Shown here: positions 1-35,248 of the stretch, one piece after another | How positions within the stretch are numbered: position 1 is the stretch's first letter | Layout of the letters: each line of letters opens with the position of its first letter | DNA from: an uncultured bacterium | GTDB lineage: Bacteria > Patescibacteriota > Minisyncoccia > Phycocordibacterales > PALSA-1337 | Assembly: GCA_903842025.1 (NCBI GenBank) | Contig: CAIMKX010000031.1 | Location: forward strand, 1 to 35,248 | Direction: 5' to 3' | Length of the DNA stretch: 35,248 nucleotides | The notes under the pieces: generated by a model | Told to the model about the DNA's origin: nothing | The model's database searches: none | What the model saw: only the letters and a program-made list of their open reading frames with translations | Position numbers and translations under genes: made by a program

Positions 1-120
1 AAGGCAAAATTCAAAATGAAATCACACTTGCTTCGGACATTTTACATTTTAAACTGTCATTTTTCATTTTGATATTTACATTTTACATTACACTGGATTC
101 CCGCTTTCGCGGGAATGACA
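1..120. repeat. Left arm of perfect 120-bp inverted repeat around rsmA
   Basis: Bases 1-120 are the exact reverse complement of 966-1085, with no mismatch in 120 positions. The arm holds low-complexity intergenic sequence rich in TTTTACATTTT-type words plus one REP-like palindrome (93-119). Pairing breaks at 121/965. It may extend left of the window, so the true length is unknown. The last ~20 codons of rsmA and its stop lie inside this arm. Confidence 0.95.
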
Positions 121-929
121 GAAGATTGATTTTGGTGAAAAGAATGACATTTACCTATCTTCAACCACTGATCTTTTGTCAGGTCCTCAGCCCGAATCTT
201 CGGATCGAGACCCAATTCTTGCCAAATACGTTTCAGATCGTCGTCTTTCATCACCGATTTCAGATTACTTATGAGAAATTTGCGTTTGTGAGCAAAGCCG
301 GCACGGACAATTTCAAAAAAACGGTCTATTTTGAGATTATTTTCAGCGAAAAAGGTGTTTTTGATGTTTTCTATGGCTAAAATGGCCGAATCGACAGTCG
401 GTGGCGGGGTAAAAGCTCCGGGTGGGACGGTGGCAATGATTTTTGGCGTTCCAAAAGCCTTGACGGATATGGAAAGGATACTTTCTTTGCCGTCTTTGGC
501 CACAATCCTGTTAGCGACTTCTTTTTGGACCAAAAGAATCATTTTATCGGGTCTGTATTCACATTCCAGGAATTTTTGCAGGATTGCTCCGGTAATGTAA
601 TACGGGATATTGGCGACAATCGAATATTGGCCTTTTGGGATAAAATCCGTTGAATCTTCCAAAATATCGCCATGAATAAGGGTGAAATCGCCAGCCGCGG
701 CCTGTTTGAAGAACTTTGTCCGTAATAATTCATGCGCCCGCTCGTCTTTTTCCACGGCAATGACTTTGGCGCCCGCATTCGATAGCGCTTCCGTCAGGAT
801 CCCCGTGCCAGGGCCAATTTCCAGGATAGTTTCTCCTTTTTTAATGTTGGCAGCATTAATTATCTGTTTCAAGACGTGCTTGGAATTGAGAAAATGTTGG
901 CCGAGTGATTTTTTTGGTGGTAAGTACAT
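57..929 (-). CDS. rsmA: 16S rRNA (adenine1518/1519-N6) dimethyltransferase RsmA/KsgA
   Basis: Dimethylates the two adjacent adenines in the 3'-terminal hairpin of 16S rRNA, a late step of small-subunit assembly, using S-adenosylmethionine. Visible: the family N-terminus KKSLGQHFL, the SAM-binding motif ILEIGPGTGIL, the acidic VEKDER strand, and the catalytic NIPYYITG motif. An in-frame ATG lies further upstream at 971, but 929 is preferred because family homology begins directly after MYLPP and 971 lies in the repeat arm. Oddity: the C-terminus runs into the inverted repeat, so about 20 residues beginning VIPAKAGIQ come from a REP-like palindrome rather than from the family. It follows pcrA on the same strand with a 224-nt repeat-filled gap, so independent expression is likely. 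The function is secure; the exact start is slightly less so. Confidence 0.96.
   Translation of the reverse strand: MYLPPKKSLGQHFLNSKHVLKQIINAANIKKGETILEIGPGTGILTEALSNAGAKVIAVEKDERAHELLRTKFFKQAAAGDFTLIHGDILEDSTDFIPKGQYSIVANIPYYITGAILQKFLECEYRPDKMILLVQKEVANRIVAKDGKESILSISVKAFGTPKIIATVPPGAFTPPPTVDSAILAIENIKNTFFAENNLKIDRFFEIVRAGFAHKRKFLISNLKSVMKDDDLKRIWQELGLDPKIRAEDLTKDQWLKIGKCHSFHQNQSSVIPAKAGIQCNVKCKYQNEK
93..119. repeat. REP-like palindrome copy 1
   Basis: 27-nt unit starting CTGGATTCCCGC and ending GCGGGAATGAC, with self-complementary CCCGC and GCGGG arms around TTTC. It lies within the left arm of the rsmA inverted repeat and encodes part of the RsmA tail. Confidence 0.85.
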
Positions 930-965
930 GTAAGTTATTTGGAATTTATCAAGAAATCTTTCGTT

Positions 966-1085
966 TGTCATTCCCGCGAAAGCGGGAATCCAGTGTAATG
1001 TAAAATGTAAATATCAAAATGAAAAATGACAGTTTAAAATGTAAAATGTCCGAAGCAAGTGTGATTTCATTTTGAATTTTGCCTT
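966..1085. repeat. Right arm of perfect 120-bp inverted repeat around rsmA
   Basis: Exact reverse complement of 1-120. It lies immediately upstream of the rsmA start (929), so any promoter for rsmA is in this arm, in 930-965, or further right. A related low-complexity stretch occurs at about 18735-18785, showing the arm belongs to a dispersed repeat family. Confidence 0.95.
967..993. repeat. REP-like palindrome copy 2
   Basis: Same 27-nt unit as copy 1 in the opposite orientation (GTCATTCCCGCG to GGGAATCCAG), within the right arm of the rsmA inverted repeat. Confidence 0.85.
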
Positions 1086-1123
1086 GTCATTTTGATTTTT
1101 GAATTTTCAATTAGTGTTCAACA

Positions 1124-1150
1124 CTGGATTCCCGCCTTCGCGGGAATGAC
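1124..1150. repeat. REP-like palindrome copy 3
   Basis: The unit has CCTTCG rather than CTTTCG at its centre. It lies just 3' of the pcrA stop codon (1154), where a hairpin could protect the pcrA transcript end or act as a weak terminator. Confidence 0.85.
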
Positions 1151-1153
1151 AAG

Positions 1154-3085
1154 CTAAAAATCAATAAAAAGCGCTTTGGCTCCGGTCGGTTTCTCTGGTA
1201 CTTGTTCTTCGATGAGCTCATTGCCGATATCATCTATGAATTCTGATGGTGTGTTGACTCTCTGTGCGCCGTAAATGGTTCGGATGATAGTATAACTCAA
1301 AAAGACTTTCTTTTTGGCCCGAGTCAGGGCGACATAGAATAGACGGCGTTCTTCTTCGGATTGACTGGCATTTTCTTCATCCATATGTTTGAAAGGAAAA
1401 AGATCTTGCTCGAGTCCGGCGATAAAGACGTAGTCGAATTCCAAACCTTTCGAAGCATGAACAGTCATAAGTTTCACCGCATCGATATTTTTTTGCAGAT
1501 CATCCTGATCTGTCGCCAAAGCCGCATTGGAAAGAAGAGTCTCGATCCCCTCTTCCGGCGGCAAATGATCGTATTGGGTGGCCACACTCACCAATTCCTG
1601 AATGTTCAATAATCTTTCTTCGGCATCGCTGTCACCCTCTTTGCGCAACATCTTCGAGATGCCGGTTTCTTCGATGACAAATTTTACTGTCTCTGAGGGT
1701 TTCTTTTCCTTAATTTCTTTGGCTATATCCCCAAGAAGCTTCCAAAATTCCGCAATTTTTATTTTCATGGCCGGCGGCAGCAAATCTTCTCTGTTGGAAG
1801 CAATCTTGGCGACCGTAACTTTGCCGATACCTCGAGCCGGCACGTTTATTATCCTATTGATGTCTCCCCAGCTATCCTTATTTAGAGCCGCTTTTATGTA
1901 GGAGAGGACGTCCTTGATCTCCTTCCTTTCAAAGAATCTGACGCCGACCAACTGGTAAGGTATGTTCTTTCTGATGAAGGATTCCTCTAGCACTCGTGAC
2001 TGGAAATTTGTCCTGTAGAGAACCGCAATATCTTGTGGAGCCGTTCCGGAATCGATCAGTAATCGGGCCGTATCGGCGATATTTCGTGCCTCATCAGTTT
2101 CTGTGTAAGAAACCATCAGGGATAATTTGTCTCCGCGGTCGTTGTCTGTATAAAGAGTCTTCTTTTTTCTCAAAAGATTTTTTTCAATGACAGCATTGGC
2201 CGCCGCAAGGATATTCTTTGTCGAGCGATAATTTTTCTCCAGGACAATTACGGTTGCCTCCGGATAATCTTTTTCAAAATTTATCATGTTCTCCATGGTC
2301 GCTCCGCGCCAACTGTAGATATTCTGATCGGCATCGCCGACAACGCAGATATTATGGTGCGATTCTGACAAATATTTCACAATCTTGTATTGGACGCGGT
2401 TGGTGTCCTGATATTCATCGACATGGATATATTTCCAAACATCGCTGTAATGCTTGCGGATCGGCTCATATTTTCCAAGAATTTGCGCGGTTTTTAACAG
2501 AAGATCGTCAAAGTCCAAAGCTTTTTCTTTCTGCAGGATCGCCTCGTATTTTTCCCAGACGTTTGCCGTCAATTCCTGCATATAATCTTTTGCCGAATCA
2601 AGATATGCCGCCTGGTTGATACCCTCGCCCTTGGCTCGGGAGATCAGGTTCAAAATAATACCGGGATCGAATTTCTTGGGATCGACCGAGCCTTGTTCCA
2701 TCGCTTCCTTCACCGCCCGTTTCGAGTCGCTTCTGTCAAAAATCGTGAAATGTCTCGTCAAACCCACGAGAGCCGCATTTTCCTTGATAATATGAACACC
2801 CAAAGCGTGGAAAGTGCTGACAAAAGGCTTTTCACTCATTGAAATGGGTAAATTCAAGTCTTTATCTTCCTTGAGCAGGATTTCAACCCTTTCTCGCATC
2901 TCTTTGGCCGCCTTATTGGTGAAAGTTATGGCCAGAATGGAATGCGGCGGCGTTCCTTTCTTGATTAAATTTAATATCCTATGGGTTATGACTCTGGTTT
3001 TCCCTGCCCCAGCTCCGGCCACGATCAAGACAGGACCTTCAGTCGCATCGATCGCCTCCTGCTGTTCTTTGTTCATCGAGTTCAT
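1154..3085 (-). CDS. pcrA: UvrD/PcrA-type superfamily 1 DNA helicase
   Basis: ATP-driven 3'-5' DNA helicase for repair and replication-restart. Visible in order: the Q-motif-like NKEQQEAI; Walker A GAGAGKT at residues 24-30; motif Ia ITFTNKAA; Walker B DEYQDTN at 223-229; motif III GDADQNIYSWRGA near 250-262; motif IV NYRST; motif V VHASKGLEFDYVF; and motif VI FYVALTRAKK. At 643 aa it is shorter than typical PcrA/UvrD (about 720), with a reduced C-terminal tail, as is common in small genomes. The start could be the first ATG (3085) or the fourth codon (3076). REP-like units lie on both sides (1124-1150 and 3184-3295). Whether it is the PcrA or UvrD orthologue cannot be decided by eye. Confidence 0.95.
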   Translation of the reverse strand: MNSMNKEQQEAIDATEGPVLIVAGAGAGKTRVITHRILNLIKKGTPPHSILAITFTNKAAKEMRERVEILLKEDKDLNLPISMSEKPFVSTFHALGVHIIKENAALVGLTRHFTIFDRSDSKRAVKEAMEQGSVDPKKFDPGIILNLISRAKGEGINQAAYLDSAKDYMQELTANVWEKYEAILQKEKALDFDDLLLKTAQILGKYEPIRKHYSDVWKYIHVDEYQDTNRVQYKIVKYLSESHHNICVVGDADQNIYSWRGATMENMINFEKDYPEATVIVLEKNYRSTKNILAAANAVIEKNLLRKKKTLYTDNDRGDKLSLMVSYTETDEARNIADTARLLIDSGTAPQDIAVLYRTNFQSRVLEESFIRKNIPYQLVGVRFFERKEIKDVLSYIKAALNKDSWGDINRIINVPARGIGKVTVAKIASNREDLLPPAMKIKIAEFWKLLGDIAKEIKEKKPSETVKFVIEETGISKMLRKEGDSDAEERLLNIQELVSVATQYDHLPPEEGIETLLSNAALATDQDDLQKNIDAVKLMTVHASKGLEFDYVFIAGLEQDLFPFKHMDEENASQSEEERRLFYVALTRAKKKVFLSYTIIRTIYGAQRVNTPSEFIDDIGNELIEEQVPEKPTGAKALFIDF

Positions 3086-3183
3086 TGAACCAGTCTACAT
3101 TAAGATTCGAGATTGAGGAATGATTTAGAGAAAGTGCAAAGTGAAAAATGCAAGTTTGTAGTGAATAAGAAAGCTCTGCGCTT

Positions 3184-3210
3184 GTCATTCCCGCGAAGGC
3201 GGGAATCCAG
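3184..3210. repeat. REP-like palindrome copy 4
   Basis: 27-nt unit, GTCATTCCCGCG to GGGAATCCAG orientation. It forms an inverted pair with copy 5. Confidence 0.85.
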
Positions 3211-3268
3211 GATGTTACCGAAACATTTGTTGTTACAAATTTAAATTGAGAATCCGATCTTAATAATC

Positions 3269-3295
3269 CTGGATTCCCGCCTTCGCGGGAATGAC
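3269..3295. repeat. REP-like palindrome copy 5
   Basis: 27-nt unit in the opposite orientation to copy 4. The pair can form one long stem over a 58-nt loop. Confidence 0.85.
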
Positions 3296-3401
3296 AAGCA
3301 AAAGAATACCCGCACAACTTTGCATTTTACACTTTGCACTGTAAACTTTTCATCACATTATTTGACAACTCAGCAATATTATCTGCTGTGTACATCTTCC
3401 A

Positions 3402-3429
3402 TTGACAATAAATCCTGGCTTGATACCCT
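3402..3429 (+). promoter_or_regulatory. Probable sigma70-type promoter for the M23 hydrolase
   Basis: TTGACA (3402-3407), a 16-nt spacer and TACCCT (3424-3429), 55 nt before the ATG at 3485. The -35 is perfect and the -10 is weak. Another TTGACA at 3362-3367 lacks a good -10. Confidence 0.45.
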
Positions 3430-3484
3430 AGTGGAGTCACCTGAAAATTCACTTTAAAATCGTGGCTTAGTTGAGCCATGGATT

Positions 3485-4585
3485 ATGTCATATAACTCTT
3501 ACACTGATCGTAAATATCGATATTCTTTTAATCCCATCCTAAGCGGGTTTATCTTTTGTTTTGTGTCGGCAATAACCGTATTTAGTTTTGTCGGGACCGC
3601 TCGGGCCGGTCTCATTTCTTTTATCTTTGGCGGTGAACAAGCTTCGGCCAAAATCAGTTCCCCAAAGAACGGTGGCAATCTTCAGACCGTTCCTGTTTTG
3701 GTTGCCGCGACAAATATCGACCCGAACCCTGACAAGCCAGTTGAGACGATTCCCGTCGTCGGCGGCGAGACCCTTGACGCCGATCTGGCCGGTTCGAACT
3801 TTATTTCTGACGCTTCAACAGAGATCAGCTCCTATGTCGTCCGTCCGGGTGACACCATAACCGGTGTGGCCAAAATGTTCAATGTCTCTATAAATACCGT
3901 TCTTTGGGCCAACGATTTGACCAGTAAGTCCATCCTCAAGGCCGGACAGACCTTGGTTATTTTGCCAGTTACCGGCATTGGTTACACGGTTCAAAAGAAC
4001 GATACTGTTTCAGGAATTGCCAAGAAATATAAGGCTGATGCTGAAGATATTTATGATTACAACGATCTGACCCCGTCATCTCCTTTGGCTGTCGGTCAAA
4101 AGTTGATTATTCCGGATGCTGAATTGCCAATGAACAGTTTCGCTAGTCAAAATCCAGTTCCCACCAATGGTGCTAAATGCATCTCAACATATGAGCGTTG
4201 GTTGGAAGGTTGGAATTGGCCGGCTTTCCCTGGATATTATATTAGGCCAATAGTCGGTGGTACTAAAAGTCAGTGTTTACATGGACACAATGCTGTTGAT
4301 TTTGCAGATTTAAGTGGTACGCCCATCCGTGCCTCTGCTGCTGGCAAAGTTATAATTGCTAAAATGAATGGTGGTTGGAATGGAGGTTACGGAAATTTCG
4401 TTGTTATTTTACACCAAAACGGCAAGAGTGGCACACAAACACTCTATGCTCATGCTTCACGTGTTCTTGTGTCTGCAGGACAAGATGTTGAACAGGGTCA
4501 AACGATTGCTCTTATGGGCTCAACTGGTCAATCGACTGGTTCCCATGTTCATTTTGAAATTCGTGGAGCTAAAAACCCTTTTTAA
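3485..4585 (+). CDS. LysM-LysM-M23 peptidoglycan endopeptidase
   Basis: Predicted cell-wall hydrolase that binds glycan by two LysM repeats and cuts peptide cross-links with a zinc M23 (lysostaphin-like) domain. Visible: an N-terminal hydrophobic export or anchor segment at about residues 17-40; LysM1 at 117-160 (YVVRPGDT); LysM2 at 167-210 (YTVQKNDT); and the M23 domain from about 266 to the end. Zinc or catalytic residues are H268 and D272 (HNAVDF), H323 (YAH), and H354 with H356 (HVHFE). All are present, so it should be active. By eye the 5' half is more GC-rich than the 3' half, which hints at a mosaic origin or different constraint. Its stop overlaps the convergent BRO-N gene by a few bases (4582-4585), leaving no room for a terminator between them. 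Confidence 0.93.
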   Translation: MSYNSYTDRKYRYSFNPILSGFIFCFVSAITVFSFVGTARAGLISFIFGGEQASAKISSPKNGGNLQTVPVLVAATNIDPNPDKPVETIPVVGGETLDADLAGSNFISDASTEISSYVVRPGDTITGVAKMFNVSINTVLWANDLTSKSILKAGQTLVILPVTGIGYTVQKNDTVSGIAKKYKADAEDIYDYNDLTPSSPLAVGQKLIIPDAELPMNSFASQNPVPTNGAKCISTYERWLEGWNWPAFPGYYIRPIVGGTKSQCLHGHNAVDFADLSGTPIRASAAGKVIIAKMNGGWNGGYGNFVVILHQNGKSGTQTLYAHASRVLVSAGQDVEQGQTIALMGSTGQSTGSHVHFEIRGAKNPF

Positions 4586-5394
4586 TTCGCGTTTCCCAAA
4601 AAATTTTCACCTGTAATGATGTTCTTCCCTGTCTTCGACTCTAACTCTTTCCGGGCATTTTTGGCAATTCGGCCGCCTTTCTTGGCGGGAATTTTGTTTT
4701 GAACCAAGCCTTTTGTTTCCATACTTTCCGCAATTTGGCGCGTTGAAAGCTCGGCAAGAGCCGTTAAAATCAGTTCTGCTTCGTTCATATGATCCCTAAG
4801 GTTTTGGGATTTGCCGAGAGTTTTAAGCTTTTTATGTTCCTGCACATTTATATCGGTCCATTCTTTGTGGATAATATTGGTCAGAATGGCATATTCTTCG
4901 CCTTCTTTCACATCATGATCTTTCCAGTAATCGGTTAACTTATTTCGGGTTTCTTGTCCCATCATTCTCTGTTGTATCCATTTTTCGCTTCGGCCATGCT
5001 TTTTCCACATTTCTCTGGCCCGATCAACCCCTTGTGCAGGGTCTTGAATTTCTGCAATACGCTCGGTACCTACCCTAGCAAGCCAGAGTTTAAGTGGTTC
5101 AATTTTTGGCGATGGAATTGATTGAATAAGCCTCAATAGTGTCTCAATGTTTGCCACATCGGTATAATAAAACTTTCCGTCCACAGATTGCATTTTCAGT
5201 TGGTCACAAAATGTGACCAACTGACTTCCCTCGATTTTTAGCCTATTTTTCAGTGTTGTCCAATAACTTTTCGCTTTTTTGAAGTCAGATTGTTCAATAA
5301 GTACACTAATAATATCGATTACTGAAAAATACCATTGTTCGTTATGCCAAGTTTTGCGAATTTTGTTTTGTTCAAATGGAATAATATCATTCAT
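4582..5394 (-). CDS. BRO-N / DinD-like antirepressor family protein
   Basis: A 270-aa protein resembling the prophage-antirepressor (BRO N-terminal) group often annotated as DinD-like. N-terminal residues about 1-110 form the BRO-N part (KTWHNEQWYFSVIDIISVL, then a YYTDVANIETLLRLIQSIPSP block). Residues about 120-270 are the family-typical charged helical tail with RSEKWIQQRMMGQETRNKLTDYW and KIPAKKGGRIAKNARKELE. Family knowledge: such proteins bind DNA and regulate mobile or SOS-linked genes, but the target is unknown here. The coding sequence contains a perfect inverted repeat (5197-5223) spanning codons 58-66. It lies 36 nt downstream of comM on the same strand and overlaps the convergent M23 gene. 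It could be a mobile remnant; the family call is fairly sure, the function is not. Confidence 0.78.
   Translation of the reverse strand: MNDIIPFEQNKIRKTWHNEQWYFSVIDIISVLIEQSDFKKAKSYWTTLKNRLKIEGSQLVTFCDQLKMQSVDGKFYYTDVANIETLLRLIQSIPSPKIEPLKLWLARVGTERIAEIQDPAQGVDRAREMWKKHGRSEKWIQQRMMGQETRNKLTDYWKDHDVKEGEEYAILTNIIHKEWTDINVQEHKKLKTLGKSQNLRDHMNEAELILTALAELSTRQIAESMETKGLVQNKIPAKKGGRIAKNARKELESKTGKNIITGENFLGNAN
5197..5223. promoter_or_regulatory. 27-nt palindrome with TCACA-N3-TGTGA core inside BRO-N gene
   Basis: Two 12-nt arms (CAGTTGGTCACA and its exact complement) around AAA. It covers exactly nine codons, Q58-L66 of the BRO-N protein. The core matches palindromes at 11295-11315 and 11635-11661 in and beside the ORF6N gene. 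It is operator-like in form; function is inferred. Confidence 0.6.
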
Positions 5395-5430
5395 AATATT
5401 GTTTATTAGTTAATAATGATGCAAACTCCC

Positions 5431-6963
5431 TCAAGAAGCAAACTTCTGCCTGTACTGCAAGGCCTCCAATATATGCTCTTTTTTAATGGTCTCTTCATTT
5501 CCCAGATCAGCTATTGTTCTCGCAACTTTGATTACCCGATGGAAAGCTCGGCCGGAAAGACTGAATTTCTTTGCCGATAAAGTCAGAATTGATCTTGCTT
5601 CGTCCTCCATGATGATCAATTTTTCAATATCCTGAGCGTTCATTTCAGAATTGAAGCTTTTGCCATGAATATTGTTGTCGGCAAATCTTCCAAGTTGAAT
5701 ATTGCGGGCGTCGACGACTCTTTGTCGGATTTGTTCTGAAGTTTCCGTCTCAATAGTTTTAGCCGCCAGTTGTTCATAGTCAATCTTGTTGACGTTCAGC
5801 CAAATGTCCAGACGGTCGATGATCGGCCCAGAAATCTTGCGCTGATAAGCTTCCAGCGCTCGGACTGTGCAGGTACAACCTTGATCATTACCCTTCCCGC
5901 AGGGACAAGGATTCATCGAGGCGATGAGAATACATTGGGCGGGGAATGTTACCGTGCCTCTGGCCCGGGAAATCGTGATGATCCGGTCTTCCATCGGTTG
6001 GCGCAAGGCCTCAATGACGCCGCGATCAAATTCCGGAAACTCATCCAGAAACAGGACACCTCGATGAGCCAGAGTGATTTCTCCGGGTTTAGGTATTGCA
6101 CCACCGCCAACAATCGATGGGTATGAGGCTGTATGATGGGGAGCACGAAACGGCGGATAAGATATAAGGCTGTTTTGAAGAACTTTGGCGGCGGAATAAA
6201 TGCCGGTAACTTCAAGGGATTGCTCATAGGAAAGAGGTGGTAAAATTGATGAAAATGATTGAGCCAGCATGGTTTTTCCCGTGCCTGGCGGACCGCACAT
6301 AATGACATTATGGGCTCCGGCGGCGGCAATCTCCAGGCCTCTTTTGGCGCTCTGGTTGCCGCGGACGGCTGACATATTTTGATAAGAGACAGGCGAAGCG
6401 GTTTCGACAGATGTCCTGGTTTTCAAGGGTTCAATCGGTCTAAGGCCGATGAGATGCTCCATGACTTCGGTCAATGATGAGACCGGATATATGCTGATAC
6501 CCTGAGCCAAGGATGATTCGTTGGAATTGTCTTTTGGGATAAAGACTTGAGTGAATCCATGGCCGGCGACCTGGCAAAGGATGGGCAGGATGCCGCTCAC
6601 GTGCCGAACATTTCCTTCAAGGGAAAGTTCACCGAGGAATATCTTGTTTTCCGAGTCGAAGTCTATCGAATCTGAGGCCAAGAGATAAGCCAAGGCCATG
6701 GCCAAGTCAAAAGACGGCCCTTCTTTTCGCAGATCGGCCGGGGCCAACGAGATGACGACCTTTTGATTTCTTTGCTTGGGGGATTCGTGGCCGGAGTTCT
6801 TGATGGCTGCCGCCACGCGATCTTTGGCTTCCTCGACAGCTCGGTCACCCAGGCCGACGACGGTAAAGGCGTTCAAACCTTTGGTTATGTCGACTTCGAT
6901 GGTTATCACCTCAGCTTGAAGGCCAGTTAGCTGGGCGCTATAGGTTTTTGCTGTGCGCATCAA
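5431..6963 (-). CDS. comM: ComM/YifB-type Mg-chelatase-like AAA+ ATPase
   Basis: ComM is a ring-forming helicase that promotes branch migration when transformed single-stranded DNA integrates into the chromosome. Visible: the N-terminal Lon-protease-like fold (VVGLGDRAVEEAKDRV, SLAPADLRKEG) up to about 170; a linker; Walker A GPPGTGKT at 224-231; Walker B GVLFLDEFPEF; the MNPCPCG insert; and the C-terminal Mg-chelatase lid (SGRAFHRVIKVARTIADL). Length 510 aa is normal. The start may be 6963 or the adjacent ATG at 6960. The stop is TGA, unusual in this window. It lies 37 nt upstream of the BRO-N gene. A 22-bp tandem repeat (6992-7057) lies immediately upstream. CPR genomes commonly keep comM with type IV pilus and competence genes, so it supports DNA uptake here by inference. 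Confidence 0.95.
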   Translation of the reverse strand: MMRTAKTYSAQLTGLQAEVITIEVDITKGLNAFTVVGLGDRAVEEAKDRVAAAIKNSGHESPKQRNQKVVISLAPADLRKEGPSFDLAMALAYLLASDSIDFDSENKIFLGELSLEGNVRHVSGILPILCQVAGHGFTQVFIPKDNSNESSLAQGISIYPVSSLTEVMEHLIGLRPIEPLKTRTSVETASPVSYQNMSAVRGNQSAKRGLEIAAAGAHNVIMCGPPGTGKTMLAQSFSSILPPLSYEQSLEVTGIYSAAKVLQNSLISYPPFRAPHHTASYPSIVGGGAIPKPGEITLAHRGVLFLDEFPEFDRGVIEALRQPMEDRIITISRARGTVTFPAQCILIASMNPCPCGKGNDQGCTCTVRALEAYQRKISGPIIDRLDIWLNVNKIDYEQLAAKTIETETSEQIRQRVVDARNIQLGRFADNNIHGKSFNSEMNAQDIEKLIIMEDEARSILTLSAKKFSLSGRAFHRVIKVARTIADLGNEETIKKEHILEALQYRQKFAS

Positions 6964-6991
6964 GCCATAATATCAGGTCGAGATAAAATCC

Positions 6992-7070
6992 TGATAAAAT
7001 CTTGTTCAAGAAATGATAAAATCTTGTTCAAGAACTGATAAAGTTTTGTTCAAGAAACGATAAAACTTCA
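6992..7070. repeat. 22-bp tandem repeat upstream of comM
   Basis: Three consecutive 22-nt units begin at 6992, 7014 and 7036, each starting TGATAAA and containing TTGTTCAAGAA. A degraded fourth begins at 7058. A partial unit precedes the first. There is no spacer, so it is not a CRISPR array. It lies about 30 nt upstream of the comM start, where it could affect transcription. Confidence 0.9.
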
Positions 7071-7076
7071 CTAAAC

Positions 7077-7098
7077 CTAGTCCCTAAAAACTAATCCC
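7077..7098. repeat. TAGTCCC-type repeat abutting the dksA-like stop
   Basis: A 22-nt stretch beginning CTAGTCCCTAAAAACTA, ending at the dksA-like stop codon. It differs by one base from the copy abutting the rpsO stop (about 12805-12826). Confidence 0.7.
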
Positions 7099-7466
7099 TA
7101 TGCCTTATGGTTGTGCTTAATGGAAATCTTGGAGGAAGGATTGGCTTCTAGCCGGTCTTTTTCGATTGGTTGGCCACAAATCTGGCAAATGCCATAGGTG
7201 CCTTTGGCTATGCGGTCCAGAGCGGCGTTGACTTCAGTCAGCTGTCCTTCCAATTGCTTGAGAATACCGCTATTACCCTCGTATTCCTCGAATTTATCGG
7301 CTACCTCATTTTCATCGGCGGAATCAACCTCGATATTCTTCGAGGTCGCTTCCCAACCTTCCTTCAGCGTTGGGTTCTTTTCGCCGACCTCCTGCAACTC
7401 CGACTCAAGTTCAGCCTTTTCGCTGGTGAGTTTGGCCTTATAATGTTCCAGGTCTTTTGTATTCAT
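7098..7466 (-). CDS. DksA/TraR-family protein with incomplete zinc finger
   Basis: A 122-aa member of the DksA/TraR family, whose better-studied members bind RNA polymerase through the secondary channel and tune initiation with ppGpp. Visible: an N-terminal coiled coil (about residues 3-75) rich in E, K and L; an acidic segment around 50-60 (EVDSADENEVADKFEEYEG); and the TYGICQICGQPIEKDRLEANP finger start. Only the first CxxC is present. Where the second Cys pair would be, the sequence reads SSKISIKHNHKA, so a metal site would need His ligands or be lost. It sits 9 nt downstream of the 481-aa membrane-protein gene, apparently in the pnp operon. The family is clear; regulatory function is inferred. 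Confidence 0.85.
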   Translation of the reverse strand: MNTKDLEHYKAKLTSEKAELESELQEVGEKNPTLKEGWEATSKNIEVDSADENEVADKFEEYEGNSGILKQLEGQLTEVNAALDRIAKGTYGICQICGQPIEKDRLEANPSSKISIKHNHKA

Positions 7467-7475
7467 GGGATGATT

Positions 7476-8921
7476 CTACCTTATTGAGTTTTGCCTTTCA
7501 AGTCGGGTTATCGCCTCGGTCAAAGCCTCTTCGTTTTCAGCTATGACCAGCTTGTCATTGCTGACAAAGGAATAGAGGAATTGGGTCTTTTTGTCGGACG
7601 TGACATATTCCCGTACGTCCCGGTTCTTGACTATCCGGTCGACAAAATGCGCGGAATTTATCGTAGTCGAGGCGTTGCCGATAAATGGTCTGACGCTTTC
7701 CGGCATCGAACTTTCCCATTGGAGCATTCCGGCGAAGGTGTTCTGGAAGAAATCATTGGCGACTACAACAAAAACATTTTTTTGTCCTGTAGTGTCGCTA
7801 TAAACGCCCAGCATCCAATCCGAGGTGATGGATCTTGAAAGTATGTCCGGCAGACCGATCCCCATAAGATTGAGCATGATTTTGGCGGGAATTTTGGTTA
7901 TGGTTTTATGATCCGGACCGGCCAACTGATCACTGGAGAGGATGGGGACAATTTCGGTTACCGTGTTTTTGCCTTGAATTTTGGCGATTTCGCCGCGGAT
8001 CGCTTCTGCTATCGAGACTTTGTTCATGCCGTCGATATACAAAGTCCTTTGAATGTCCGCTGTGATCATGGCCGCCGGTAGATTTGGCGATGACGATACG
8101 GGTGTCGGCGTTGTCTTTATGGGCGAAACCGGGCTCAGGGAATACAGATAATAGGCGGCATACAGACCGCCGGAAATCAGAACCAAGCTCACAATGGTCA
8201 GGAAAATGTTTCTTACTAAATGCGAAGGGTTTCGGTTCGATATAGGCTTATTGTTGACTTCGACATCTTCTATCCTTATTTTTTTGTCCAGGATCCAGTC
8301 CTTTTTTTGTTCAACAGGTCTATTTTCGATCTTTTTTGGAATCTCGGTCTTTATCGGTAGTTCAGACTTACTTGTCTCTACGGCGCGGTCCGGAGCTTTC
8401 GTAGCCTCGGCTTTCTTTTTGTCCTCGGCGATGGCGATCGAGGCCCTGGACAGTTTTTTTTGGGACATGAGGTCGGCAATGTCGCTTTCGTAAGTTCGCA
8501 GGCGCTTGACGTTCGGGTCGTTTACCTCCGTGTGGTCCTGGGCGATTTTGTCAGATTCGATGATGCCGCTTATTTCCTCGTGCAGAGAGGCGGCTGTTTC
8601 GGTTGAGGGAGTTCTGGTCGTCGCGATGTCCCTATTGGGATTGGATATGGTCTTGGTTGGCGGATTGGCCGGTCCGAATTCCCTTTGTGGCGGAACTTGC
8701 GGTTGAGCGGGGGTGATCTTATTGATCACTGCCGGCTCCGAAATGGCCGGTGATTCCGGAGAGTTTGGCTGGCTATCGGCGTCTTCCTTAACCGGAGAGA
8801 TGTTGAGGTCCGGCGTTATGTCGAAGATCCGCACATTGGCGGTTTCGGAGCCGTGCTCTTCATCGATCGGAGGATCTGAAGATGTTTGATCTTGAGGATG
8901 TAAATTATCGTCCATACCCAA
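7476..8921 (-). CDS. Unknown single-pass membrane protein with long disordered N-terminus
   Basis: No family recognised. The 481-aa protein has three parts: residues 1-235 are polar, rich in Pro, Ser, Glu and Lys and probably disordered and cytoplasmic; 238-260 are a clear transmembrane helix (IFLTIVSLVLISGGLYAAYYLY); and 275-481 look like a folded extracytoplasmic domain (YIDGMNKVSIAEAIRGEIAKI, MLGVYSDTTGQKNVFVVV, KLVIAENEEALTEAITRL). The last block suggests an alpha/beta domain, but no catalytic motif is visible. It starts 16 nt after pnp and ends 9 nt before the dksA-like gene, so it is likely co-transcribed with them. The start could be either 8921 or the third codon. Similar disordered-tail/TM/exodomain proteins are frequent in CPR genomes. 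Confidence 0.85.
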   Translation of the reverse strand: MGMDDNLHPQDQTSSDPPIDEEHGSETANVRIFDITPDLNISPVKEDADSQPNSPESPAISEPAVINKITPAQPQVPPQREFGPANPPTKTISNPNRDIATTRTPSTETAASLHEEISGIIESDKIAQDHTEVNDPNVKRLRTYESDIADLMSQKKLSRASIAIAEDKKKAEATKAPDRAVETSKSELPIKTEIPKKIENRPVEQKKDWILDKKIRIEDVEVNNKPISNRNPSHLVRNIFLTIVSLVLISGGLYAAYYLYSLSPVSPIKTTPTPVSSSPNLPAAMITADIQRTLYIDGMNKVSIAEAIRGEIAKIQGKNTVTEIVPILSSDQLAGPDHKTITKIPAKIMLNLMGIGLPDILSRSITSDWMLGVYSDTTGQKNVFVVVANDFFQNTFAGMLQWESSMPESVRPFIGNASTTINSAHFVDRIVKNRDVREYVTSDKKTQFLYSFVSNDKLVIAENEEALTEAITRLERQNSIR

Positions 8922-8937
8922 GTATTATAGCAGAAAA

Positions 8938-11145
8938 TTAATACCTCTTCTTGAACTCCGGGCGAGGCTTTGGCGTCTCTTCCCTCTTAGTGAAGAATGT
9001 CGGGTTGGAAGCCTTGATGGAAAGGTTCAGACGACCCTTATCATCGACTTCCTTGACGGCAACAGGCACTTTATCCCCTTCTTTGAGATATGTTTCAACT
9101 CTTTCAACGCGGAATGGGGCGATTTCAGAAACGTGAACCAAACCTTCGGCATTTGGTCCGATTTTGACGAAAGCGCCGAAGTCCATGAGACGCACTACTT
9201 CCCCTTCGAATTTCTCGCCAGGCAAATATTCACGGGTCATTCCGTAAATAATATCCTTGGCTTTCTGGGCGGTTTCATTCTTTCCAGTAATAAATATTGA
9301 GCCATCGTCTTCAATTGTAATATCTTCAACATGCGTAACGTCGCGGATTTCGTTGATCGTTTTGCCGCCGCTACCTATTACGAGGCCGATCTGATCAGGT
9401 CTGATCTTCATGACGATGATTTCCGGAGCATTTGGTGAAATCTTGGCTCGAGGAGCGGCAATTTCTTTTTCAATTACTCCAAGAATCTGTAGACGGGCCA
9501 AACGGGCTTTTTCAAAGGCTTCTTTTAAGATAGGAAGAGGAATGCCGCCAACTTTAACGTCCATTTGGACTGCGGTTATTCCGTTTCTTGAACCGGCAAC
9601 TTTGAAGTCCATGTCACCGTGATGATCTTCCGGACCTTGAATATCGGTCAAGACTTTATATTCTTTTGGACTGCGCATCATCAGACCGGAAGCAATTCCT
9701 GCTACTGGAGCCTTAATAGGTACACCGCCGTCCATAAGGGCCAAACATGATCCGCAAACCGAACCCATCGAAGTCGAACCATTGGATGCTAGAGCTTCTG
9801 AAACAAGACGAATCGTATACGGGAATTTATCTTTTTCAGGAATTATGGGCAACAAAGCTTTTTCGGCTAGAGCACCGTGACCGATCATTCGGCGATTGGT
9901 GCCACCCATCTTCCCTGTTTCTCCGGTCGAGAATGGTGGGAAATTGTAGTGGTGCATGAATCTTTTGTTTTCTTGGACAGTGAGACCGTCGATGACTAAT
10001 GCGTCTCCGGGCGAGCCAAGAGTAAGGATGGAAAGGACGTGGGTTCCGCCACGATAAAAGGTTCCTGTTCCATGAAGAATTGGCGAAAGTCCTCCGGCTT
10101 TGGCGAAAAGTGGTCGGATCTCGTCCATTCCTCGGCCATCGGGTCGTTTTTCATTGTCGATCGCTTCGGCATGAATGAGATCGTTGACCGCCTCCTCGAA
10201 AATTTCCATAGCCAAAGTGGCATTGCCATCCGGCATTTTTTCCTTGAATGTTTCCATCCAAATATTGATAATTTCCATCAATTTTTCCTTTCCGGGTTGT
10301 CCGAAAATGTATTTCTTCAATTGCGGAGCTATTTCAGCTTCGAAAAGCTCTTGGGTTCCCGGTGTTGGTTCGGCAATCGCGATCACGGCCTTTTTCTGAC
10401 CGACTTCGGCGATGATCTTTTTTTGCCAAGCTTGAATCTCTTCTATTGTCTTGGACGCCTGACTTAGGGCTAGATTAGCGGTTTCTTCGCTGATTTCCTT
10501 GCTTCCAACTTCGATCATGTTGATCATGCCATCTTTGCCGCAAGCCAACATGTCCATGCTGATCCCGGCATCCTCTCGGACGACAAAGTCAGGATTGATG
10601 AGCCAGTCGGTATTTCTACTCATCGAGCTCGTCGAGTCTGAGACTCTCTGAGTCGAATGACCTGAAGGCTCTTCAGAGCCTGAACGGCAGATACGCACGG
10701 CTGAAGCGGGGCCATTCCAAGGAATATTGGAAGTGCCCAAGGCCAAAGAGGCGGCGATTACGGCTAATACATCGGGATCATCTTGGTCGATCGAGAGGGT
10801 GGTTACAACAACCTGAACCTCGTGGCGCATTTTCTGATTGAAAAGCGGACGGATTGTTCGGTCAACTATTCTTCCTGAGAGGATAGCTTCCGTTGAAGGT
10901 CTTCCCTCTCTTCGCATGAATCTTGATCCTAGAATTTTACCCGTGGCGTAAAATCTTTCTTCATAGTCGACTGTCAATGGAAAAAAGTCGGCGTCTTTTG
11001 GATTTTTACCCATAACAGCAGTGGCTAGAACAACTGTATTGCCGTATCGGACCATAACCGAACCATTGGCTTGATCAGCCAAGTCGGTAAATTCGGCAAT
11101 GAGCTTCTTTCCTCCAACCTCAAGAGAATATTCTTTTTTGTGCAT
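8938..11145 (-). CDS. pnp: Polyribonucleotide nucleotidyltransferase (PNPase)
   Basis: Phosphorolytic 3'-5' exoribonuclease of mRNA decay. Visible in order: first RNase PH domain (RFMRREGRPSTEAILSGRIVDRTIRPLF); an alpha-helical linker; the second, catalytic RNase PH domain (GTGTFYRGGTHVLSI, FMHHYNFPPFSTGETG, SNGSTSMGSVCG); the KH domain (IGLVIGSGGKTINEI); and the S1 domain (GEVVRLMDFGAFVKIGPNAEGLVHVSEI). The start at 11145 is chosen because MHKKEYSLEVGGKK begins the family homology and a GAGGG Shine-Dalgarno lies just upstream; an in-frame ATG at 11184 would add 13 atypical residues. Oddity: about 25 extra Ser-rich codons (10615-10689) interrupt the first RNase PH domain between AVRI and NTDWLINPD. 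It leads a cluster with the membrane protein and dksA-like gene. Confidence 0.97.
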   Translation of the reverse strand: MHKKEYSLEVGGKKLIAEFTDLADQANGSVMVRYGNTVVLATAVMGKNPKDADFFPLTVDYEERFYATGKILGSRFMRREGRPSTEAILSGRIVDRTIRPLFNQKMRHEVQVVVTTLSIDQDDPDVLAVIAASLALGTSNIPWNGPASAVRICRSGSEEPSGHSTQRVSDSTSSMSRNTDWLINPDFVVREDAGISMDMLACGKDGMINMIEVGSKEISEETANLALSQASKTIEEIQAWQKKIIAEVGQKKAVIAIAEPTPGTQELFEAEIAPQLKKYIFGQPGKEKLMEIINIWMETFKEKMPDGNATLAMEIFEEAVNDLIHAEAIDNEKRPDGRGMDEIRPLFAKAGGLSPILHGTGTFYRGGTHVLSILTLGSPGDALVIDGLTVQENKRFMHHYNFPPFSTGETGKMGGTNRRMIGHGALAEKALLPIIPEKDKFPYTIRLVSEALASNGSTSMGSVCGSCLALMDGGVPIKAPVAGIASGLMMRSPKEYKVLTDIQGPEDHHGDMDFKVAGSRNGITAVQMDVKVGGIPLPILKEAFEKARLARLQILGVIEKEIAAPRAKISPNAPEIIVMKIRPDQIGLVIGSGGKTINEIRDVTHVEDITIEDDGSIFITGKNETAQKAKDIIYGMTREYLPGEKFEGEVVRLMDFGAFVKIGPNAEGLVHVSEIAPFRVERVETYLKEGDKVPVAVKEVDDKGRLNLSIKASNPTFFTKREETPKPRPEFKKRY
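10615..10689. repeat. In-frame palindrome-rich insertion in pnp
   Basis: 75 nt (25 codons) absent from usual PNPases at this point. It contains a 6-bp stem with 4-nt loop (AGGCTC, TTCA, GAGCCT at 10666-10681), alternating GAGTC and GACTC words at 10634-10654 that can pair two ways, and CGAGCTCG at 10624-10631. The encoded peptide is Ser-rich and polar, compatible with a surface loop. Extent is judged from remembered family sequence, not from an alignment. Confidence 0.6.
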
Positions 11146-11294
11146 GATTTTCTCGCCCTCAGATTTCAGACTTGTTCCGCGCAAAATTATGCGGACAAAC
11201 CTGCCTATCTGGAGGCGATGTTAACGAATAATAAAGGTACGATTACACGATTAATGTAACAGAAATAGGCGCAAATTGCCACAAAACCGTGTTC

Positions 11295-11315
11295 AAGATC
11301 ACAAATTGTGATCTT
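11295..11315. promoter_or_regulatory. Palindrome between ORF6N and pnp (copy of ORF6N internal palindrome)
   Basis: 21-nt perfect odd-centred palindrome with core GATCACAAATTGTGATC, 15 nt past the ORF6N stop and about 150 nt before the pnp start. It is the reverse complement of the central 21 nt of 11635-11661. Between 11186 and 11330 no gene is seen; it could be an operator for the pnp cluster or a short hairpin. Confidence 0.6.
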
Positions 11316-11330
11316 ACACTAATGCATTTT

Positions 11331-11879
11331 CTATTGTTTCCTAAATCCAATCGGTTCCTTCGGTTTCTCAATTTCTTTAGGTTTATCTTTTTCAGCGACC
11401 AGGTATTTGATTACTTTGAATATTTCTGAAATATTCTTATCATATTTAAGTTCCATCATTTCTAGTTTCTCCGCCAGTTTTTTATTTTCAGAGAGAATCT
11501 CTCTTAATTTTGTAAAAGTTCGTATTATCTGAATATTCATTTTAATAGCTTGTTTGCTATTGAGTACACTGGATAACATTGACACACCCTGCTCGGTGAA
11601 AACTGTTGGTGCATATTTTATGTGTTCTCCGTGTCTTAAGATCACAATTTGTGATCTTAAGTAGCCGCTTTGCCAAATTTTTGTTTCCTGCTTATTTAAT
11701 TTGAACATGAAATCTTCTGGAAATCTCGCTCTATTTCTTTTAACTGCTTGGTTCAATAATCTTGTTTCTACGCCGTAAAGTTCAGCCAAATCTTTATCGA
11801 ACATAACTTTTTTCCCACGGATAAAGAATATCTTGCTGATGATCGTTTCGTTTGGGATTGAAATTAATTCTGTTTTCAT
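11331..11879 (-). CDS. ORF6N-domain DNA-binding protein
   Basis: A 182-aa protein of the ORF6N (phage antirepressor/KilA-N-associated) group. Residues about 10-95 carry the domain: IFFIRGKKVMFDKDLAELYGVETRLLNQAVKRNRARFPEDFMFKL, then LRSQIVIL and APTVFTEQGVSMLSSVLNS. Residues 110-170 form a charged coiled coil, ending in a Lys/Pro-rich tail. The start at 11879 (MKTELISIP) matches the family; the ATG at 11915 would add 12 unlike residues. Family knowledge: ORF6N proteins are common in phages and as free-standing chromosomal genes; their targets are mostly unknown. The gene carries an internal 27-nt palindrome (11635-11661), repeated just downstream. It is flanked by a strong hairpin terminator at 11964-12004 and stands alone between pnp and the NYN gene. 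Confidence 0.85.
   Translation of the reverse strand: MKTELISIPNETIISKIFFIRGKKVMFDKDLAELYGVETRLLNQAVKRNRARFPEDFMFKLNKQETKIWQSGYLRSQIVILRHGEHIKYAPTVFTEQGVSMLSSVLNSKQAIKMNIQIIRTFTKLREILSENKKLAEKLEMMELKYDKNISEIFKVIKYLVAEKDKPKEIEKPKEPIGFRKQ
11635..11661. promoter_or_regulatory. 27-nt palindrome inside ORF6N gene
   Basis: Perfect odd-centred palindrome with 13-nt arms (CTTAAGATCACAA and its complement). It encodes LRSQIVILR around residues 74-82, a conserved stretch of the ORF6N family. It shares the TCACA-N3-TGTGA core and the 27-nt length with 5197-5223 in the BRO-N gene. Confidence 0.6.
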
Positions 11880-11963
11880 AAAATTAATGGATGTCTGTCG
11901 GGCAAATACTAGCATAAAATATGGTAAAATCTACCCACTTGCCAAAGGAAGATTTCCACTAGC

Positions 11964-12004
11964 AAAACACCAAACCCCCTGCATAACGCGGGGGTTGGTG
12001 TTTT
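11964..12004. terminator. Bidirectional hairpin terminator
   Basis: Arms AAAACACCAAACCCCC and GGGGGTTGGTGTTTT pair with one bulged A around a 10-nt loop, with A and T tracts at the two ends. On the minus strand it would end the NYN/small-ORF transcript. Confidence 0.85.
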
Positions 12005-12020
12005 GAACAAAGAATAATTT

Positions 12021-12110
12021 TTAGGATCTATTGAAATAAAGATATATACCAAAAATTATTCCCATAATAATAAGTGGCACAGCACCAATTATAATAATAG
12101 CCAAAAACAT
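12021..12110 (-). CDS. Possible 29-aa hydrophobic membrane peptide
   Basis: ATG to TAA reading frame of 29 codons, MFLAIIIIGAVPLIIMGI then a short IFGIYLYFNRS tail: one hydrophobic helix with a positively charged end. It starts 33 nt after the NYN gene stop and ends 17 nt before the strong terminator, so it would share that transcript. No clear Shine-Dalgarno is seen. The composition and position favour a real small membrane protein, but an AT-rich stretch can produce such a frame by chance. Confidence 0.35.
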   Translation of the reverse strand: MFLAIIIIGAVPLIIMGIIFGIYLYFNRS

Positions 12111-12142
12111 TGTATTTATATTTTTATATTGTCGAGATTATA

Positions 12143-12664
12143 TTACTTCTTCCCTCCTCCGCGTAGCAAATACTTATTTGGTGCATCATCCAAATCCATG
12201 AAGTTATCCGTAGCTTCAATAAGTTTCGCTGAAGTTGATTTGCCGAATGAAACTACTTCAACTTGGCAACCCAGGTTCATTTGTAAATATTCGACGAGTG
12301 GTACAAAATCACCATCACCTGTAAGAAGAATAATGGTATCGAGTTTAGGAGCCAAACGCACGGCGTCAATAGCCAATCCAACGTCCCAGTCGGCCTTTTT
12401 GGCGCCGGAACTGAAGATTTGGAGGTCTTTGACTTTGGTTTCGATGCCGACTTTGGTGAGGGCATCGAAGAAGGCGCTTTCTTCGCCGGATTCAGTGGAG
12501 ATGACATACGCTAATGCTCTGACGAGTTTGCGGTTATCGACGGCGTCTTTGACGATTGCGCCGAAATTGACTTTGGAATGGTAAAGATTTTTGCCGCTAT
12601 GATAAAGGTTTTGGGCATCGATGAAGACGCCGACACGTTGCTCAGGATGTTTGATTATAGGCAT
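12143..12664 (-). CDS. NYN-domain (LabA/DUF88) PIN-like protein
   Basis: A 173-aa single-domain protein of the NYN/DUF88 group, which has a PIN-like metal-dependent nuclease fold and is thought to act on RNA. The acidic residues expected for metal binding are visible: D16 (GVFIDAQN), D94 and D100 (KKADWDVGLAIDAV), and D117 with D119 (LLTGDGDFVPL). The late motif GCQVEVVSFG precedes a short tail ending GGGKK. It is the upstream member of a short unit with the possible 29-aa peptide, ending at 11964-12004. Domain assignment is strong; substrate is unknown. Confidence 0.9.
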   Translation of the reverse strand: MPIIKHPEQRVGVFIDAQNLYHSGKNLYHSKVNFGAIVKDAVDNRKLVRALAYVISTESGEESAFFDALTKVGIETKVKDLQIFSSGAKKADWDVGLAIDAVRLAPKLDTIILLTGDGDFVPLVEYLQMNLGCQVEVVSFGKSTSAKLIEATDNFMDLDDAPNKYLLRGGGKK

Positions 12665-12739
12665 GAAAAATTTTGCTAAGATTAGTTATTAAAATATGTC
12701 TGGCATTATTATACAACAAAACCGGGGTTTGAATTTGAA

Positions 12740-12826
12740 GGGACTAGGGACTAGGAGTTAGGGACTAGTCATTGCAAGCAAAAAAGTTCTGCGATTGCTA
12801 GTCCCTAGTCCCTAAAAACTAGTCCC
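12740..12826. repeat. GGGACTA heptamer inverted repeat 3' of rpsO
   Basis: The left arm 12740-12768 holds GGGACTA-type heptamers and the right arm 12798-12826 holds the complementary TAGTCCC heptamers, with a 29-nt spacer. The right arm ends exactly at the rpsO stop. It could fold as an mRNA 3' stem-loop; no T tract follows. Confidence 0.75.
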
Positions 12827-13093
12827 TTACTTTTTGAGATCTAACTTCTTGACGATCGAAGCATAGCGCTTCGGGTAATTCTTCTTGAGATAATTCAAAT
12901 GCGTCTGGCGATTGGCAACCATGCTGAGGAGGCCGCGGCGGGAGTGATTGTCCTTGCGATGTTTGCGGAGATGGCTGGTGAGCTCGTCGATCCTCTTCGA
13001 AAGGAGAGCGACTTGGACCTCGGGAGAACCGCTGTCCTTGTCATGAATGGCGGCGATGCCGATAATCTTGGTCTTTTGTCTCGGTGTTAACAT
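12827..13093 (-). CDS. rpsO: Ribosomal protein uS15
   Basis: Small-subunit protein that binds helices 20-22 of 16S rRNA early in platform assembly. The 88-aa product matches the family throughout: LTPRQKTKIIG, GSPEVQVALLSKRIDELTSHLRKHRKDNHSRRGLLSMVANRQTHL (contains the S15 signature) and YLKKNYPKRYASIVKKLDL. The start is 13093 (MLTPRQ); an ATG at 13186 would add 31 unrelated residues. In many bacteria rpsO is next to pnp; here it lies about 1.7 kb upstream of pnp on the same strand, with ORF6N and NYN genes between. It is divergent from the xer gene, with 63 nt between starts. Confidence 0.97.
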   Translation of the reverse strand: MLTPRQKTKIIGIAAIHDKDSGSPEVQVALLSKRIDELTSHLRKHRKDNHSRRGLLSMVANRQTHLNYLKKNYPKRYASIVKKLDLKK

Positions 13094-13156
13094 GGCGAAT
13101 ATCATAGCATGAATAGATTGGTGGCGCAAGAAGGTATTAAAGATTAGAATAGAGTC

Positions 13157-14077
13157 ATGTCGCACAATATTAAGGAAATGAAGCAACAGTTTCTCGAATA
13201 CGTCGAGATAGAAAAAGGCCGTTCAGTCAAAACCGTTGAGAATTATGACCATTATATTTCGCGTTTTTTTGAATATTCCAAGATAAGAAATCCTGAAGAT
13301 ATCAAAGAAAGCAGTGTCAGAGATTTTCATCTTTGGCTCAATCGTCAACCGAGCCACAAAGCGGCCGTCGCGGGGACAATCAAGAAGAAAACGCAAAATT
13401 ATTACATGATTGCTCTGCGCTCTTTCTTGAAATTCTTGGCAAAACGCGGCGTGAAGTCATTGTCACCGGAATACATTGAATTGGCTAAAGTTGGTGAACG
13501 TCAGATCGATCTCATCACTTCCGAAGAACTCAAAAGGCTTTTGGAGATTCCAAAAGATAAGGATCTCAAATCTCTTCGTGACCATGCCGTTTTACAACTG
13601 CTGTTCTCGACCGGTCTGCGTGTTTCCGAGCTCTGTTCCCTTTCACGAGATATCGATCTTAATGCCGATGAGTTCTCGATTCGCGGGAAAGGAGAGAAAA
13701 TCCGAGTAGTATTCCTCTCTTCGGAGGCCAAGACAGCTGTAAAAAGATATTTGGAAAAGCGCGCTGATGTTGATGATGCTTTGTTTATCAGAATGAGTCA
13801 CGAAGGCGCGCGAAGAGGAAATTTGGCTCTGGATAAGAGATCCATAGAAAGGATAGTCAAGAAATGTGCCATCAAGGCCGGTATTTCCAAAAAAGTCACA
13901 CCGCACGTAATCCGGCATTGTTTTGCCACTGATTTACTTTCAAATGGAGCCGATCTGCGCTCAGTTCAGATGCTTTTGGGACATTCCAACATAAGCACAA
14001 CACAAATTTACACGCACGTGACTGATTCAGAGCTGAAGAGAGTGCATAAGGAGTTTCATAATAAGAAGAGAAGTTAA
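13157..14077 (+). CDS. Xer-type tyrosine recombinase
   Basis: A 306-aa site-specific recombinase of the XerC/XerD/XerA group, which resolves chromosome dimers at a dif site. Residues 8-100 form the SAM-like core-binding domain (YVEIEKGRSVKTVENYDHYISRFFEY), and 115-300 the catalytic domain. The full catalytic set is visible: R155 (STGLRVSEL), K181 (GKGEKIR), H250 and R253 (PHVIRH), H276 (LLGHSNIS) and nucleophile Y285 (TTQIYTHV). Length and the C-terminal SELKRVHKEFHNK block fit a housekeeping Xer better than a phage integrase. Only one such gene is in view; single-Xer systems are common in small genomes. Whether it is XerC or XerD cannot be told. Confidence 0.93.
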   Translation: MSHNIKEMKQQFLEYVEIEKGRSVKTVENYDHYISRFFEYSKIRNPEDIKESSVRDFHLWLNRQPSHKAAVAGTIKKKTQNYYMIALRSFLKFLAKRGVKSLSPEYIELAKVGERQIDLITSEELKRLLEIPKDKDLKSLRDHAVLQLLFSTGLRVSELCSLSRDIDLNADEFSIRGKGEKIRVVFLSSEAKTAVKRYLEKRADVDDALFIRMSHEGARRGNLALDKRSIERIVKKCAIKAGISKKVTPHVIRHCFATDLLSNGADLRSVQMLLGHSNISTTQIYTHVTDSELKRVHKEFHNKKRS

Positions 14078-14092
14078 TAAACATCGAGTGAG

Positions 14093-14204
14093 AAGTTTAC
14101 AGTCCAAAGTGCAAAGTTGTAGTGAATAGTTGATAGTTTCCGTCGCAAATAACTTAATAACTATCAACTACAACTTTGCACTTTGGACTTTGCACTGTAA
14201 ACTT
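14093..14204. repeat. Long stem-loop just upstream of xth
   Basis: Arms 14093-14138 and 14159-14204 pair over about 39 bp, each arm carrying one 7-nt insertion relative to the other, with a 20-nt loop. The right arm ends 8 nt before the xth ATG. Words such as GTCCAAAGTGCAAAG link it to the 3130-3345 repeat. Confidence 0.85.
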
Positions 14205-14212
14205 ATCGTAAT

Positions 14213-15007
14213 ATGCACATCATTTCCTGGAACGTAAACGGTTACCGCGCCAATATCAAAAAAGGCGGTTTTGATTGGTTTTTGAGCGAGTCACCGGACA
14301 TTTATTGTATTCAAGAAGTTAAGGCTGAGGCAGAGCAATTGGAAGAAGGAGTTCGCAATCCCGTAGGTTATTTCTCATATTTTGACCACTCAAAGGGCCG
14401 CAAGGGTTACAGCGGCGTGGCTGTTTATACCAAAGTTAAGCCGATTAATGTTGATTACGGCATGGGAATGCCCGAATTTGACCAGGAAGGTAGATTTTTG
14501 GCTCTTTTCTTTGAAGAAAATGCTTTTGGCAATGGTTTGGGTAAATTTGTTTTACTGAACATCTACTTCCCTAACGGCGGCGGTGGTCCTGAAAGATTAA
14601 AATTCAAATTGAAATATTACGATGAATTTTTAAAGTATGTAAATAATCAAAGAGCAAATGGTTACGAGATTATTTTCTGCGGAGATGTAAATACGGCTCA
14701 CACCGAGATTGATTTGGCTAGACCAAAAGAGAACGTTGATAACACTGGGTTTTTACCTATTGAAAGAGCTTGGATTGATCAGGTTGTTAACGTTGGATAT
14801 GTAGACGCTTTTCGTTATTTGAATCCGGAAGCTAAGGAAAGATACACATATTGGGATATGAAAACATATGCTCGAGATCGCAACGTCGGTTGGCGTATTG
14901 ATTACTTTTTCGTAACTTCGACGCTCATGAAGAAAGTTAAAGAAGTTAAAATACGAGACTCTGTAATGGGTTCTGACCACTGCCCTATTGAGTTGGTTGT
15001 GAGATAA
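14213..15007 (+). CDS. xth: Exodeoxyribonuclease III / AP endonuclease
   Basis: Base-excision repair enzyme cutting 5' of abasic sites, with 3' exonuclease activity. The 264-aa product has the EEP-fold motifs: ISWNVNGYRA (N7), the metal-binding Glu in YCIQEVKAE (E35), GYSGVAVYTK, LLNIYFPNGG, FCGDVNTAH (catalytic Asp/Asn) and the terminal GSDHCPIEL. All catalytic residues are in place. Length is typical of the ExoIII branch. The start is preceded by the long stem-loop at 14093-14204, which could occlude ribosome access. A hairpin follows at 15024-15053. Confidence 0.96.
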   Translation: MHIISWNVNGYRANIKKGGFDWFLSESPDIYCIQEVKAEAEQLEEGVRNPVGYFSYFDHSKGRKGYSGVAVYTKVKPINVDYGMGMPEFDQEGRFLALFFEENAFGNGLGKFVLLNIYFPNGGGGPERLKFKLKYYDEFLKYVNNQRANGYEIIFCGDVNTAHTEIDLARPKENVDNTGFLPIERAWIDQVVNVGYVDAFRYLNPEAKERYTYWDMKTYARDRNVGWRIDYFFVTSTLMKKVKEVKIRDSVMGSDHCPIELVVR

Positions 15008-15023
15008 ATACTCGGACAACAAT

Positions 15024-15053
15024 AAACCCCGCTGCGAGATTGCTGCGGGGTTT
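15024..15053 (+). terminator. GC-rich hairpin after xth
   Basis: AAACCCCGC and GCGGGGTTT form a 9-bp stem around a 12-nt loop, 17 nt past the xth stop. The T tract is short (TTT), so it may be a partial terminator. Confidence 0.7.
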
Positions 15054-15077
15054 GAAGCGACGAACCAAAGAGCTAAG

Positions 15078-15174
15078 GTGAATTCGAAACTGAATTCACA
15101 GTCGTTCATCCGAACGATTCCTGAGGTGATCTCGTGCATACTGCTTCAAATATATGTGCCTTCCAGAAGGAGGC
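15078..15174. other. Gene-free stretch with tandem hairpins (possible structured RNA)
   Basis: The 15008-15472 gap has no convincing ORF. After the xth terminator come a perfect 8-bp stem (GTGAATTC ... GAATTCAC, 15078-15099), a perfect 6-bp stem (TCGTTC ... GAACGA, 15102-15117) and a shorter near-stem at about 15158-15174. It does not resemble tmRNA, SRP RNA or RNase P RNA by eye. The remainder of the gap holds the 15369-15398 inverted repeat and a DnaA-box-like 9-mer. Confidence 0.35.
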
Positions 15175-15368
15175 TAGATGTGTGTGAGAAGAGTTGCGAG
15201 ACCATTTGCCAGAGCAATTGAAGGATGACGAAATCATTTTAAAAACGTTTTCGTTGCTTCACTAACACTAATGGAGACCTGTGTGCCTACCCACTATGTT
15301 TTGGAAAGAACTTTTGTTTGCTACCAAAATTTTTTCTATCTGATAACAAACTGACCCGGAGTAATTGT

Positions 15369-15398
15369 ATGTCCTTTATAGAATGATGTAAAGGACAT
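15369..15398. promoter_or_regulatory. ATGTCCTTTA inverted repeat
   Basis: ATGTCCTTTA (15369-15378) and its exact complement TAAAGGACAT (15389-15398), separated by 10 nt. A third half-site, TAAAGGACA, occurs at 15443-15451. It has the form of an operator or small hairpin, four nt before a TGTGGATAA 9-mer. Confidence 0.5.
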
Positions 15399-15401
15399 AA
15401 C

Positions 15402-15410
15402 TGTGGATAA
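15402..15410. promoter_or_regulatory. DnaA-box-like 9-mer
   Basis: TGTGGATAA, the exact complement of the TTATCCACA DnaA box. A single 9-mer has limited significance on its own. Confidence 0.4.
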
Positions 15411-15472
15411 CTATTGAGTATGTCTTTTAAGCAATATTTCTGTAAAGGACAAGCTAAAATAGCCCCAAAAAT

Positions 15473-16960
15473 CTAGCTTACGTGGTGTCGATTTCTTATT
15501 TGATTCAATTCAATCTTCTCAACTTTTTCTTTTTTTTCTTTACCTTTGTTGGCTAAGTCGGTTAATTCCTTGTCAGAAAGTTTGTTTAATTCTAGAGTTC
15601 TTTTCTCAAGATATTCTACATTGTTGAGATCAGGGTTATCCAAGACTTCTTCAAGCAAAGCATTCAAAAGAAGGCCAATTTTTGGGCCAGCTAGAAGATT
15701 TGATATCTTCATGATACGTTCCCCATCAATTTTGAGCATTTTCACAGAAACAGGATCTCTGAGTGCCTCTTCAATCATTGACTTATATTTTCTAAGTCTG
15801 TACGGGTTTTCCTTCGGACGACCGGTACCAATACGGTCACAAACACGTAGGTTCATGAGATTCCAGATGTTTTCCGGTCCAACATTAACAATCATGCGTC
15901 TGACAGCTGAAAGCGTAATTAGCTCAGGATCGGCGAAAAACATGTGCCACCTGACCAATTTGGTGACTTTTTCGATAGTTGCACGTGAAAACTTCATTCT
16001 TTCAAGGATTTTATGTGTTTCACATGAACCAACGATTTCATGGCCATAAAACGTTGGTTGATTTGTCTCACGTGAAAAGGCAGACGTTTTTGGCTTGCCC
16101 ACATCGTGAAAGAGGGCTGCTAGTCTCATTTCCAGGTCCAATTCCTTATCGGCAGAGTGTTGAGCTGTTCTAAGTAAATGCTCCCAAACGTCGTAAATAT
16201 GGGCTTGTGGCTGTTTGACTCCAATGCCATATTCGAGCTCGGGTACAATGAATTTGAGCAGGTTTGTTTCGTGTAACATTTCTATGCCCAGTTTCGGATT
16301 TGGAGACATAAGTATTTTGACGAATTCATCTCTAATCCTTTCTACTGAAACATCCTTAATCAATAAATTATGGCTTTGTATAGCCATTAGTGTATCTTTG
16401 TTGCACGTGAAACCCAATTCTACGGCTAATCTTATTGCCCTCATCATTCTAAGCGCGTCTTCATTAAAACGATCCAAGGGTTCACCTACGGTTCTAATTA
16501 CATTGTCTTTTAGGTCTTTAAAGCCTTCATACAGGTCAACAATGTCCTTAATAGCTCCATTGGACAGGCTAATGGCCATGGCGTTTATGGTGAAGTCGCG
16601 TCTTTTAAGGTCATCCTCAAGCTTGTCGCTGAATTTGATCTCATCCGGATGTCTGCGATCGGAATAACCCGATTCAACGCGATAGGGAGTAATTTCGACG
16701 CTTTTGAGAGTTGGTTCTTCGGTAGTCTCGTTGATAACGGCGACAGTGCCAAAAAGATTCTCATAAACAGTTTTAGGAAACAGACTTTGAATCTGGTCAG
16801 GCTTGGCGTTGGTTGTAATATCCCAATCTTTTGGTGTTCGACCTAATAGGATATCGCGGACACAGCCACCGACCAGATATGCTTGAAAACCACCTTTTTC
16901 GAGGGTTTCAACGACTGTTGTTATTTCAACAGGAATGGTGTTTTCTTTGACAGTTTTCAT
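15473..16960 (-). CDS. cca: CCA tRNA nucleotidyltransferase (class II) with HD domain
   Basis: Adds or repairs the 3' CCA of tRNAs without a nucleic-acid template. Visible: the class II head domain YLVGGCVRDILLG (GG at 31-32, RD at 35-36) with catalytic DWD at 45-47; the neck motifs RRDFTINAMAI and RFNEDALRMMRAIRLAVELGF; and a central HD domain (LAALFHDVGKP with CETHKILERMKFS). The 495-aa length fits the HD-containing form. The C-terminal tail is Lys/Glu-rich. None of the four tRNA genes nearby encodes CCA, so this enzyme would be essential for them. It is divergent from the HTH/LAGLIDADG-like gene at 17024 across a 63-nt AT-rich gap with a TATAAT close to its ATG. Confidence 0.95.
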   Translation of the reverse strand: MKTVKENTIPVEITTVVETLEKGGFQAYLVGGCVRDILLGRTPKDWDITTNAKPDQIQSLFPKTVYENLFGTVAVINETTEEPTLKSVEITPYRVESGYSDRRHPDEIKFSDKLEDDLKRRDFTINAMAISLSNGAIKDIVDLYEGFKDLKDNVIRTVGEPLDRFNEDALRMMRAIRLAVELGFTCNKDTLMAIQSHNLLIKDVSVERIRDEFVKILMSPNPKLGIEMLHETNLLKFIVPELEYGIGVKQPQAHIYDVWEHLLRTAQHSADKELDLEMRLAALFHDVGKPKTSAFSRETNQPTFYGHEIVGSCETHKILERMKFSRATIEKVTKLVRWHMFFADPELITLSAVRRMIVNVGPENIWNLMNLRVCDRIGTGRPKENPYRLRKYKSMIEEALRDPVSVKMLKIDGERIMKISNLLAGPKIGLLLNALLEEVLDNPDLNNVEYLEKRTLELNKLSDKELTDLANKGKEKKEKVEKIELNQIRNRHHVS

Positions 16961-17006
16961 GTTTATTATACTAACCTAGATTTGATTTTATTAAAATAAA
17001 ACTATG

Positions 17007-17015
17007 TGATATAGT
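17007..17015 (+). promoter_or_regulatory. Extended -10 for the HTH/LAGLIDADG-like gene
   Basis: TGA followed by TATAGT, only 8 nt before the ATG at 17024, so the mRNA would be nearly leaderless. The paralogue at 19395 has a matching TGATATAAT (19358-19366). Confidence 0.4.
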
Positions 17016-17023
17016 TATGTAAC

Positions 17024-17704
17024 ATGAAAGCTAGATTACAAGATAATAAACTAGTAATTGAACTGCGGAAACGAGGTTTCAGTTATAAAGAAATACAAGA
17101 AAATATCCCTGTTTCTAAAGGTTTGATATCCAGATGGCTTACGAATATATCTTTTTCTCCAGAAGAAGATGAACTTCTCAGATTACATCGAATTGATAGG
17201 CTGGAGCAGGGTAGACTTCAATCAATTTCGGTTAATCGGAAAAAGAGAATTGACAGGGAAATCAAGGCTTTTGAAGATGCGAAAACAATATTTGCACAGT
17301 ATCACAAAGATCACAGTTTTATTATCGGTGTAGTGTTATACTGGGCCGAAGGAGCCAAAAGTGGCGGGGGATTGCAGTTTGTCAATTCCGATCCGGCTAT
17401 GATCAATTTTATGTACAAATGGATACAGAAGTATTTGAAAATATCCAAGGATAGGATTGAATGCCGTTTGTTTACGCGCAGGACGGCCAGGCATGAGGAT
17501 TATTTGTCTTATTGGGCCGGAATGCTGAGTATCGATAGATCCTTGCTTAAAAAGACGATAATCAAACCGAGACGTCATGTCGTCAAAAACGACTCGAATT
17601 ATAAGGGCAGTATTCGGTTAAGTGTCACGAATGTATACGTTTTGAGGCTGATGAAGGCTTGGCAAAAGTTGGTTATGCAGTATTATGGTGAAATGCGCCC
17701 GTAG
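17024..17704 (+). CDS. HTH plus LAGLIDADG-like protein, 3' end overlapping tRNA-Arg
   Basis: A 226-aa protein with two parts. Residues about 5-50 are a helix-turn-helix (KLVIELRKRGFSYKEIQ then VSKGLISRWL). Residues about 95-225 resemble a LAGLIDADG-type homing-endonuclease fold: GVVLYWAEGAK could be the acidic motif, followed by LQFVNSDPAMINFMYKWI and a second half with YLSYWAGMLSID. It is clearly homologous to the split ORF at 19395-20075 (shared HTH, YW/YI-x-EG-x-K and VNSDP motifs). The reading frame ends in ATG CGC CCG TAG, whose last ten bases are the first ten of tRNA-Arg; the stop is tRNA nucleotides 8-10. The LAGLIDADG link is inference from motif shape; activity is unknown. Transcription through it would also make the tRNA. 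Confidence 0.75.
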   Translation: MKARLQDNKLVIELRKRGFSYKEIQENIPVSKGLISRWLTNISFSPEEDELLRLHRIDRLEQGRLQSISVNRKKRIDREIKAFEDAKTIFAQYHKDHSFIIGVVLYWAEGAKSGGGLQFVNSDPAMINFMYKWIQKYLKISKDRIECRLFTRRTARHEDYLSYWAGMLSIDRSLLKKTIIKPRRHVVKNDSNYKGSIRLSVTNVYVLRLMKAWQKLVMQYYGEMRP

Positions 17705-17768
17705 CTCAACTGGATAGAGCACTTGGCTTCGAACCAAGAGGTTGTAGGTTCAAGTCCTACCGGGCGTA
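17695..17768 (+). tRNA. tRNA-Arg (anticodon TCG)
   Basis: Complete cloverleaf: acceptor GCGCCCG with CGGGCGT (1-72 is a G-U pair), D arm GCTC...GAGC, anticodon stem CTTGG/CCAAG with loop CTTCGAA giving TCG, and T arm GTAGG TTCAAGT CCTAC. Discriminator A; no encoded CCA. The 5' ten bases are shared with the end of the upstream ORF. Confidence 0.97.
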
Positions 17769-17792
17769 CACGTGATATGAACATTGCAATGA

Positions 17793-17819
17793 CTTTTCAA
17801 ATAGTGCATACTTGAAAAG
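17793..17819 (+). terminator. Hairpin after tRNA-Arg
   Basis: CTTTTCAA and TTGAAAAG form an 8-bp stem around an 11-nt loop, followed by a T run. Probably ends the HTH-tRNA-Arg transcript. Confidence 0.6.
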
Positions 17820-17903
17820 CAATTTTTCGAATTGTTTATTCGCAACTACTCCGAGGCTTAGCGGGCTTGCCCGCCGTAGCTACGAGCGTAGCGAGTAGCG
17901 TAG

Positions 17904-17974
17904 GCGGGTATAGTTTAGTGGTAGAACGTATCGTTGCCAACGATAAGATGGGAGTCCGATTCTCCCTACCCGCA
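17904..17974 (+). tRNA. tRNA-Gly (anticodon GCC)
   Basis: Cloverleaf: acceptor GCGGGTA/TACCCGC, anticodon stem TATCG/CGATA with loop TTGCCAA giving GCC, and a T arm with loop GTCCGATT. Discriminator A; CCA not encoded. A GC-rich palindromic stretch (about 17859-17903) precedes it. Confidence 0.96.
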
Positions 17975-18016
17975 CTGCTTCGCAACCCCGTAATGCACGG
18001 GGTTGCTTCGCAGTGC
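17972..18016 (+). terminator. Hairpin overlapping the 3' end of tRNA-Gly(GCC)
   Basis: Arms 17972-17991 and 17997-18016 pair in two blocks (6 and 9 bp) around a symmetric CTTCG internal loop. No long T tract follows; it may be a processing or termination signal. Confidence 0.5.
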
Positions 18017-18115
18017 AGGCACTTGTGTAACAGAATACTCCTGTTATATGAGATGCGAAGCAGGACAGTAATATTTGACACATAAAGCCAGTGTGAAGGA
18101 CTTATTAACTGTGTC

Positions 18116-18197
18116 TGTGAATAATGTCCTCGTGGAATGGCTTAAAATCATAAAATAATAGACAAACAGTGGATAAGTCTGTGGATTATGTGCATAA
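18116..18197. other. Cluster of four DnaA-box-like 9-mers
   Basis: All in one orientation: TGTGAATAA (18116-18124) and TGTGCATAA (18189-18197) match the TGTGNATAA consensus; AGTGGATAA (18168-18176) and TGTGGATTA (18180-18188) each have one mismatch. They lie in AT-rich sequence just upstream of yraN. No dnaA, dnaN or rpmH is in the window, so this is not a confirmed origin. Confidence 0.4.
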
Positions 18198-18209
18198 AAG
18201 ACAAAAAAT

Positions 18210-18614
18210 ATGGCCTATAATCGTCAAATGAACAAAACCTATAATCATTCCAAGGGCAACAAAGGTGAAGATGTTGCCTGTAAATTCGTTGTTTCCAAGG
18301 GTTTTGAGATTGTCGAACGAAATTATCGCAGAGCCTGGGGTGAAATAGACATAATAGCCAAAAAGGACAATGTTGTGCATTTCTTTGAAGTCAAAAGCGT
18401 TACTTCTGATTATAATGAAACGCTTGGTGGCCATAAACCAGAAGAAAATGTCCATAATTTCAAAATTCGCCACATAAGACGGATGATAGAAACATATTTG
18501 GAAGAGAAGTGCGATGGCTTTGAGACAGATTTTAGCTTTCATGTCTTATGTGTATTCTTGAATATGCGAACCAGAAGGGCCAAGGTTGAATGGATCAATG
18601 ATTTGATTTTGTAG
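18210..18614 (+). CDS. yraN: YraN/UPF0102 family putative nuclease
   Basis: A 134-aa protein of the UPF0102 family, restriction-endonuclease-like fold with proposed roles in DNA repair or Holliday-junction-type processing. The family motifs are KGNKGEDVACKFV (E20), VERNYRRAWGEIDIIAKKDN (E45, D47) and FFEVKSV (E60, K62), giving an intact PD-D/ExK-like site. It is slightly longer than the usual ~120 aa, with an internal stretch around 65-80. The start could be 18210 or the ATG seven codons in (18228). DnaA-box-like 9-mers lie directly upstream and tRNA-Pro follows 33 nt after its stop. Confidence 0.88.
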   Translation: MAYNRQMNKTYNHSKGNKGEDVACKFVVSKGFEIVERNYRRAWGEIDIIAKKDNVVHFFEVKSVTSDYNETLGGHKPEENVHNFKIRHIRRMIETYLEEKCDGFETDFSFHVLCVFLNMRTRRAKVEWINDLIL

Positions 18615-18647
18615 AGATGAAACATATATGCTAGGATGATTTGACAC

Positions 18648-18720
18648 CGGAGCGTGGTGTAACGGCTAACATTCCTCTTTTGGGAAGAGGCGACTCCGGG
18701 TTCGAATCCCGGCGCTCCGA
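18648..18720 (+). tRNA. tRNA-Pro (anticodon TGG)
   Basis: Acceptor CGGAGCG/CGCTCCG, anticodon stem CCTCT/AGAGG with loop TTTGGGA giving TGG, and T arm CCGGG TTCGAAT CCCGG. Discriminator A, no CCA encoded. Starts 33 nt after yraN. Confidence 0.97.
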
Positions 18721-18724
18721 CAAA

Positions 18725-18785
18725 ATCGCAAATGCAAAATTGAAAAATCAAAATGGAAAATGACAAGGCAAAATGTGAAAACGAA
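18725..18785. repeat. Low-complexity intergenic repeat related to the rsmA arms
   Basis: AAAATG/AAAATC words with the block ATGACAAGGCAAAAT that also occurs, reverse-complemented, at the outer edge of the rsmA inverted repeat (about 1075-1100). It marks a dispersed family. Confidence 0.6.
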
Positions 18786-18794
18786 TCACGCCAG

Positions 18795-18875
18795 CCGCGC
18801 CCTCAGGCGGGAGAAGTGTCGCGTAATTCGAGCGAAGCGAGAATCGGAGCGACACTTGTCTCGCCGAGGCGCGGA
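18795..18875. repeat. Large imperfect GC-rich stem-loop
   Basis: CCGCGCC...GTGTCGC on the left pairs imperfectly with GCGACAC...GGCGCGG on the right, with a CGAGCGAAGCGAG-type centre. It lies immediately before the small membrane protein gene at 18899. Similar GC-rich palindromic islands occur near 17860 and 20780-20850. Confidence 0.65.
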
Positions 18876-18898
18876 GGTATTTTAAACTACAAAACCTA

Positions 18899-19324
18899 AT
18901 GATCAAAAAAATAGTAAACTTCTTTGATAAATTCGAGGATGTCGTACGAGGCCATTTGAGCCGATATCCCATTATCTATACGATCATTGGAGGTACTGCA
19001 ATAGTGCTTTTTTGGCGAGGGGTTTGGCATACGGCTGATATTCTTCAAGCAAAAGGTGGATGGCTAGGATGGTTATTTTACGAACCGATAAATATGGTTA
19101 TCGTAACAATGATTCTTCTGGCAACCGGTCTTTTTGTCTCCGCTTTTATCGGTCAAAGCATCGTGATCAGTGGATTGAAGAAAGAAAAGAAAGCGACGGA
19201 CAAGACTGACAAAGAAATAGCCGCTGAAGGACAAGAATTGAAGGAGATTCAAACTTCGATTCAGGAAATGAAGAAAGAAGTGGATGAGATAAAGGAGGTT
19301 GTGGAACAGAAAGATTCAAAATAA
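18899..19324 (+). CDS. Small two-TM protein with C-terminal coiled coil, unknown function
   Basis: A 141-aa protein without a named family. There is an amphipathic N-terminus (IVNFFDKFEDVVRGH), TM1 at about residues 24-43 (IIYTIIGGTAIVLFWRGVWH), TM2 at about 66-88 (INMVIVTMILLATGLFVSAFI), and a highly charged coiled coil from 93 to the end (Lys/Glu-rich, with EIQTSIQEMKKEVDEIKEVV). Topology suggests a small inner-membrane protein presenting a coiled coil on one face, perhaps for oligomerisation. It stands between tRNA-Pro and the split HTH/LAGLIDADG-like gene. Confidence 0.85.
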   Translation: MIKKIVNFFDKFEDVVRGHLSRYPIIYTIIGGTAIVLFWRGVWHTADILQAKGGWLGWLFYEPINMVIVTMILLATGLFVSAFIGQSIVISGLKKEKKATDKTDKEIAAEGQELKEIQTSIQEMKKEVDEIKEVVEQKDSK

Positions 19325-19357
19325 TTTTTCTATTTCATTTATTCAGAATATACTTTC

Positions 19358-19366
19358 TGATATAAT
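19358..19366 (+). promoter_or_regulatory. Extended -10 before the split HTH/LAGLIDADG-like gene
   Basis: TGA directly followed by a perfect TATAAT, 28 nt before the ATG at 19395. The same arrangement precedes the paralogue at 17024. Confidence 0.45.
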
Positions 19367-19394
19367 TACATCTGAGCAACTATAATTAGTTCAG

Positions 19395-20075
19395 ATGTAT
19401 TCAAAATCAATAAAAGGCGAGGCGATCAAATTGAGAAAAGAGGGCAATTCCTATTCAATTATTTCCTCGAAAATATCAGTGGCAAAAAGCACTTTGAGTG
19501 ACTGGCTCAAAGATGTACCTTTTTTGCCGAATAAACTTGTTTTACATAATAGATCATAAAATATTAATAACATTATTCGAATAAAAAGGGCGGATAAGAT
19601 GTCTTGTTATTTGAGGGCCTTAGAATATGGGAAAAATCAGATTGGAGAGCTAAATCAAAGAGATGTTTTTATGCTTGGTTTGGGTCTCTATATAGGGGAA
19701 GGTAGTAAAACTGCTAGTCAGATAAGAATCGTTAATTCTGATCCAAGAATAATCAGATTTTCAATGATGTGGTTCAGGAAGTGTTTCGGGCTAAATATAG
19801 ATAACTTTCGATTACGGCTACACATTTATCCAGATAATGATGAACAAACTGCTGTAAATTTCTGGAAAAATGCACTAGGAATGAAAAGAGAGCATATCCA
19901 GCAGTCCTATATTGATGTTCGGACGAATAAAAAGAAGAATAGGAAGGGAGTTTTACCATACGGTACGGCTCATTTGGGTGTCAGTAGTAATGGCAATAAA
20001 GATTTTGGAGTCTTGTTGCATCGGAAGATTATTGCTACTATTGATTTTGCTCTTAACCAAATATCGCGGGATTAG
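19395..20075 (+). pseudogene. HTH plus LAGLIDADG-like gene split by one in-frame stop, overlapping tRNA-Gly
   Basis: The paralogue of 17024-17704. The ATG at 19395 opens a 54-codon HTH part (IKLRKEGNSYSIISSKISV then AKSTLSDWL) ending in TAA at 19557-19559. The same frame stays open from 19560 through an ATG at 19599 to the stop at 20073-20075, giving GLGLYIGEGSKTAS, IRIVNSDPRIIRF and FWKNALGM, which align with the paralogue. So a single nonsense codon separates the two parts; the C-terminal 158-aa domain could still be made from 19599. The frame ends in CGG GAT TAG, the last ten bases being the first ten of tRNA-Gly(TCC). TAA is not reassigned in any CPR code known to me, so decay or a sequencing error is likelier than recoding. 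Confidence 0.75.
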
Positions 20076-20136
20076 TTTAGTGGTAGAATGACACACTTCC
20101 AATGTGTAGACGCGAGTTCGATTCTCGCATCCCGCA
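20066..20136 (+). tRNA. tRNA-Gly (anticodon TCC)
   Basis: Acceptor GCGGGAT/ATCCCGC, anticodon stem ACACA/TGTGT with loop CTTCCAA giving TCC, and T arm GCGAG TTCGATT CTCGC. Discriminator A; no CCA. Its first ten bases are the last ten of the split ORF. Confidence 0.97.
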
Positions 20137-20154
20137 CAAATAGTTCATTATTGT

Positions 20155-20541
20155 CTACTTGGTGTGATGACCAAGCTTATCGATCAGATAACCAATCACG
20201 AAAGCAATAGAGGTTGGCAGAATAACATAAACTACCACCCCTAGAGTAAAGAAAGTATCATGTGTGTTTCCAAAAAAACCTAGAAACATTTCTACTACAG
20301 CAAGAACAAGTACCGTAGCACTCAACGTCCATCTGTAGAAGCTTCTTCTATCAGCACCTTCCGAAATAGCCACCGAGTCACTTTTGTGATGATTATCAAG
20401 AATAGCGCCTATTACATATCCTACTAGTGCTGGTGCAAGAGCGAATGCAAATGACCAGTACCATGTATCAATAAATGCCGTCAATCCATAAACGACTGCA
20501 AGCACATATAATATAATCCCGACGATATATCTTTTTTTCAT
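20155..20541 (-). CDS. Four-TM small membrane protein, unknown
   Basis: A 128-aa hydrophobic protein, no family recognised. Predicted helices at about 4-20, 27-50, 70-90 and 95-121, with a short polar loop at 51-68 (NHHKSDSVAISEGADRRS) and a His/Lys tail. It lies on the minus strand between tRNA-Gly(TCC) and the hup 3' fragment, a region bounded by two near-identical tRNA 3'-end words (20120-20137 and 20844-20861), so it may be part of an inserted segment. Confidence 0.75.
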   Translation of the reverse strand: MKKRYIVGIILYVLAVVYGLTAFIDTWYWSFAFALAPALVGYVIGAILDNHHKSDSVAISEGADRRSFYRWTLSATVLVLAVVEMFLGFFGNTHDTFFTLGVVVYVILPTSIAFVIGYLIDKLGHHTK

Positions 20542-20613
20542 ACAAAAAGTATAGCAGATCTAAAGCAATAAATCCTTACAATGTATTGCTCGAAAATGAC
20601 TCTTTATATCACG

Positions 20614-20645
20614 AACATAAAAACGCCTTATGGCGGTTTTATGTT
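20614..20645. terminator. Duplicate copy of the hup terminator hairpin
   Basis: Same 14-bp stem as 22450-22481 with one mismatch (A opposite G). A second hairpin follows, whose stem differs from its counterpart by a compensatory pair (CAGTAAC/GTTACTG versus CAATAAC/GTTATTG). Confidence 0.7.
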
Positions 20646-20691
20646 CGATAGCAGTAACGAGATTGTTACTGTGATAGTGCTTAAGAAAACC

Positions 20692-20778
20692 TTATTTAAC
20701 AGCGTCCTTCAAAGCCTTGGCAGCGCGGAACTTAGGAACCTTCATGGCTGGGACTTTGATGGCCTCACCAGTGCGAGG
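20692..20778 (-). pseudogene. Truncated hup 3' fragment (28 C-terminal codons)
   Basis: Encodes the last 28 residues of HU (PRTGEAIKVPAMKVPKF and the following RAAKALKDAVK) plus stop, in the same orientation as the intact hup at 22537. Three base differences in 87, all synonymous. Downstream it keeps the hup terminator hairpins, so about 165 bp are duplicated. Upstream the homology stops abruptly at 20778, before a GC-rich low-complexity tract. Confidence 0.9.
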
Positions 20779-20843
20779 CTAGTAAGCCGAGCCGCGAGCC
20801 GGTGGCTAGCCCGAGCCGAGCTGGCGAGGCGAGAGGCAAAGCC

Positions 20844-20861
20844 GACTCTCCCATCCCGCAC
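20844..20861 (+). repeat. tRNA-Gly 3'-end-like 18-mer
   Basis: GACTCTCCCATCCCGCAC matches 16 of 18 bases of the tRNA-Gly(TCC) 3' end (20120-20137) in the same orientation. No tRNA body precedes it. It has the form of an attR-like remnant, but 18 nt is short. Confidence 0.4.
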
Positions 20862-20904
20862 TACTTCACTTTATTGTATAATAATATGGTATAGTATTTT
20901 CTAT

Positions 20905-21744
20905 ATGAAAAACTCTCAATATATTTGGCGAACTCAAAACGAAAAAGGTTTCGTCGTGCCAGTTATAATAATTATAGTTATTGTTTCAGTAATTATTGTT
21001 GCATATTTCAATCAGGACAAAATTCTCAATAGTAGCATTGGTCAATATTTTGGAAATAAATTTGGTATTTGTATAATCGAGGAAAATCTCGGGAAAGCTA
21101 TTTCTCCGAATATTGCGCAAGCTGTCGCGTTGAAGCACGCAAATGAAAATAATAAACCTTTCAAGTGGGTACCTGTAGGTTATTATTCTGTATTCGGGAG
21201 TGATAACGTAGTAAATTATTATGCGTTTATTTTTCGAAAGTCTGAATTTACAAAATATACGACATTAAATGATCTTGAGCAGAATGCAAGCAAATATTCC
21301 GATACGACGGCGAATGAAAGTGACAATAAGTATCGATTTAATGATATAGCATCTGTATTAACTGGCACAACAGAAGGAGATGCTCTAATTATCCGTCATT
21401 ATCGTGGTATTCCAGAGGTTGTTGGTAAGAAGATTGAAATAAAGAAATACATTGAGAATAAATACTCAGATAAAACAATTGGAAATATCATATCCGATAC
21501 GTCTATGGGCAAATTCTATTTTGAGATTGTCAATAAAACAAACAGTAAAGCAACCGGAGAAATTGTAGGCTTGAATTATTCTGTTATTTCCATGACTGAA
21601 CTGGTGAATTATCAGGATGAAATTAAGAACAGGACAAACAAACAGTATATGAGCTTTGATAAAAAAGAATGTGATAGCTACAAACAAGCTCTGAGCGAAA
21701 GAGAAGTCGATCTTAAAAATCAATGGGAAAAATATAACCAATAG
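20905..21744 (+). CDS. Membrane-anchored protein with pilin-like N-terminus, unknown
   Basis: A 279-aa protein. The start at 20905 is chosen because the in-frame sequence upstream translates the reversed hup fragment and a GC-rich tract. The N-terminus NEKGFVVPVIIIIVIVSVIIVAYF has a short polar leader, Gly-Phe and a long hydrophobic helix, recalling type IV prepilin-like signals but with Pro instead of Glu at position 5, so a simple signal anchor is as likely. The rest (about 45-279) is polar and external, with SPNIAQAVALKHANENNKPFK and a Lys/Glu-rich C-terminal helix. It is followed 7 nt later by 21752-22444, probably one operon. Both lie between the two copies of the hup 3' end. Confidence 0.8.
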   Translation: MKNSQYIWRTQNEKGFVVPVIIIIVIVSVIIVAYFNQDKILNSSIGQYFGNKFGICIIEENLGKAISPNIAQAVALKHANENNKPFKWVPVGYYSVFGSDNVVNYYAFIFRKSEFTKYTTLNDLEQNASKYSDTTANESDNKYRFNDIASVLTGTTEGDALIIRHYRGIPEVVGKKIEIKKYIENKYSDKTIGNIISDTSMGKFYFEIVNKTNSKATGEIVGLNYSVISMTELVNYQDEIKNRTNKQYMSFDKKECDSYKQALSEREVDLKNQWEKYNQ

Positions 21745-21751
21745 AATTTAC

Positions 21752-22444
21752 ATGAATAAACACAAATCAAAATATCTTTTGATAGTGGTAATTGGTGCAA
21801 TTACGGTGTTTATAGTGGTTTACTTCTTACGTTTTTTAAGATTTGAAAAACCTGAGTCGAATCGGATGGATAATAACGATAAAACGCAACTGCAATCGCC
21901 CGTAAAAACTCATGTTGTTGAAGTTACAAATGAGTCTGTCGCCACGTCTTCTTTTGATCCTTTTGTTGCTGAACCAAGACCTGGAAATGTTAGTGACGTA
22001 GTCGGATATTTGGCAAAAGGAGCTTTTGTGATATATATGCCGGACTGGATCGTCCAAAATTGGGAAGTTGATACTATAAAAGGTAGTGAAAATGTGAATA
22101 TAAGTCCAAGAGAAAATATCGAGTTAAGGGATTACTCCGATATATTCATTGATATTAAGACATCTTATGAACTCATGAATGCGGACACTCTCTATAATTC
22201 TGATATTGCCGATAATGATGCTTTGATTTTGTCGGAAGTAATATTGAACTCCGCCCAGGATACCAGGATTTATCATGTTGAAAGAAAAATGAATGATCGG
22301 ATATTTGACACATTCTATGTTGACGGTAATAACAAAACAGCCCAAGTAAATTTTGATTATAGCTATGCTAATTATAAGATCTACAGCCCGAAGATTAGAG
22401 AATTTGTTGAGGGTCTAGGAAAAGGGAGTGTACCACAGGGATAA
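21752..22444 (+). CDS. Membrane-anchored extracytoplasmic protein, unknown
   Basis: A 230-aa protein with an N-terminal signal anchor (YLLIVVIGAITVFIVVYFL, about residues 8-26), a Ser/Thr/Asn-rich linker to about 85, and a compact domain with alternating strands (GAFVIYMPDWIVQNW, DIFIDIKTSYELM, TRIYHVERKMNDRIFDTFYV). No known family recognised. It directly follows 20905-21744 and ends 5 nt before the hup terminator hairpin, which would stop both genes. Base use is AT-rich like its partner, unlike the flanking hup copies. Confidence 0.8.
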   Translation: MNKHKSKYLLIVVIGAITVFIVVYFLRFLRFEKPESNRMDNNDKTQLQSPVKTHVVEVTNESVATSSFDPFVAEPRPGNVSDVVGYLAKGAFVIYMPDWIVQNWEVDTIKGSENVNISPRENIELRDYSDIFIDIKTSYELMNADTLYNSDIADNDALILSEVILNSAQDTRIYHVERKMNDRIFDTFYVDGNNKTAQVNFDYSYANYKIYSPKIREFVEGLGKGSVPQG

Positions 22445-22449
22445 TATAC

Positions 22450-22481
22450 AACATAAAACCGCCCTATGGCGGTTTTATGTT
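22450..22481. terminator. Bidirectional terminator between hup and the cargo gene
   Basis: AACATAAAACCGCC and its complement form a perfect 14-bp stem around CTAT. A palindrome (CAATAACGAGCTCGTTATTG) follows at about 22488-22507. The converging genes 21752-22444 (+) and hup (-) both run into it. Confidence 0.9.
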
Positions 22482-22536
22482 CGATAGCAATAACGAGCTC
22501 GTTATTGTGTTTTGGTGACAAGATACTAATATAACC

Positions 22537-22809
22537 TTATTTAACAGCGTCCTTCAAAGCCTTAGCAGCGCGGAACTTGGGAACCTTCATGGCTGGGACC
22601 TTGATGGCCTCACCAGTGCGAGGATTGCGGGCTTCACGGGCGGCTCTCTGCTTGACTGAGAAGATACCGAGACCGGCAATGGAAACTTCCTCACCCTTCT
22701 TTAACGAATCAATGATGCTGTTAATGGCAGTCTCGACAGCTTGTTCGGCTTGGACCTTGGTTCCACCAAGGACAGCGTGAACGGCATCTACTATGCTTGC
22801 TTTATTCAT
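22537..22809 (-). CDS. hup: HU-family DNA-binding protein
   Basis: A 90-aa nucleoid protein that bends and compacts DNA as a dimer. It matches the HU fold along its length: helices MNKASIVDAVHAVLGG and AEQAVETAINSIIDSLKKGEEV, the GLGIFSVKQRAAREARNP beta arm with the Pro tip, and the C-terminal helix. The intact gene has its own promoter and leader (23017-23044), with a MITE-like palindrome inserted 10 nt before its start codon. A second copy of its last 28 codons and terminators lies 1.85 kb downstream, at 20614-20778. Confidence 0.97.
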   Translation of the reverse strand: MNKASIVDAVHAVLGGTKVQAEQAVETAINSIIDSLKKGEEVSIAGLGIFSVKQRAAREARNPRTGEAIKVPAMKVPKFRAAKALKDAVK

Positions 22810-22818
22810 ATTATTTTT

Positions 22819-22944
22819 TAGAACTTACAAATTTGGCGCATTTCTTCGTTGCTTCGCTCGTTTGCTCCCGCAATGTATAGAAATATACATTTTGGTCGCA
22901 AGCCTCGCTCGCGCCTCGAACTGCATCCAAATTTGTAAGTTCTA
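22819..22944. mobile_element. MITE-like palindromic element before hup
   Basis: A 126-bp element with perfect 18-bp terminal inverted repeats (TAGAACTTACAAATTTGG at 22819-22836 and its complement at 22927-22944), each ending in TA, as expected for a TA-target insertion. The core is GC-rich with CGCTCG words and an inner AATGTATA/TATACATT hairpin. It encodes nothing. It occupies the hup 5' leader. Confidence 0.6.
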
Positions 22945-23016
22945 GGTTACTGTTAATAATTGGTCTCATCTCCTTCACTGGTAGGCGAAGCGAATGAGTT
23001 TCGTACCACGGCTCTA

Positions 23017-23044
23017 ATTATATAGTAAGCCATATTTTAAGCAA
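23017..23044 (-). promoter_or_regulatory. Probable hup promoter
   Basis: On the minus strand TTGCTT (23039-23044), a 16-nt spacer and a perfect TATAAT (23017-23022). The transcript would have a leader of about 200 nt containing the MITE-like element. A CTATCCACA 9-mer (one mismatch from a DnaA box) lies just upstream at 23047-23055. Confidence 0.55.
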
Positions 23045-23091
23045 TACTATCCACAAGTTGACATGTGTATAATATTATTGGTCTGTAAATC

Positions 23092-23121
23092 AAAAAACGT
23101 CCTACAAAATGGACGTTTTTT
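23092..23121. terminator. Terminator of rny
   Basis: AAAAAACGTCC and GGACGTTTTTT pair over 11 bp around an 8-nt loop, giving a T tract on either strand. It is 22 nt past the rny stop. Confidence 0.88.
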
Positions 23122-23143
23122 TAAAATATTCAAGGATTCAATT

Positions 23144-24673
23144 TTACCTCGCAAACTCAGTCGTTCTTGATTCTCTAATAACCGTAACTTTGATTTCACC
23201 AGGATATTTGAGGTCCTTTTCTATTTTAAGCGCTATATCCCTAGCTAAATTCTTGGCCTCAACATCGCCGATCTCCTCCGGTTTGACGAAGATACGGATC
23301 TCTCGGCCGGCCTGGATGGCGTAAGATTTCTCGATACCCGGGAATGAATTGGCCAAAGCTTCGAGATCGCCGAGACGTTTCAAATAATTTTCGATATTGT
23401 CACGTCTGGCACCTGGACGAGCGCCAGAGATGGCATCGGCTGTCTGAACAATGCGGGATTCGATTGTTTCATAAGGATATTCCTCATGATGGCTTTGCAT
23501 GGCTTTGATGATATCTTCTGAAGCACCAAATTTTTGCAGAATACGACGGCCGATCTCGACGTGTGTACCACCAACTTCGTGGTCCAAGGCTTTTCCAAGA
23601 TCATGAAGAAGAGCACCGGCCTTGGCGACTTGGACATTGGCGCCCAATTCTTCGGCGATCATGCCGGCAATATGAGCCATTTCGACCGAGTGTTGAAGAA
23701 CATTCTGACCGTAGCTAGTTCGGAAGTGCAAACGGCCCAAAATAAGGAGAATTCGTGGGTCGAGGCCCAAAATGCCGCAATCATAAGCGGCTTGTTCGCC
23801 CTTTTCCTTGATGGTTTTATTGATGTCTTGCTTGGCTTTCTCGACAACTTGCTCGATCTTGGCCGGCTGAATACGGCCGTCTTTGACCAATTCCATCAAA
23901 GCGACTCGTGCGACATGGCGGCGAACTGGATCGAAGGAAGAAATGGTGATGGCGCCTGGAGTATCGTCAACCATAACCTCAACGCCGGTAATACGTTCAA
24001 AAGCTTTGATGTTGCGACCTTCCTTACCGATGATCTTGCCTTTGACGTCGTCATTTGGTATTTCCACAGAAGTGGACATGACATCTTGGGCAACCGAAAC
24101 TGAAAGACGTTGGATAGACATAGCAAGTATATCTTTGGCCTTATTTTCCAACATTTCTTCGCCTTTGGTGTCGAGTTTGTTCATTCTGACCAAGAAATCT
24201 TCCTCTGATTGTTTCTCAATAAGCTTCATAAGTTGGTCTTTGGCCTCATTTTCTGACAATTTAGCAATCTTCTCGAGAGCATTCTTGCGATCTTCTTCGA
24301 GTTTGTCGGCCTTTTCGCGAATGGCTTTGATTTCGGCTATACGCTGCTTGATCAATTCGACTTCTTTGTCGAGGTCGGATTGGCGTTTGTCGAGAAGATC
24401 TTCGCGTTTGGCGAGACGATCTTCGGTTTGGCGAATCTTATCTTCTTTTTCTTTGATCTCTACGCGGGCATCCTCATGGACCTTGTTGGCCTTTGCTTCA
24501 GCATCGGCGGTGATCTTTTTGGCTTCTTCCTTGGCGGCCAAGAGCATCTCCTTGATTTCGAGTTCCATGGAACCCTTTTTACTCAAAGAGATAATGAGAC
24601 GCAGGTAATAACCAACGGCTATACCTACCGCTCCGGCAATGGCTAGGAAGAGAGCGACTAGTTTAAGTGACAT
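23144..24673 (-). CDS. rny: Ribonuclease Y
   Basis: Membrane-tethered endoribonuclease that initiates mRNA decay in many bacteria lacking RNase E. Visible: an N-terminal TM segment (residues about 5-25); a long charged coiled coil at 35-195; a KH domain (EIPNDDVKGKIIGKEGRNIKAFE, about 203-265); and an HD domain with LLHDLGKA at 355-361 carrying the H357-D358 pair. The C-terminal part has EVGGTHVEIGRRIL and IVQTADAISGARPGARRD. Length 509 aa is typical. Together with PNPase (8938-11145) it forms the core RNA-decay set of this window. Confidence 0.97.
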   Translation of the reverse strand: MSLKLVALFLAIAGAVGIAVGYYLRLIISLSKKGSMELEIKEMLLAAKEEAKKITADAEAKANKVHEDARVEIKEKEDKIRQTEDRLAKREDLLDKRQSDLDKEVELIKQRIAEIKAIREKADKLEEDRKNALEKIAKLSENEAKDQLMKLIEKQSEEDFLVRMNKLDTKGEEMLENKAKDILAMSIQRLSVSVAQDVMSTSVEIPNDDVKGKIIGKEGRNIKAFERITGVEVMVDDTPGAITISSFDPVRRHVARVALMELVKDGRIQPAKIEQVVEKAKQDINKTIKEKGEQAAYDCGILGLDPRILLILGRLHFRTSYGQNVLQHSVEMAHIAGMIAEELGANVQVAKAGALLHDLGKALDHEVGGTHVEIGRRILQKFGASEDIIKAMQSHHEEYPYETIESRIVQTADAISGARPGARRDNIENYLKRLGDLEALANSFPGIEKSYAIQAGREIRIFVKPEEIGDVEAKNLARDIALKIEKDLKYPGEIKVTVIRESRTTEFAR

Positions 24674-24956
24674 AATGCGGAATGGATCCGCCTTCGCGAA
24701 CTACGGTGATATTAACGTATGAGTCGGTATTCTAGCTTCAATAATCGATGATTTCATAAGTTGGGAAGTCACAAAGTCCGGGAAAACGGTATCAAATTAA
24801 AAATTAGTAACATTTGTATCTTATAACAGGGGAGTAAGATTGTCTAGTTATATTAATTTTAATGGGATCTTAATGAGATATATTTTCCTTTACTTTTCCT
24901 CTTTCTGTGTTACATTGAATACACAAAACCTATCAGTTAACCAACCGAAATACACC

Positions 24957-25538
24957 ATGTTAATCCCAACCGTTATCGAAAAATCAAGCTTCGGCGAGCG
25001 CGCTTACGACATATATTCACGTCTGCTTAAAGACAGCATTATCTTCCTGGGTGGACCGATCGACGATCATACTGCCAACCTTATTATCGCTCAGCTTTTA
25101 TTCTTGCAATCTGAGGATTCCAAGAAAGAGATCTCTCTGTACATCAATTCACCTGGTGGTTCAGTAACCTCGACTTTGGCCATCATCGACACGATGCAAC
25201 ATATCAAGAATGACATCTCGACCGTTTGTGTCGGCATGGCCGCTTCCGGCGCGGCTTTGGTTCTCTCGGCTGGCACGAAGGGAAAAAGAATGGCATTGCC
25301 CAATTCAGAAATCATGATCCATCAGCCATTGGGAGGTGCAGAAGGTCAGGCTTCAGATATTGAGATTAGTGCCAAACATATCCTGAAGACCCGTTCGATA
25401 TTAAATAAGCTCTTGGCCAAGAATACCGGGCAAAGCATTGCCAGGATCGAGAAGGACGTTGACCGCGATTTCTTTATGGATGCTGAGGAAGCGAAAAAGT
25501 ACGGAATCGTTGATCAGGTAACAGCGCCGAAGAAATAA
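24957..25538 (+). CDS. clpP: ATP-dependent Clp protease proteolytic subunit
   Basis: Serine peptidase that forms the ClpP tetradecamer and degrades proteins fed by Clp ATPases. The start at 24957 ([26 protein letters not shown]) gives 193 aa, the usual length; a TTG-initiated frame from 24840 would add 39 atypical residues. Catalytic triad S97 (GMAASGAA), H122 (MIHQP) and D171 (DRDFF) is intact. The stretch 24674-24956 (283 bp) holds only promoter-like AT-rich sequence. rsmE follows on the same strand after a short hairpin-containing gap. Confidence 0.96.
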
Positions 25539-25605
25539 TCTCCTTGATGTTTCCCTCGGTCCTCCGAAGCTTATTAAAGCGAAGGAGACTCTTCAAGGAA
25601 AAAAC

Positions 25606-26352
25606 ATGCGACTTCACCGCTTCTTTGTAAGTCAAATAATTGGGGATCAGAAAACTCTTACGATCAACTCGGCTGAGCTTGTCAATCAAGTCAGCCGGGT
25701 TTTTCGGTTGAAAATCGGCGATTCGATAATTCTTTTTGACGGATCCGGTTTCGATTATGAGTGCAAAATTGACAGTTTTGGTGAGAGGAGTAAAATTATG
25801 GACAATAAAGGGATGCAGGCAACCGTTGTCTCCAAACAATTGCGGGCGTCCTCTCCGTTTCACGAAATCGTTTTGTGTGCTTCGATAATAAAAAAAGACC
25901 ATTTTGAAATGGTTGTAGAGAAGGCAACCGAGCTGGGAGTGTCGAAAATCATTCCTGTTTTGGCCGAAAGAAGCGAAAAGAAGTCTTTGAATAAAGATCG
26001 ACTCAAGAAGATCGCCATTGAAGCCAGTGAGCAAAGTGGCCGGGGGGATATTCCGGAGGTTTCGAGGATTATGACATTGGAGGAAACGATCGAGGAGGTG
26101 CATCTTCCTCAGTCGGATGGTGCACCTCCGACATTATTTGCGTTTCATACTGAAGGGAAGGTCTTGAAGCTGGATGTTATGCAGAATATTAAATCGATCG
26201 TCATATTCATAGGCCCGGAAGGCGGCTGGTCTCCGGAAGAGGTTGAAGTGTTTCACAAGAATGATATTCAAATAGTTTGCCTCGGCTCGCAAATCTTACG
26301 GGCAGAAACCGCGGCAATTGCGGCAATTTCGCAGTTTGCTTTTAATAAGTAG
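25606..26352 (+). CDS. rsmE: 16S rRNA (uracil1498-N3) methyltransferase RsmE
   Basis: SPOUT-class enzyme methylating U1498 of 16S rRNA. Visible: an N-terminal PUA-like segment (residues 1-75: MRLHRFFVS, VFRLKIGDSIILFDGSG); the helical KKDHFEMVVEKATELGVSKIIPVLAERS block; and the knot motifs VIFIGPEGGWSPEEV (about 198-212) and LGSQILRAETAAIAA (about 226-240). Length 248 aa is standard. It is 67 nt downstream of clpP, with a hairpin in between, and ends before the REP-flanked terminator. Start codon context and family start agree. Confidence 0.95.
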   Translation: MRLHRFFVSQIIGDQKTLTINSAELVNQVSRVFRLKIGDSIILFDGSGFDYECKIDSFGERSKIMDNKGMQATVVSKQLRASSPFHEIVLCASIIKKDHFEMVVEKATELGVSKIIPVLAERSEKKSLNKDRLKKIAIEASEQSGRGDIPEVSRIMTLEETIEEVHLPQSDGAPPTLFAFHTEGKVLKLDVMQNIKSIVIFIGPEGGWSPEEVEVFHKNDIQIVCLGSQILRAETAAIAAISQFAFNK

Positions 26353-26393
26353 GAATAAGGGGATTGGGGTGTTTCACAAAAATTTCTTAGTTT

Positions 26394-26420
26394 GTCATTC
26401 CCGCGAAAGCGGGAATCCAG
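26394..26420. repeat. REP-like palindrome copy 6
   Basis: 27-nt unit in GTCATTCCCGCG orientation. Forms an inverted pair with copy 7 around the rsmE/tig terminator. Confidence 0.85.
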
Positions 26421-26450
26421 GATATCGCCAAAGCCGATCTAATTCGATGT

Positions 26451-26490
26451 AAACAAAAAGGCCGATAGGTTACCTAGCGGCTTTTTGTTT
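26451..26490. terminator. Bidirectional terminator between rsmE and tig
   Basis: Arms AAACAAAAAGGCCGATAGGT and ACCTAGCGGCTTTTTGTTT pair almost fully, with A and T tracts. It sits centrally between an inverted pair of REP-like units. Confidence 0.9.
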
Positions 26491-26494
26491 AATC

Positions 26495-26521
26495 CTGGAT
26501 TCCCGCCTTCGCGGGAATGAC
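26495..26521. repeat. REP-like palindrome copy 7
   Basis: 27-nt unit in CTGGATTCCCGC orientation, ending 7 nt before the tig stop codon. Confidence 0.85.
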
Positions 26522-26528
26522 AAGACAA

Positions 26529-27641
26529 TTACTTGTTGCTTTCTAGCCACTGAAAGACTTTCTCATTGGTAAGAACCGTCTCGGCATAAACAGCCGCTCT
26601 TTCTCTGTCAGCATCTTTGTAATGTTCAAGGATATGCTCTACTTCCGCCTCAACTTCTTTCTGATCAGGCTTGATATTATTGGCAGTGGCGATCGCGTTT
26701 AAAATCAGCTGAAGTTTTACTTTCTTCTCGGCATGCGGGGTCCACTCTTTTTTGATCTCGTCCAATGATTTCTTGGCATGCTTCAAATAGTCATCCATCT
26801 TGACTCCCATCTTTTCTAGATCATCTTCAAACTGGGCTTGAGTTCTCTTGAGCTCGCTTTCAACCATAACGTCCGGCAATTCTACTTTGGTCGCTTCAAC
26901 GATCGAGTCAGCAATCTTGATGCGAAGCTTTTCGCGAGCCTGATCTTTTTTGTCCTGGCCGACGATCTCTCTGACTTTAATCTTGAACGTCTCGACATCT
27001 TTGAAGTCTCCCAAGCCGCGCACGAACTCATCATTGAATTCTGGCAAAGACTCAAGAAGCAATTTCTCTTTTTCTTCTGGTGAAAGCTCCTTGTCTTTGG
27101 GAACAGGTGAATTTACTTTCAATGTCGCCGGATTCTGCATTGCGTGAGATTTGCGGATTTTGAGAATGGCCTCATCGACATCTTTGTCGCTGACGTCAAA
27201 TTTTTCTCCGGAAGACTTTTTGACTTCTTTATCGGCCAAGGCTTTGCAATCAGGAAGTTTAACTTCCGGAACAACAGCGGTTATGGCTTTGAATTCGAGA
27301 GGGTTGCCTTTGGCCAGTTTCGTAATGGTGACGGAAGGCTTGCCGATGGGATCGAGCTTATTGTCTATAATGATGTCGACGTAAGATTTCGAAATGGCCA
27401 ACTCCGCCATCTCTTCCAGCAAGATTGATTCGCCGACCTTGGCGATAAGGACATTTTCCGGAATTTGGCCTTTGCGAAAACCATCAAAGGTTACTGATTC
27501 ATTGACGTTCTTTAATGCCTGACTCCGAAACTTTTCCCAAACTATTGAGGGAATGGAGCCAACGATTTCTATTTGTGATTTTGCGAGCTTATTAATAGCA
27601 GCCGTGTCATAGGACTTGGCCGATTCAGTATTATTTGTCAT
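26529..27641 (-). CDS. tig: Trigger factor lacking the PPIase domain
   Basis: Ribosome-associated chaperone at the nascent-chain exit. Start 27641 (MTNNTESAK) is preferred; an ATG at 27701 would add 20 atypical residues. The ribosome-binding domain shows the GFRKGQIP signature at residues 54-61. After the N-domain comes only a ~40-residue Lys/Glu-rich linker (AMQNPATLKVNSPVPKDKEL), then directly the C-domain start LPEFNDEFVRGLGDF at about 205. The ~95-residue FKBP-like PPIase insertion of E. coli trigger factor (432 aa) is absent, giving 370 aa. The C-domain helices (VELPDVMVESELKRTQ, EVEHILEHY) are intact, so chaperone activity without prolyl isomerisation is expected. Confidence 0.9.
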   Translation of the reverse strand: MTNNTESAKSYDTAAINKLAKSQIEIVGSIPSIVWEKFRSQALKNVNESVTFDGFRKGQIPENVLIAKVGESILLEEMAELAISKSYVDIIIDNKLDPIGKPSVTITKLAKGNPLEFKAITAVVPEVKLPDCKALADKEVKKSSGEKFDVSDKDVDEAILKIRKSHAMQNPATLKVNSPVPKDKELSPEEKEKLLLESLPEFNDEFVRGLGDFKDVETFKIKVREIVGQDKKDQAREKLRIKIADSIVEATKVELPDVMVESELKRTQAQFEDDLEKMGVKMDDYLKHAKKSLDEIKKEWTPHAEKKVKLQLILNAIATANNIKPDQKEVEAEVEHILEHYKDADRERAAVYAETVLTNEKVFQWLESNK

Positions 27642-27708
27642 GAAAAACAGTCTACAGGAAGATTTGCTCGTGGGCAAGAATGCCTTTCCAAAATTGAACA
27701 TTTACAAA

Positions 27709-27732
27709 AGAGACGCGATTGGTCGCGTCTCT
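27709..27732 (-). terminator. Hairpin upstream of tig
   Basis: AGAGACGCG and CGCGTCTCT form a 9-bp stem with a 6-nt loop, followed on the minus strand by TTTT. It would end the 27758-28174 transcript before tig. Confidence 0.75.
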
Positions 27733-27757
27733 ACAGGGTATTAACCATTTGAATTCG

Positions 27758-28174
27758 CTAAATATTCTGGGCGTCAACACCGACGGTTGAATTGTTGAGG
27801 TCGTTTTGAAGGGACTGAAGGTCGTCGGCGCTGTTGTTTATTGGAGCGACTGAATCGGTGGAAGCGGAAACCGGCTGATTGGTTTGTGGGGCGATCGGTT
27901 GGGAATTTTGGACGGTGCCAACGGTTTGATTATCATTTGGCAGGGGTTGTTTGTTGACCTTCGAGGCAAATATATATATTGCGGCGATTATTATGACAAG
28001 AATAACGACCAATGTAGCGACGATCGGGCCGACCTTCTTGTGGGAATTGCCGGAACCAAGATTATTGGCAGAGCCAGTAGGAATATTGGCAACAGGCTGT
28101 TGGGTCGGCAGATTTGTCGGTTGGGCGGGAATATTATTGATAATCGGCTGAGTTTGATTTTGAAAAGGTTCCAT
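27758..28174 (-). CDS. Pro/Gln/Asn-rich single-TM protein, unknown
   Basis: A 138-aa protein with a disordered N-terminus rich in Gln, Pro and Asn (1-45), one TM helix at about 49-70 (VATLVVILVIIIAAIYIFAS), and a polar external tail rich in Gln, Ser and Asp. No catalytic motif. The shape is common in CPR surface proteins. It is followed by a hairpin terminator at 27709-27732 and preceded 33 nt upstream by 28208-29110, which is probably in the same unit. Confidence 0.75.
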   Translation of the reverse strand: MEPFQNQTQPIINNIPAQPTNLPTQQPVANIPTGSANNLGSGNSHKKVGPIVATLVVILVIIIAAIYIFASKVNKQPLPNDNQTVGTVQNSQPIAPQTNQPVSASTDSVAPINNSADDLQSLQNDLNNSTVGVDAQNI

Positions 28175-28207
28175 ATTTGTTGTGAATTAGTTGATAAATG
28201 TCAGATG

Positions 28208-29110
28208 TTATTGAACAGAAGGAGCCGCGACTGTCGTTGAAGTGGTTGTTGAAGCATTTTCATGGCCAAGTTTCAGTCCCATGGCCTTGGCAATGGCGAC
28301 GACGACTTTGTTCAATGACTCGCGGGCGTCTCGGATGGTCTTTTGGGCGTCTGAAATGAGTTGCCGAGCTTTATCGACATTGACGGTTGCTTCAGTTGTT
28401 GAGGCTATTGTCGTTGAAGCGGTACTGGGCATATAATCCGTAACCAAATTTATGGCTGTTGTGGCGGCAGCTATTTTACCATCGGCAATCTTGAGCAGAT
28501 TGGTGGCGTCGGTCATATTCTTGCCATTCTGTTGTTCCTTCTGGATGCGGGTGTTTATGCGTTCCCTGATCTGACTGAGGTTATTCAAAGCGGTCTGCAT
28601 CTCCTTGATGACCAGATTCTTCCTCATTTTGAAGGCGCTGGTGATCATTGTTTTGCCGTTGTCGCGGTATTCCTGAATGCGTTCCTGATCGCGCTCGACT
28701 ATCGCTCTGGTTGTGGAAGCCATTGTCGATGAAGCAAAATGCGGTTTGTTATCCAAACGTATTGGCATTCCGCGAACATCGCGCGGCATCGTCGAGCTGG
28801 CGCCGTTGACGTTCATGCCTCCAGTAAGAGGTGTCCCAATCTTTGGTCGGGCAGTTGCGGTTCTTTCTTCAAGAAGAGTATTTCTAATCTCCTGATTGGT
28901 CTTGATGTTCTGGACTTTGCCGTTGATGTCGGCTTTGATCTTTTCGCGGATCGACGTTGCAGAGACTGCTTGATTGGCGTCAATCGAGGTACTGATGCTT
29001 GTGGCGGCTCCGGTGTCCATTAGAGTCTGGGCATTTACGGTCTGCATTGTCAGAATAGATGCTGGGATAAATAAGGCTGATATAAGAGCGAGTTTGTTAA
29101 ATTTGGTCAT
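28208..29110 (-). CDS. Secreted coiled-coil protein, unknown
   Basis: A 300-aa protein with a signal peptide (LALISALFIPASILTMQTVNA, cleavage likely after NAQ near residue 28). The mature part is rich in Ala, Thr, Ser, Lys and Arg with long helices (REKIKADINGKVQNIK, IVERDQERIQEYRDNG, MQTALNNLSQIRERINTR, ARQLISDAQKTIRDARESL) separated by ASSTM/ASTT linkers. No enzyme motif. It resembles CPR secreted helical proteins of unknown role. Divergent from folC with overlapping promoters at 29149-29199. Confidence 0.8.
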   Translation of the reverse strand: MTKFNKLALISALFIPASILTMQTVNAQTLMDTGAATSISTSIDANQAVSATSIREKIKADINGKVQNIKTNQEIRNTLLEERTATARPKIGTPLTGGMNVNGASSTMPRDVRGMPIRLDNKPHFASSTMASTTRAIVERDQERIQEYRDNGKTMITSAFKMRKNLVIKEMQTALNNLSQIRERINTRIQKEQQNGKNMTDATNLLKIADGKIAAATTAINLVTDYMPSTASTTIASTTEATVNVDKARQLISDAQKTIRDARESLNKVVVAIAKAMGLKLGHENASTTTSTTVAAPSVQ

Positions 29111-29148
29111 ATTTAATGATGTTAATAGTTATGTTAGGTACAGAGAAT

Positions 29149-29177
29149 ATTATACCGCAATTACCTGAACTTTGTAA
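29149..29177 (-). promoter_or_regulatory. Promoter of the secreted coiled-coil gene
   Basis: Minus-strand TTACAA (29172-29177), a 17-nt spacer and a perfect TATAAT (29149-29154). Its -35 hexamer is the same six bases as the plus-strand TTGTAA used by folC. Confidence 0.5.
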
Positions 29178-29199
29178 TAAAAAACACTTATGATATATT
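29172..29199 (+). promoter_or_regulatory. Candidate folC promoter overlapping a divergent one
   Basis: TTGTAA (29172-29177), a 16-nt spacer and TATATT (29194-29199), 28 nt before the ATG at 29228. Sharing one hexamer as -35 in both directions would make the two promoters mutually exclusive. Confidence 0.4.
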
Positions 29200-29227
29200 C
29201 CATATCTAATGACCCAAAATAACTAAA

Positions 29228-30496
29228 ATGTTCGAATCTTATTATAAATCAGTCAAATATCTCGAAAGCCTATCAAATCTGCCAATTGTCGGTGATTATA
29301 TGATTGATAGAAATCATCCCGAAATTTACTTAAAAAGGATGAGGTACTTTCTCAATCTTCTCGGCAATCCAGATAAAGATTTTAAGTTTATTCACATTAC
29401 GGGGACTTCCGGCAAAGGCTCAGTAACAAATATGCTTCATGAAATACTGTTTGCTTCCGGTAAGAAAGTCGGCTCATTCACTTCGCCGTACGTGGTAACT
29501 TCGATCGAAAAAATAAAAGTACAGGACAAATATATCTCGCCGGATGATTTTGTCGATATAGTTGATTATCTTAAACCATTTATTGACCGATCGTATCTGG
29601 AAGGACCTTATGGCCGACCTTCTTATTTTGAAATCTTCCTGGCAATCGCTCTCCTATATTTCAGAAGACAAAAATGCGAATGGGTCGTTTTGGAAGTTGG
29701 CCTCGGTGGAAGATATGATGCGACCAATGTGATAGAAAAACCCCTGATTGCGGCCATAACCAATATAGATTATGACCATACTGAGGTTTTGGGACGGACT
29801 TTAGAAAAGATCGCTTATGATAAAGCTGGGATCATCAAGCCGGGTTCAGTATTTTTTACGACGGAACAACGCAAGCAAATTCTTCAAATATTCGACAGCA
29901 TATCTAGGGAGAAAAATGTCCAGGTGCACAATTTATCTTTTCAAAATGATTACCAAGAGTACAACAAAGAGTTGGCCAGAGCGGTTGCCGTGCATTTGAA
30001 AATTGAAGACAAATATATTGACAAAGGTTTAAGAAAAGCCCGTTTACCTTGTCGTTTTGAAATCGTTCAGAATAACCCGACAGTTATTCTTGATGGGGCC
30101 CATAACAGATCAAAAATGGGTAGTACAATTTATAATCTAGATAAGGTCAAATACAATAAGCTATTTCTTCTGATCAGCATTTCCGACAGTAAGGACCATG
30201 AATCAATTCTGGAACAAATAATACCAAAAGCTGATCATATTCTTTTTACTAGATTCCAAAATCCCAATCGAAAGTGCGCTCATCCAAAGGAATTGTTTGA
30301 AAAATCGAAGCAATATGTAAAGAAATCATCCGAAGCAAGGATGTATCTTGATCCGGAAGCAGCGTTGGCTGACGCCTTGAAACTGGCAAAATCTGACGAT
30401 CTAGTACTTATTACAGGTTCATTTTTCTTGGCGGGTGAACTGAGAAAAATTTGGTATCCTGAGGATCAGATTCTTAGGCAAAGAAAAAGCTTCTAA
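29228..30496 (+). CDS. folC: FolC-like Mur ligase family synthase
   Basis: A 422-aa ATP-dependent amide ligase of the folylpolyglutamate/dihydrofolate synthase type. Visible: P-loop HITGTSGKGSVTNML (residues 57-70); SFTSPYVVTSIEKIKV; GGRYDATNVI; the central Mur-ligase motif NIDYDHTEVLGRTLEKIAYDKAGIIKPG; and VILDGAHN in the C-terminal domain. Length fits FolC. Odd: CPR genomes usually lack folate synthesis, and no other folate gene is in view, so it may glutamylate scavenged folate or act on another substrate. It stands alone, divergent from 28208-29110 and convergent with the M64 gene. Confidence 0.88.
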   Translation: MFESYYKSVKYLESLSNLPIVGDYMIDRNHPEIYLKRMRYFLNLLGNPDKDFKFIHITGTSGKGSVTNMLHEILFASGKKVGSFTSPYVVTSIEKIKVQDKYISPDDFVDIVDYLKPFIDRSYLEGPYGRPSYFEIFLAIALLYFRRQKCEWVVLEVGLGGRYDATNVIEKPLIAAITNIDYDHTEVLGRTLEKIAYDKAGIIKPGSVFFTTEQRKQILQIFDSISREKNVQVHNLSFQNDYQEYNKELARAVAVHLKIEDKYIDKGLRKARLPCRFEIVQNNPTVILDGAHNRSKMGSTIYNLDKVKYNKLFLLISISDSKDHESILEQIIPKADHILFTRFQNPNRKCAHPKELFEKSKQYVKKSSEARMYLDPEAALADALKLAKSDDLVLITGSFFLAGELRKIWYPEDQILRQRKSF

Positions 30497-30524
30497 ACAA
30501 TTGTAATAATATTCAAGATCTTGA

Positions 30525-32858
30525 TCATCGGCTTATTACCCACGGTACCCAAAAAGCCGAAATGATATTGCCAAGAAGTGATTGATTGAAGTCAATTTTG
30601 AAAGCACTTGGCGATTGGGAAGGTGAAGGAGAATATGAAGGTACCGGTGAATATGTCGGTGTTGGTGAAAAAGATGGTGTTGGGGACGGCGATGTGTTCG
30701 GTAAAATCGATGGATAAGGTGAATTAGTTGGAGTTGGTGAAGAATAGACGCTGGCTGTTGGTGAAGGCGTGTTGCTTGGCGCTACAGAATTGGATTGTAT
30801 TGGAGTTTGATAAGGTACTGGCGAGACTGAAGTTGATGGGCTTTGGGAAGGAATGGGAGATGGAGAATTAATTGGCGTGGCTGAAGGTGATGGTTTTGGA
30901 GAAATTGACGGGGAATATGAGGAAGTTGGGGTTTTGGAGCTTAATGGAATAATGGTTGGTGAATTGGATGGAATCGGCACGAAGGAAGGCTTTGGTGTTA
31001 GTGAAGGTGTTGGACTTGGCCTGTTGAAAGGACTAATGATTGGTAATGGGCTTGGAGATGTCAGATTAATCCTGGGTGTAATAGCTGGAACACCAGTGAC
31101 AGTCTCTATTATTGAAGAAACGGATGATGAGATGTAGCCCCGTATTTTTTGAAAAAAACTTTGTTGAGCTATTTTTGTTGGTATTTTCGGTGTAGGAGAC
31201 TCGAGTGGAGATGAGTCAATATCCTTAAACGGACGAACTGGAATCATATTTTCATCAATTTCGATCATAGCACCCCATTGATCTTCGGGATCAAAATTAT
31301 CCAGCATGATAAAAGAATGATTCTTCGGAATACCGCTAATTGCTGCGGCTACATTTGTATCGCCGTTTTTACTTGATACTGTTGATTCGGTTGCTTTTTG
31401 TTCGGCCAGGCCATAATCAACTCCGGTGTCTTCCAGTCCGCTCAATTTCCAGCAATCAGGGAAATATTTCCGCGCATTCGGATCCTCATGAATGGCTGCC
31501 ATAATATATCCGCAGGAAACTACGTTAAATTTTTCAGTTGATGATCTGTAACCTCCCAACATCAGACTGTGTTGGGAAGGGCGATAGATAGGGATACCAT
31601 TAAGTGCTTTATAGGCACATCCGGTTATGTTTTGGCTGCCATAATTCTTTTTATCGTAACTGTAATTTATGGGAGCTAAGACACAGTTACTTCCATAGTC
31701 GGTCATAAAATATGATGCGGCTAATTCAGTTTCCAAGTTATCGCCACGAAGATATTCATCATTGAGACCGGCAAAAGCATGTCCTATCTCATGCATTGTG
31801 ATATTGGCTACTTTATCGTCGATAACCGTGCCAGTTTGGATTTTGGCACTAACTTCAGAGATGTTCATATTGATATCTTTTCCGCTCAGTATTGCTACGC
31901 TTGTCGACATTATATTGCTGTAAAATATATACAGTCTTGCATCACCGCATGATGAATATTCCTCAAAAAAAGAAGGATTATCAAAATATTTTACCTCGCT
32001 CCCATTTTTTCTCTTAATTGTGTTCATTGATCGGCCATTTTCAGAATAATTTCCAAGATCGATTAAGTGTGAAAAATATGATTGATTGCTTGTAAAAGGT
32101 TCTGTATTTCCAAAACCCTTGGTTCGCAATTTATCCCCAAGATTCAAAATACCATTTACTGAAAGTTTAGTGCTTGTTCCACGTGCTGAAACAACTTTGA
32201 ATTTGCCGCTACCGCCGATCGGCGCACAAAGCCCAAAGGGAGCTTGGGCTGAAGCATTTTCGAATGTTCCATCTTCTTGTGGTACTTCTACGACCATATT
32301 GACGGGTATGTTGTAGCGTATGGCCGCAATTAGTTTTTCCAACTTCTCTTTTTTTGTTATTCCCTCCGGCCAACCAGGAATCTTCCACTCATATATTGGC
32401 TGAGTCGTATCATTAGTACCATCAGGATTCATGACATATTTACCATTCCAAGTGAATGCTCCAGGACCTACAAGGATTTCATTATCCAATTGAATGGAAA
32501 CTTTCCAAGGCAATCCGCTTGGTGGAACTGTCGAATAGCTTTCAGGCTTATCCGTATAACAAAAACCGAATTGTGGAACTACTTGAATGATTAGGTCATA
32601 TATTGGAGTAAGGGGCAGATCTGGAGTCGAACGGGTCTTCTTCATCATGGCCTGAAACGCGGGGTCGACTATTATATCCAGAGAATCACCCTTGATTCCC
32701 ACCGGACGATTGAATTTACCATTGGGTGTGACACTAGTCGGACAAGGTCCATCGCCGTAATGTATTACAGGGACGTCTTGGGCGGAGGCGGTGGGGACGA
32801 AAAGAGTGGAGGTGAAAAGAAAGGCGGAAATGATCAGAGCGATCTTTTTTGTGGGCAT
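30525..32858 (-). CDS. Secreted M64-type metallopeptidase with Pro/Ser/Thr-rich stalk
   Basis: A 777-aa exported protein. Signal peptide at residues 1-26 (IALIISAFLFTSTLFVPTASA). Residues about 28-545 form the catalytic and accessory part with the zinc motif HEIGHAFAGLNDEY at 356-369 (HExxH plus third ligand D367), matching the IgA-peptidase M64 pattern HExxHxxxGxxDEY. Several Cys pairs may form disulfides. Residues about 600-755 are a low-complexity Pro/Ser/Thr stalk made of short SPTP, PSPS and SPSP words. The last 20 residues (DFNQSLLGNIISAFWVPWV) are hydrophobic and could contact the surface. A stalked surface protease acting on host or neighbour proteins is an inference; the substrate is unknown. 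Confidence 0.85.
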   Translation of the reverse strand: MPTKKIALIISAFLFTSTLFVPTASAQDVPVIHYGDGPCPTSVTPNGKFNRPVGIKGDSLDIIVDPAFQAMMKKTRSTPDLPLTPIYDLIIQVVPQFGFCYTDKPESYSTVPPSGLPWKVSIQLDNEILVGPGAFTWNGKYVMNPDGTNDTTQPIYEWKIPGWPEGITKKEKLEKLIAAIRYNIPVNMVVEVPQEDGTFENASAQAPFGLCAPIGGSGKFKVVSARGTSTKLSVNGILNLGDKLRTKGFGNTEPFTSNQSYFSHLIDLGNYSENGRSMNTIKRKNGSEVKYFDNPSFFEEYSSCGDARLYIFYSNIMSTSVAILSGKDINMNISEVSAKIQTGTVIDDKVANITMHEIGHAFAGLNDEYLRGDNLETELAASYFMTDYGSNCVLAPINYSYDKKNYGSQNITGCAYKALNGIPIYRPSQHSLMLGGYRSSTEKFNVVSCGYIMAAIHEDPNARKYFPDCWKLSGLEDTGVDYGLAEQKATESTVSSKNGDTNVAAAISGIPKNHSFIMLDNFDPEDQWGAMIEIDENMIPVRPFKDIDSSPLESPTPKIPTKIAQQSFFQKIRGYISSSVSSIIETVTGVPAITPRINLTSPSPLPIISPFNRPSPTPSLTPKPSFVPIPSNSPTIIPLSSKTPTSSYSPSISPKPSPSATPINSPSPIPSQSPSTSVSPVPYQTPIQSNSVAPSNTPSPTASVYSSPTPTNSPYPSILPNTSPSPTPSFSPTPTYSPVPSYSPSPSQSPSAFKIDFNQSLLGNIISAFWVPWVISR
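30600..31060. repeat. Imperfect DNA repeats encoding the Pro/Ser/Thr stalk
   Basis: On the plus strand GGTGAAGG, GTTGGTGA and similar words recur, the complement of Ser-Pro-Thr codons. Repetitive coding DNA like this is prone to length variation by slippage. Confidence 0.7.
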
Positions 32859-32912
32859 TAGTCAATTATAGGACTTTTTCTTACATATTTCATCTTTGTC
32901 GTATGTAAAAAA

Positions 32913-32940
32913 ACAAAAGCGCCCTCTTGGACGCTTTTGT
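32913..32940 (-). terminator. Terminator of hppA
   Basis: ACAAAAGCG and CGCTTTTGT form a 9-bp stem around a 10-nt loop, followed on the minus strand by seven T. It lies 28 nt past the hppA stop. Confidence 0.9.
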
Positions 32941-32968
32941 CTTTATTCAATGTTTAAATGATTTCAAA

Positions 32969-34957
32969 CTACTTTATCAAGAACGCCACTATTAGCAATG
33001 CAACAATATTCAATATCTTTATCATTGGGTTGATGGCTGGACCGGCGGTGTCCTTGTAAGGGTCACCAACGGTATCGCCGGTAACAGCGGCCTTGTGGGC
33101 ATCGGAGCCTTTGCCTCCATGATTGCCTTGCTCGATATGCTTCTTGGCATTATCCCAAGCTCCGCCACCGGAAGTCATGGAGATAGCGACGAAAAGACCG
33201 GTAACGATGGAGCCAACGAGCAAACCACCAAGAGCGACTGGGCCAAGAATGAAACCGACGAGGATTGGAGCCAAAACTGGGATCAAGGCCGGAATGATCA
33301 TTTCCTTGATGGCGGCCGAGGTGACGATGTCGACACAGCGAGCGTAATCAGGCTTGGCGGTGCCTTGCATGATGCCTTTGATCTCGCGGAATTGGCGGCG
33401 GACTTCCTCGACAACCTTGCCAGCGGCTTTACCGACAGCTTCCATGCAGAGAGCGGCGAAGTAGTAAGGGAGCAAACCTCCGATGAAGAGACCGACGATA
33501 ACCTTGGGATCGCTCAAACTGAAGGCAAAACCACTACCAACAGCCTCGGTATAAGAAGCGAAGAGGACTAGAGCGGCCAAACCAGCGGAACCGATGGCGT
33601 AGCCCTTGGTGACAGCCTTGGTGGTATTGCCAACGGCATCCAATGGGTCAGTGACATCGCGGACTTCCTTTGGCAGATTGGCCATCTCGGCGATGCCTCC
33701 GGCGTTATCGGTGATCGGACCATAAGCGTCGATGGCGACGATAATTCCTGCCATTGAGAGCATGCTCATGGCGGCAACAGCGATACCATAAAGACCAGCG
33801 AAGTGATAGGCGGCCAAGATTCCGGCGACTATTGTAATGAGCGGCCAAGCAGTGGACTTCATAGAGATAGCCAGTCCCTGAATAATATTCGTGCCATGAC
33901 CAGAGACGGAAGCTAAAGCGATAGATTTGACCGGCTTATATTTGGTTGAAGTGTAGTACTCGGTGATGACAACCAAGAAGCCTGTAACGATTAACCCCAC
34001 TAGAGTACAGCCAAAGAGATTGAGGACTGAATACGTACCATTAGCTTTCATGATGACGTTCGTAACGGGGTAGAAGGCAAAGGCGGCCAAGACACCAGCA
34101 ACAATGAGGCCTTTGTACATGGCACCCATGATGTTCCTGGAACTTCCAAGCTTCACAAACCAGGTTCCGATTATAGATGCGAAGATTGCGACACCGCCAA
34201 GAGCTAAAGGATACATGAGAGCACCGTTGAAGCCCTTGAATAGGGTTGCGCCAAGCATCATAGCGGCGATAGTTGTGACAGCGTATGTTTCGAATAAGTC
34301 AGCGGCCATTCCTGCACAGTCACCGACATTATCTCCGACGTTATCGGCGATAACGCCTGGATTTCTCGGATCGTCTTCTGGAATACCAGCCTCAACTTTA
34401 CCAACTAGATCTGTTCCTACATCAGCGGCTTTGGTGAAGATTCCACCGCCAAGACGGGCGAAAACTGAAATCAAGCTTGCTCCGAAAGCTAGACCTATTA
34501 AAGAGGCAACACTTCTAGTGATAACATAGAATCCTGTAACACCCAGAAGAGCTAAGCCGACTACCAAGAGACCTGTGACGGCACCTCCCTTAAAGGCTAA
34601 TGAAAGGGCTGTACCTAAACCATGACGGGCAGCCTCGGCTGTTCGGACGTTGGCTCTCACGGAAACGTTCATGCCTATGTAACCGGCCAGAGAGGAAAGA
34701 ATTGCTCCGAGGACGAAACCTAAGGCCATTTGAATTCCTAGGAAGATCCAGAGAATAATAAACAAGACAACGGCGATCATGAAAATAGTCTTGTATTGCC
34801 TGTTCAAATAGGCTTTGGCCCCGGCCTGAATGGCGGCGGCGATCTCTTTCATCTTGTCGTTGCCAGCCGGCTTCTTCAAGATGGAACTGATAAGAAAAGC
34901 TCCGTAGACGATGGCGACTAGCGAAGCGACGAGGGCAAAAATTTCTGAGTTGTGCAT
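32969..34957 (-). CDS. hppA: Membrane-bound proton-translocating pyrophosphatase, K+-independent type
   Basis: Hydrolyses PPi and pumps ions across the membrane through a homodimeric 16-TM protein. Visible: [20 protein letters not shown] and [30 protein letters not shown] at about 170-223 (Asp-rich PPi-Mg site), [18 protein letters not shown], and [13 protein letters not shown] near the C-terminus with [17 protein letters not shown]. The motif [10 protein letters not shown] at 443-452 has Lys447, the family signature for K+-independent H+-pumping enzymes; K+-dependent ones have GNTTAA there. Length 662 aa is normal. PPi from tRNA charging and polymerisation could thus energise the membrane in a cell with few other ion pumps. 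Confidence 0.97.
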
Positions 34958-34968
34958 GAAATTAGGTT

Positions 34969-34996
34969 AAAGCTCAAAGGTCAAAGCTCAAAGGTG
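34969..34996. repeat. 14-bp direct repeat upstream of hppA
   Basis: AAAGCTCAAAGGTC followed directly by AAAGCTCAAAGGTG. It lies 11 nt upstream of the hppA ATG on the transcribed side. Confidence 0.85.
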
Positions 34997-35062
34997 AGAT
35001 CTGACCGCTTATAATAAATGTACAATTAGGGATAATAGCAGGAAATGGCGGGAATGGTAGGG

Positions 35063-35090
35063 TTGACAGATTTAACTATAGTTATATAGT
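35063..35090 (+). promoter_or_regulatory. Strong sigma70-type promoter reading to the right edge
   Basis: TTGACA (35063-35068), a 16-nt spacer and TATAGT (35085-35090). It transcribes away from hppA to unseen sequence. In 34958-35248 no full gene is visible. Confidence 0.55.
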
Positions 35091-35117
35091 GTGCATGGCT
35101 GATAGGTGGTAAATTTT

Positions 35118-35248
35118 CTAGTGAAATGCAACTCTCTCTGTTAATGATTTAAGTATGCCATGACTCTCGGCTACTTCCAAGGCGCTCCGGTAATGGAGCG
35201 ATTTTCTGTATTTGTTGTTGATGATTTTGATATTCTTTTGAAACATGT
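35118..35248 (-). CDS. Possible partial ORF open at the right edge
   Basis: A 42-codon minus-strand frame from an ATG at 35246 to a TAG at 35118-35120, possibly continuing from outside. It encodes KIINNKYRKSL and ALEVAESHGILKSLTERVAF. A 29-codon plus-strand frame from 35160 is also open to the edge. Too short to choose; a CGCTCC/GGAGCG hairpin (35183-35200) overlaps both. Confidence 0.2.
   Translation of the reverse strand, partial: MFQKNIKIINNKYRKSLHYRSALEVAESHGILKSLTERVAFH

Follow-up and report, generated by a model that had tools for sequence, protein, structure and literature searches.

A perfect inverted repeat around rsmA in a Paceibacteria genome consists of two dispersed CGTC-1 REP dimers, a repeat type associated with a small GIY-YIG nuclease gene

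What is the perfect 120-bp inverted repeat that encloses rsmA at one end of a Paceibacteria contig, and does it act on the gene between its arms? The stretch of DNA analyzed here (the window) is the entire contig C31, 35,248 bp long, from a genome of 949,867 bp in 56 contigs that is 99% complete and belongs to the Paceibacteria (CPR/Patescibacteria); the relatives found through RsmA are Paceibacteria / Candidatus Parcubacteria MAGs. An earlier note on this sequence had reported the repeat and offered several readings of it, among them an invertible switch of rsmA transcription, a recent duplication, and a chimeric contig end. The repeat itself is exactly as described: positions 966–1085, reverse-complemented, equal positions 1–120, and the identity ends at the inner edge (120/966), which coincides with the end of a palindromic repeat. 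A perfect inverted repeat of 120 bp is far beyond chance. Base 1 is indeed a contig end, as the window spans all of C31. The recent duplication and the contig end at the start of the repeat hold up, whereas the chimera and the switch do not.

The 120-bp arm is not private to rsmA, and dozens more copies are found across the genome. The two arms are nearly identical copies, in opposite orientation, of one dispersed element of 186–193 bp. It is built of two CGTC-family REP palindromes, TGTCATTCCCGC-GAAR-GCGGGAATCCAG, inverted relative to each other around a spacer. Each REP is laid out as a TGTC tag, an 8-bp stem (ATTCCCGC) with A-T pairs at its first two positions, a 4-nt loop (GAAA or GAAG), the returning strand GCGGGAAT, and a CCA tail. 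As DNA, the 186-bp copy folds into one long hairpin (-52.3 kcal/mol, z -12.5 relative to shuffles). An Rfam scan of the window returned tRNAs and nothing else. Features are listed in Table 1.

Table 1. Repeat copies and neighboring genes in the 35,248-bp window, by position and strand.
Feature	Position	Strand	Remarks
Left arm: truncated REP-dimer copy A, first 120 of 193 bp	1..120	-	Remainder on contig C40
REP palindrome TGTCATTCCCGC-GAAA-GCGGGAATCCAG, CGTC-1 type, tag TGTC	93..120	-	
rsmA ORF	57..971	-	PF00398, E 6.7e-55; probable start 929 (MYLPPKKSLGQHFL)
Right arm and remainder: complete REP-dimer copy B, 186 bp	966..1151	.	2 bp past uvrD stop codon, between uvrD and rsmA
REP palindrome, TGTC tag outward	966..993	+	
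REP palindrome, inverted partner of 966..993, tag outward	1124..1151	-	
uvrD-like helicase, upstream neighbor of rsmA	1154..3085	-	Order conserved
Further REP dimer, 114 bp	3183..3296	.	
Further REP dimer, 130 bp	26393..26522	.	

A census of all contigs that allowed up to 5 substitutions found 94 REP sites, 91 of them beginning with TGTC. They form 35 close pairs, and 34 of these are inverted with the TGTC tags pointing outward. Full-length similar copies of the element (86–96% identical) lie on contigs C40, C35, C14, C12, C38, C42, C1, and C47, and more divergent copies occur elsewhere. Dimers range from a minimal form of 86–92 bp through 114–130 bp and several AT-rich families of about 170–197 bp to 213 and 248 bp, with one of 384 bp. 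Two dimers (C9:23752-23964 and C45:20273-20520) carry a GC-rich CCGCACCCTCTC...GAGGGTGCGG hairpin as spacer and represent a distinct cargo family. Some REP palindromes are fused and bear a tag at either end (TGTCATTCCCGCGAARGCGGGAATGACA), for example at C1:12788-12815, C9:10385-10412, and C20:13470-13497; they are probably internal-deletion products of dimers, since a dimer recombining between its GCGGGAAT direct repeats would give exactly this form. None of 33 dimers has a target-site duplication (k = 2–8). Their flanks are T-rich on the left and A-rich on the right, and flank complementarity gave no signal beyond that bias. Under the strict REP pattern, this genome has 70 matches vs. 0–5 in each of 33 genomes of the same genus, a burst specific to this lineage. 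Elsewhere in the window (20614–20778 and 22450–22623), two duplicated 3′ gene ends (an HU-like C-terminus, PRTGEAIKVPAMKVPKFRAAKAL) are accompanied by duplicated terminator-like palindromes.

The left end of the window was compared with the other contigs of the genome. Its reverse complement overlaps the start of contig C40 exactly over 111 bp, and the joined copy A measures 193 bp, a 7-bp indel being its sole difference from copy B. C31 stops some 9–10 bases short of that indel, which is the first difference between the copies, so the perfect identity of the arms is partly a matter of ascertainment. About 20 relatives, from the same genus and in several cases from further away, share the gene order across the join, M23 (opposite strand) followed by UvrD-RsmA-C40p1-C40p2-C40p3; together with the overlap, this connects the left arm to real, unique sequence. 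A chimeric, hairpin-like contig end was a reasonable suspicion for a repeat that starts at base 1 of a contig, but the arm continues into C40 with the conserved gene order, and copies that differ by an indel are not one molecule read twice; we consider such an artifact very improbable. Rather, the short-read contig ended within copy A owing to its near-identity with copy B. That the repeat is what we describe, and that the contig ends for this reason, is jointly almost certain. A constant assembler k-mer is not claimed as the source of the 111-bp overlap, as a different contig pair overlaps by 141 bp. The right end of the window (35049–35248) also lies in a dispersed repeat, whose reverse complement (ACATGTTTCAAAAGAATATC...) is the start of C21 and which is seen at or near the starts of C10, C17, and C25 as well.

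The left arm also forms part of a gene, as the earlier note had recognized: the last ~21 codons of rsmA (SVIPAKAGIQCNVKCKYQNEK) and its stop codon are supplied by copy A, and in same-genus relatives rsmA stops earlier than the position it reaches here inside the element. Homologous recombination between the ~120-bp identical inverted arms that flank rsmA is physically possible, occasional events included, and a phase-variable inversion of the gene would work in this way. Yet in every relative in which both were found, rsmA is co-directional with its downstream neighbors, and none shows it inverted. Inversion would also part rsmA from uvrD, and with the REP-supplied ends unchanged it would bring no obvious promoter switch. 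Adjacent, inward-facing REPs bracket a gene-sized interval (<3 kb) at 13 sites genome-wide, that of rsmA among them, so the situation of rsmA is what repeat density would lead one to expect and is not special. No sign of a dedicated recombinase was found among the neighboring proteins examined (UvrD, M23, and C40p1-3). With a constant orientation in relatives and rsmA only one of 13 bracketings in the genome, the proposed switch has hardly any probability left. In one Taylorbacteria MAG (L128 3790-6798), uvrD rather than rsmA is inverted, and the other genes keep their order.

CGTC-tagged REPs are one of the two great superfamilies of bacterial REPs, and few short bacterial repeats are more common; read-through of them yields the VIPAKAGIQ and SRFRGND peptides familiar from gene predictions. 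To our knowledge, they have been without an enzyme, orphaned, since 2013. In its tag, stem, loop, and tail, and in the way its dimers are arranged, the repeat in the window fits family CGTC-1, which includes dRS3 of Neisseria and RPE-6 of Rickettsia (Di Nocera et al., 2013; PMC3733652). It adds a member to this known family, from a phylum missing from the 2013 list. That study reported no dedicated transposase for CGTC REPs (PMC3733652). A search for the Y1/RAYT transposase (Y1_Tnp, PF01797) found no match in the 99%-complete genome of the window; the search returned matches in 5 of 14 control genomes.

Only one adjacent outward REP pair in the genome is spaced 250–3000 bp apart, and the 92-codon ORF inside it (C20:10120-10395; the whole REP-bounded unit spans C20:10053-10436, corresponding to L197 1434-1817) is the only ORF in this genome enclosed by an outward REP pair. 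It encodes a 92-aa GIY-YIG nuclease (PF01541, E 1.9e-18), for which NCBIfam gave only a sub-threshold match, to an intron-endonuclease. The catalytic residues Y8, Y19, G21, R29, H33, and E66 are conserved, and Y8, Y19, R29, H33, and E66 are invariant across 24 sequences. Within the window's own genus, all three subfamily genes (that of L197 counted) are REP-flanked vs. none of seven distant GIY-YIGs.

The pairing extends across Patescibacteria. Among 197 genomes of the order, 18 contain this distinct, close GIY-YIG subfamily, and many distant GIY-YIGs are present besides. Nearly all close members examined in this discovery set lie between inverted palindromes whose tags point outward, compared to none of 12 distant ones; the palindromes vary between genomes and often match within a locus. 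For validation, 49 loci were drawn by profile from 380 Patescibacteria genomes, and the control set was enlarged to 32 distant GIY-YIGs. Outward tags on both sides were found at 39 of the 49 validation loci vs. 2 of the 32 controls (Fisher, p ~2e-11), and tag orientation in the validation set was outward-only at 35 loci vs. inward-only at 2. Tagged hairpins stand on both sides at 20/49 loci (median 40 nt from the start codon) vs. 0/32 controls. Likewise, 20/49 reach an inverted-repeat score of at least 36, compared to 0/32 controls and 5.7% when loci within the set were mismatched, so the paired REPs of one locus resemble each other more than they resemble those of other loci. Examples are TGTCATTCCCGCCACAGCGGGAATCCA at locus L267 and TGTCATTCTGAACTTGATTCAGAATCCA at L275, each on both sides of the gene. 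The stems of a locus' two REPs sometimes differ, which indicates that stem-sequence specificity is loose, and a clear REP pair is missing at some loci that have the gene (L228, L234, and L279).

The association is also visible at the level of whole genomes. A GCGGGAAT-type REP is present in 8 of the 18 genomes of the order that bear the subfamily vs. 8 of the 179 others (Fisher, 8e-6, with shared ancestry ignored), and the largest REP counts among the 197 (70, 64, and 43) all belong to gene-bearing genomes. One genome (G168) is a counter-example, with 15 REPs and no gene of the subfamily. Overall, we have little doubt that the association between this GIY-YIG subfamily and CGTC REPs is specific. 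The GIY-YIG profile matches nine times in one 0.9-Mb genome (G415), on C21 and other contigs and several times on a single contig, an apparent proliferation.

REP-GIY-YIG-REP loci were found in other phyla as well. Plasmid records with the subfamily come from Azospirillum, Rhizobium, Sinorhizobium, Shinella, Neorhizobium, Novosphingobium, Sphingobium, Aeromonas, Photobacterium, Planktothrix, Spirosoma, and two N. gonorrhoeae. The flanks of 12 of 14 plasmid loci, proteobacterial megaplasmids included, have an inverted-repeat score of at least 36, vs. 0/32 controls; the Shinella flank repeat, for example, is CGTCATCCTCGGGCTTGACCCGAGGATCCA. In N. gonorrhoeae, the REPs neighboring the gene are not outward-tagged. 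Azospirillum lipoferum, Sinorhizobium meliloti, Novosphingobium aromaticivorans, and Neisseriae are among the CGTC-bearing species named in PMC3733652.

Two of these loci have both occupied and empty counterparts. The first, on Sphingobium plasmids, lies between fnrL and a response-regulator gene: REP-GIY-REP is present there in seven strains, while only a fused palindrome occupies the spot in TomTYG64 (CGTCACCCCGGGTCAAGCCCGGGGTGACG) and TomTYG74, and TomTYG72 has neither REP nor GIY-YIG gene there. In A. lipoferum, a block composed of a REP dimer, the GIY-YIG gene, and a second REP dimer interrupts sufB-sufC; the block is absent in A. ramasamyi, A. oryzae, and B510. For the copy in Rhizobium CIAT894, a search of the plasmid set turned up no empty site.

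GIY-YIG enzymes are the classic nucleases of homing, and the main rival explanation is that the gene is a homing-endonuclease-like parasite inserting into CGTC REP dimers, which would themselves spread by other means. The two gene-less Sphingobium strains that have only a fused palindrome at precisely this spot could be read in this way, and REPs are known targets of IS elements, going by the title of PMC1525189. However, the fused palindrome is also the remnant expected from deletion between the internal direct repeats of REP-GIY-REP, and REP counts correlate with the gene. The Azospirillum relatives and Sphingobium TYG72, moreover, have no REP at all at the site, which implies that gene and REPs were gained or lost together; the Azospirillum sites in particular favor joint movement. 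We find homing unlikely, although it deserves more weight than any other rival.

The explanation we prefer, and consider probable as a whole, is one of mobile CGTC-1 REP dimers whose coding member is REP-GIY-YIG-REP, and the copies in the window are best read as non-autonomous relatives of it. One REPIN-like or MITE-like copy inserted 2 bp downstream of the uvrD stop codon, before rsmA, and the other landed at the 3′ end of rsmA, whose final codons and stop it now provides. The family's coding member, a small GIY-YIG nuclease gene between two REPs, would be represented in this genome by the locus on C20. Its enzyme may recognize extruded REP hairpins by tag and tail, the (C/T)GTC tag facing outward and the CCA tail inward; the stems differ freely. 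It would then cut at the tag, and the bounded segment would be excised or copied and resealed elsewhere, mostly between genes and at T/A-biased sites, with no target duplication. Gene-less elements (86–197 bp), such as those around rsmA, would be moved in trans, and dimers that recombine between their GCGGGAAT direct repeats would be left as fused palindromes. The association is observed, whereas we infer the specificity of the enzyme, its cutting, and the movement; on the narrower claim that GIY-YIG actually mobilizes REPs we lean toward yes with slightly less assurance than for the explanation as a whole.

It could also be argued that the CGTC REPs of this genome are immobile relics with a structural or transcript-level role, and that the link to GIY-YIG reflects a host repair enzyme or hitch-hiking. 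REPs can serve as terminators or mRNA stabilizers (literature cited in PMC3733652), which would suit such relics. The near-identical copies of 193 and 186 bp, the species-specific burst, and the strain-variable sites all speak against them, and we regard this possibility as improbable.

The open-access literature searched yielded no relevant report that pairs GIY-YIG with REP, RAYT, REPIN, dRS3, or bacterial MITEs, and the link between REPs and GIY-YIG appears to be unreported there. Whether CGTC REPs in general, the dRS3 type included, are the non-autonomous arm of a widespread mobile class, with a ~90-aa GIY-YIG nuclease between two REP hairpins as its only gene, is in our judgment an even bet. 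If true, this would be a third way to move small palindromic DNA, free of both HUH and DDE enzymes, and GIY-YIG would join the nuclease folds that drive transposition-like movement in bacteria. The small, REP-enclosed GIY-YIG nuclease is a concrete and testable candidate enzyme for CGTC REPs, parallel to RAYT for GTAG REPs. For the genome studied here, mobile REP dimers would explain the inverted repeat around rsmA, several contig breaks, and the repeat-derived tail of RsmA without an inversion switch.

The elements can be placed among four known systems. With other CGTC-1 REPs they share the TGTC tag, the 8-bp stem (ATTCCCGC/GCGGGAAT), the 4-nt loop, the CCA tail, dispersal as inverted dimers, and the lack of a flanking tyrosine transposase. 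They differ in that the host belongs to the Paceibacteria (Patescibacteria), absent from the five phyla listed in 2013, in that the dimers carry several spacer families, and in that one dimer holds a GIY-YIG gene, a link without mention in the portions of PMC3733652 used here. Like classical DDE-transposase MITEs, they are short, have many copies, and end in terminal inverted repeats; unlike them, their ends are themselves hairpins, and the 33 dimers have no target-site duplication. The nuclease has the catalytic domain and residues of free-standing and intron-borne GIY-YIG homing endonucleases and of UPF0213 proteins (PDB 1zg2). In contrast to these, the subfamily has a C-terminal NPxWxDL motif and usually lies within a pair of REP-type hairpins, is intergenic, and is multi-copy in some genomes; the UPF0213-like distant GIY-YIGs have no REPs. 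In REPIN-RAYT systems, GTAG REPs accompany TnpA_REP, an HUH/Y1 nuclease (PMC3116915, PMC2817692, PMC8266576). Here the tag is CGTC/TGTC rather than GTAG, the nuclease is GIY-YIG rather than Y1, and the genome has no RAYT gene of its own, but both systems comprise inverted palindrome dimers, non-autonomous copies, and one dedicated nuclease gene with the same palindromes on either side.

Follow-up and report, generated by a model that had tools for sequence, protein, structure and literature searches.

Two genes of the window (the whole stretch of 35,248 nucleotides analysed here), ORF1 and a broken second copy, are probably free-standing homing endonuclease genes (HEGs) of a family that joins a helix-turn-helix (HTH) to a LAGLIDADG domain, in which each lineage is directed at one tRNA gene, with the anticodon arm as the likely predicted target. 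The cognate tRNA gene is proposed as the target because tRNA stubs beside the genes are broken near the anticodon, because of the operator geometry of the Gln clade, and because the anticodon stems next to genes with an intact catalytic Glu are altered. Taken together, these sequence comparisons point to tRNA DNA as the target, and not to regulation through RNase P.

The first-pass annotation of the window had described two homologous, intact ORFs, each overlapping a tRNA gene by exactly 10 nt, borrowing nucleotides U8-A9-G10 of the tRNA as a stop codon and preceded by an extended -10 promoter. ORF1 is a real open frame that overlaps tRNA-Arg as described, and the frame of the second copy likewise terminates on a TAG formed by nucleotides 8-10 of tRNA-Gly (Table 1). 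The second copy is not, however, a single ORF: its codon 55 is TAA, which rules out that both ORFs are intact. Inner stops also occur in several other copies of the family. The homology of the two window proteins holds, at 29% identity across residues 11-190 (E 6.6e-19), and an extended -10 or TATAAT precedes both copies, with the hexamer 8 nt from the ATG in each; ORF1, with 8 nt between the end of the hexamer and the ATG, is thus near-leaderless. A sequence resembling the extended -10 of ORF1 is found upstream of a homologue (L003, in genome G001). No intron family was detected in the window with Rfam. We infer that the anticodon stem-loop of tRNA-Arg is either the cleavage target or an escape allele.

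Table 1. Features of the two HTH-LAGLIDADG genes and of the adjoining tRNA genes in the window.
Feature	Position	Strand	Basis
ORF1, intact HTH + LAGLIDADG gene, 226 aa, catalytic Glu present	17024..17704	+	open frame; family profile, AlphaFold model, I-DmoI match
N-terminal helix-turn-helix of ORF1, residues 2-39	17027..17140	+	model secondary structure; Pfam HTH_23 in family
ORF1 LAGLIDADG-type motif GVVLYWAEGAK, residues 102-112	17327..17359	+	family motif compared with I-DmoI GLYVAEGDK
ORF1 Glu109 codon	17348-17350	+	same motif alignment
ORF1 Lys112 codon	17357-17359	+	same motif alignment
ORF1 extended -10, TGA-TATAGT (TGATATAGT)	17007..17015	+	sequence; upstream comparison
ORF1 stop TAG = tRNA-Arg nt 8-10	17702..17704	+	ARAGORN and sequence
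tRNA-Arg(TCG), overlapped by ORF1 over 10 nt	17695..17769	+	ARAGORN; Rfam RF00005
tRNA-Arg anticodon stem-loop CTTGGCTTCGAACCAAG, G31-C39/G30-C40	17722..17738	+	stem comparison
Second family copy, interrupted (split gene or pseudogene), with its catalytic Glu codon preserved	19395..20075	+	TAA at 19557-19559 (codon 55)
Longest remaining ATG frame of second copy, 158 aa, LAGLIDADG part without HTH	19599..20075	+	ends on TAG = tRNA-Gly nt 8-10
TATAAT, 8 nt before ATG of second copy	19381..19386	+	sequence
tRNA-Gly(TCC), overlapped by frame of second copy over 10 nt	20066..20137	+	ARAGORN; Rfam
tRNA-Gly(TCC) anticodon stem-loop ACACACTTCCAATGTGT, A31-T39/C30-G40	20091..20107	+	stem comparison

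The family to which both copies belong is present in 57 of the 100 genomes searched and is not recognised in Pfam, NCBIfam or PHROGs scans. With P0001 as the sole query, the first scans returned no relative, and a tblastn search of phage and plasmid collections gave no match at E<=0.01. Four relatives were seen in viral contigs. With profile A1, only I-DmoI sequences match at E<=1e-4 (7 of 7; best E 6e-6), and the E-G-x-K motif of the family aligns with GLYVAEGDK of I-DmoI; the catalytic acid with which the motif helix ends is Glu109 in ORF1. The AlphaFold model has a pLDDT of 94.9, and a second structural comparison returned the TliVMA intein (Z 7.5) and I-DmoI (Z 7.0; 2.5 A over 84 residues), as well as WhiA (3hyi; Z 5.3) and RidA-type folds (Z 5-6); the LAGLIDADG fold, suggested earlier subject to structure prediction, is supported by the model together with the I-DmoI and profile matches. 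Foldseek gave no match at E<=0.001. The fold matches are middling overall. GIY-YIG or other nuclease folds were not among the 50 matches listed in the second structural comparison, which excludes nothing. At E<=0.1, the Pfam HTH_23 model matches 21 of 26 members, and the Pfam LAGLIDADG models do not match the two window proteins at E<=1, nor do they occur among the 25 listed of the 53 families matched by the 26 members (E<=0.1); no nuclease family was assigned to the window proteins in Pfam or PHROGs. The catalytic Glu is kept in 68 of 87 tRNA-linked genes, replaced by another residue in 10 and not assignable in nine. For the 12 of 52 pairs in which it could be computed, dN/dS ranges from 0.04 to 0.23, and on this estimate the compared pairs are under purifying selection. 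By its modelled fold and its catalytic Glu, the family is placed in the LAGLIDADG homing endonuclease superfamily, with site-specific double-strand DNA cleavage as a predicted activity.

A tRNA on the same strand, starting -90 to +60 nt from the stop of the gene, was found for 87 of the 104 C-terminally complete members, and for 110 of 131 members in a second, overlapping set, which takes in the named loci with the highest scores. Only 18 of 544 control ORFs from the same loci were so linked (within -80 to +60), which rules out chance adjacency and upholds the earlier description of a gene, presumably mobile, at the 5' edge of tRNAs. A minority of six of the 104 genes is divergent from the tRNA, and seven (L029, L212, L031, L229, L257, L263 and L261) have neither a same-strand nor a divergent tRNA neighbour, L029 having an antisense one. 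At most loci the neighbouring tRNA is complete and unsplit. The gene is therefore free-standing, in that it lies outside introns and inteins and adjoins its presumed target.

The length of the overlap, in contrast to its description as exactly 10 nt, varies widely. The gene stops at or before the start of the tRNA in 48 of the 87 linked members (before it in 65 of 110 in the overlapping set, and inside it in 45), and the other 39 overlap the tRNA by 10, 15, 21, 23, 38, 39, 45 or 89 nt, which rules out a functional overlap of fixed length. The 10-nt overlap with TAG occurs at 17 of the 87 loci (16 of 110 in the overlapping set; Arg, Met, Ile and Gly clades). Thus, U8-A9-G10 as a borrowed stop is real and recurrent, but neither universal nor constant in length, and of the two expectations that had been tied to a tabulation of homologues, enrichment next to tRNAs held and a constant overlap did not. 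Stops come to lie inside the tRNA because an ORF that borders on it runs on into it, and for an ORF entering such a tRNA, one of the three frames meets U8-A9-G10 as its first stop; given the variable overlap and the many members that end ahead of the tRNA, borrowing of the stop looks like a by-product. A candidate promoter for the tRNA within the 3' end of the gene (TTGGCA-N16-TATTAT, ahead of tRNA-Arg) can be discerned in some members of the Arg clade, but the conserved WQK..QYY residues dictate this sequence and other members lack it, so that it is not claimed.

The protein clade tracks the tRNA isoacceptor almost perfectly. On a tree of 129 proteins, 12 changes account for 12 tRNA types (minimum 11), and when 'none' is counted as a state there are 22 changes, as against 84 after shuffling. 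The only misfit, L111, adjoins a tRNA-Lys missed by ARAGORN; insertion of the L111 gene inside this tRNA was ruled out, as Rfam shows a full tRNA-Lys after the gene, and the 5' tRNA-Lys stub upstream stands. The fidelity of clade to isoacceptor is equally compatible with homing and with vertical descent. Among 30 loci with an Arg-Gly-Pro-Gly tRNA cluster, not all of which hold the whole cluster, the gene lies before Arg in five, before Gly(GCC) in five and before neither in 20; relatives are thus polymorphic for its presence at the same syntenic cluster.

Fourteen cognate tRNA fragments lie beside genes, and 13 of them end or begin at profile nucleotides 29-43, although five of these fragments are each one half of an intron-split tRNA, and most breakpoints were read from local alignments, which tend to end in variable stems. 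The break is exact, at nucleotides 36/34, in L017, where the repeats are situated at a contig end. In L012, L126, L127 (twice) and L065, the fragments first read as stubs are instead halves of intron-split tRNAs. An exact-match scan gave 23 lines, of which 13 are 3'-end pieces from about the T-loop onwards and not anticodon breaks, four of these being cognate (L019, L049 and, twice, L066). Rfam places a group I intron after the gene in L126 and close to it in L012, L127, L132 and L140, and tRNA-Thr(GGT) carries an insert of about 180 nt after the anticodon in L269 and L275 (ARAGORN) and in L249 and L271 (by eye).

In the genomes of one family, a standard anticodon stem was found beside three of 12 Glu-intact genes but in 53 of 61 cases without the gene (p 4e-5, a value that ignores tree-like relatedness, with the 'standard' stem defined post hoc); the comparison is confined to isoacceptors with HEG-less loci, of which the other isoacceptors had none. 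T31-A39/G30-C40 is present in 19 of 23 HEG-less tRNA-Arg(TCG) loci of that family and in all 14 HEG-less tRNA-Gly(TCC) loci compared, as against the pairs of the window tRNAs given in Table 1, and the identity of tRNA-Gly(TCC) to its HEG-less counterparts is 0.69 in the anticodon stem and 0.82 and 0.79 elsewhere. Exceptions with the standard stem are three of eight Glu-bearing Gly(TCC) genes and four of 24 Glu-bearing Arg(TCG) loci; for Gly(GCC) there is one Glu-intact case only. Outside that family, by our own reading, 21 of 39 HEG-less genomes have the T-A/G-C type.

A GAAC/GTTC pair, the candidate operator, is present in 29 of 131 members (2.3 in shuffled sequences), with a spacing of 37 in 15. 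The full operator-like dyad is almost confined to the Gln clade (14 of 17), and ORF1 has none. In 22 of 30 Gln tRNAs the distance from the anticodon to GTTC is 18.5, and the geometry of the candidate operator in this clade fits the distance from anticodon to T-loop. In the Gln clade, the -10 box of the gene itself lies between these half-sites, which makes self-repression by the protein probable.

In the mechanism that we propose, the protein would act as a homodimer, with the LAGLIDADG core seated on the anticodon stem-loop, which as DNA forms a natural dyad, and an HTH on the T-loop sequence GTTCRA. The enzyme would cut the tRNA gene of a cell without the element; repair from the element-bearing copy would restore an entire tRNA preceded by the gene, and would sometimes leave behind a stub of the tRNA, broken off at the anticodon. 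Changed base pairs in the anticodon stem, or an anticodon-loop intron, could protect the resident tRNA from being cut again.

Other readings account for parts of these data. A domesticated, WhiA-like DNA-binding protein that is co-transcribed with the tRNA unit it precedes, controls that unit and itself, and has lost its nuclease activity or has no use for it, would agree with the near-leaderless promoter and operator-like dyads, with WhiA among the fold matches, and with the low dN/dS, also in Arg-clade pairs without the catalytic Glu (L013/L018, 0.16; L018/L030, 0.21). Such a regulator would not, however, be expected to keep the Glu in most tRNA-linked genes, to be patchily distributed with copies bearing inner stops, to be present at some orthologous tRNA clusters and absent from others, or to lie beside tRNA fragments broken near the anticodon, and we consider it unlikely for the family at large; it may apply to the Glu-less Arg and Gly(GCC) sublineages. 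The regulatory role first assigned to the overlap, in which RNase P would remove the stop codon and silence the gene by nonstop decay, could draw on the recurrence across clades of stops inside the tRNA (39 of 87; 45 of 110), but the 48 of 87 and 65 of 110 members that stop before the tRNA could not be regulated in that way, and with the wide variation in overlap length this makes the model highly improbable.

The clustering of changes in the anticodon stem of the neighbouring tRNA-Gly(TCC) would also suit an anticodon nuclease acting on RNA, a toxin whose resistant tRNA adjoins it as built-in immunity, so that the tRNA is cut and not its gene. Both the fold and the Glu-Lys motif are of the DNA endonuclease type, though, and breakage near the anticodon in copies of the tRNA gene takes place in DNA; moreover, the adjacent tRNA-Arg(TCG) is the sole match of its pattern in the genome of the window, which leaves such a toxin without a sensitive copy to act on, and we give this reading very little weight. 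Equally improbable is collaborative homing in trans, with the gene mainly mobilising anticodon-loop introns and the tRNA edge as a waiting place: some family genes do adjoin tRNAs split at the anticodon, by group I introns or by the tRNA-Thr(GGT) inserts, but most neighbouring tRNAs are unsplit, and the Thr inserts do not match the Rfam group I model at E<=0.01.

If the homing endonuclease reading is correct, the unrecognised family consists of meganucleases that occur throughout the phylum and are naturally specific for many different tRNA genes; odd variation in anticodon stems and tRNA fragments in Patescibacteria would be explained; it would become clear how a nuclease can home on a gene that a reduced genome cannot do without, by sitting before an uncuttable copy; and enzymes would be at hand together with their matching targets and escape alleles for studying how homing endonucleases change specificity. 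More tentatively, and with rather less than even confidence, we suggest that an arms race with dedicated selfish endonucleases shapes tRNA anticodon stems across Patescibacteria, the LAGLIDADG dimer reading the stem-loop of one isoacceptor and the HTH the universal T-loop. Element and tRNA would then resemble a gene drive with a built-in rescue allele, because the travelling tRNA is made uncuttable by compensatory stem changes, and Glu-less descendants may survive as autoregulators.

Several known systems share features with this family. SegB of T-even phages is a free-standing GIY-YIG homing endonuclease that co-localises with tRNA genes and cuts inside them, with a reported motif RAWTSGAAC at 23 of 83 sites (PMC13096335). 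On the other strand this motif reads GTTCSAWTY, approximately the conserved T-loop, and the operator half-sites found here resemble the same element. SegB is phage-borne and adjoins a wide range of tRNA isotypes, whereas the present family has a LAGLIDADG fold instead of a GIY-YIG domain, carries an HTH, resides in bacterial chromosomes and lies directly 5' of the tRNA, with one isoacceptor per clade. I-Ssp6803I, an intron-encoded enzyme of the PD-(D/E)xK fold, reportedly also targets the anticodon region of a tRNA gene, the target proposed here; the family differs from it in nuclease fold and in being free-standing, mostly beside an uninterrupted tRNA. WhiA has a C-terminal HTH and has lost the catalytic residues. 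Both it and the family thus combine a LAGLIDADG fold with an HTH in a DNA-binding protein, but here the HTH stands at the N-terminus and most members retain the catalytic Glu, as ORF1 does. WhiA/DUF199 is a LAGLIDADG-fold transcription factor (PMC3984707). The LAGLIDADG core is also shared with I-DmoI, through the aligned E-G-x-K motif, and with I-ShaI of the CPR, which lies inside a 23S rRNA insertion, unlike the tRNA-adjoining family; the main text of the article on I-ShaI has no occurrence of 'tRNA' or 'HTH' (PMC11270868). Among titles and abstract openings in the open-licence literature, we recognised no LAGLIDADG genes abutting tRNA genes in CPR/Patescibacteria. The lifestyle is already known from phage SegB; its isoacceptor-bound, bacterial LAGLIDADG version seems to be new.

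The window holds two genes of one HTH + LAGLIDADG family, and at E ≤ 0.001 these are the only places of the family in its genome. ORF1 (17024-17704) is uninterrupted and its stop codon, TAG, is formed by nt 8-10 of tRNA-Arg(TCG); the frame at 19395-20075 ends in the same way on a TAG in tRNA-Gly(TCC), but a TAA at 19557-19559 lies inside it, and this second copy is therefore broken. Thus, of the two ORFs described by the first-pass annotation as ending within tRNA genes, both have the stop as described and only ORF1 is open. Divergent from ORF1, on the minus strand, lies a frame of 495 aa (15473-16960), the N-terminus of which may resemble that of a tRNA nucleotidyltransferase (CCA-adding enzyme).

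tRNA genes around the two family genes of the window
Feature	Position	Strand	Called by
tRNA-Arg(TCG)	17695-17769	+	ARAGORN, Rfam
tRNA-Gly(GCC)	17904-17975	+	ARAGORN, Rfam
tRNA-Pro(TGG)	18648-18721	+	ARAGORN, Rfam
tRNA-Gly(TCC)	20066-20137	+	ARAGORN, Rfam

Of 100 genomes searched in full, 57 (counting that of the window) carry the family, with 113 distinct ORFs (loci L001-L031 and L206-L281); 104 are complete, reaching profile position 190 or beyond, and the other nine are either fragments or truncated where the contig ends. For 87 of the 104, a same-strand tRNA starts within -90 to +60 nt of the end of the stop codon (three of these tRNAs were called by ARAGORN in intron mode only); two run into the contig end and 15 have no same-strand tRNA in range. 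Six of the 15 have a divergent tRNA 33-83 nt ahead of the open frame (L027, L231, L235, L224, L256, L239), and two (L249, L271), read by eye, have the 5' half of a tRNA-Thr(GGT) and then an insert directly downstream. In an overlapping set of 131, including the 80 best-scoring named loci, 110 lie within -80 to +60, three run into the end of the contig and 18 fail to fit; several of the 18 are fragments, or genes running through a tRNA. For control frames outside the family, 150 codons or longer and from the same loci, the figure is 18 of 544. The expected enrichment of homologues upstream of tRNAs is thus borne out. Across the two sets the isoacceptors include Arg(TCG), Gln(TTG), Lys(CTT), Ile(TAT), Met(CAT), Gly(TCC), Gly(GCC), Trp, Arg(CCT), Arg(TCT), Ser(CGA), Val(GAC), Phe, Ala, Tyr, Asn, His, Leu and Thr.

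Mapped onto a quickly built ML tree of 129 proteins, with four tRNA labels assigned by hand, tRNA identity changes 12 times for 12 types, the minimum possible being 11; with 'no tRNA' as an extra state there are 22 changes, against 84 when shuffled. At the sole misfit, L111, a tRNA-Lys(CTT) missed by ARAGORN and found by Rfam directly follows the gene, matching the clade prediction. Because shared descent adds to such clustering, the match speaks of fidelity and not of transfer. Adjacency to tRNA genes and isoacceptor fidelity, taken jointly, are near certain. Among 30 loci around the syntenic Arg-Gly-Pro-Gly tRNA cluster in the window's family of genomes, the gene stands ahead of Arg in five (L146, L153, L160, L173, L174) and ahead of Gly(GCC) in five (L147, L151, L154, L162, L163). 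The other 20 have it in neither position, and two of them (L156, L157) contain a family frame at another place.

The gene overlaps the tRNA in 39 of the 87 tRNA-linked members and not in the other 48 (45 of 110 overlap in the 131-locus set). The overlap is -10 with TAG in 17, -15 with TAA in six, -39 with TAA in three, -45 with TAG in three and of other kinds in ten; the exact 10-nt overlap first noticed in the window therefore recurs, but lengths vary, and a stop codon borrowed from the tRNA is recurrent, not required. It had also been proposed that RNase P, cleaving at the tRNA start, strips the stop codon and silences the gene through nonstop decay. Such regulation would act through the overlap, and we consider it very improbable. 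The family probably consists of selfish homing endonucleases that target the tRNA gene.

For the two proteins of the window, Pfam, NCBIfam and PHROGs gave nothing beyond weak HTH hits and stray matches. A sequence profile of the family (A1) matched only I-DmoI sequences at E ≤ 1e-4, and HTH proteins too at E ≤ 1, with LYWAEGxK of the family opposite LYVAEGDK of I-DmoI. An AlphaFold model from 68 sequences (pLDDT 94.9, pTM 0.81) opens with an HTH at the N-terminus, its helices lying within residues 2-39; residues 46-93 form one long helix, and residues 97-224 an alpha/beta domain. In a second-look fold comparison the best matches were the TliVMA intein, at Z 7.5, and I-DmoI, at Z 7.0; the background comprised a fatty-acid-binding protein (Z 6.5) and folds of the RidA type (Z 5-6). 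Foldseek against PDB and BFVD gave no match at E ≤ 0.001. With that search empty and the background close, the LAGLIDADG fold anticipated by the first-pass annotation is upheld by sequence and structure jointly, and a LAGLIDADG endonuclease ancestry is highly probable. Within the phylum, profile A1 finds the family in 86 genomes out of 286, again counting that of the window; scanning named genomes for a pattern turned up 582 relatives (80 retained), going by record titles mostly from Patescibacteria lineages, with some from Omnitrophota, Saganbacteria and 'ANGP1'. Relatives also occur on the viral contigs L112, L113, L114 and L115; an Rfam scan of L112, L113 and L115 placed several tRNA genes around them, many in L113.

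Where dN/dS was computable (12 of 52 pairs) it is 0.04-0.23, at a dS of 0.9-2.6, several pairs being near saturation. The catalytic Glu is replaced by H, N, S or K in the tRNA-adjoining members L005, L007, L013, L016, L018 and L030 and the Gly(GCC) genes L250, L252 and L278. The two computable pairs of Glu-less Arg genes have dN/dS of 0.16 and 0.21, hinting that Glu-less members may have been domesticated as regulators.

As to where a homing endonuclease of this kind would cut, three traces, none amounting to proof, suggest the anticodon arm, which we tentatively regard as a possible target. A search of the masked flanks with profiles of the cognate tRNA (that adjoining the gene) turned up 14 fragments scoring 10 bits or more, and all but one of these start or stop at profile nt 29-43 (13 of 14); an antisense control gave one match and one random non-cognate profile per gene gave four. 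Five of the 14 are halves of intron-split tRNAs (L127 twice, L012, L126 and L065, the same locus as L011). Among the other nine, L017, close to a contig end, has an exact 5' tRNA copy to nt 36 and exact 3' copies from nt 34; in L123 a copy matches nt 7-40, and in L111 a 5' stub of tRNA-Lys, reaching about nt 31, stands immediately ahead of the gene. Against an anticodon break, an exact-match scan with any tRNA of the loci gave 23 pieces, of which 13 are 3'-end pieces from about the T-loop onward (four cognate: L019, L049 and L066 twice), with a few other break points. In L019, L049, L052, L066 and L111, short tRNA 3'-end repeats (about nt 53-75) lie downstream of tRNAs at a distance of some hundred bases and are perhaps old attachment sites.

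The second trace lies upstream: GAAC is found at -60 to -15 in 74 of 131 family genes and 64 of 543 control ORFs, and GTTC at -15 to 0 in 30 and 19, respectively. Half-sites paired 24-60 apart occur in 29 of the 131 (shuffled mean 2.3), 15 with a spacing of 37; arms at least 7/10 complementary occur in 17 genes (shuffled 0.55), 14 of them of the Gln clade (named after its tRNA), on both sides of the -10 box. The half-site G(G)TTC(G/A) is similar to the tRNA T-loop, and half of 37, 18.5 bp, is also how far the T-loop GTTC lies from the centre of the anticodon in 22 of 30 tRNAs of the Gln clade (19.5 in the other eight), one numerical agreement only, since both values are usual for tRNAs.

The third trace concerns stem pairs 31-39/30-40, positions picked after the sequences were seen. 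The T-A/G-C type of tRNA-Arg(TCG) is found in 21 of 31 loci without the gene (HEG-less), in 5 of 6 Glu-less and in 4 of 24 Glu-intact loci (Fisher p 3e-4 and 5e-3); the 24 include L133, a gene of the Gly clade lying nearby. By our own reading, HEG-less genomes have this type in 21 of 39 cases outside the window's family and 25 of 29 inside; lineage thus confounds the pattern, and the comparison was therefore repeated inside that family, for Arg(TCG), Gly(TCC) and Gly(GCC) (Ile, Gln and Trp are without HEG-less loci), leaving out loci with less than 700 nt upstream (two Arg, two Gly(GCC)) and counting the window's broken copy as Glu-intact. For Glu-intact, Glu-less/undetermined and HEG-less loci, respectively, the standard stem was seen in 0/3, 6/7 and 19/23 for Arg(TCG), in 3/8 and 14/14 for Gly(TCC), which had no Glu-less/undetermined loci, and in 0/1, 2/5 and 20/24 for Gly(GCC) (C-G/C-G type). 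Pooled, this gives 3/12 Glu-intact versus 53/61 HEG-less (p 4e-5), with Glu-less/undetermined at 8/12 (p 0.10 versus HEG-less). In the anticodon arm of Gly(TCC), identity between Glu-intact-associated and HEG-less tRNAs is 0.69, against 0.93 among HEG-less; outside the arm the same comparison gives 0.82 versus 0.88 and 0.79 versus 0.85. Because the difference concentrates in the arm, the pattern argues for site escape and not for import of a wholly foreign tRNA. The window's tRNA-Gly(GCC) shares 100% identity, across 72 nt, with that of genome G017, which has a family gene in front; the window's own, with no gene and an altered stem (G31-C39), is possibly the trace of a lost insertion.

We infer a cut-and-copy repair in which the recipient tRNA gene would be cut at the anticodon and its 3' half would prime on the donor tRNA; leftward copying would restore the 5' half and bring the gene in front, and stem changes or an insert in the anticodon loop would protect the resident tRNA from re-cutting. 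Such repair would account for the right junction being fixed and the left one variable, and for the stub sometimes seen upstream. By Rfam, L126 has a group I intron downstream of its family gene, and in L012, L127, L132 and L140 one lies close to the gene. A tRNA-Thr(GGT) with an insert of roughly 180-190 nt just past the anticodon lies downstream of a family gene in L249, L269, L271 and L275, and another in L011 (2030-2296), sized by ARAGORN in L269, L275 and L011 and by eye in L249 and L271; the Rfam group I model had no match in the inserts of L249, L269, L271 and L275.

The literature searched yielded no paper on the combination seen in this family; the way of life is already known in kind. 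CPR rRNA insertions encode LAGLIDADG enzymes, as two reports have it (PMC11270868; PMC7143001), and SegB of T-even phages is described as a free-standing tRNA-associated endonuclease that cuts within tRNA genes, with the motif RAWTSGAAC (PMC13096335).
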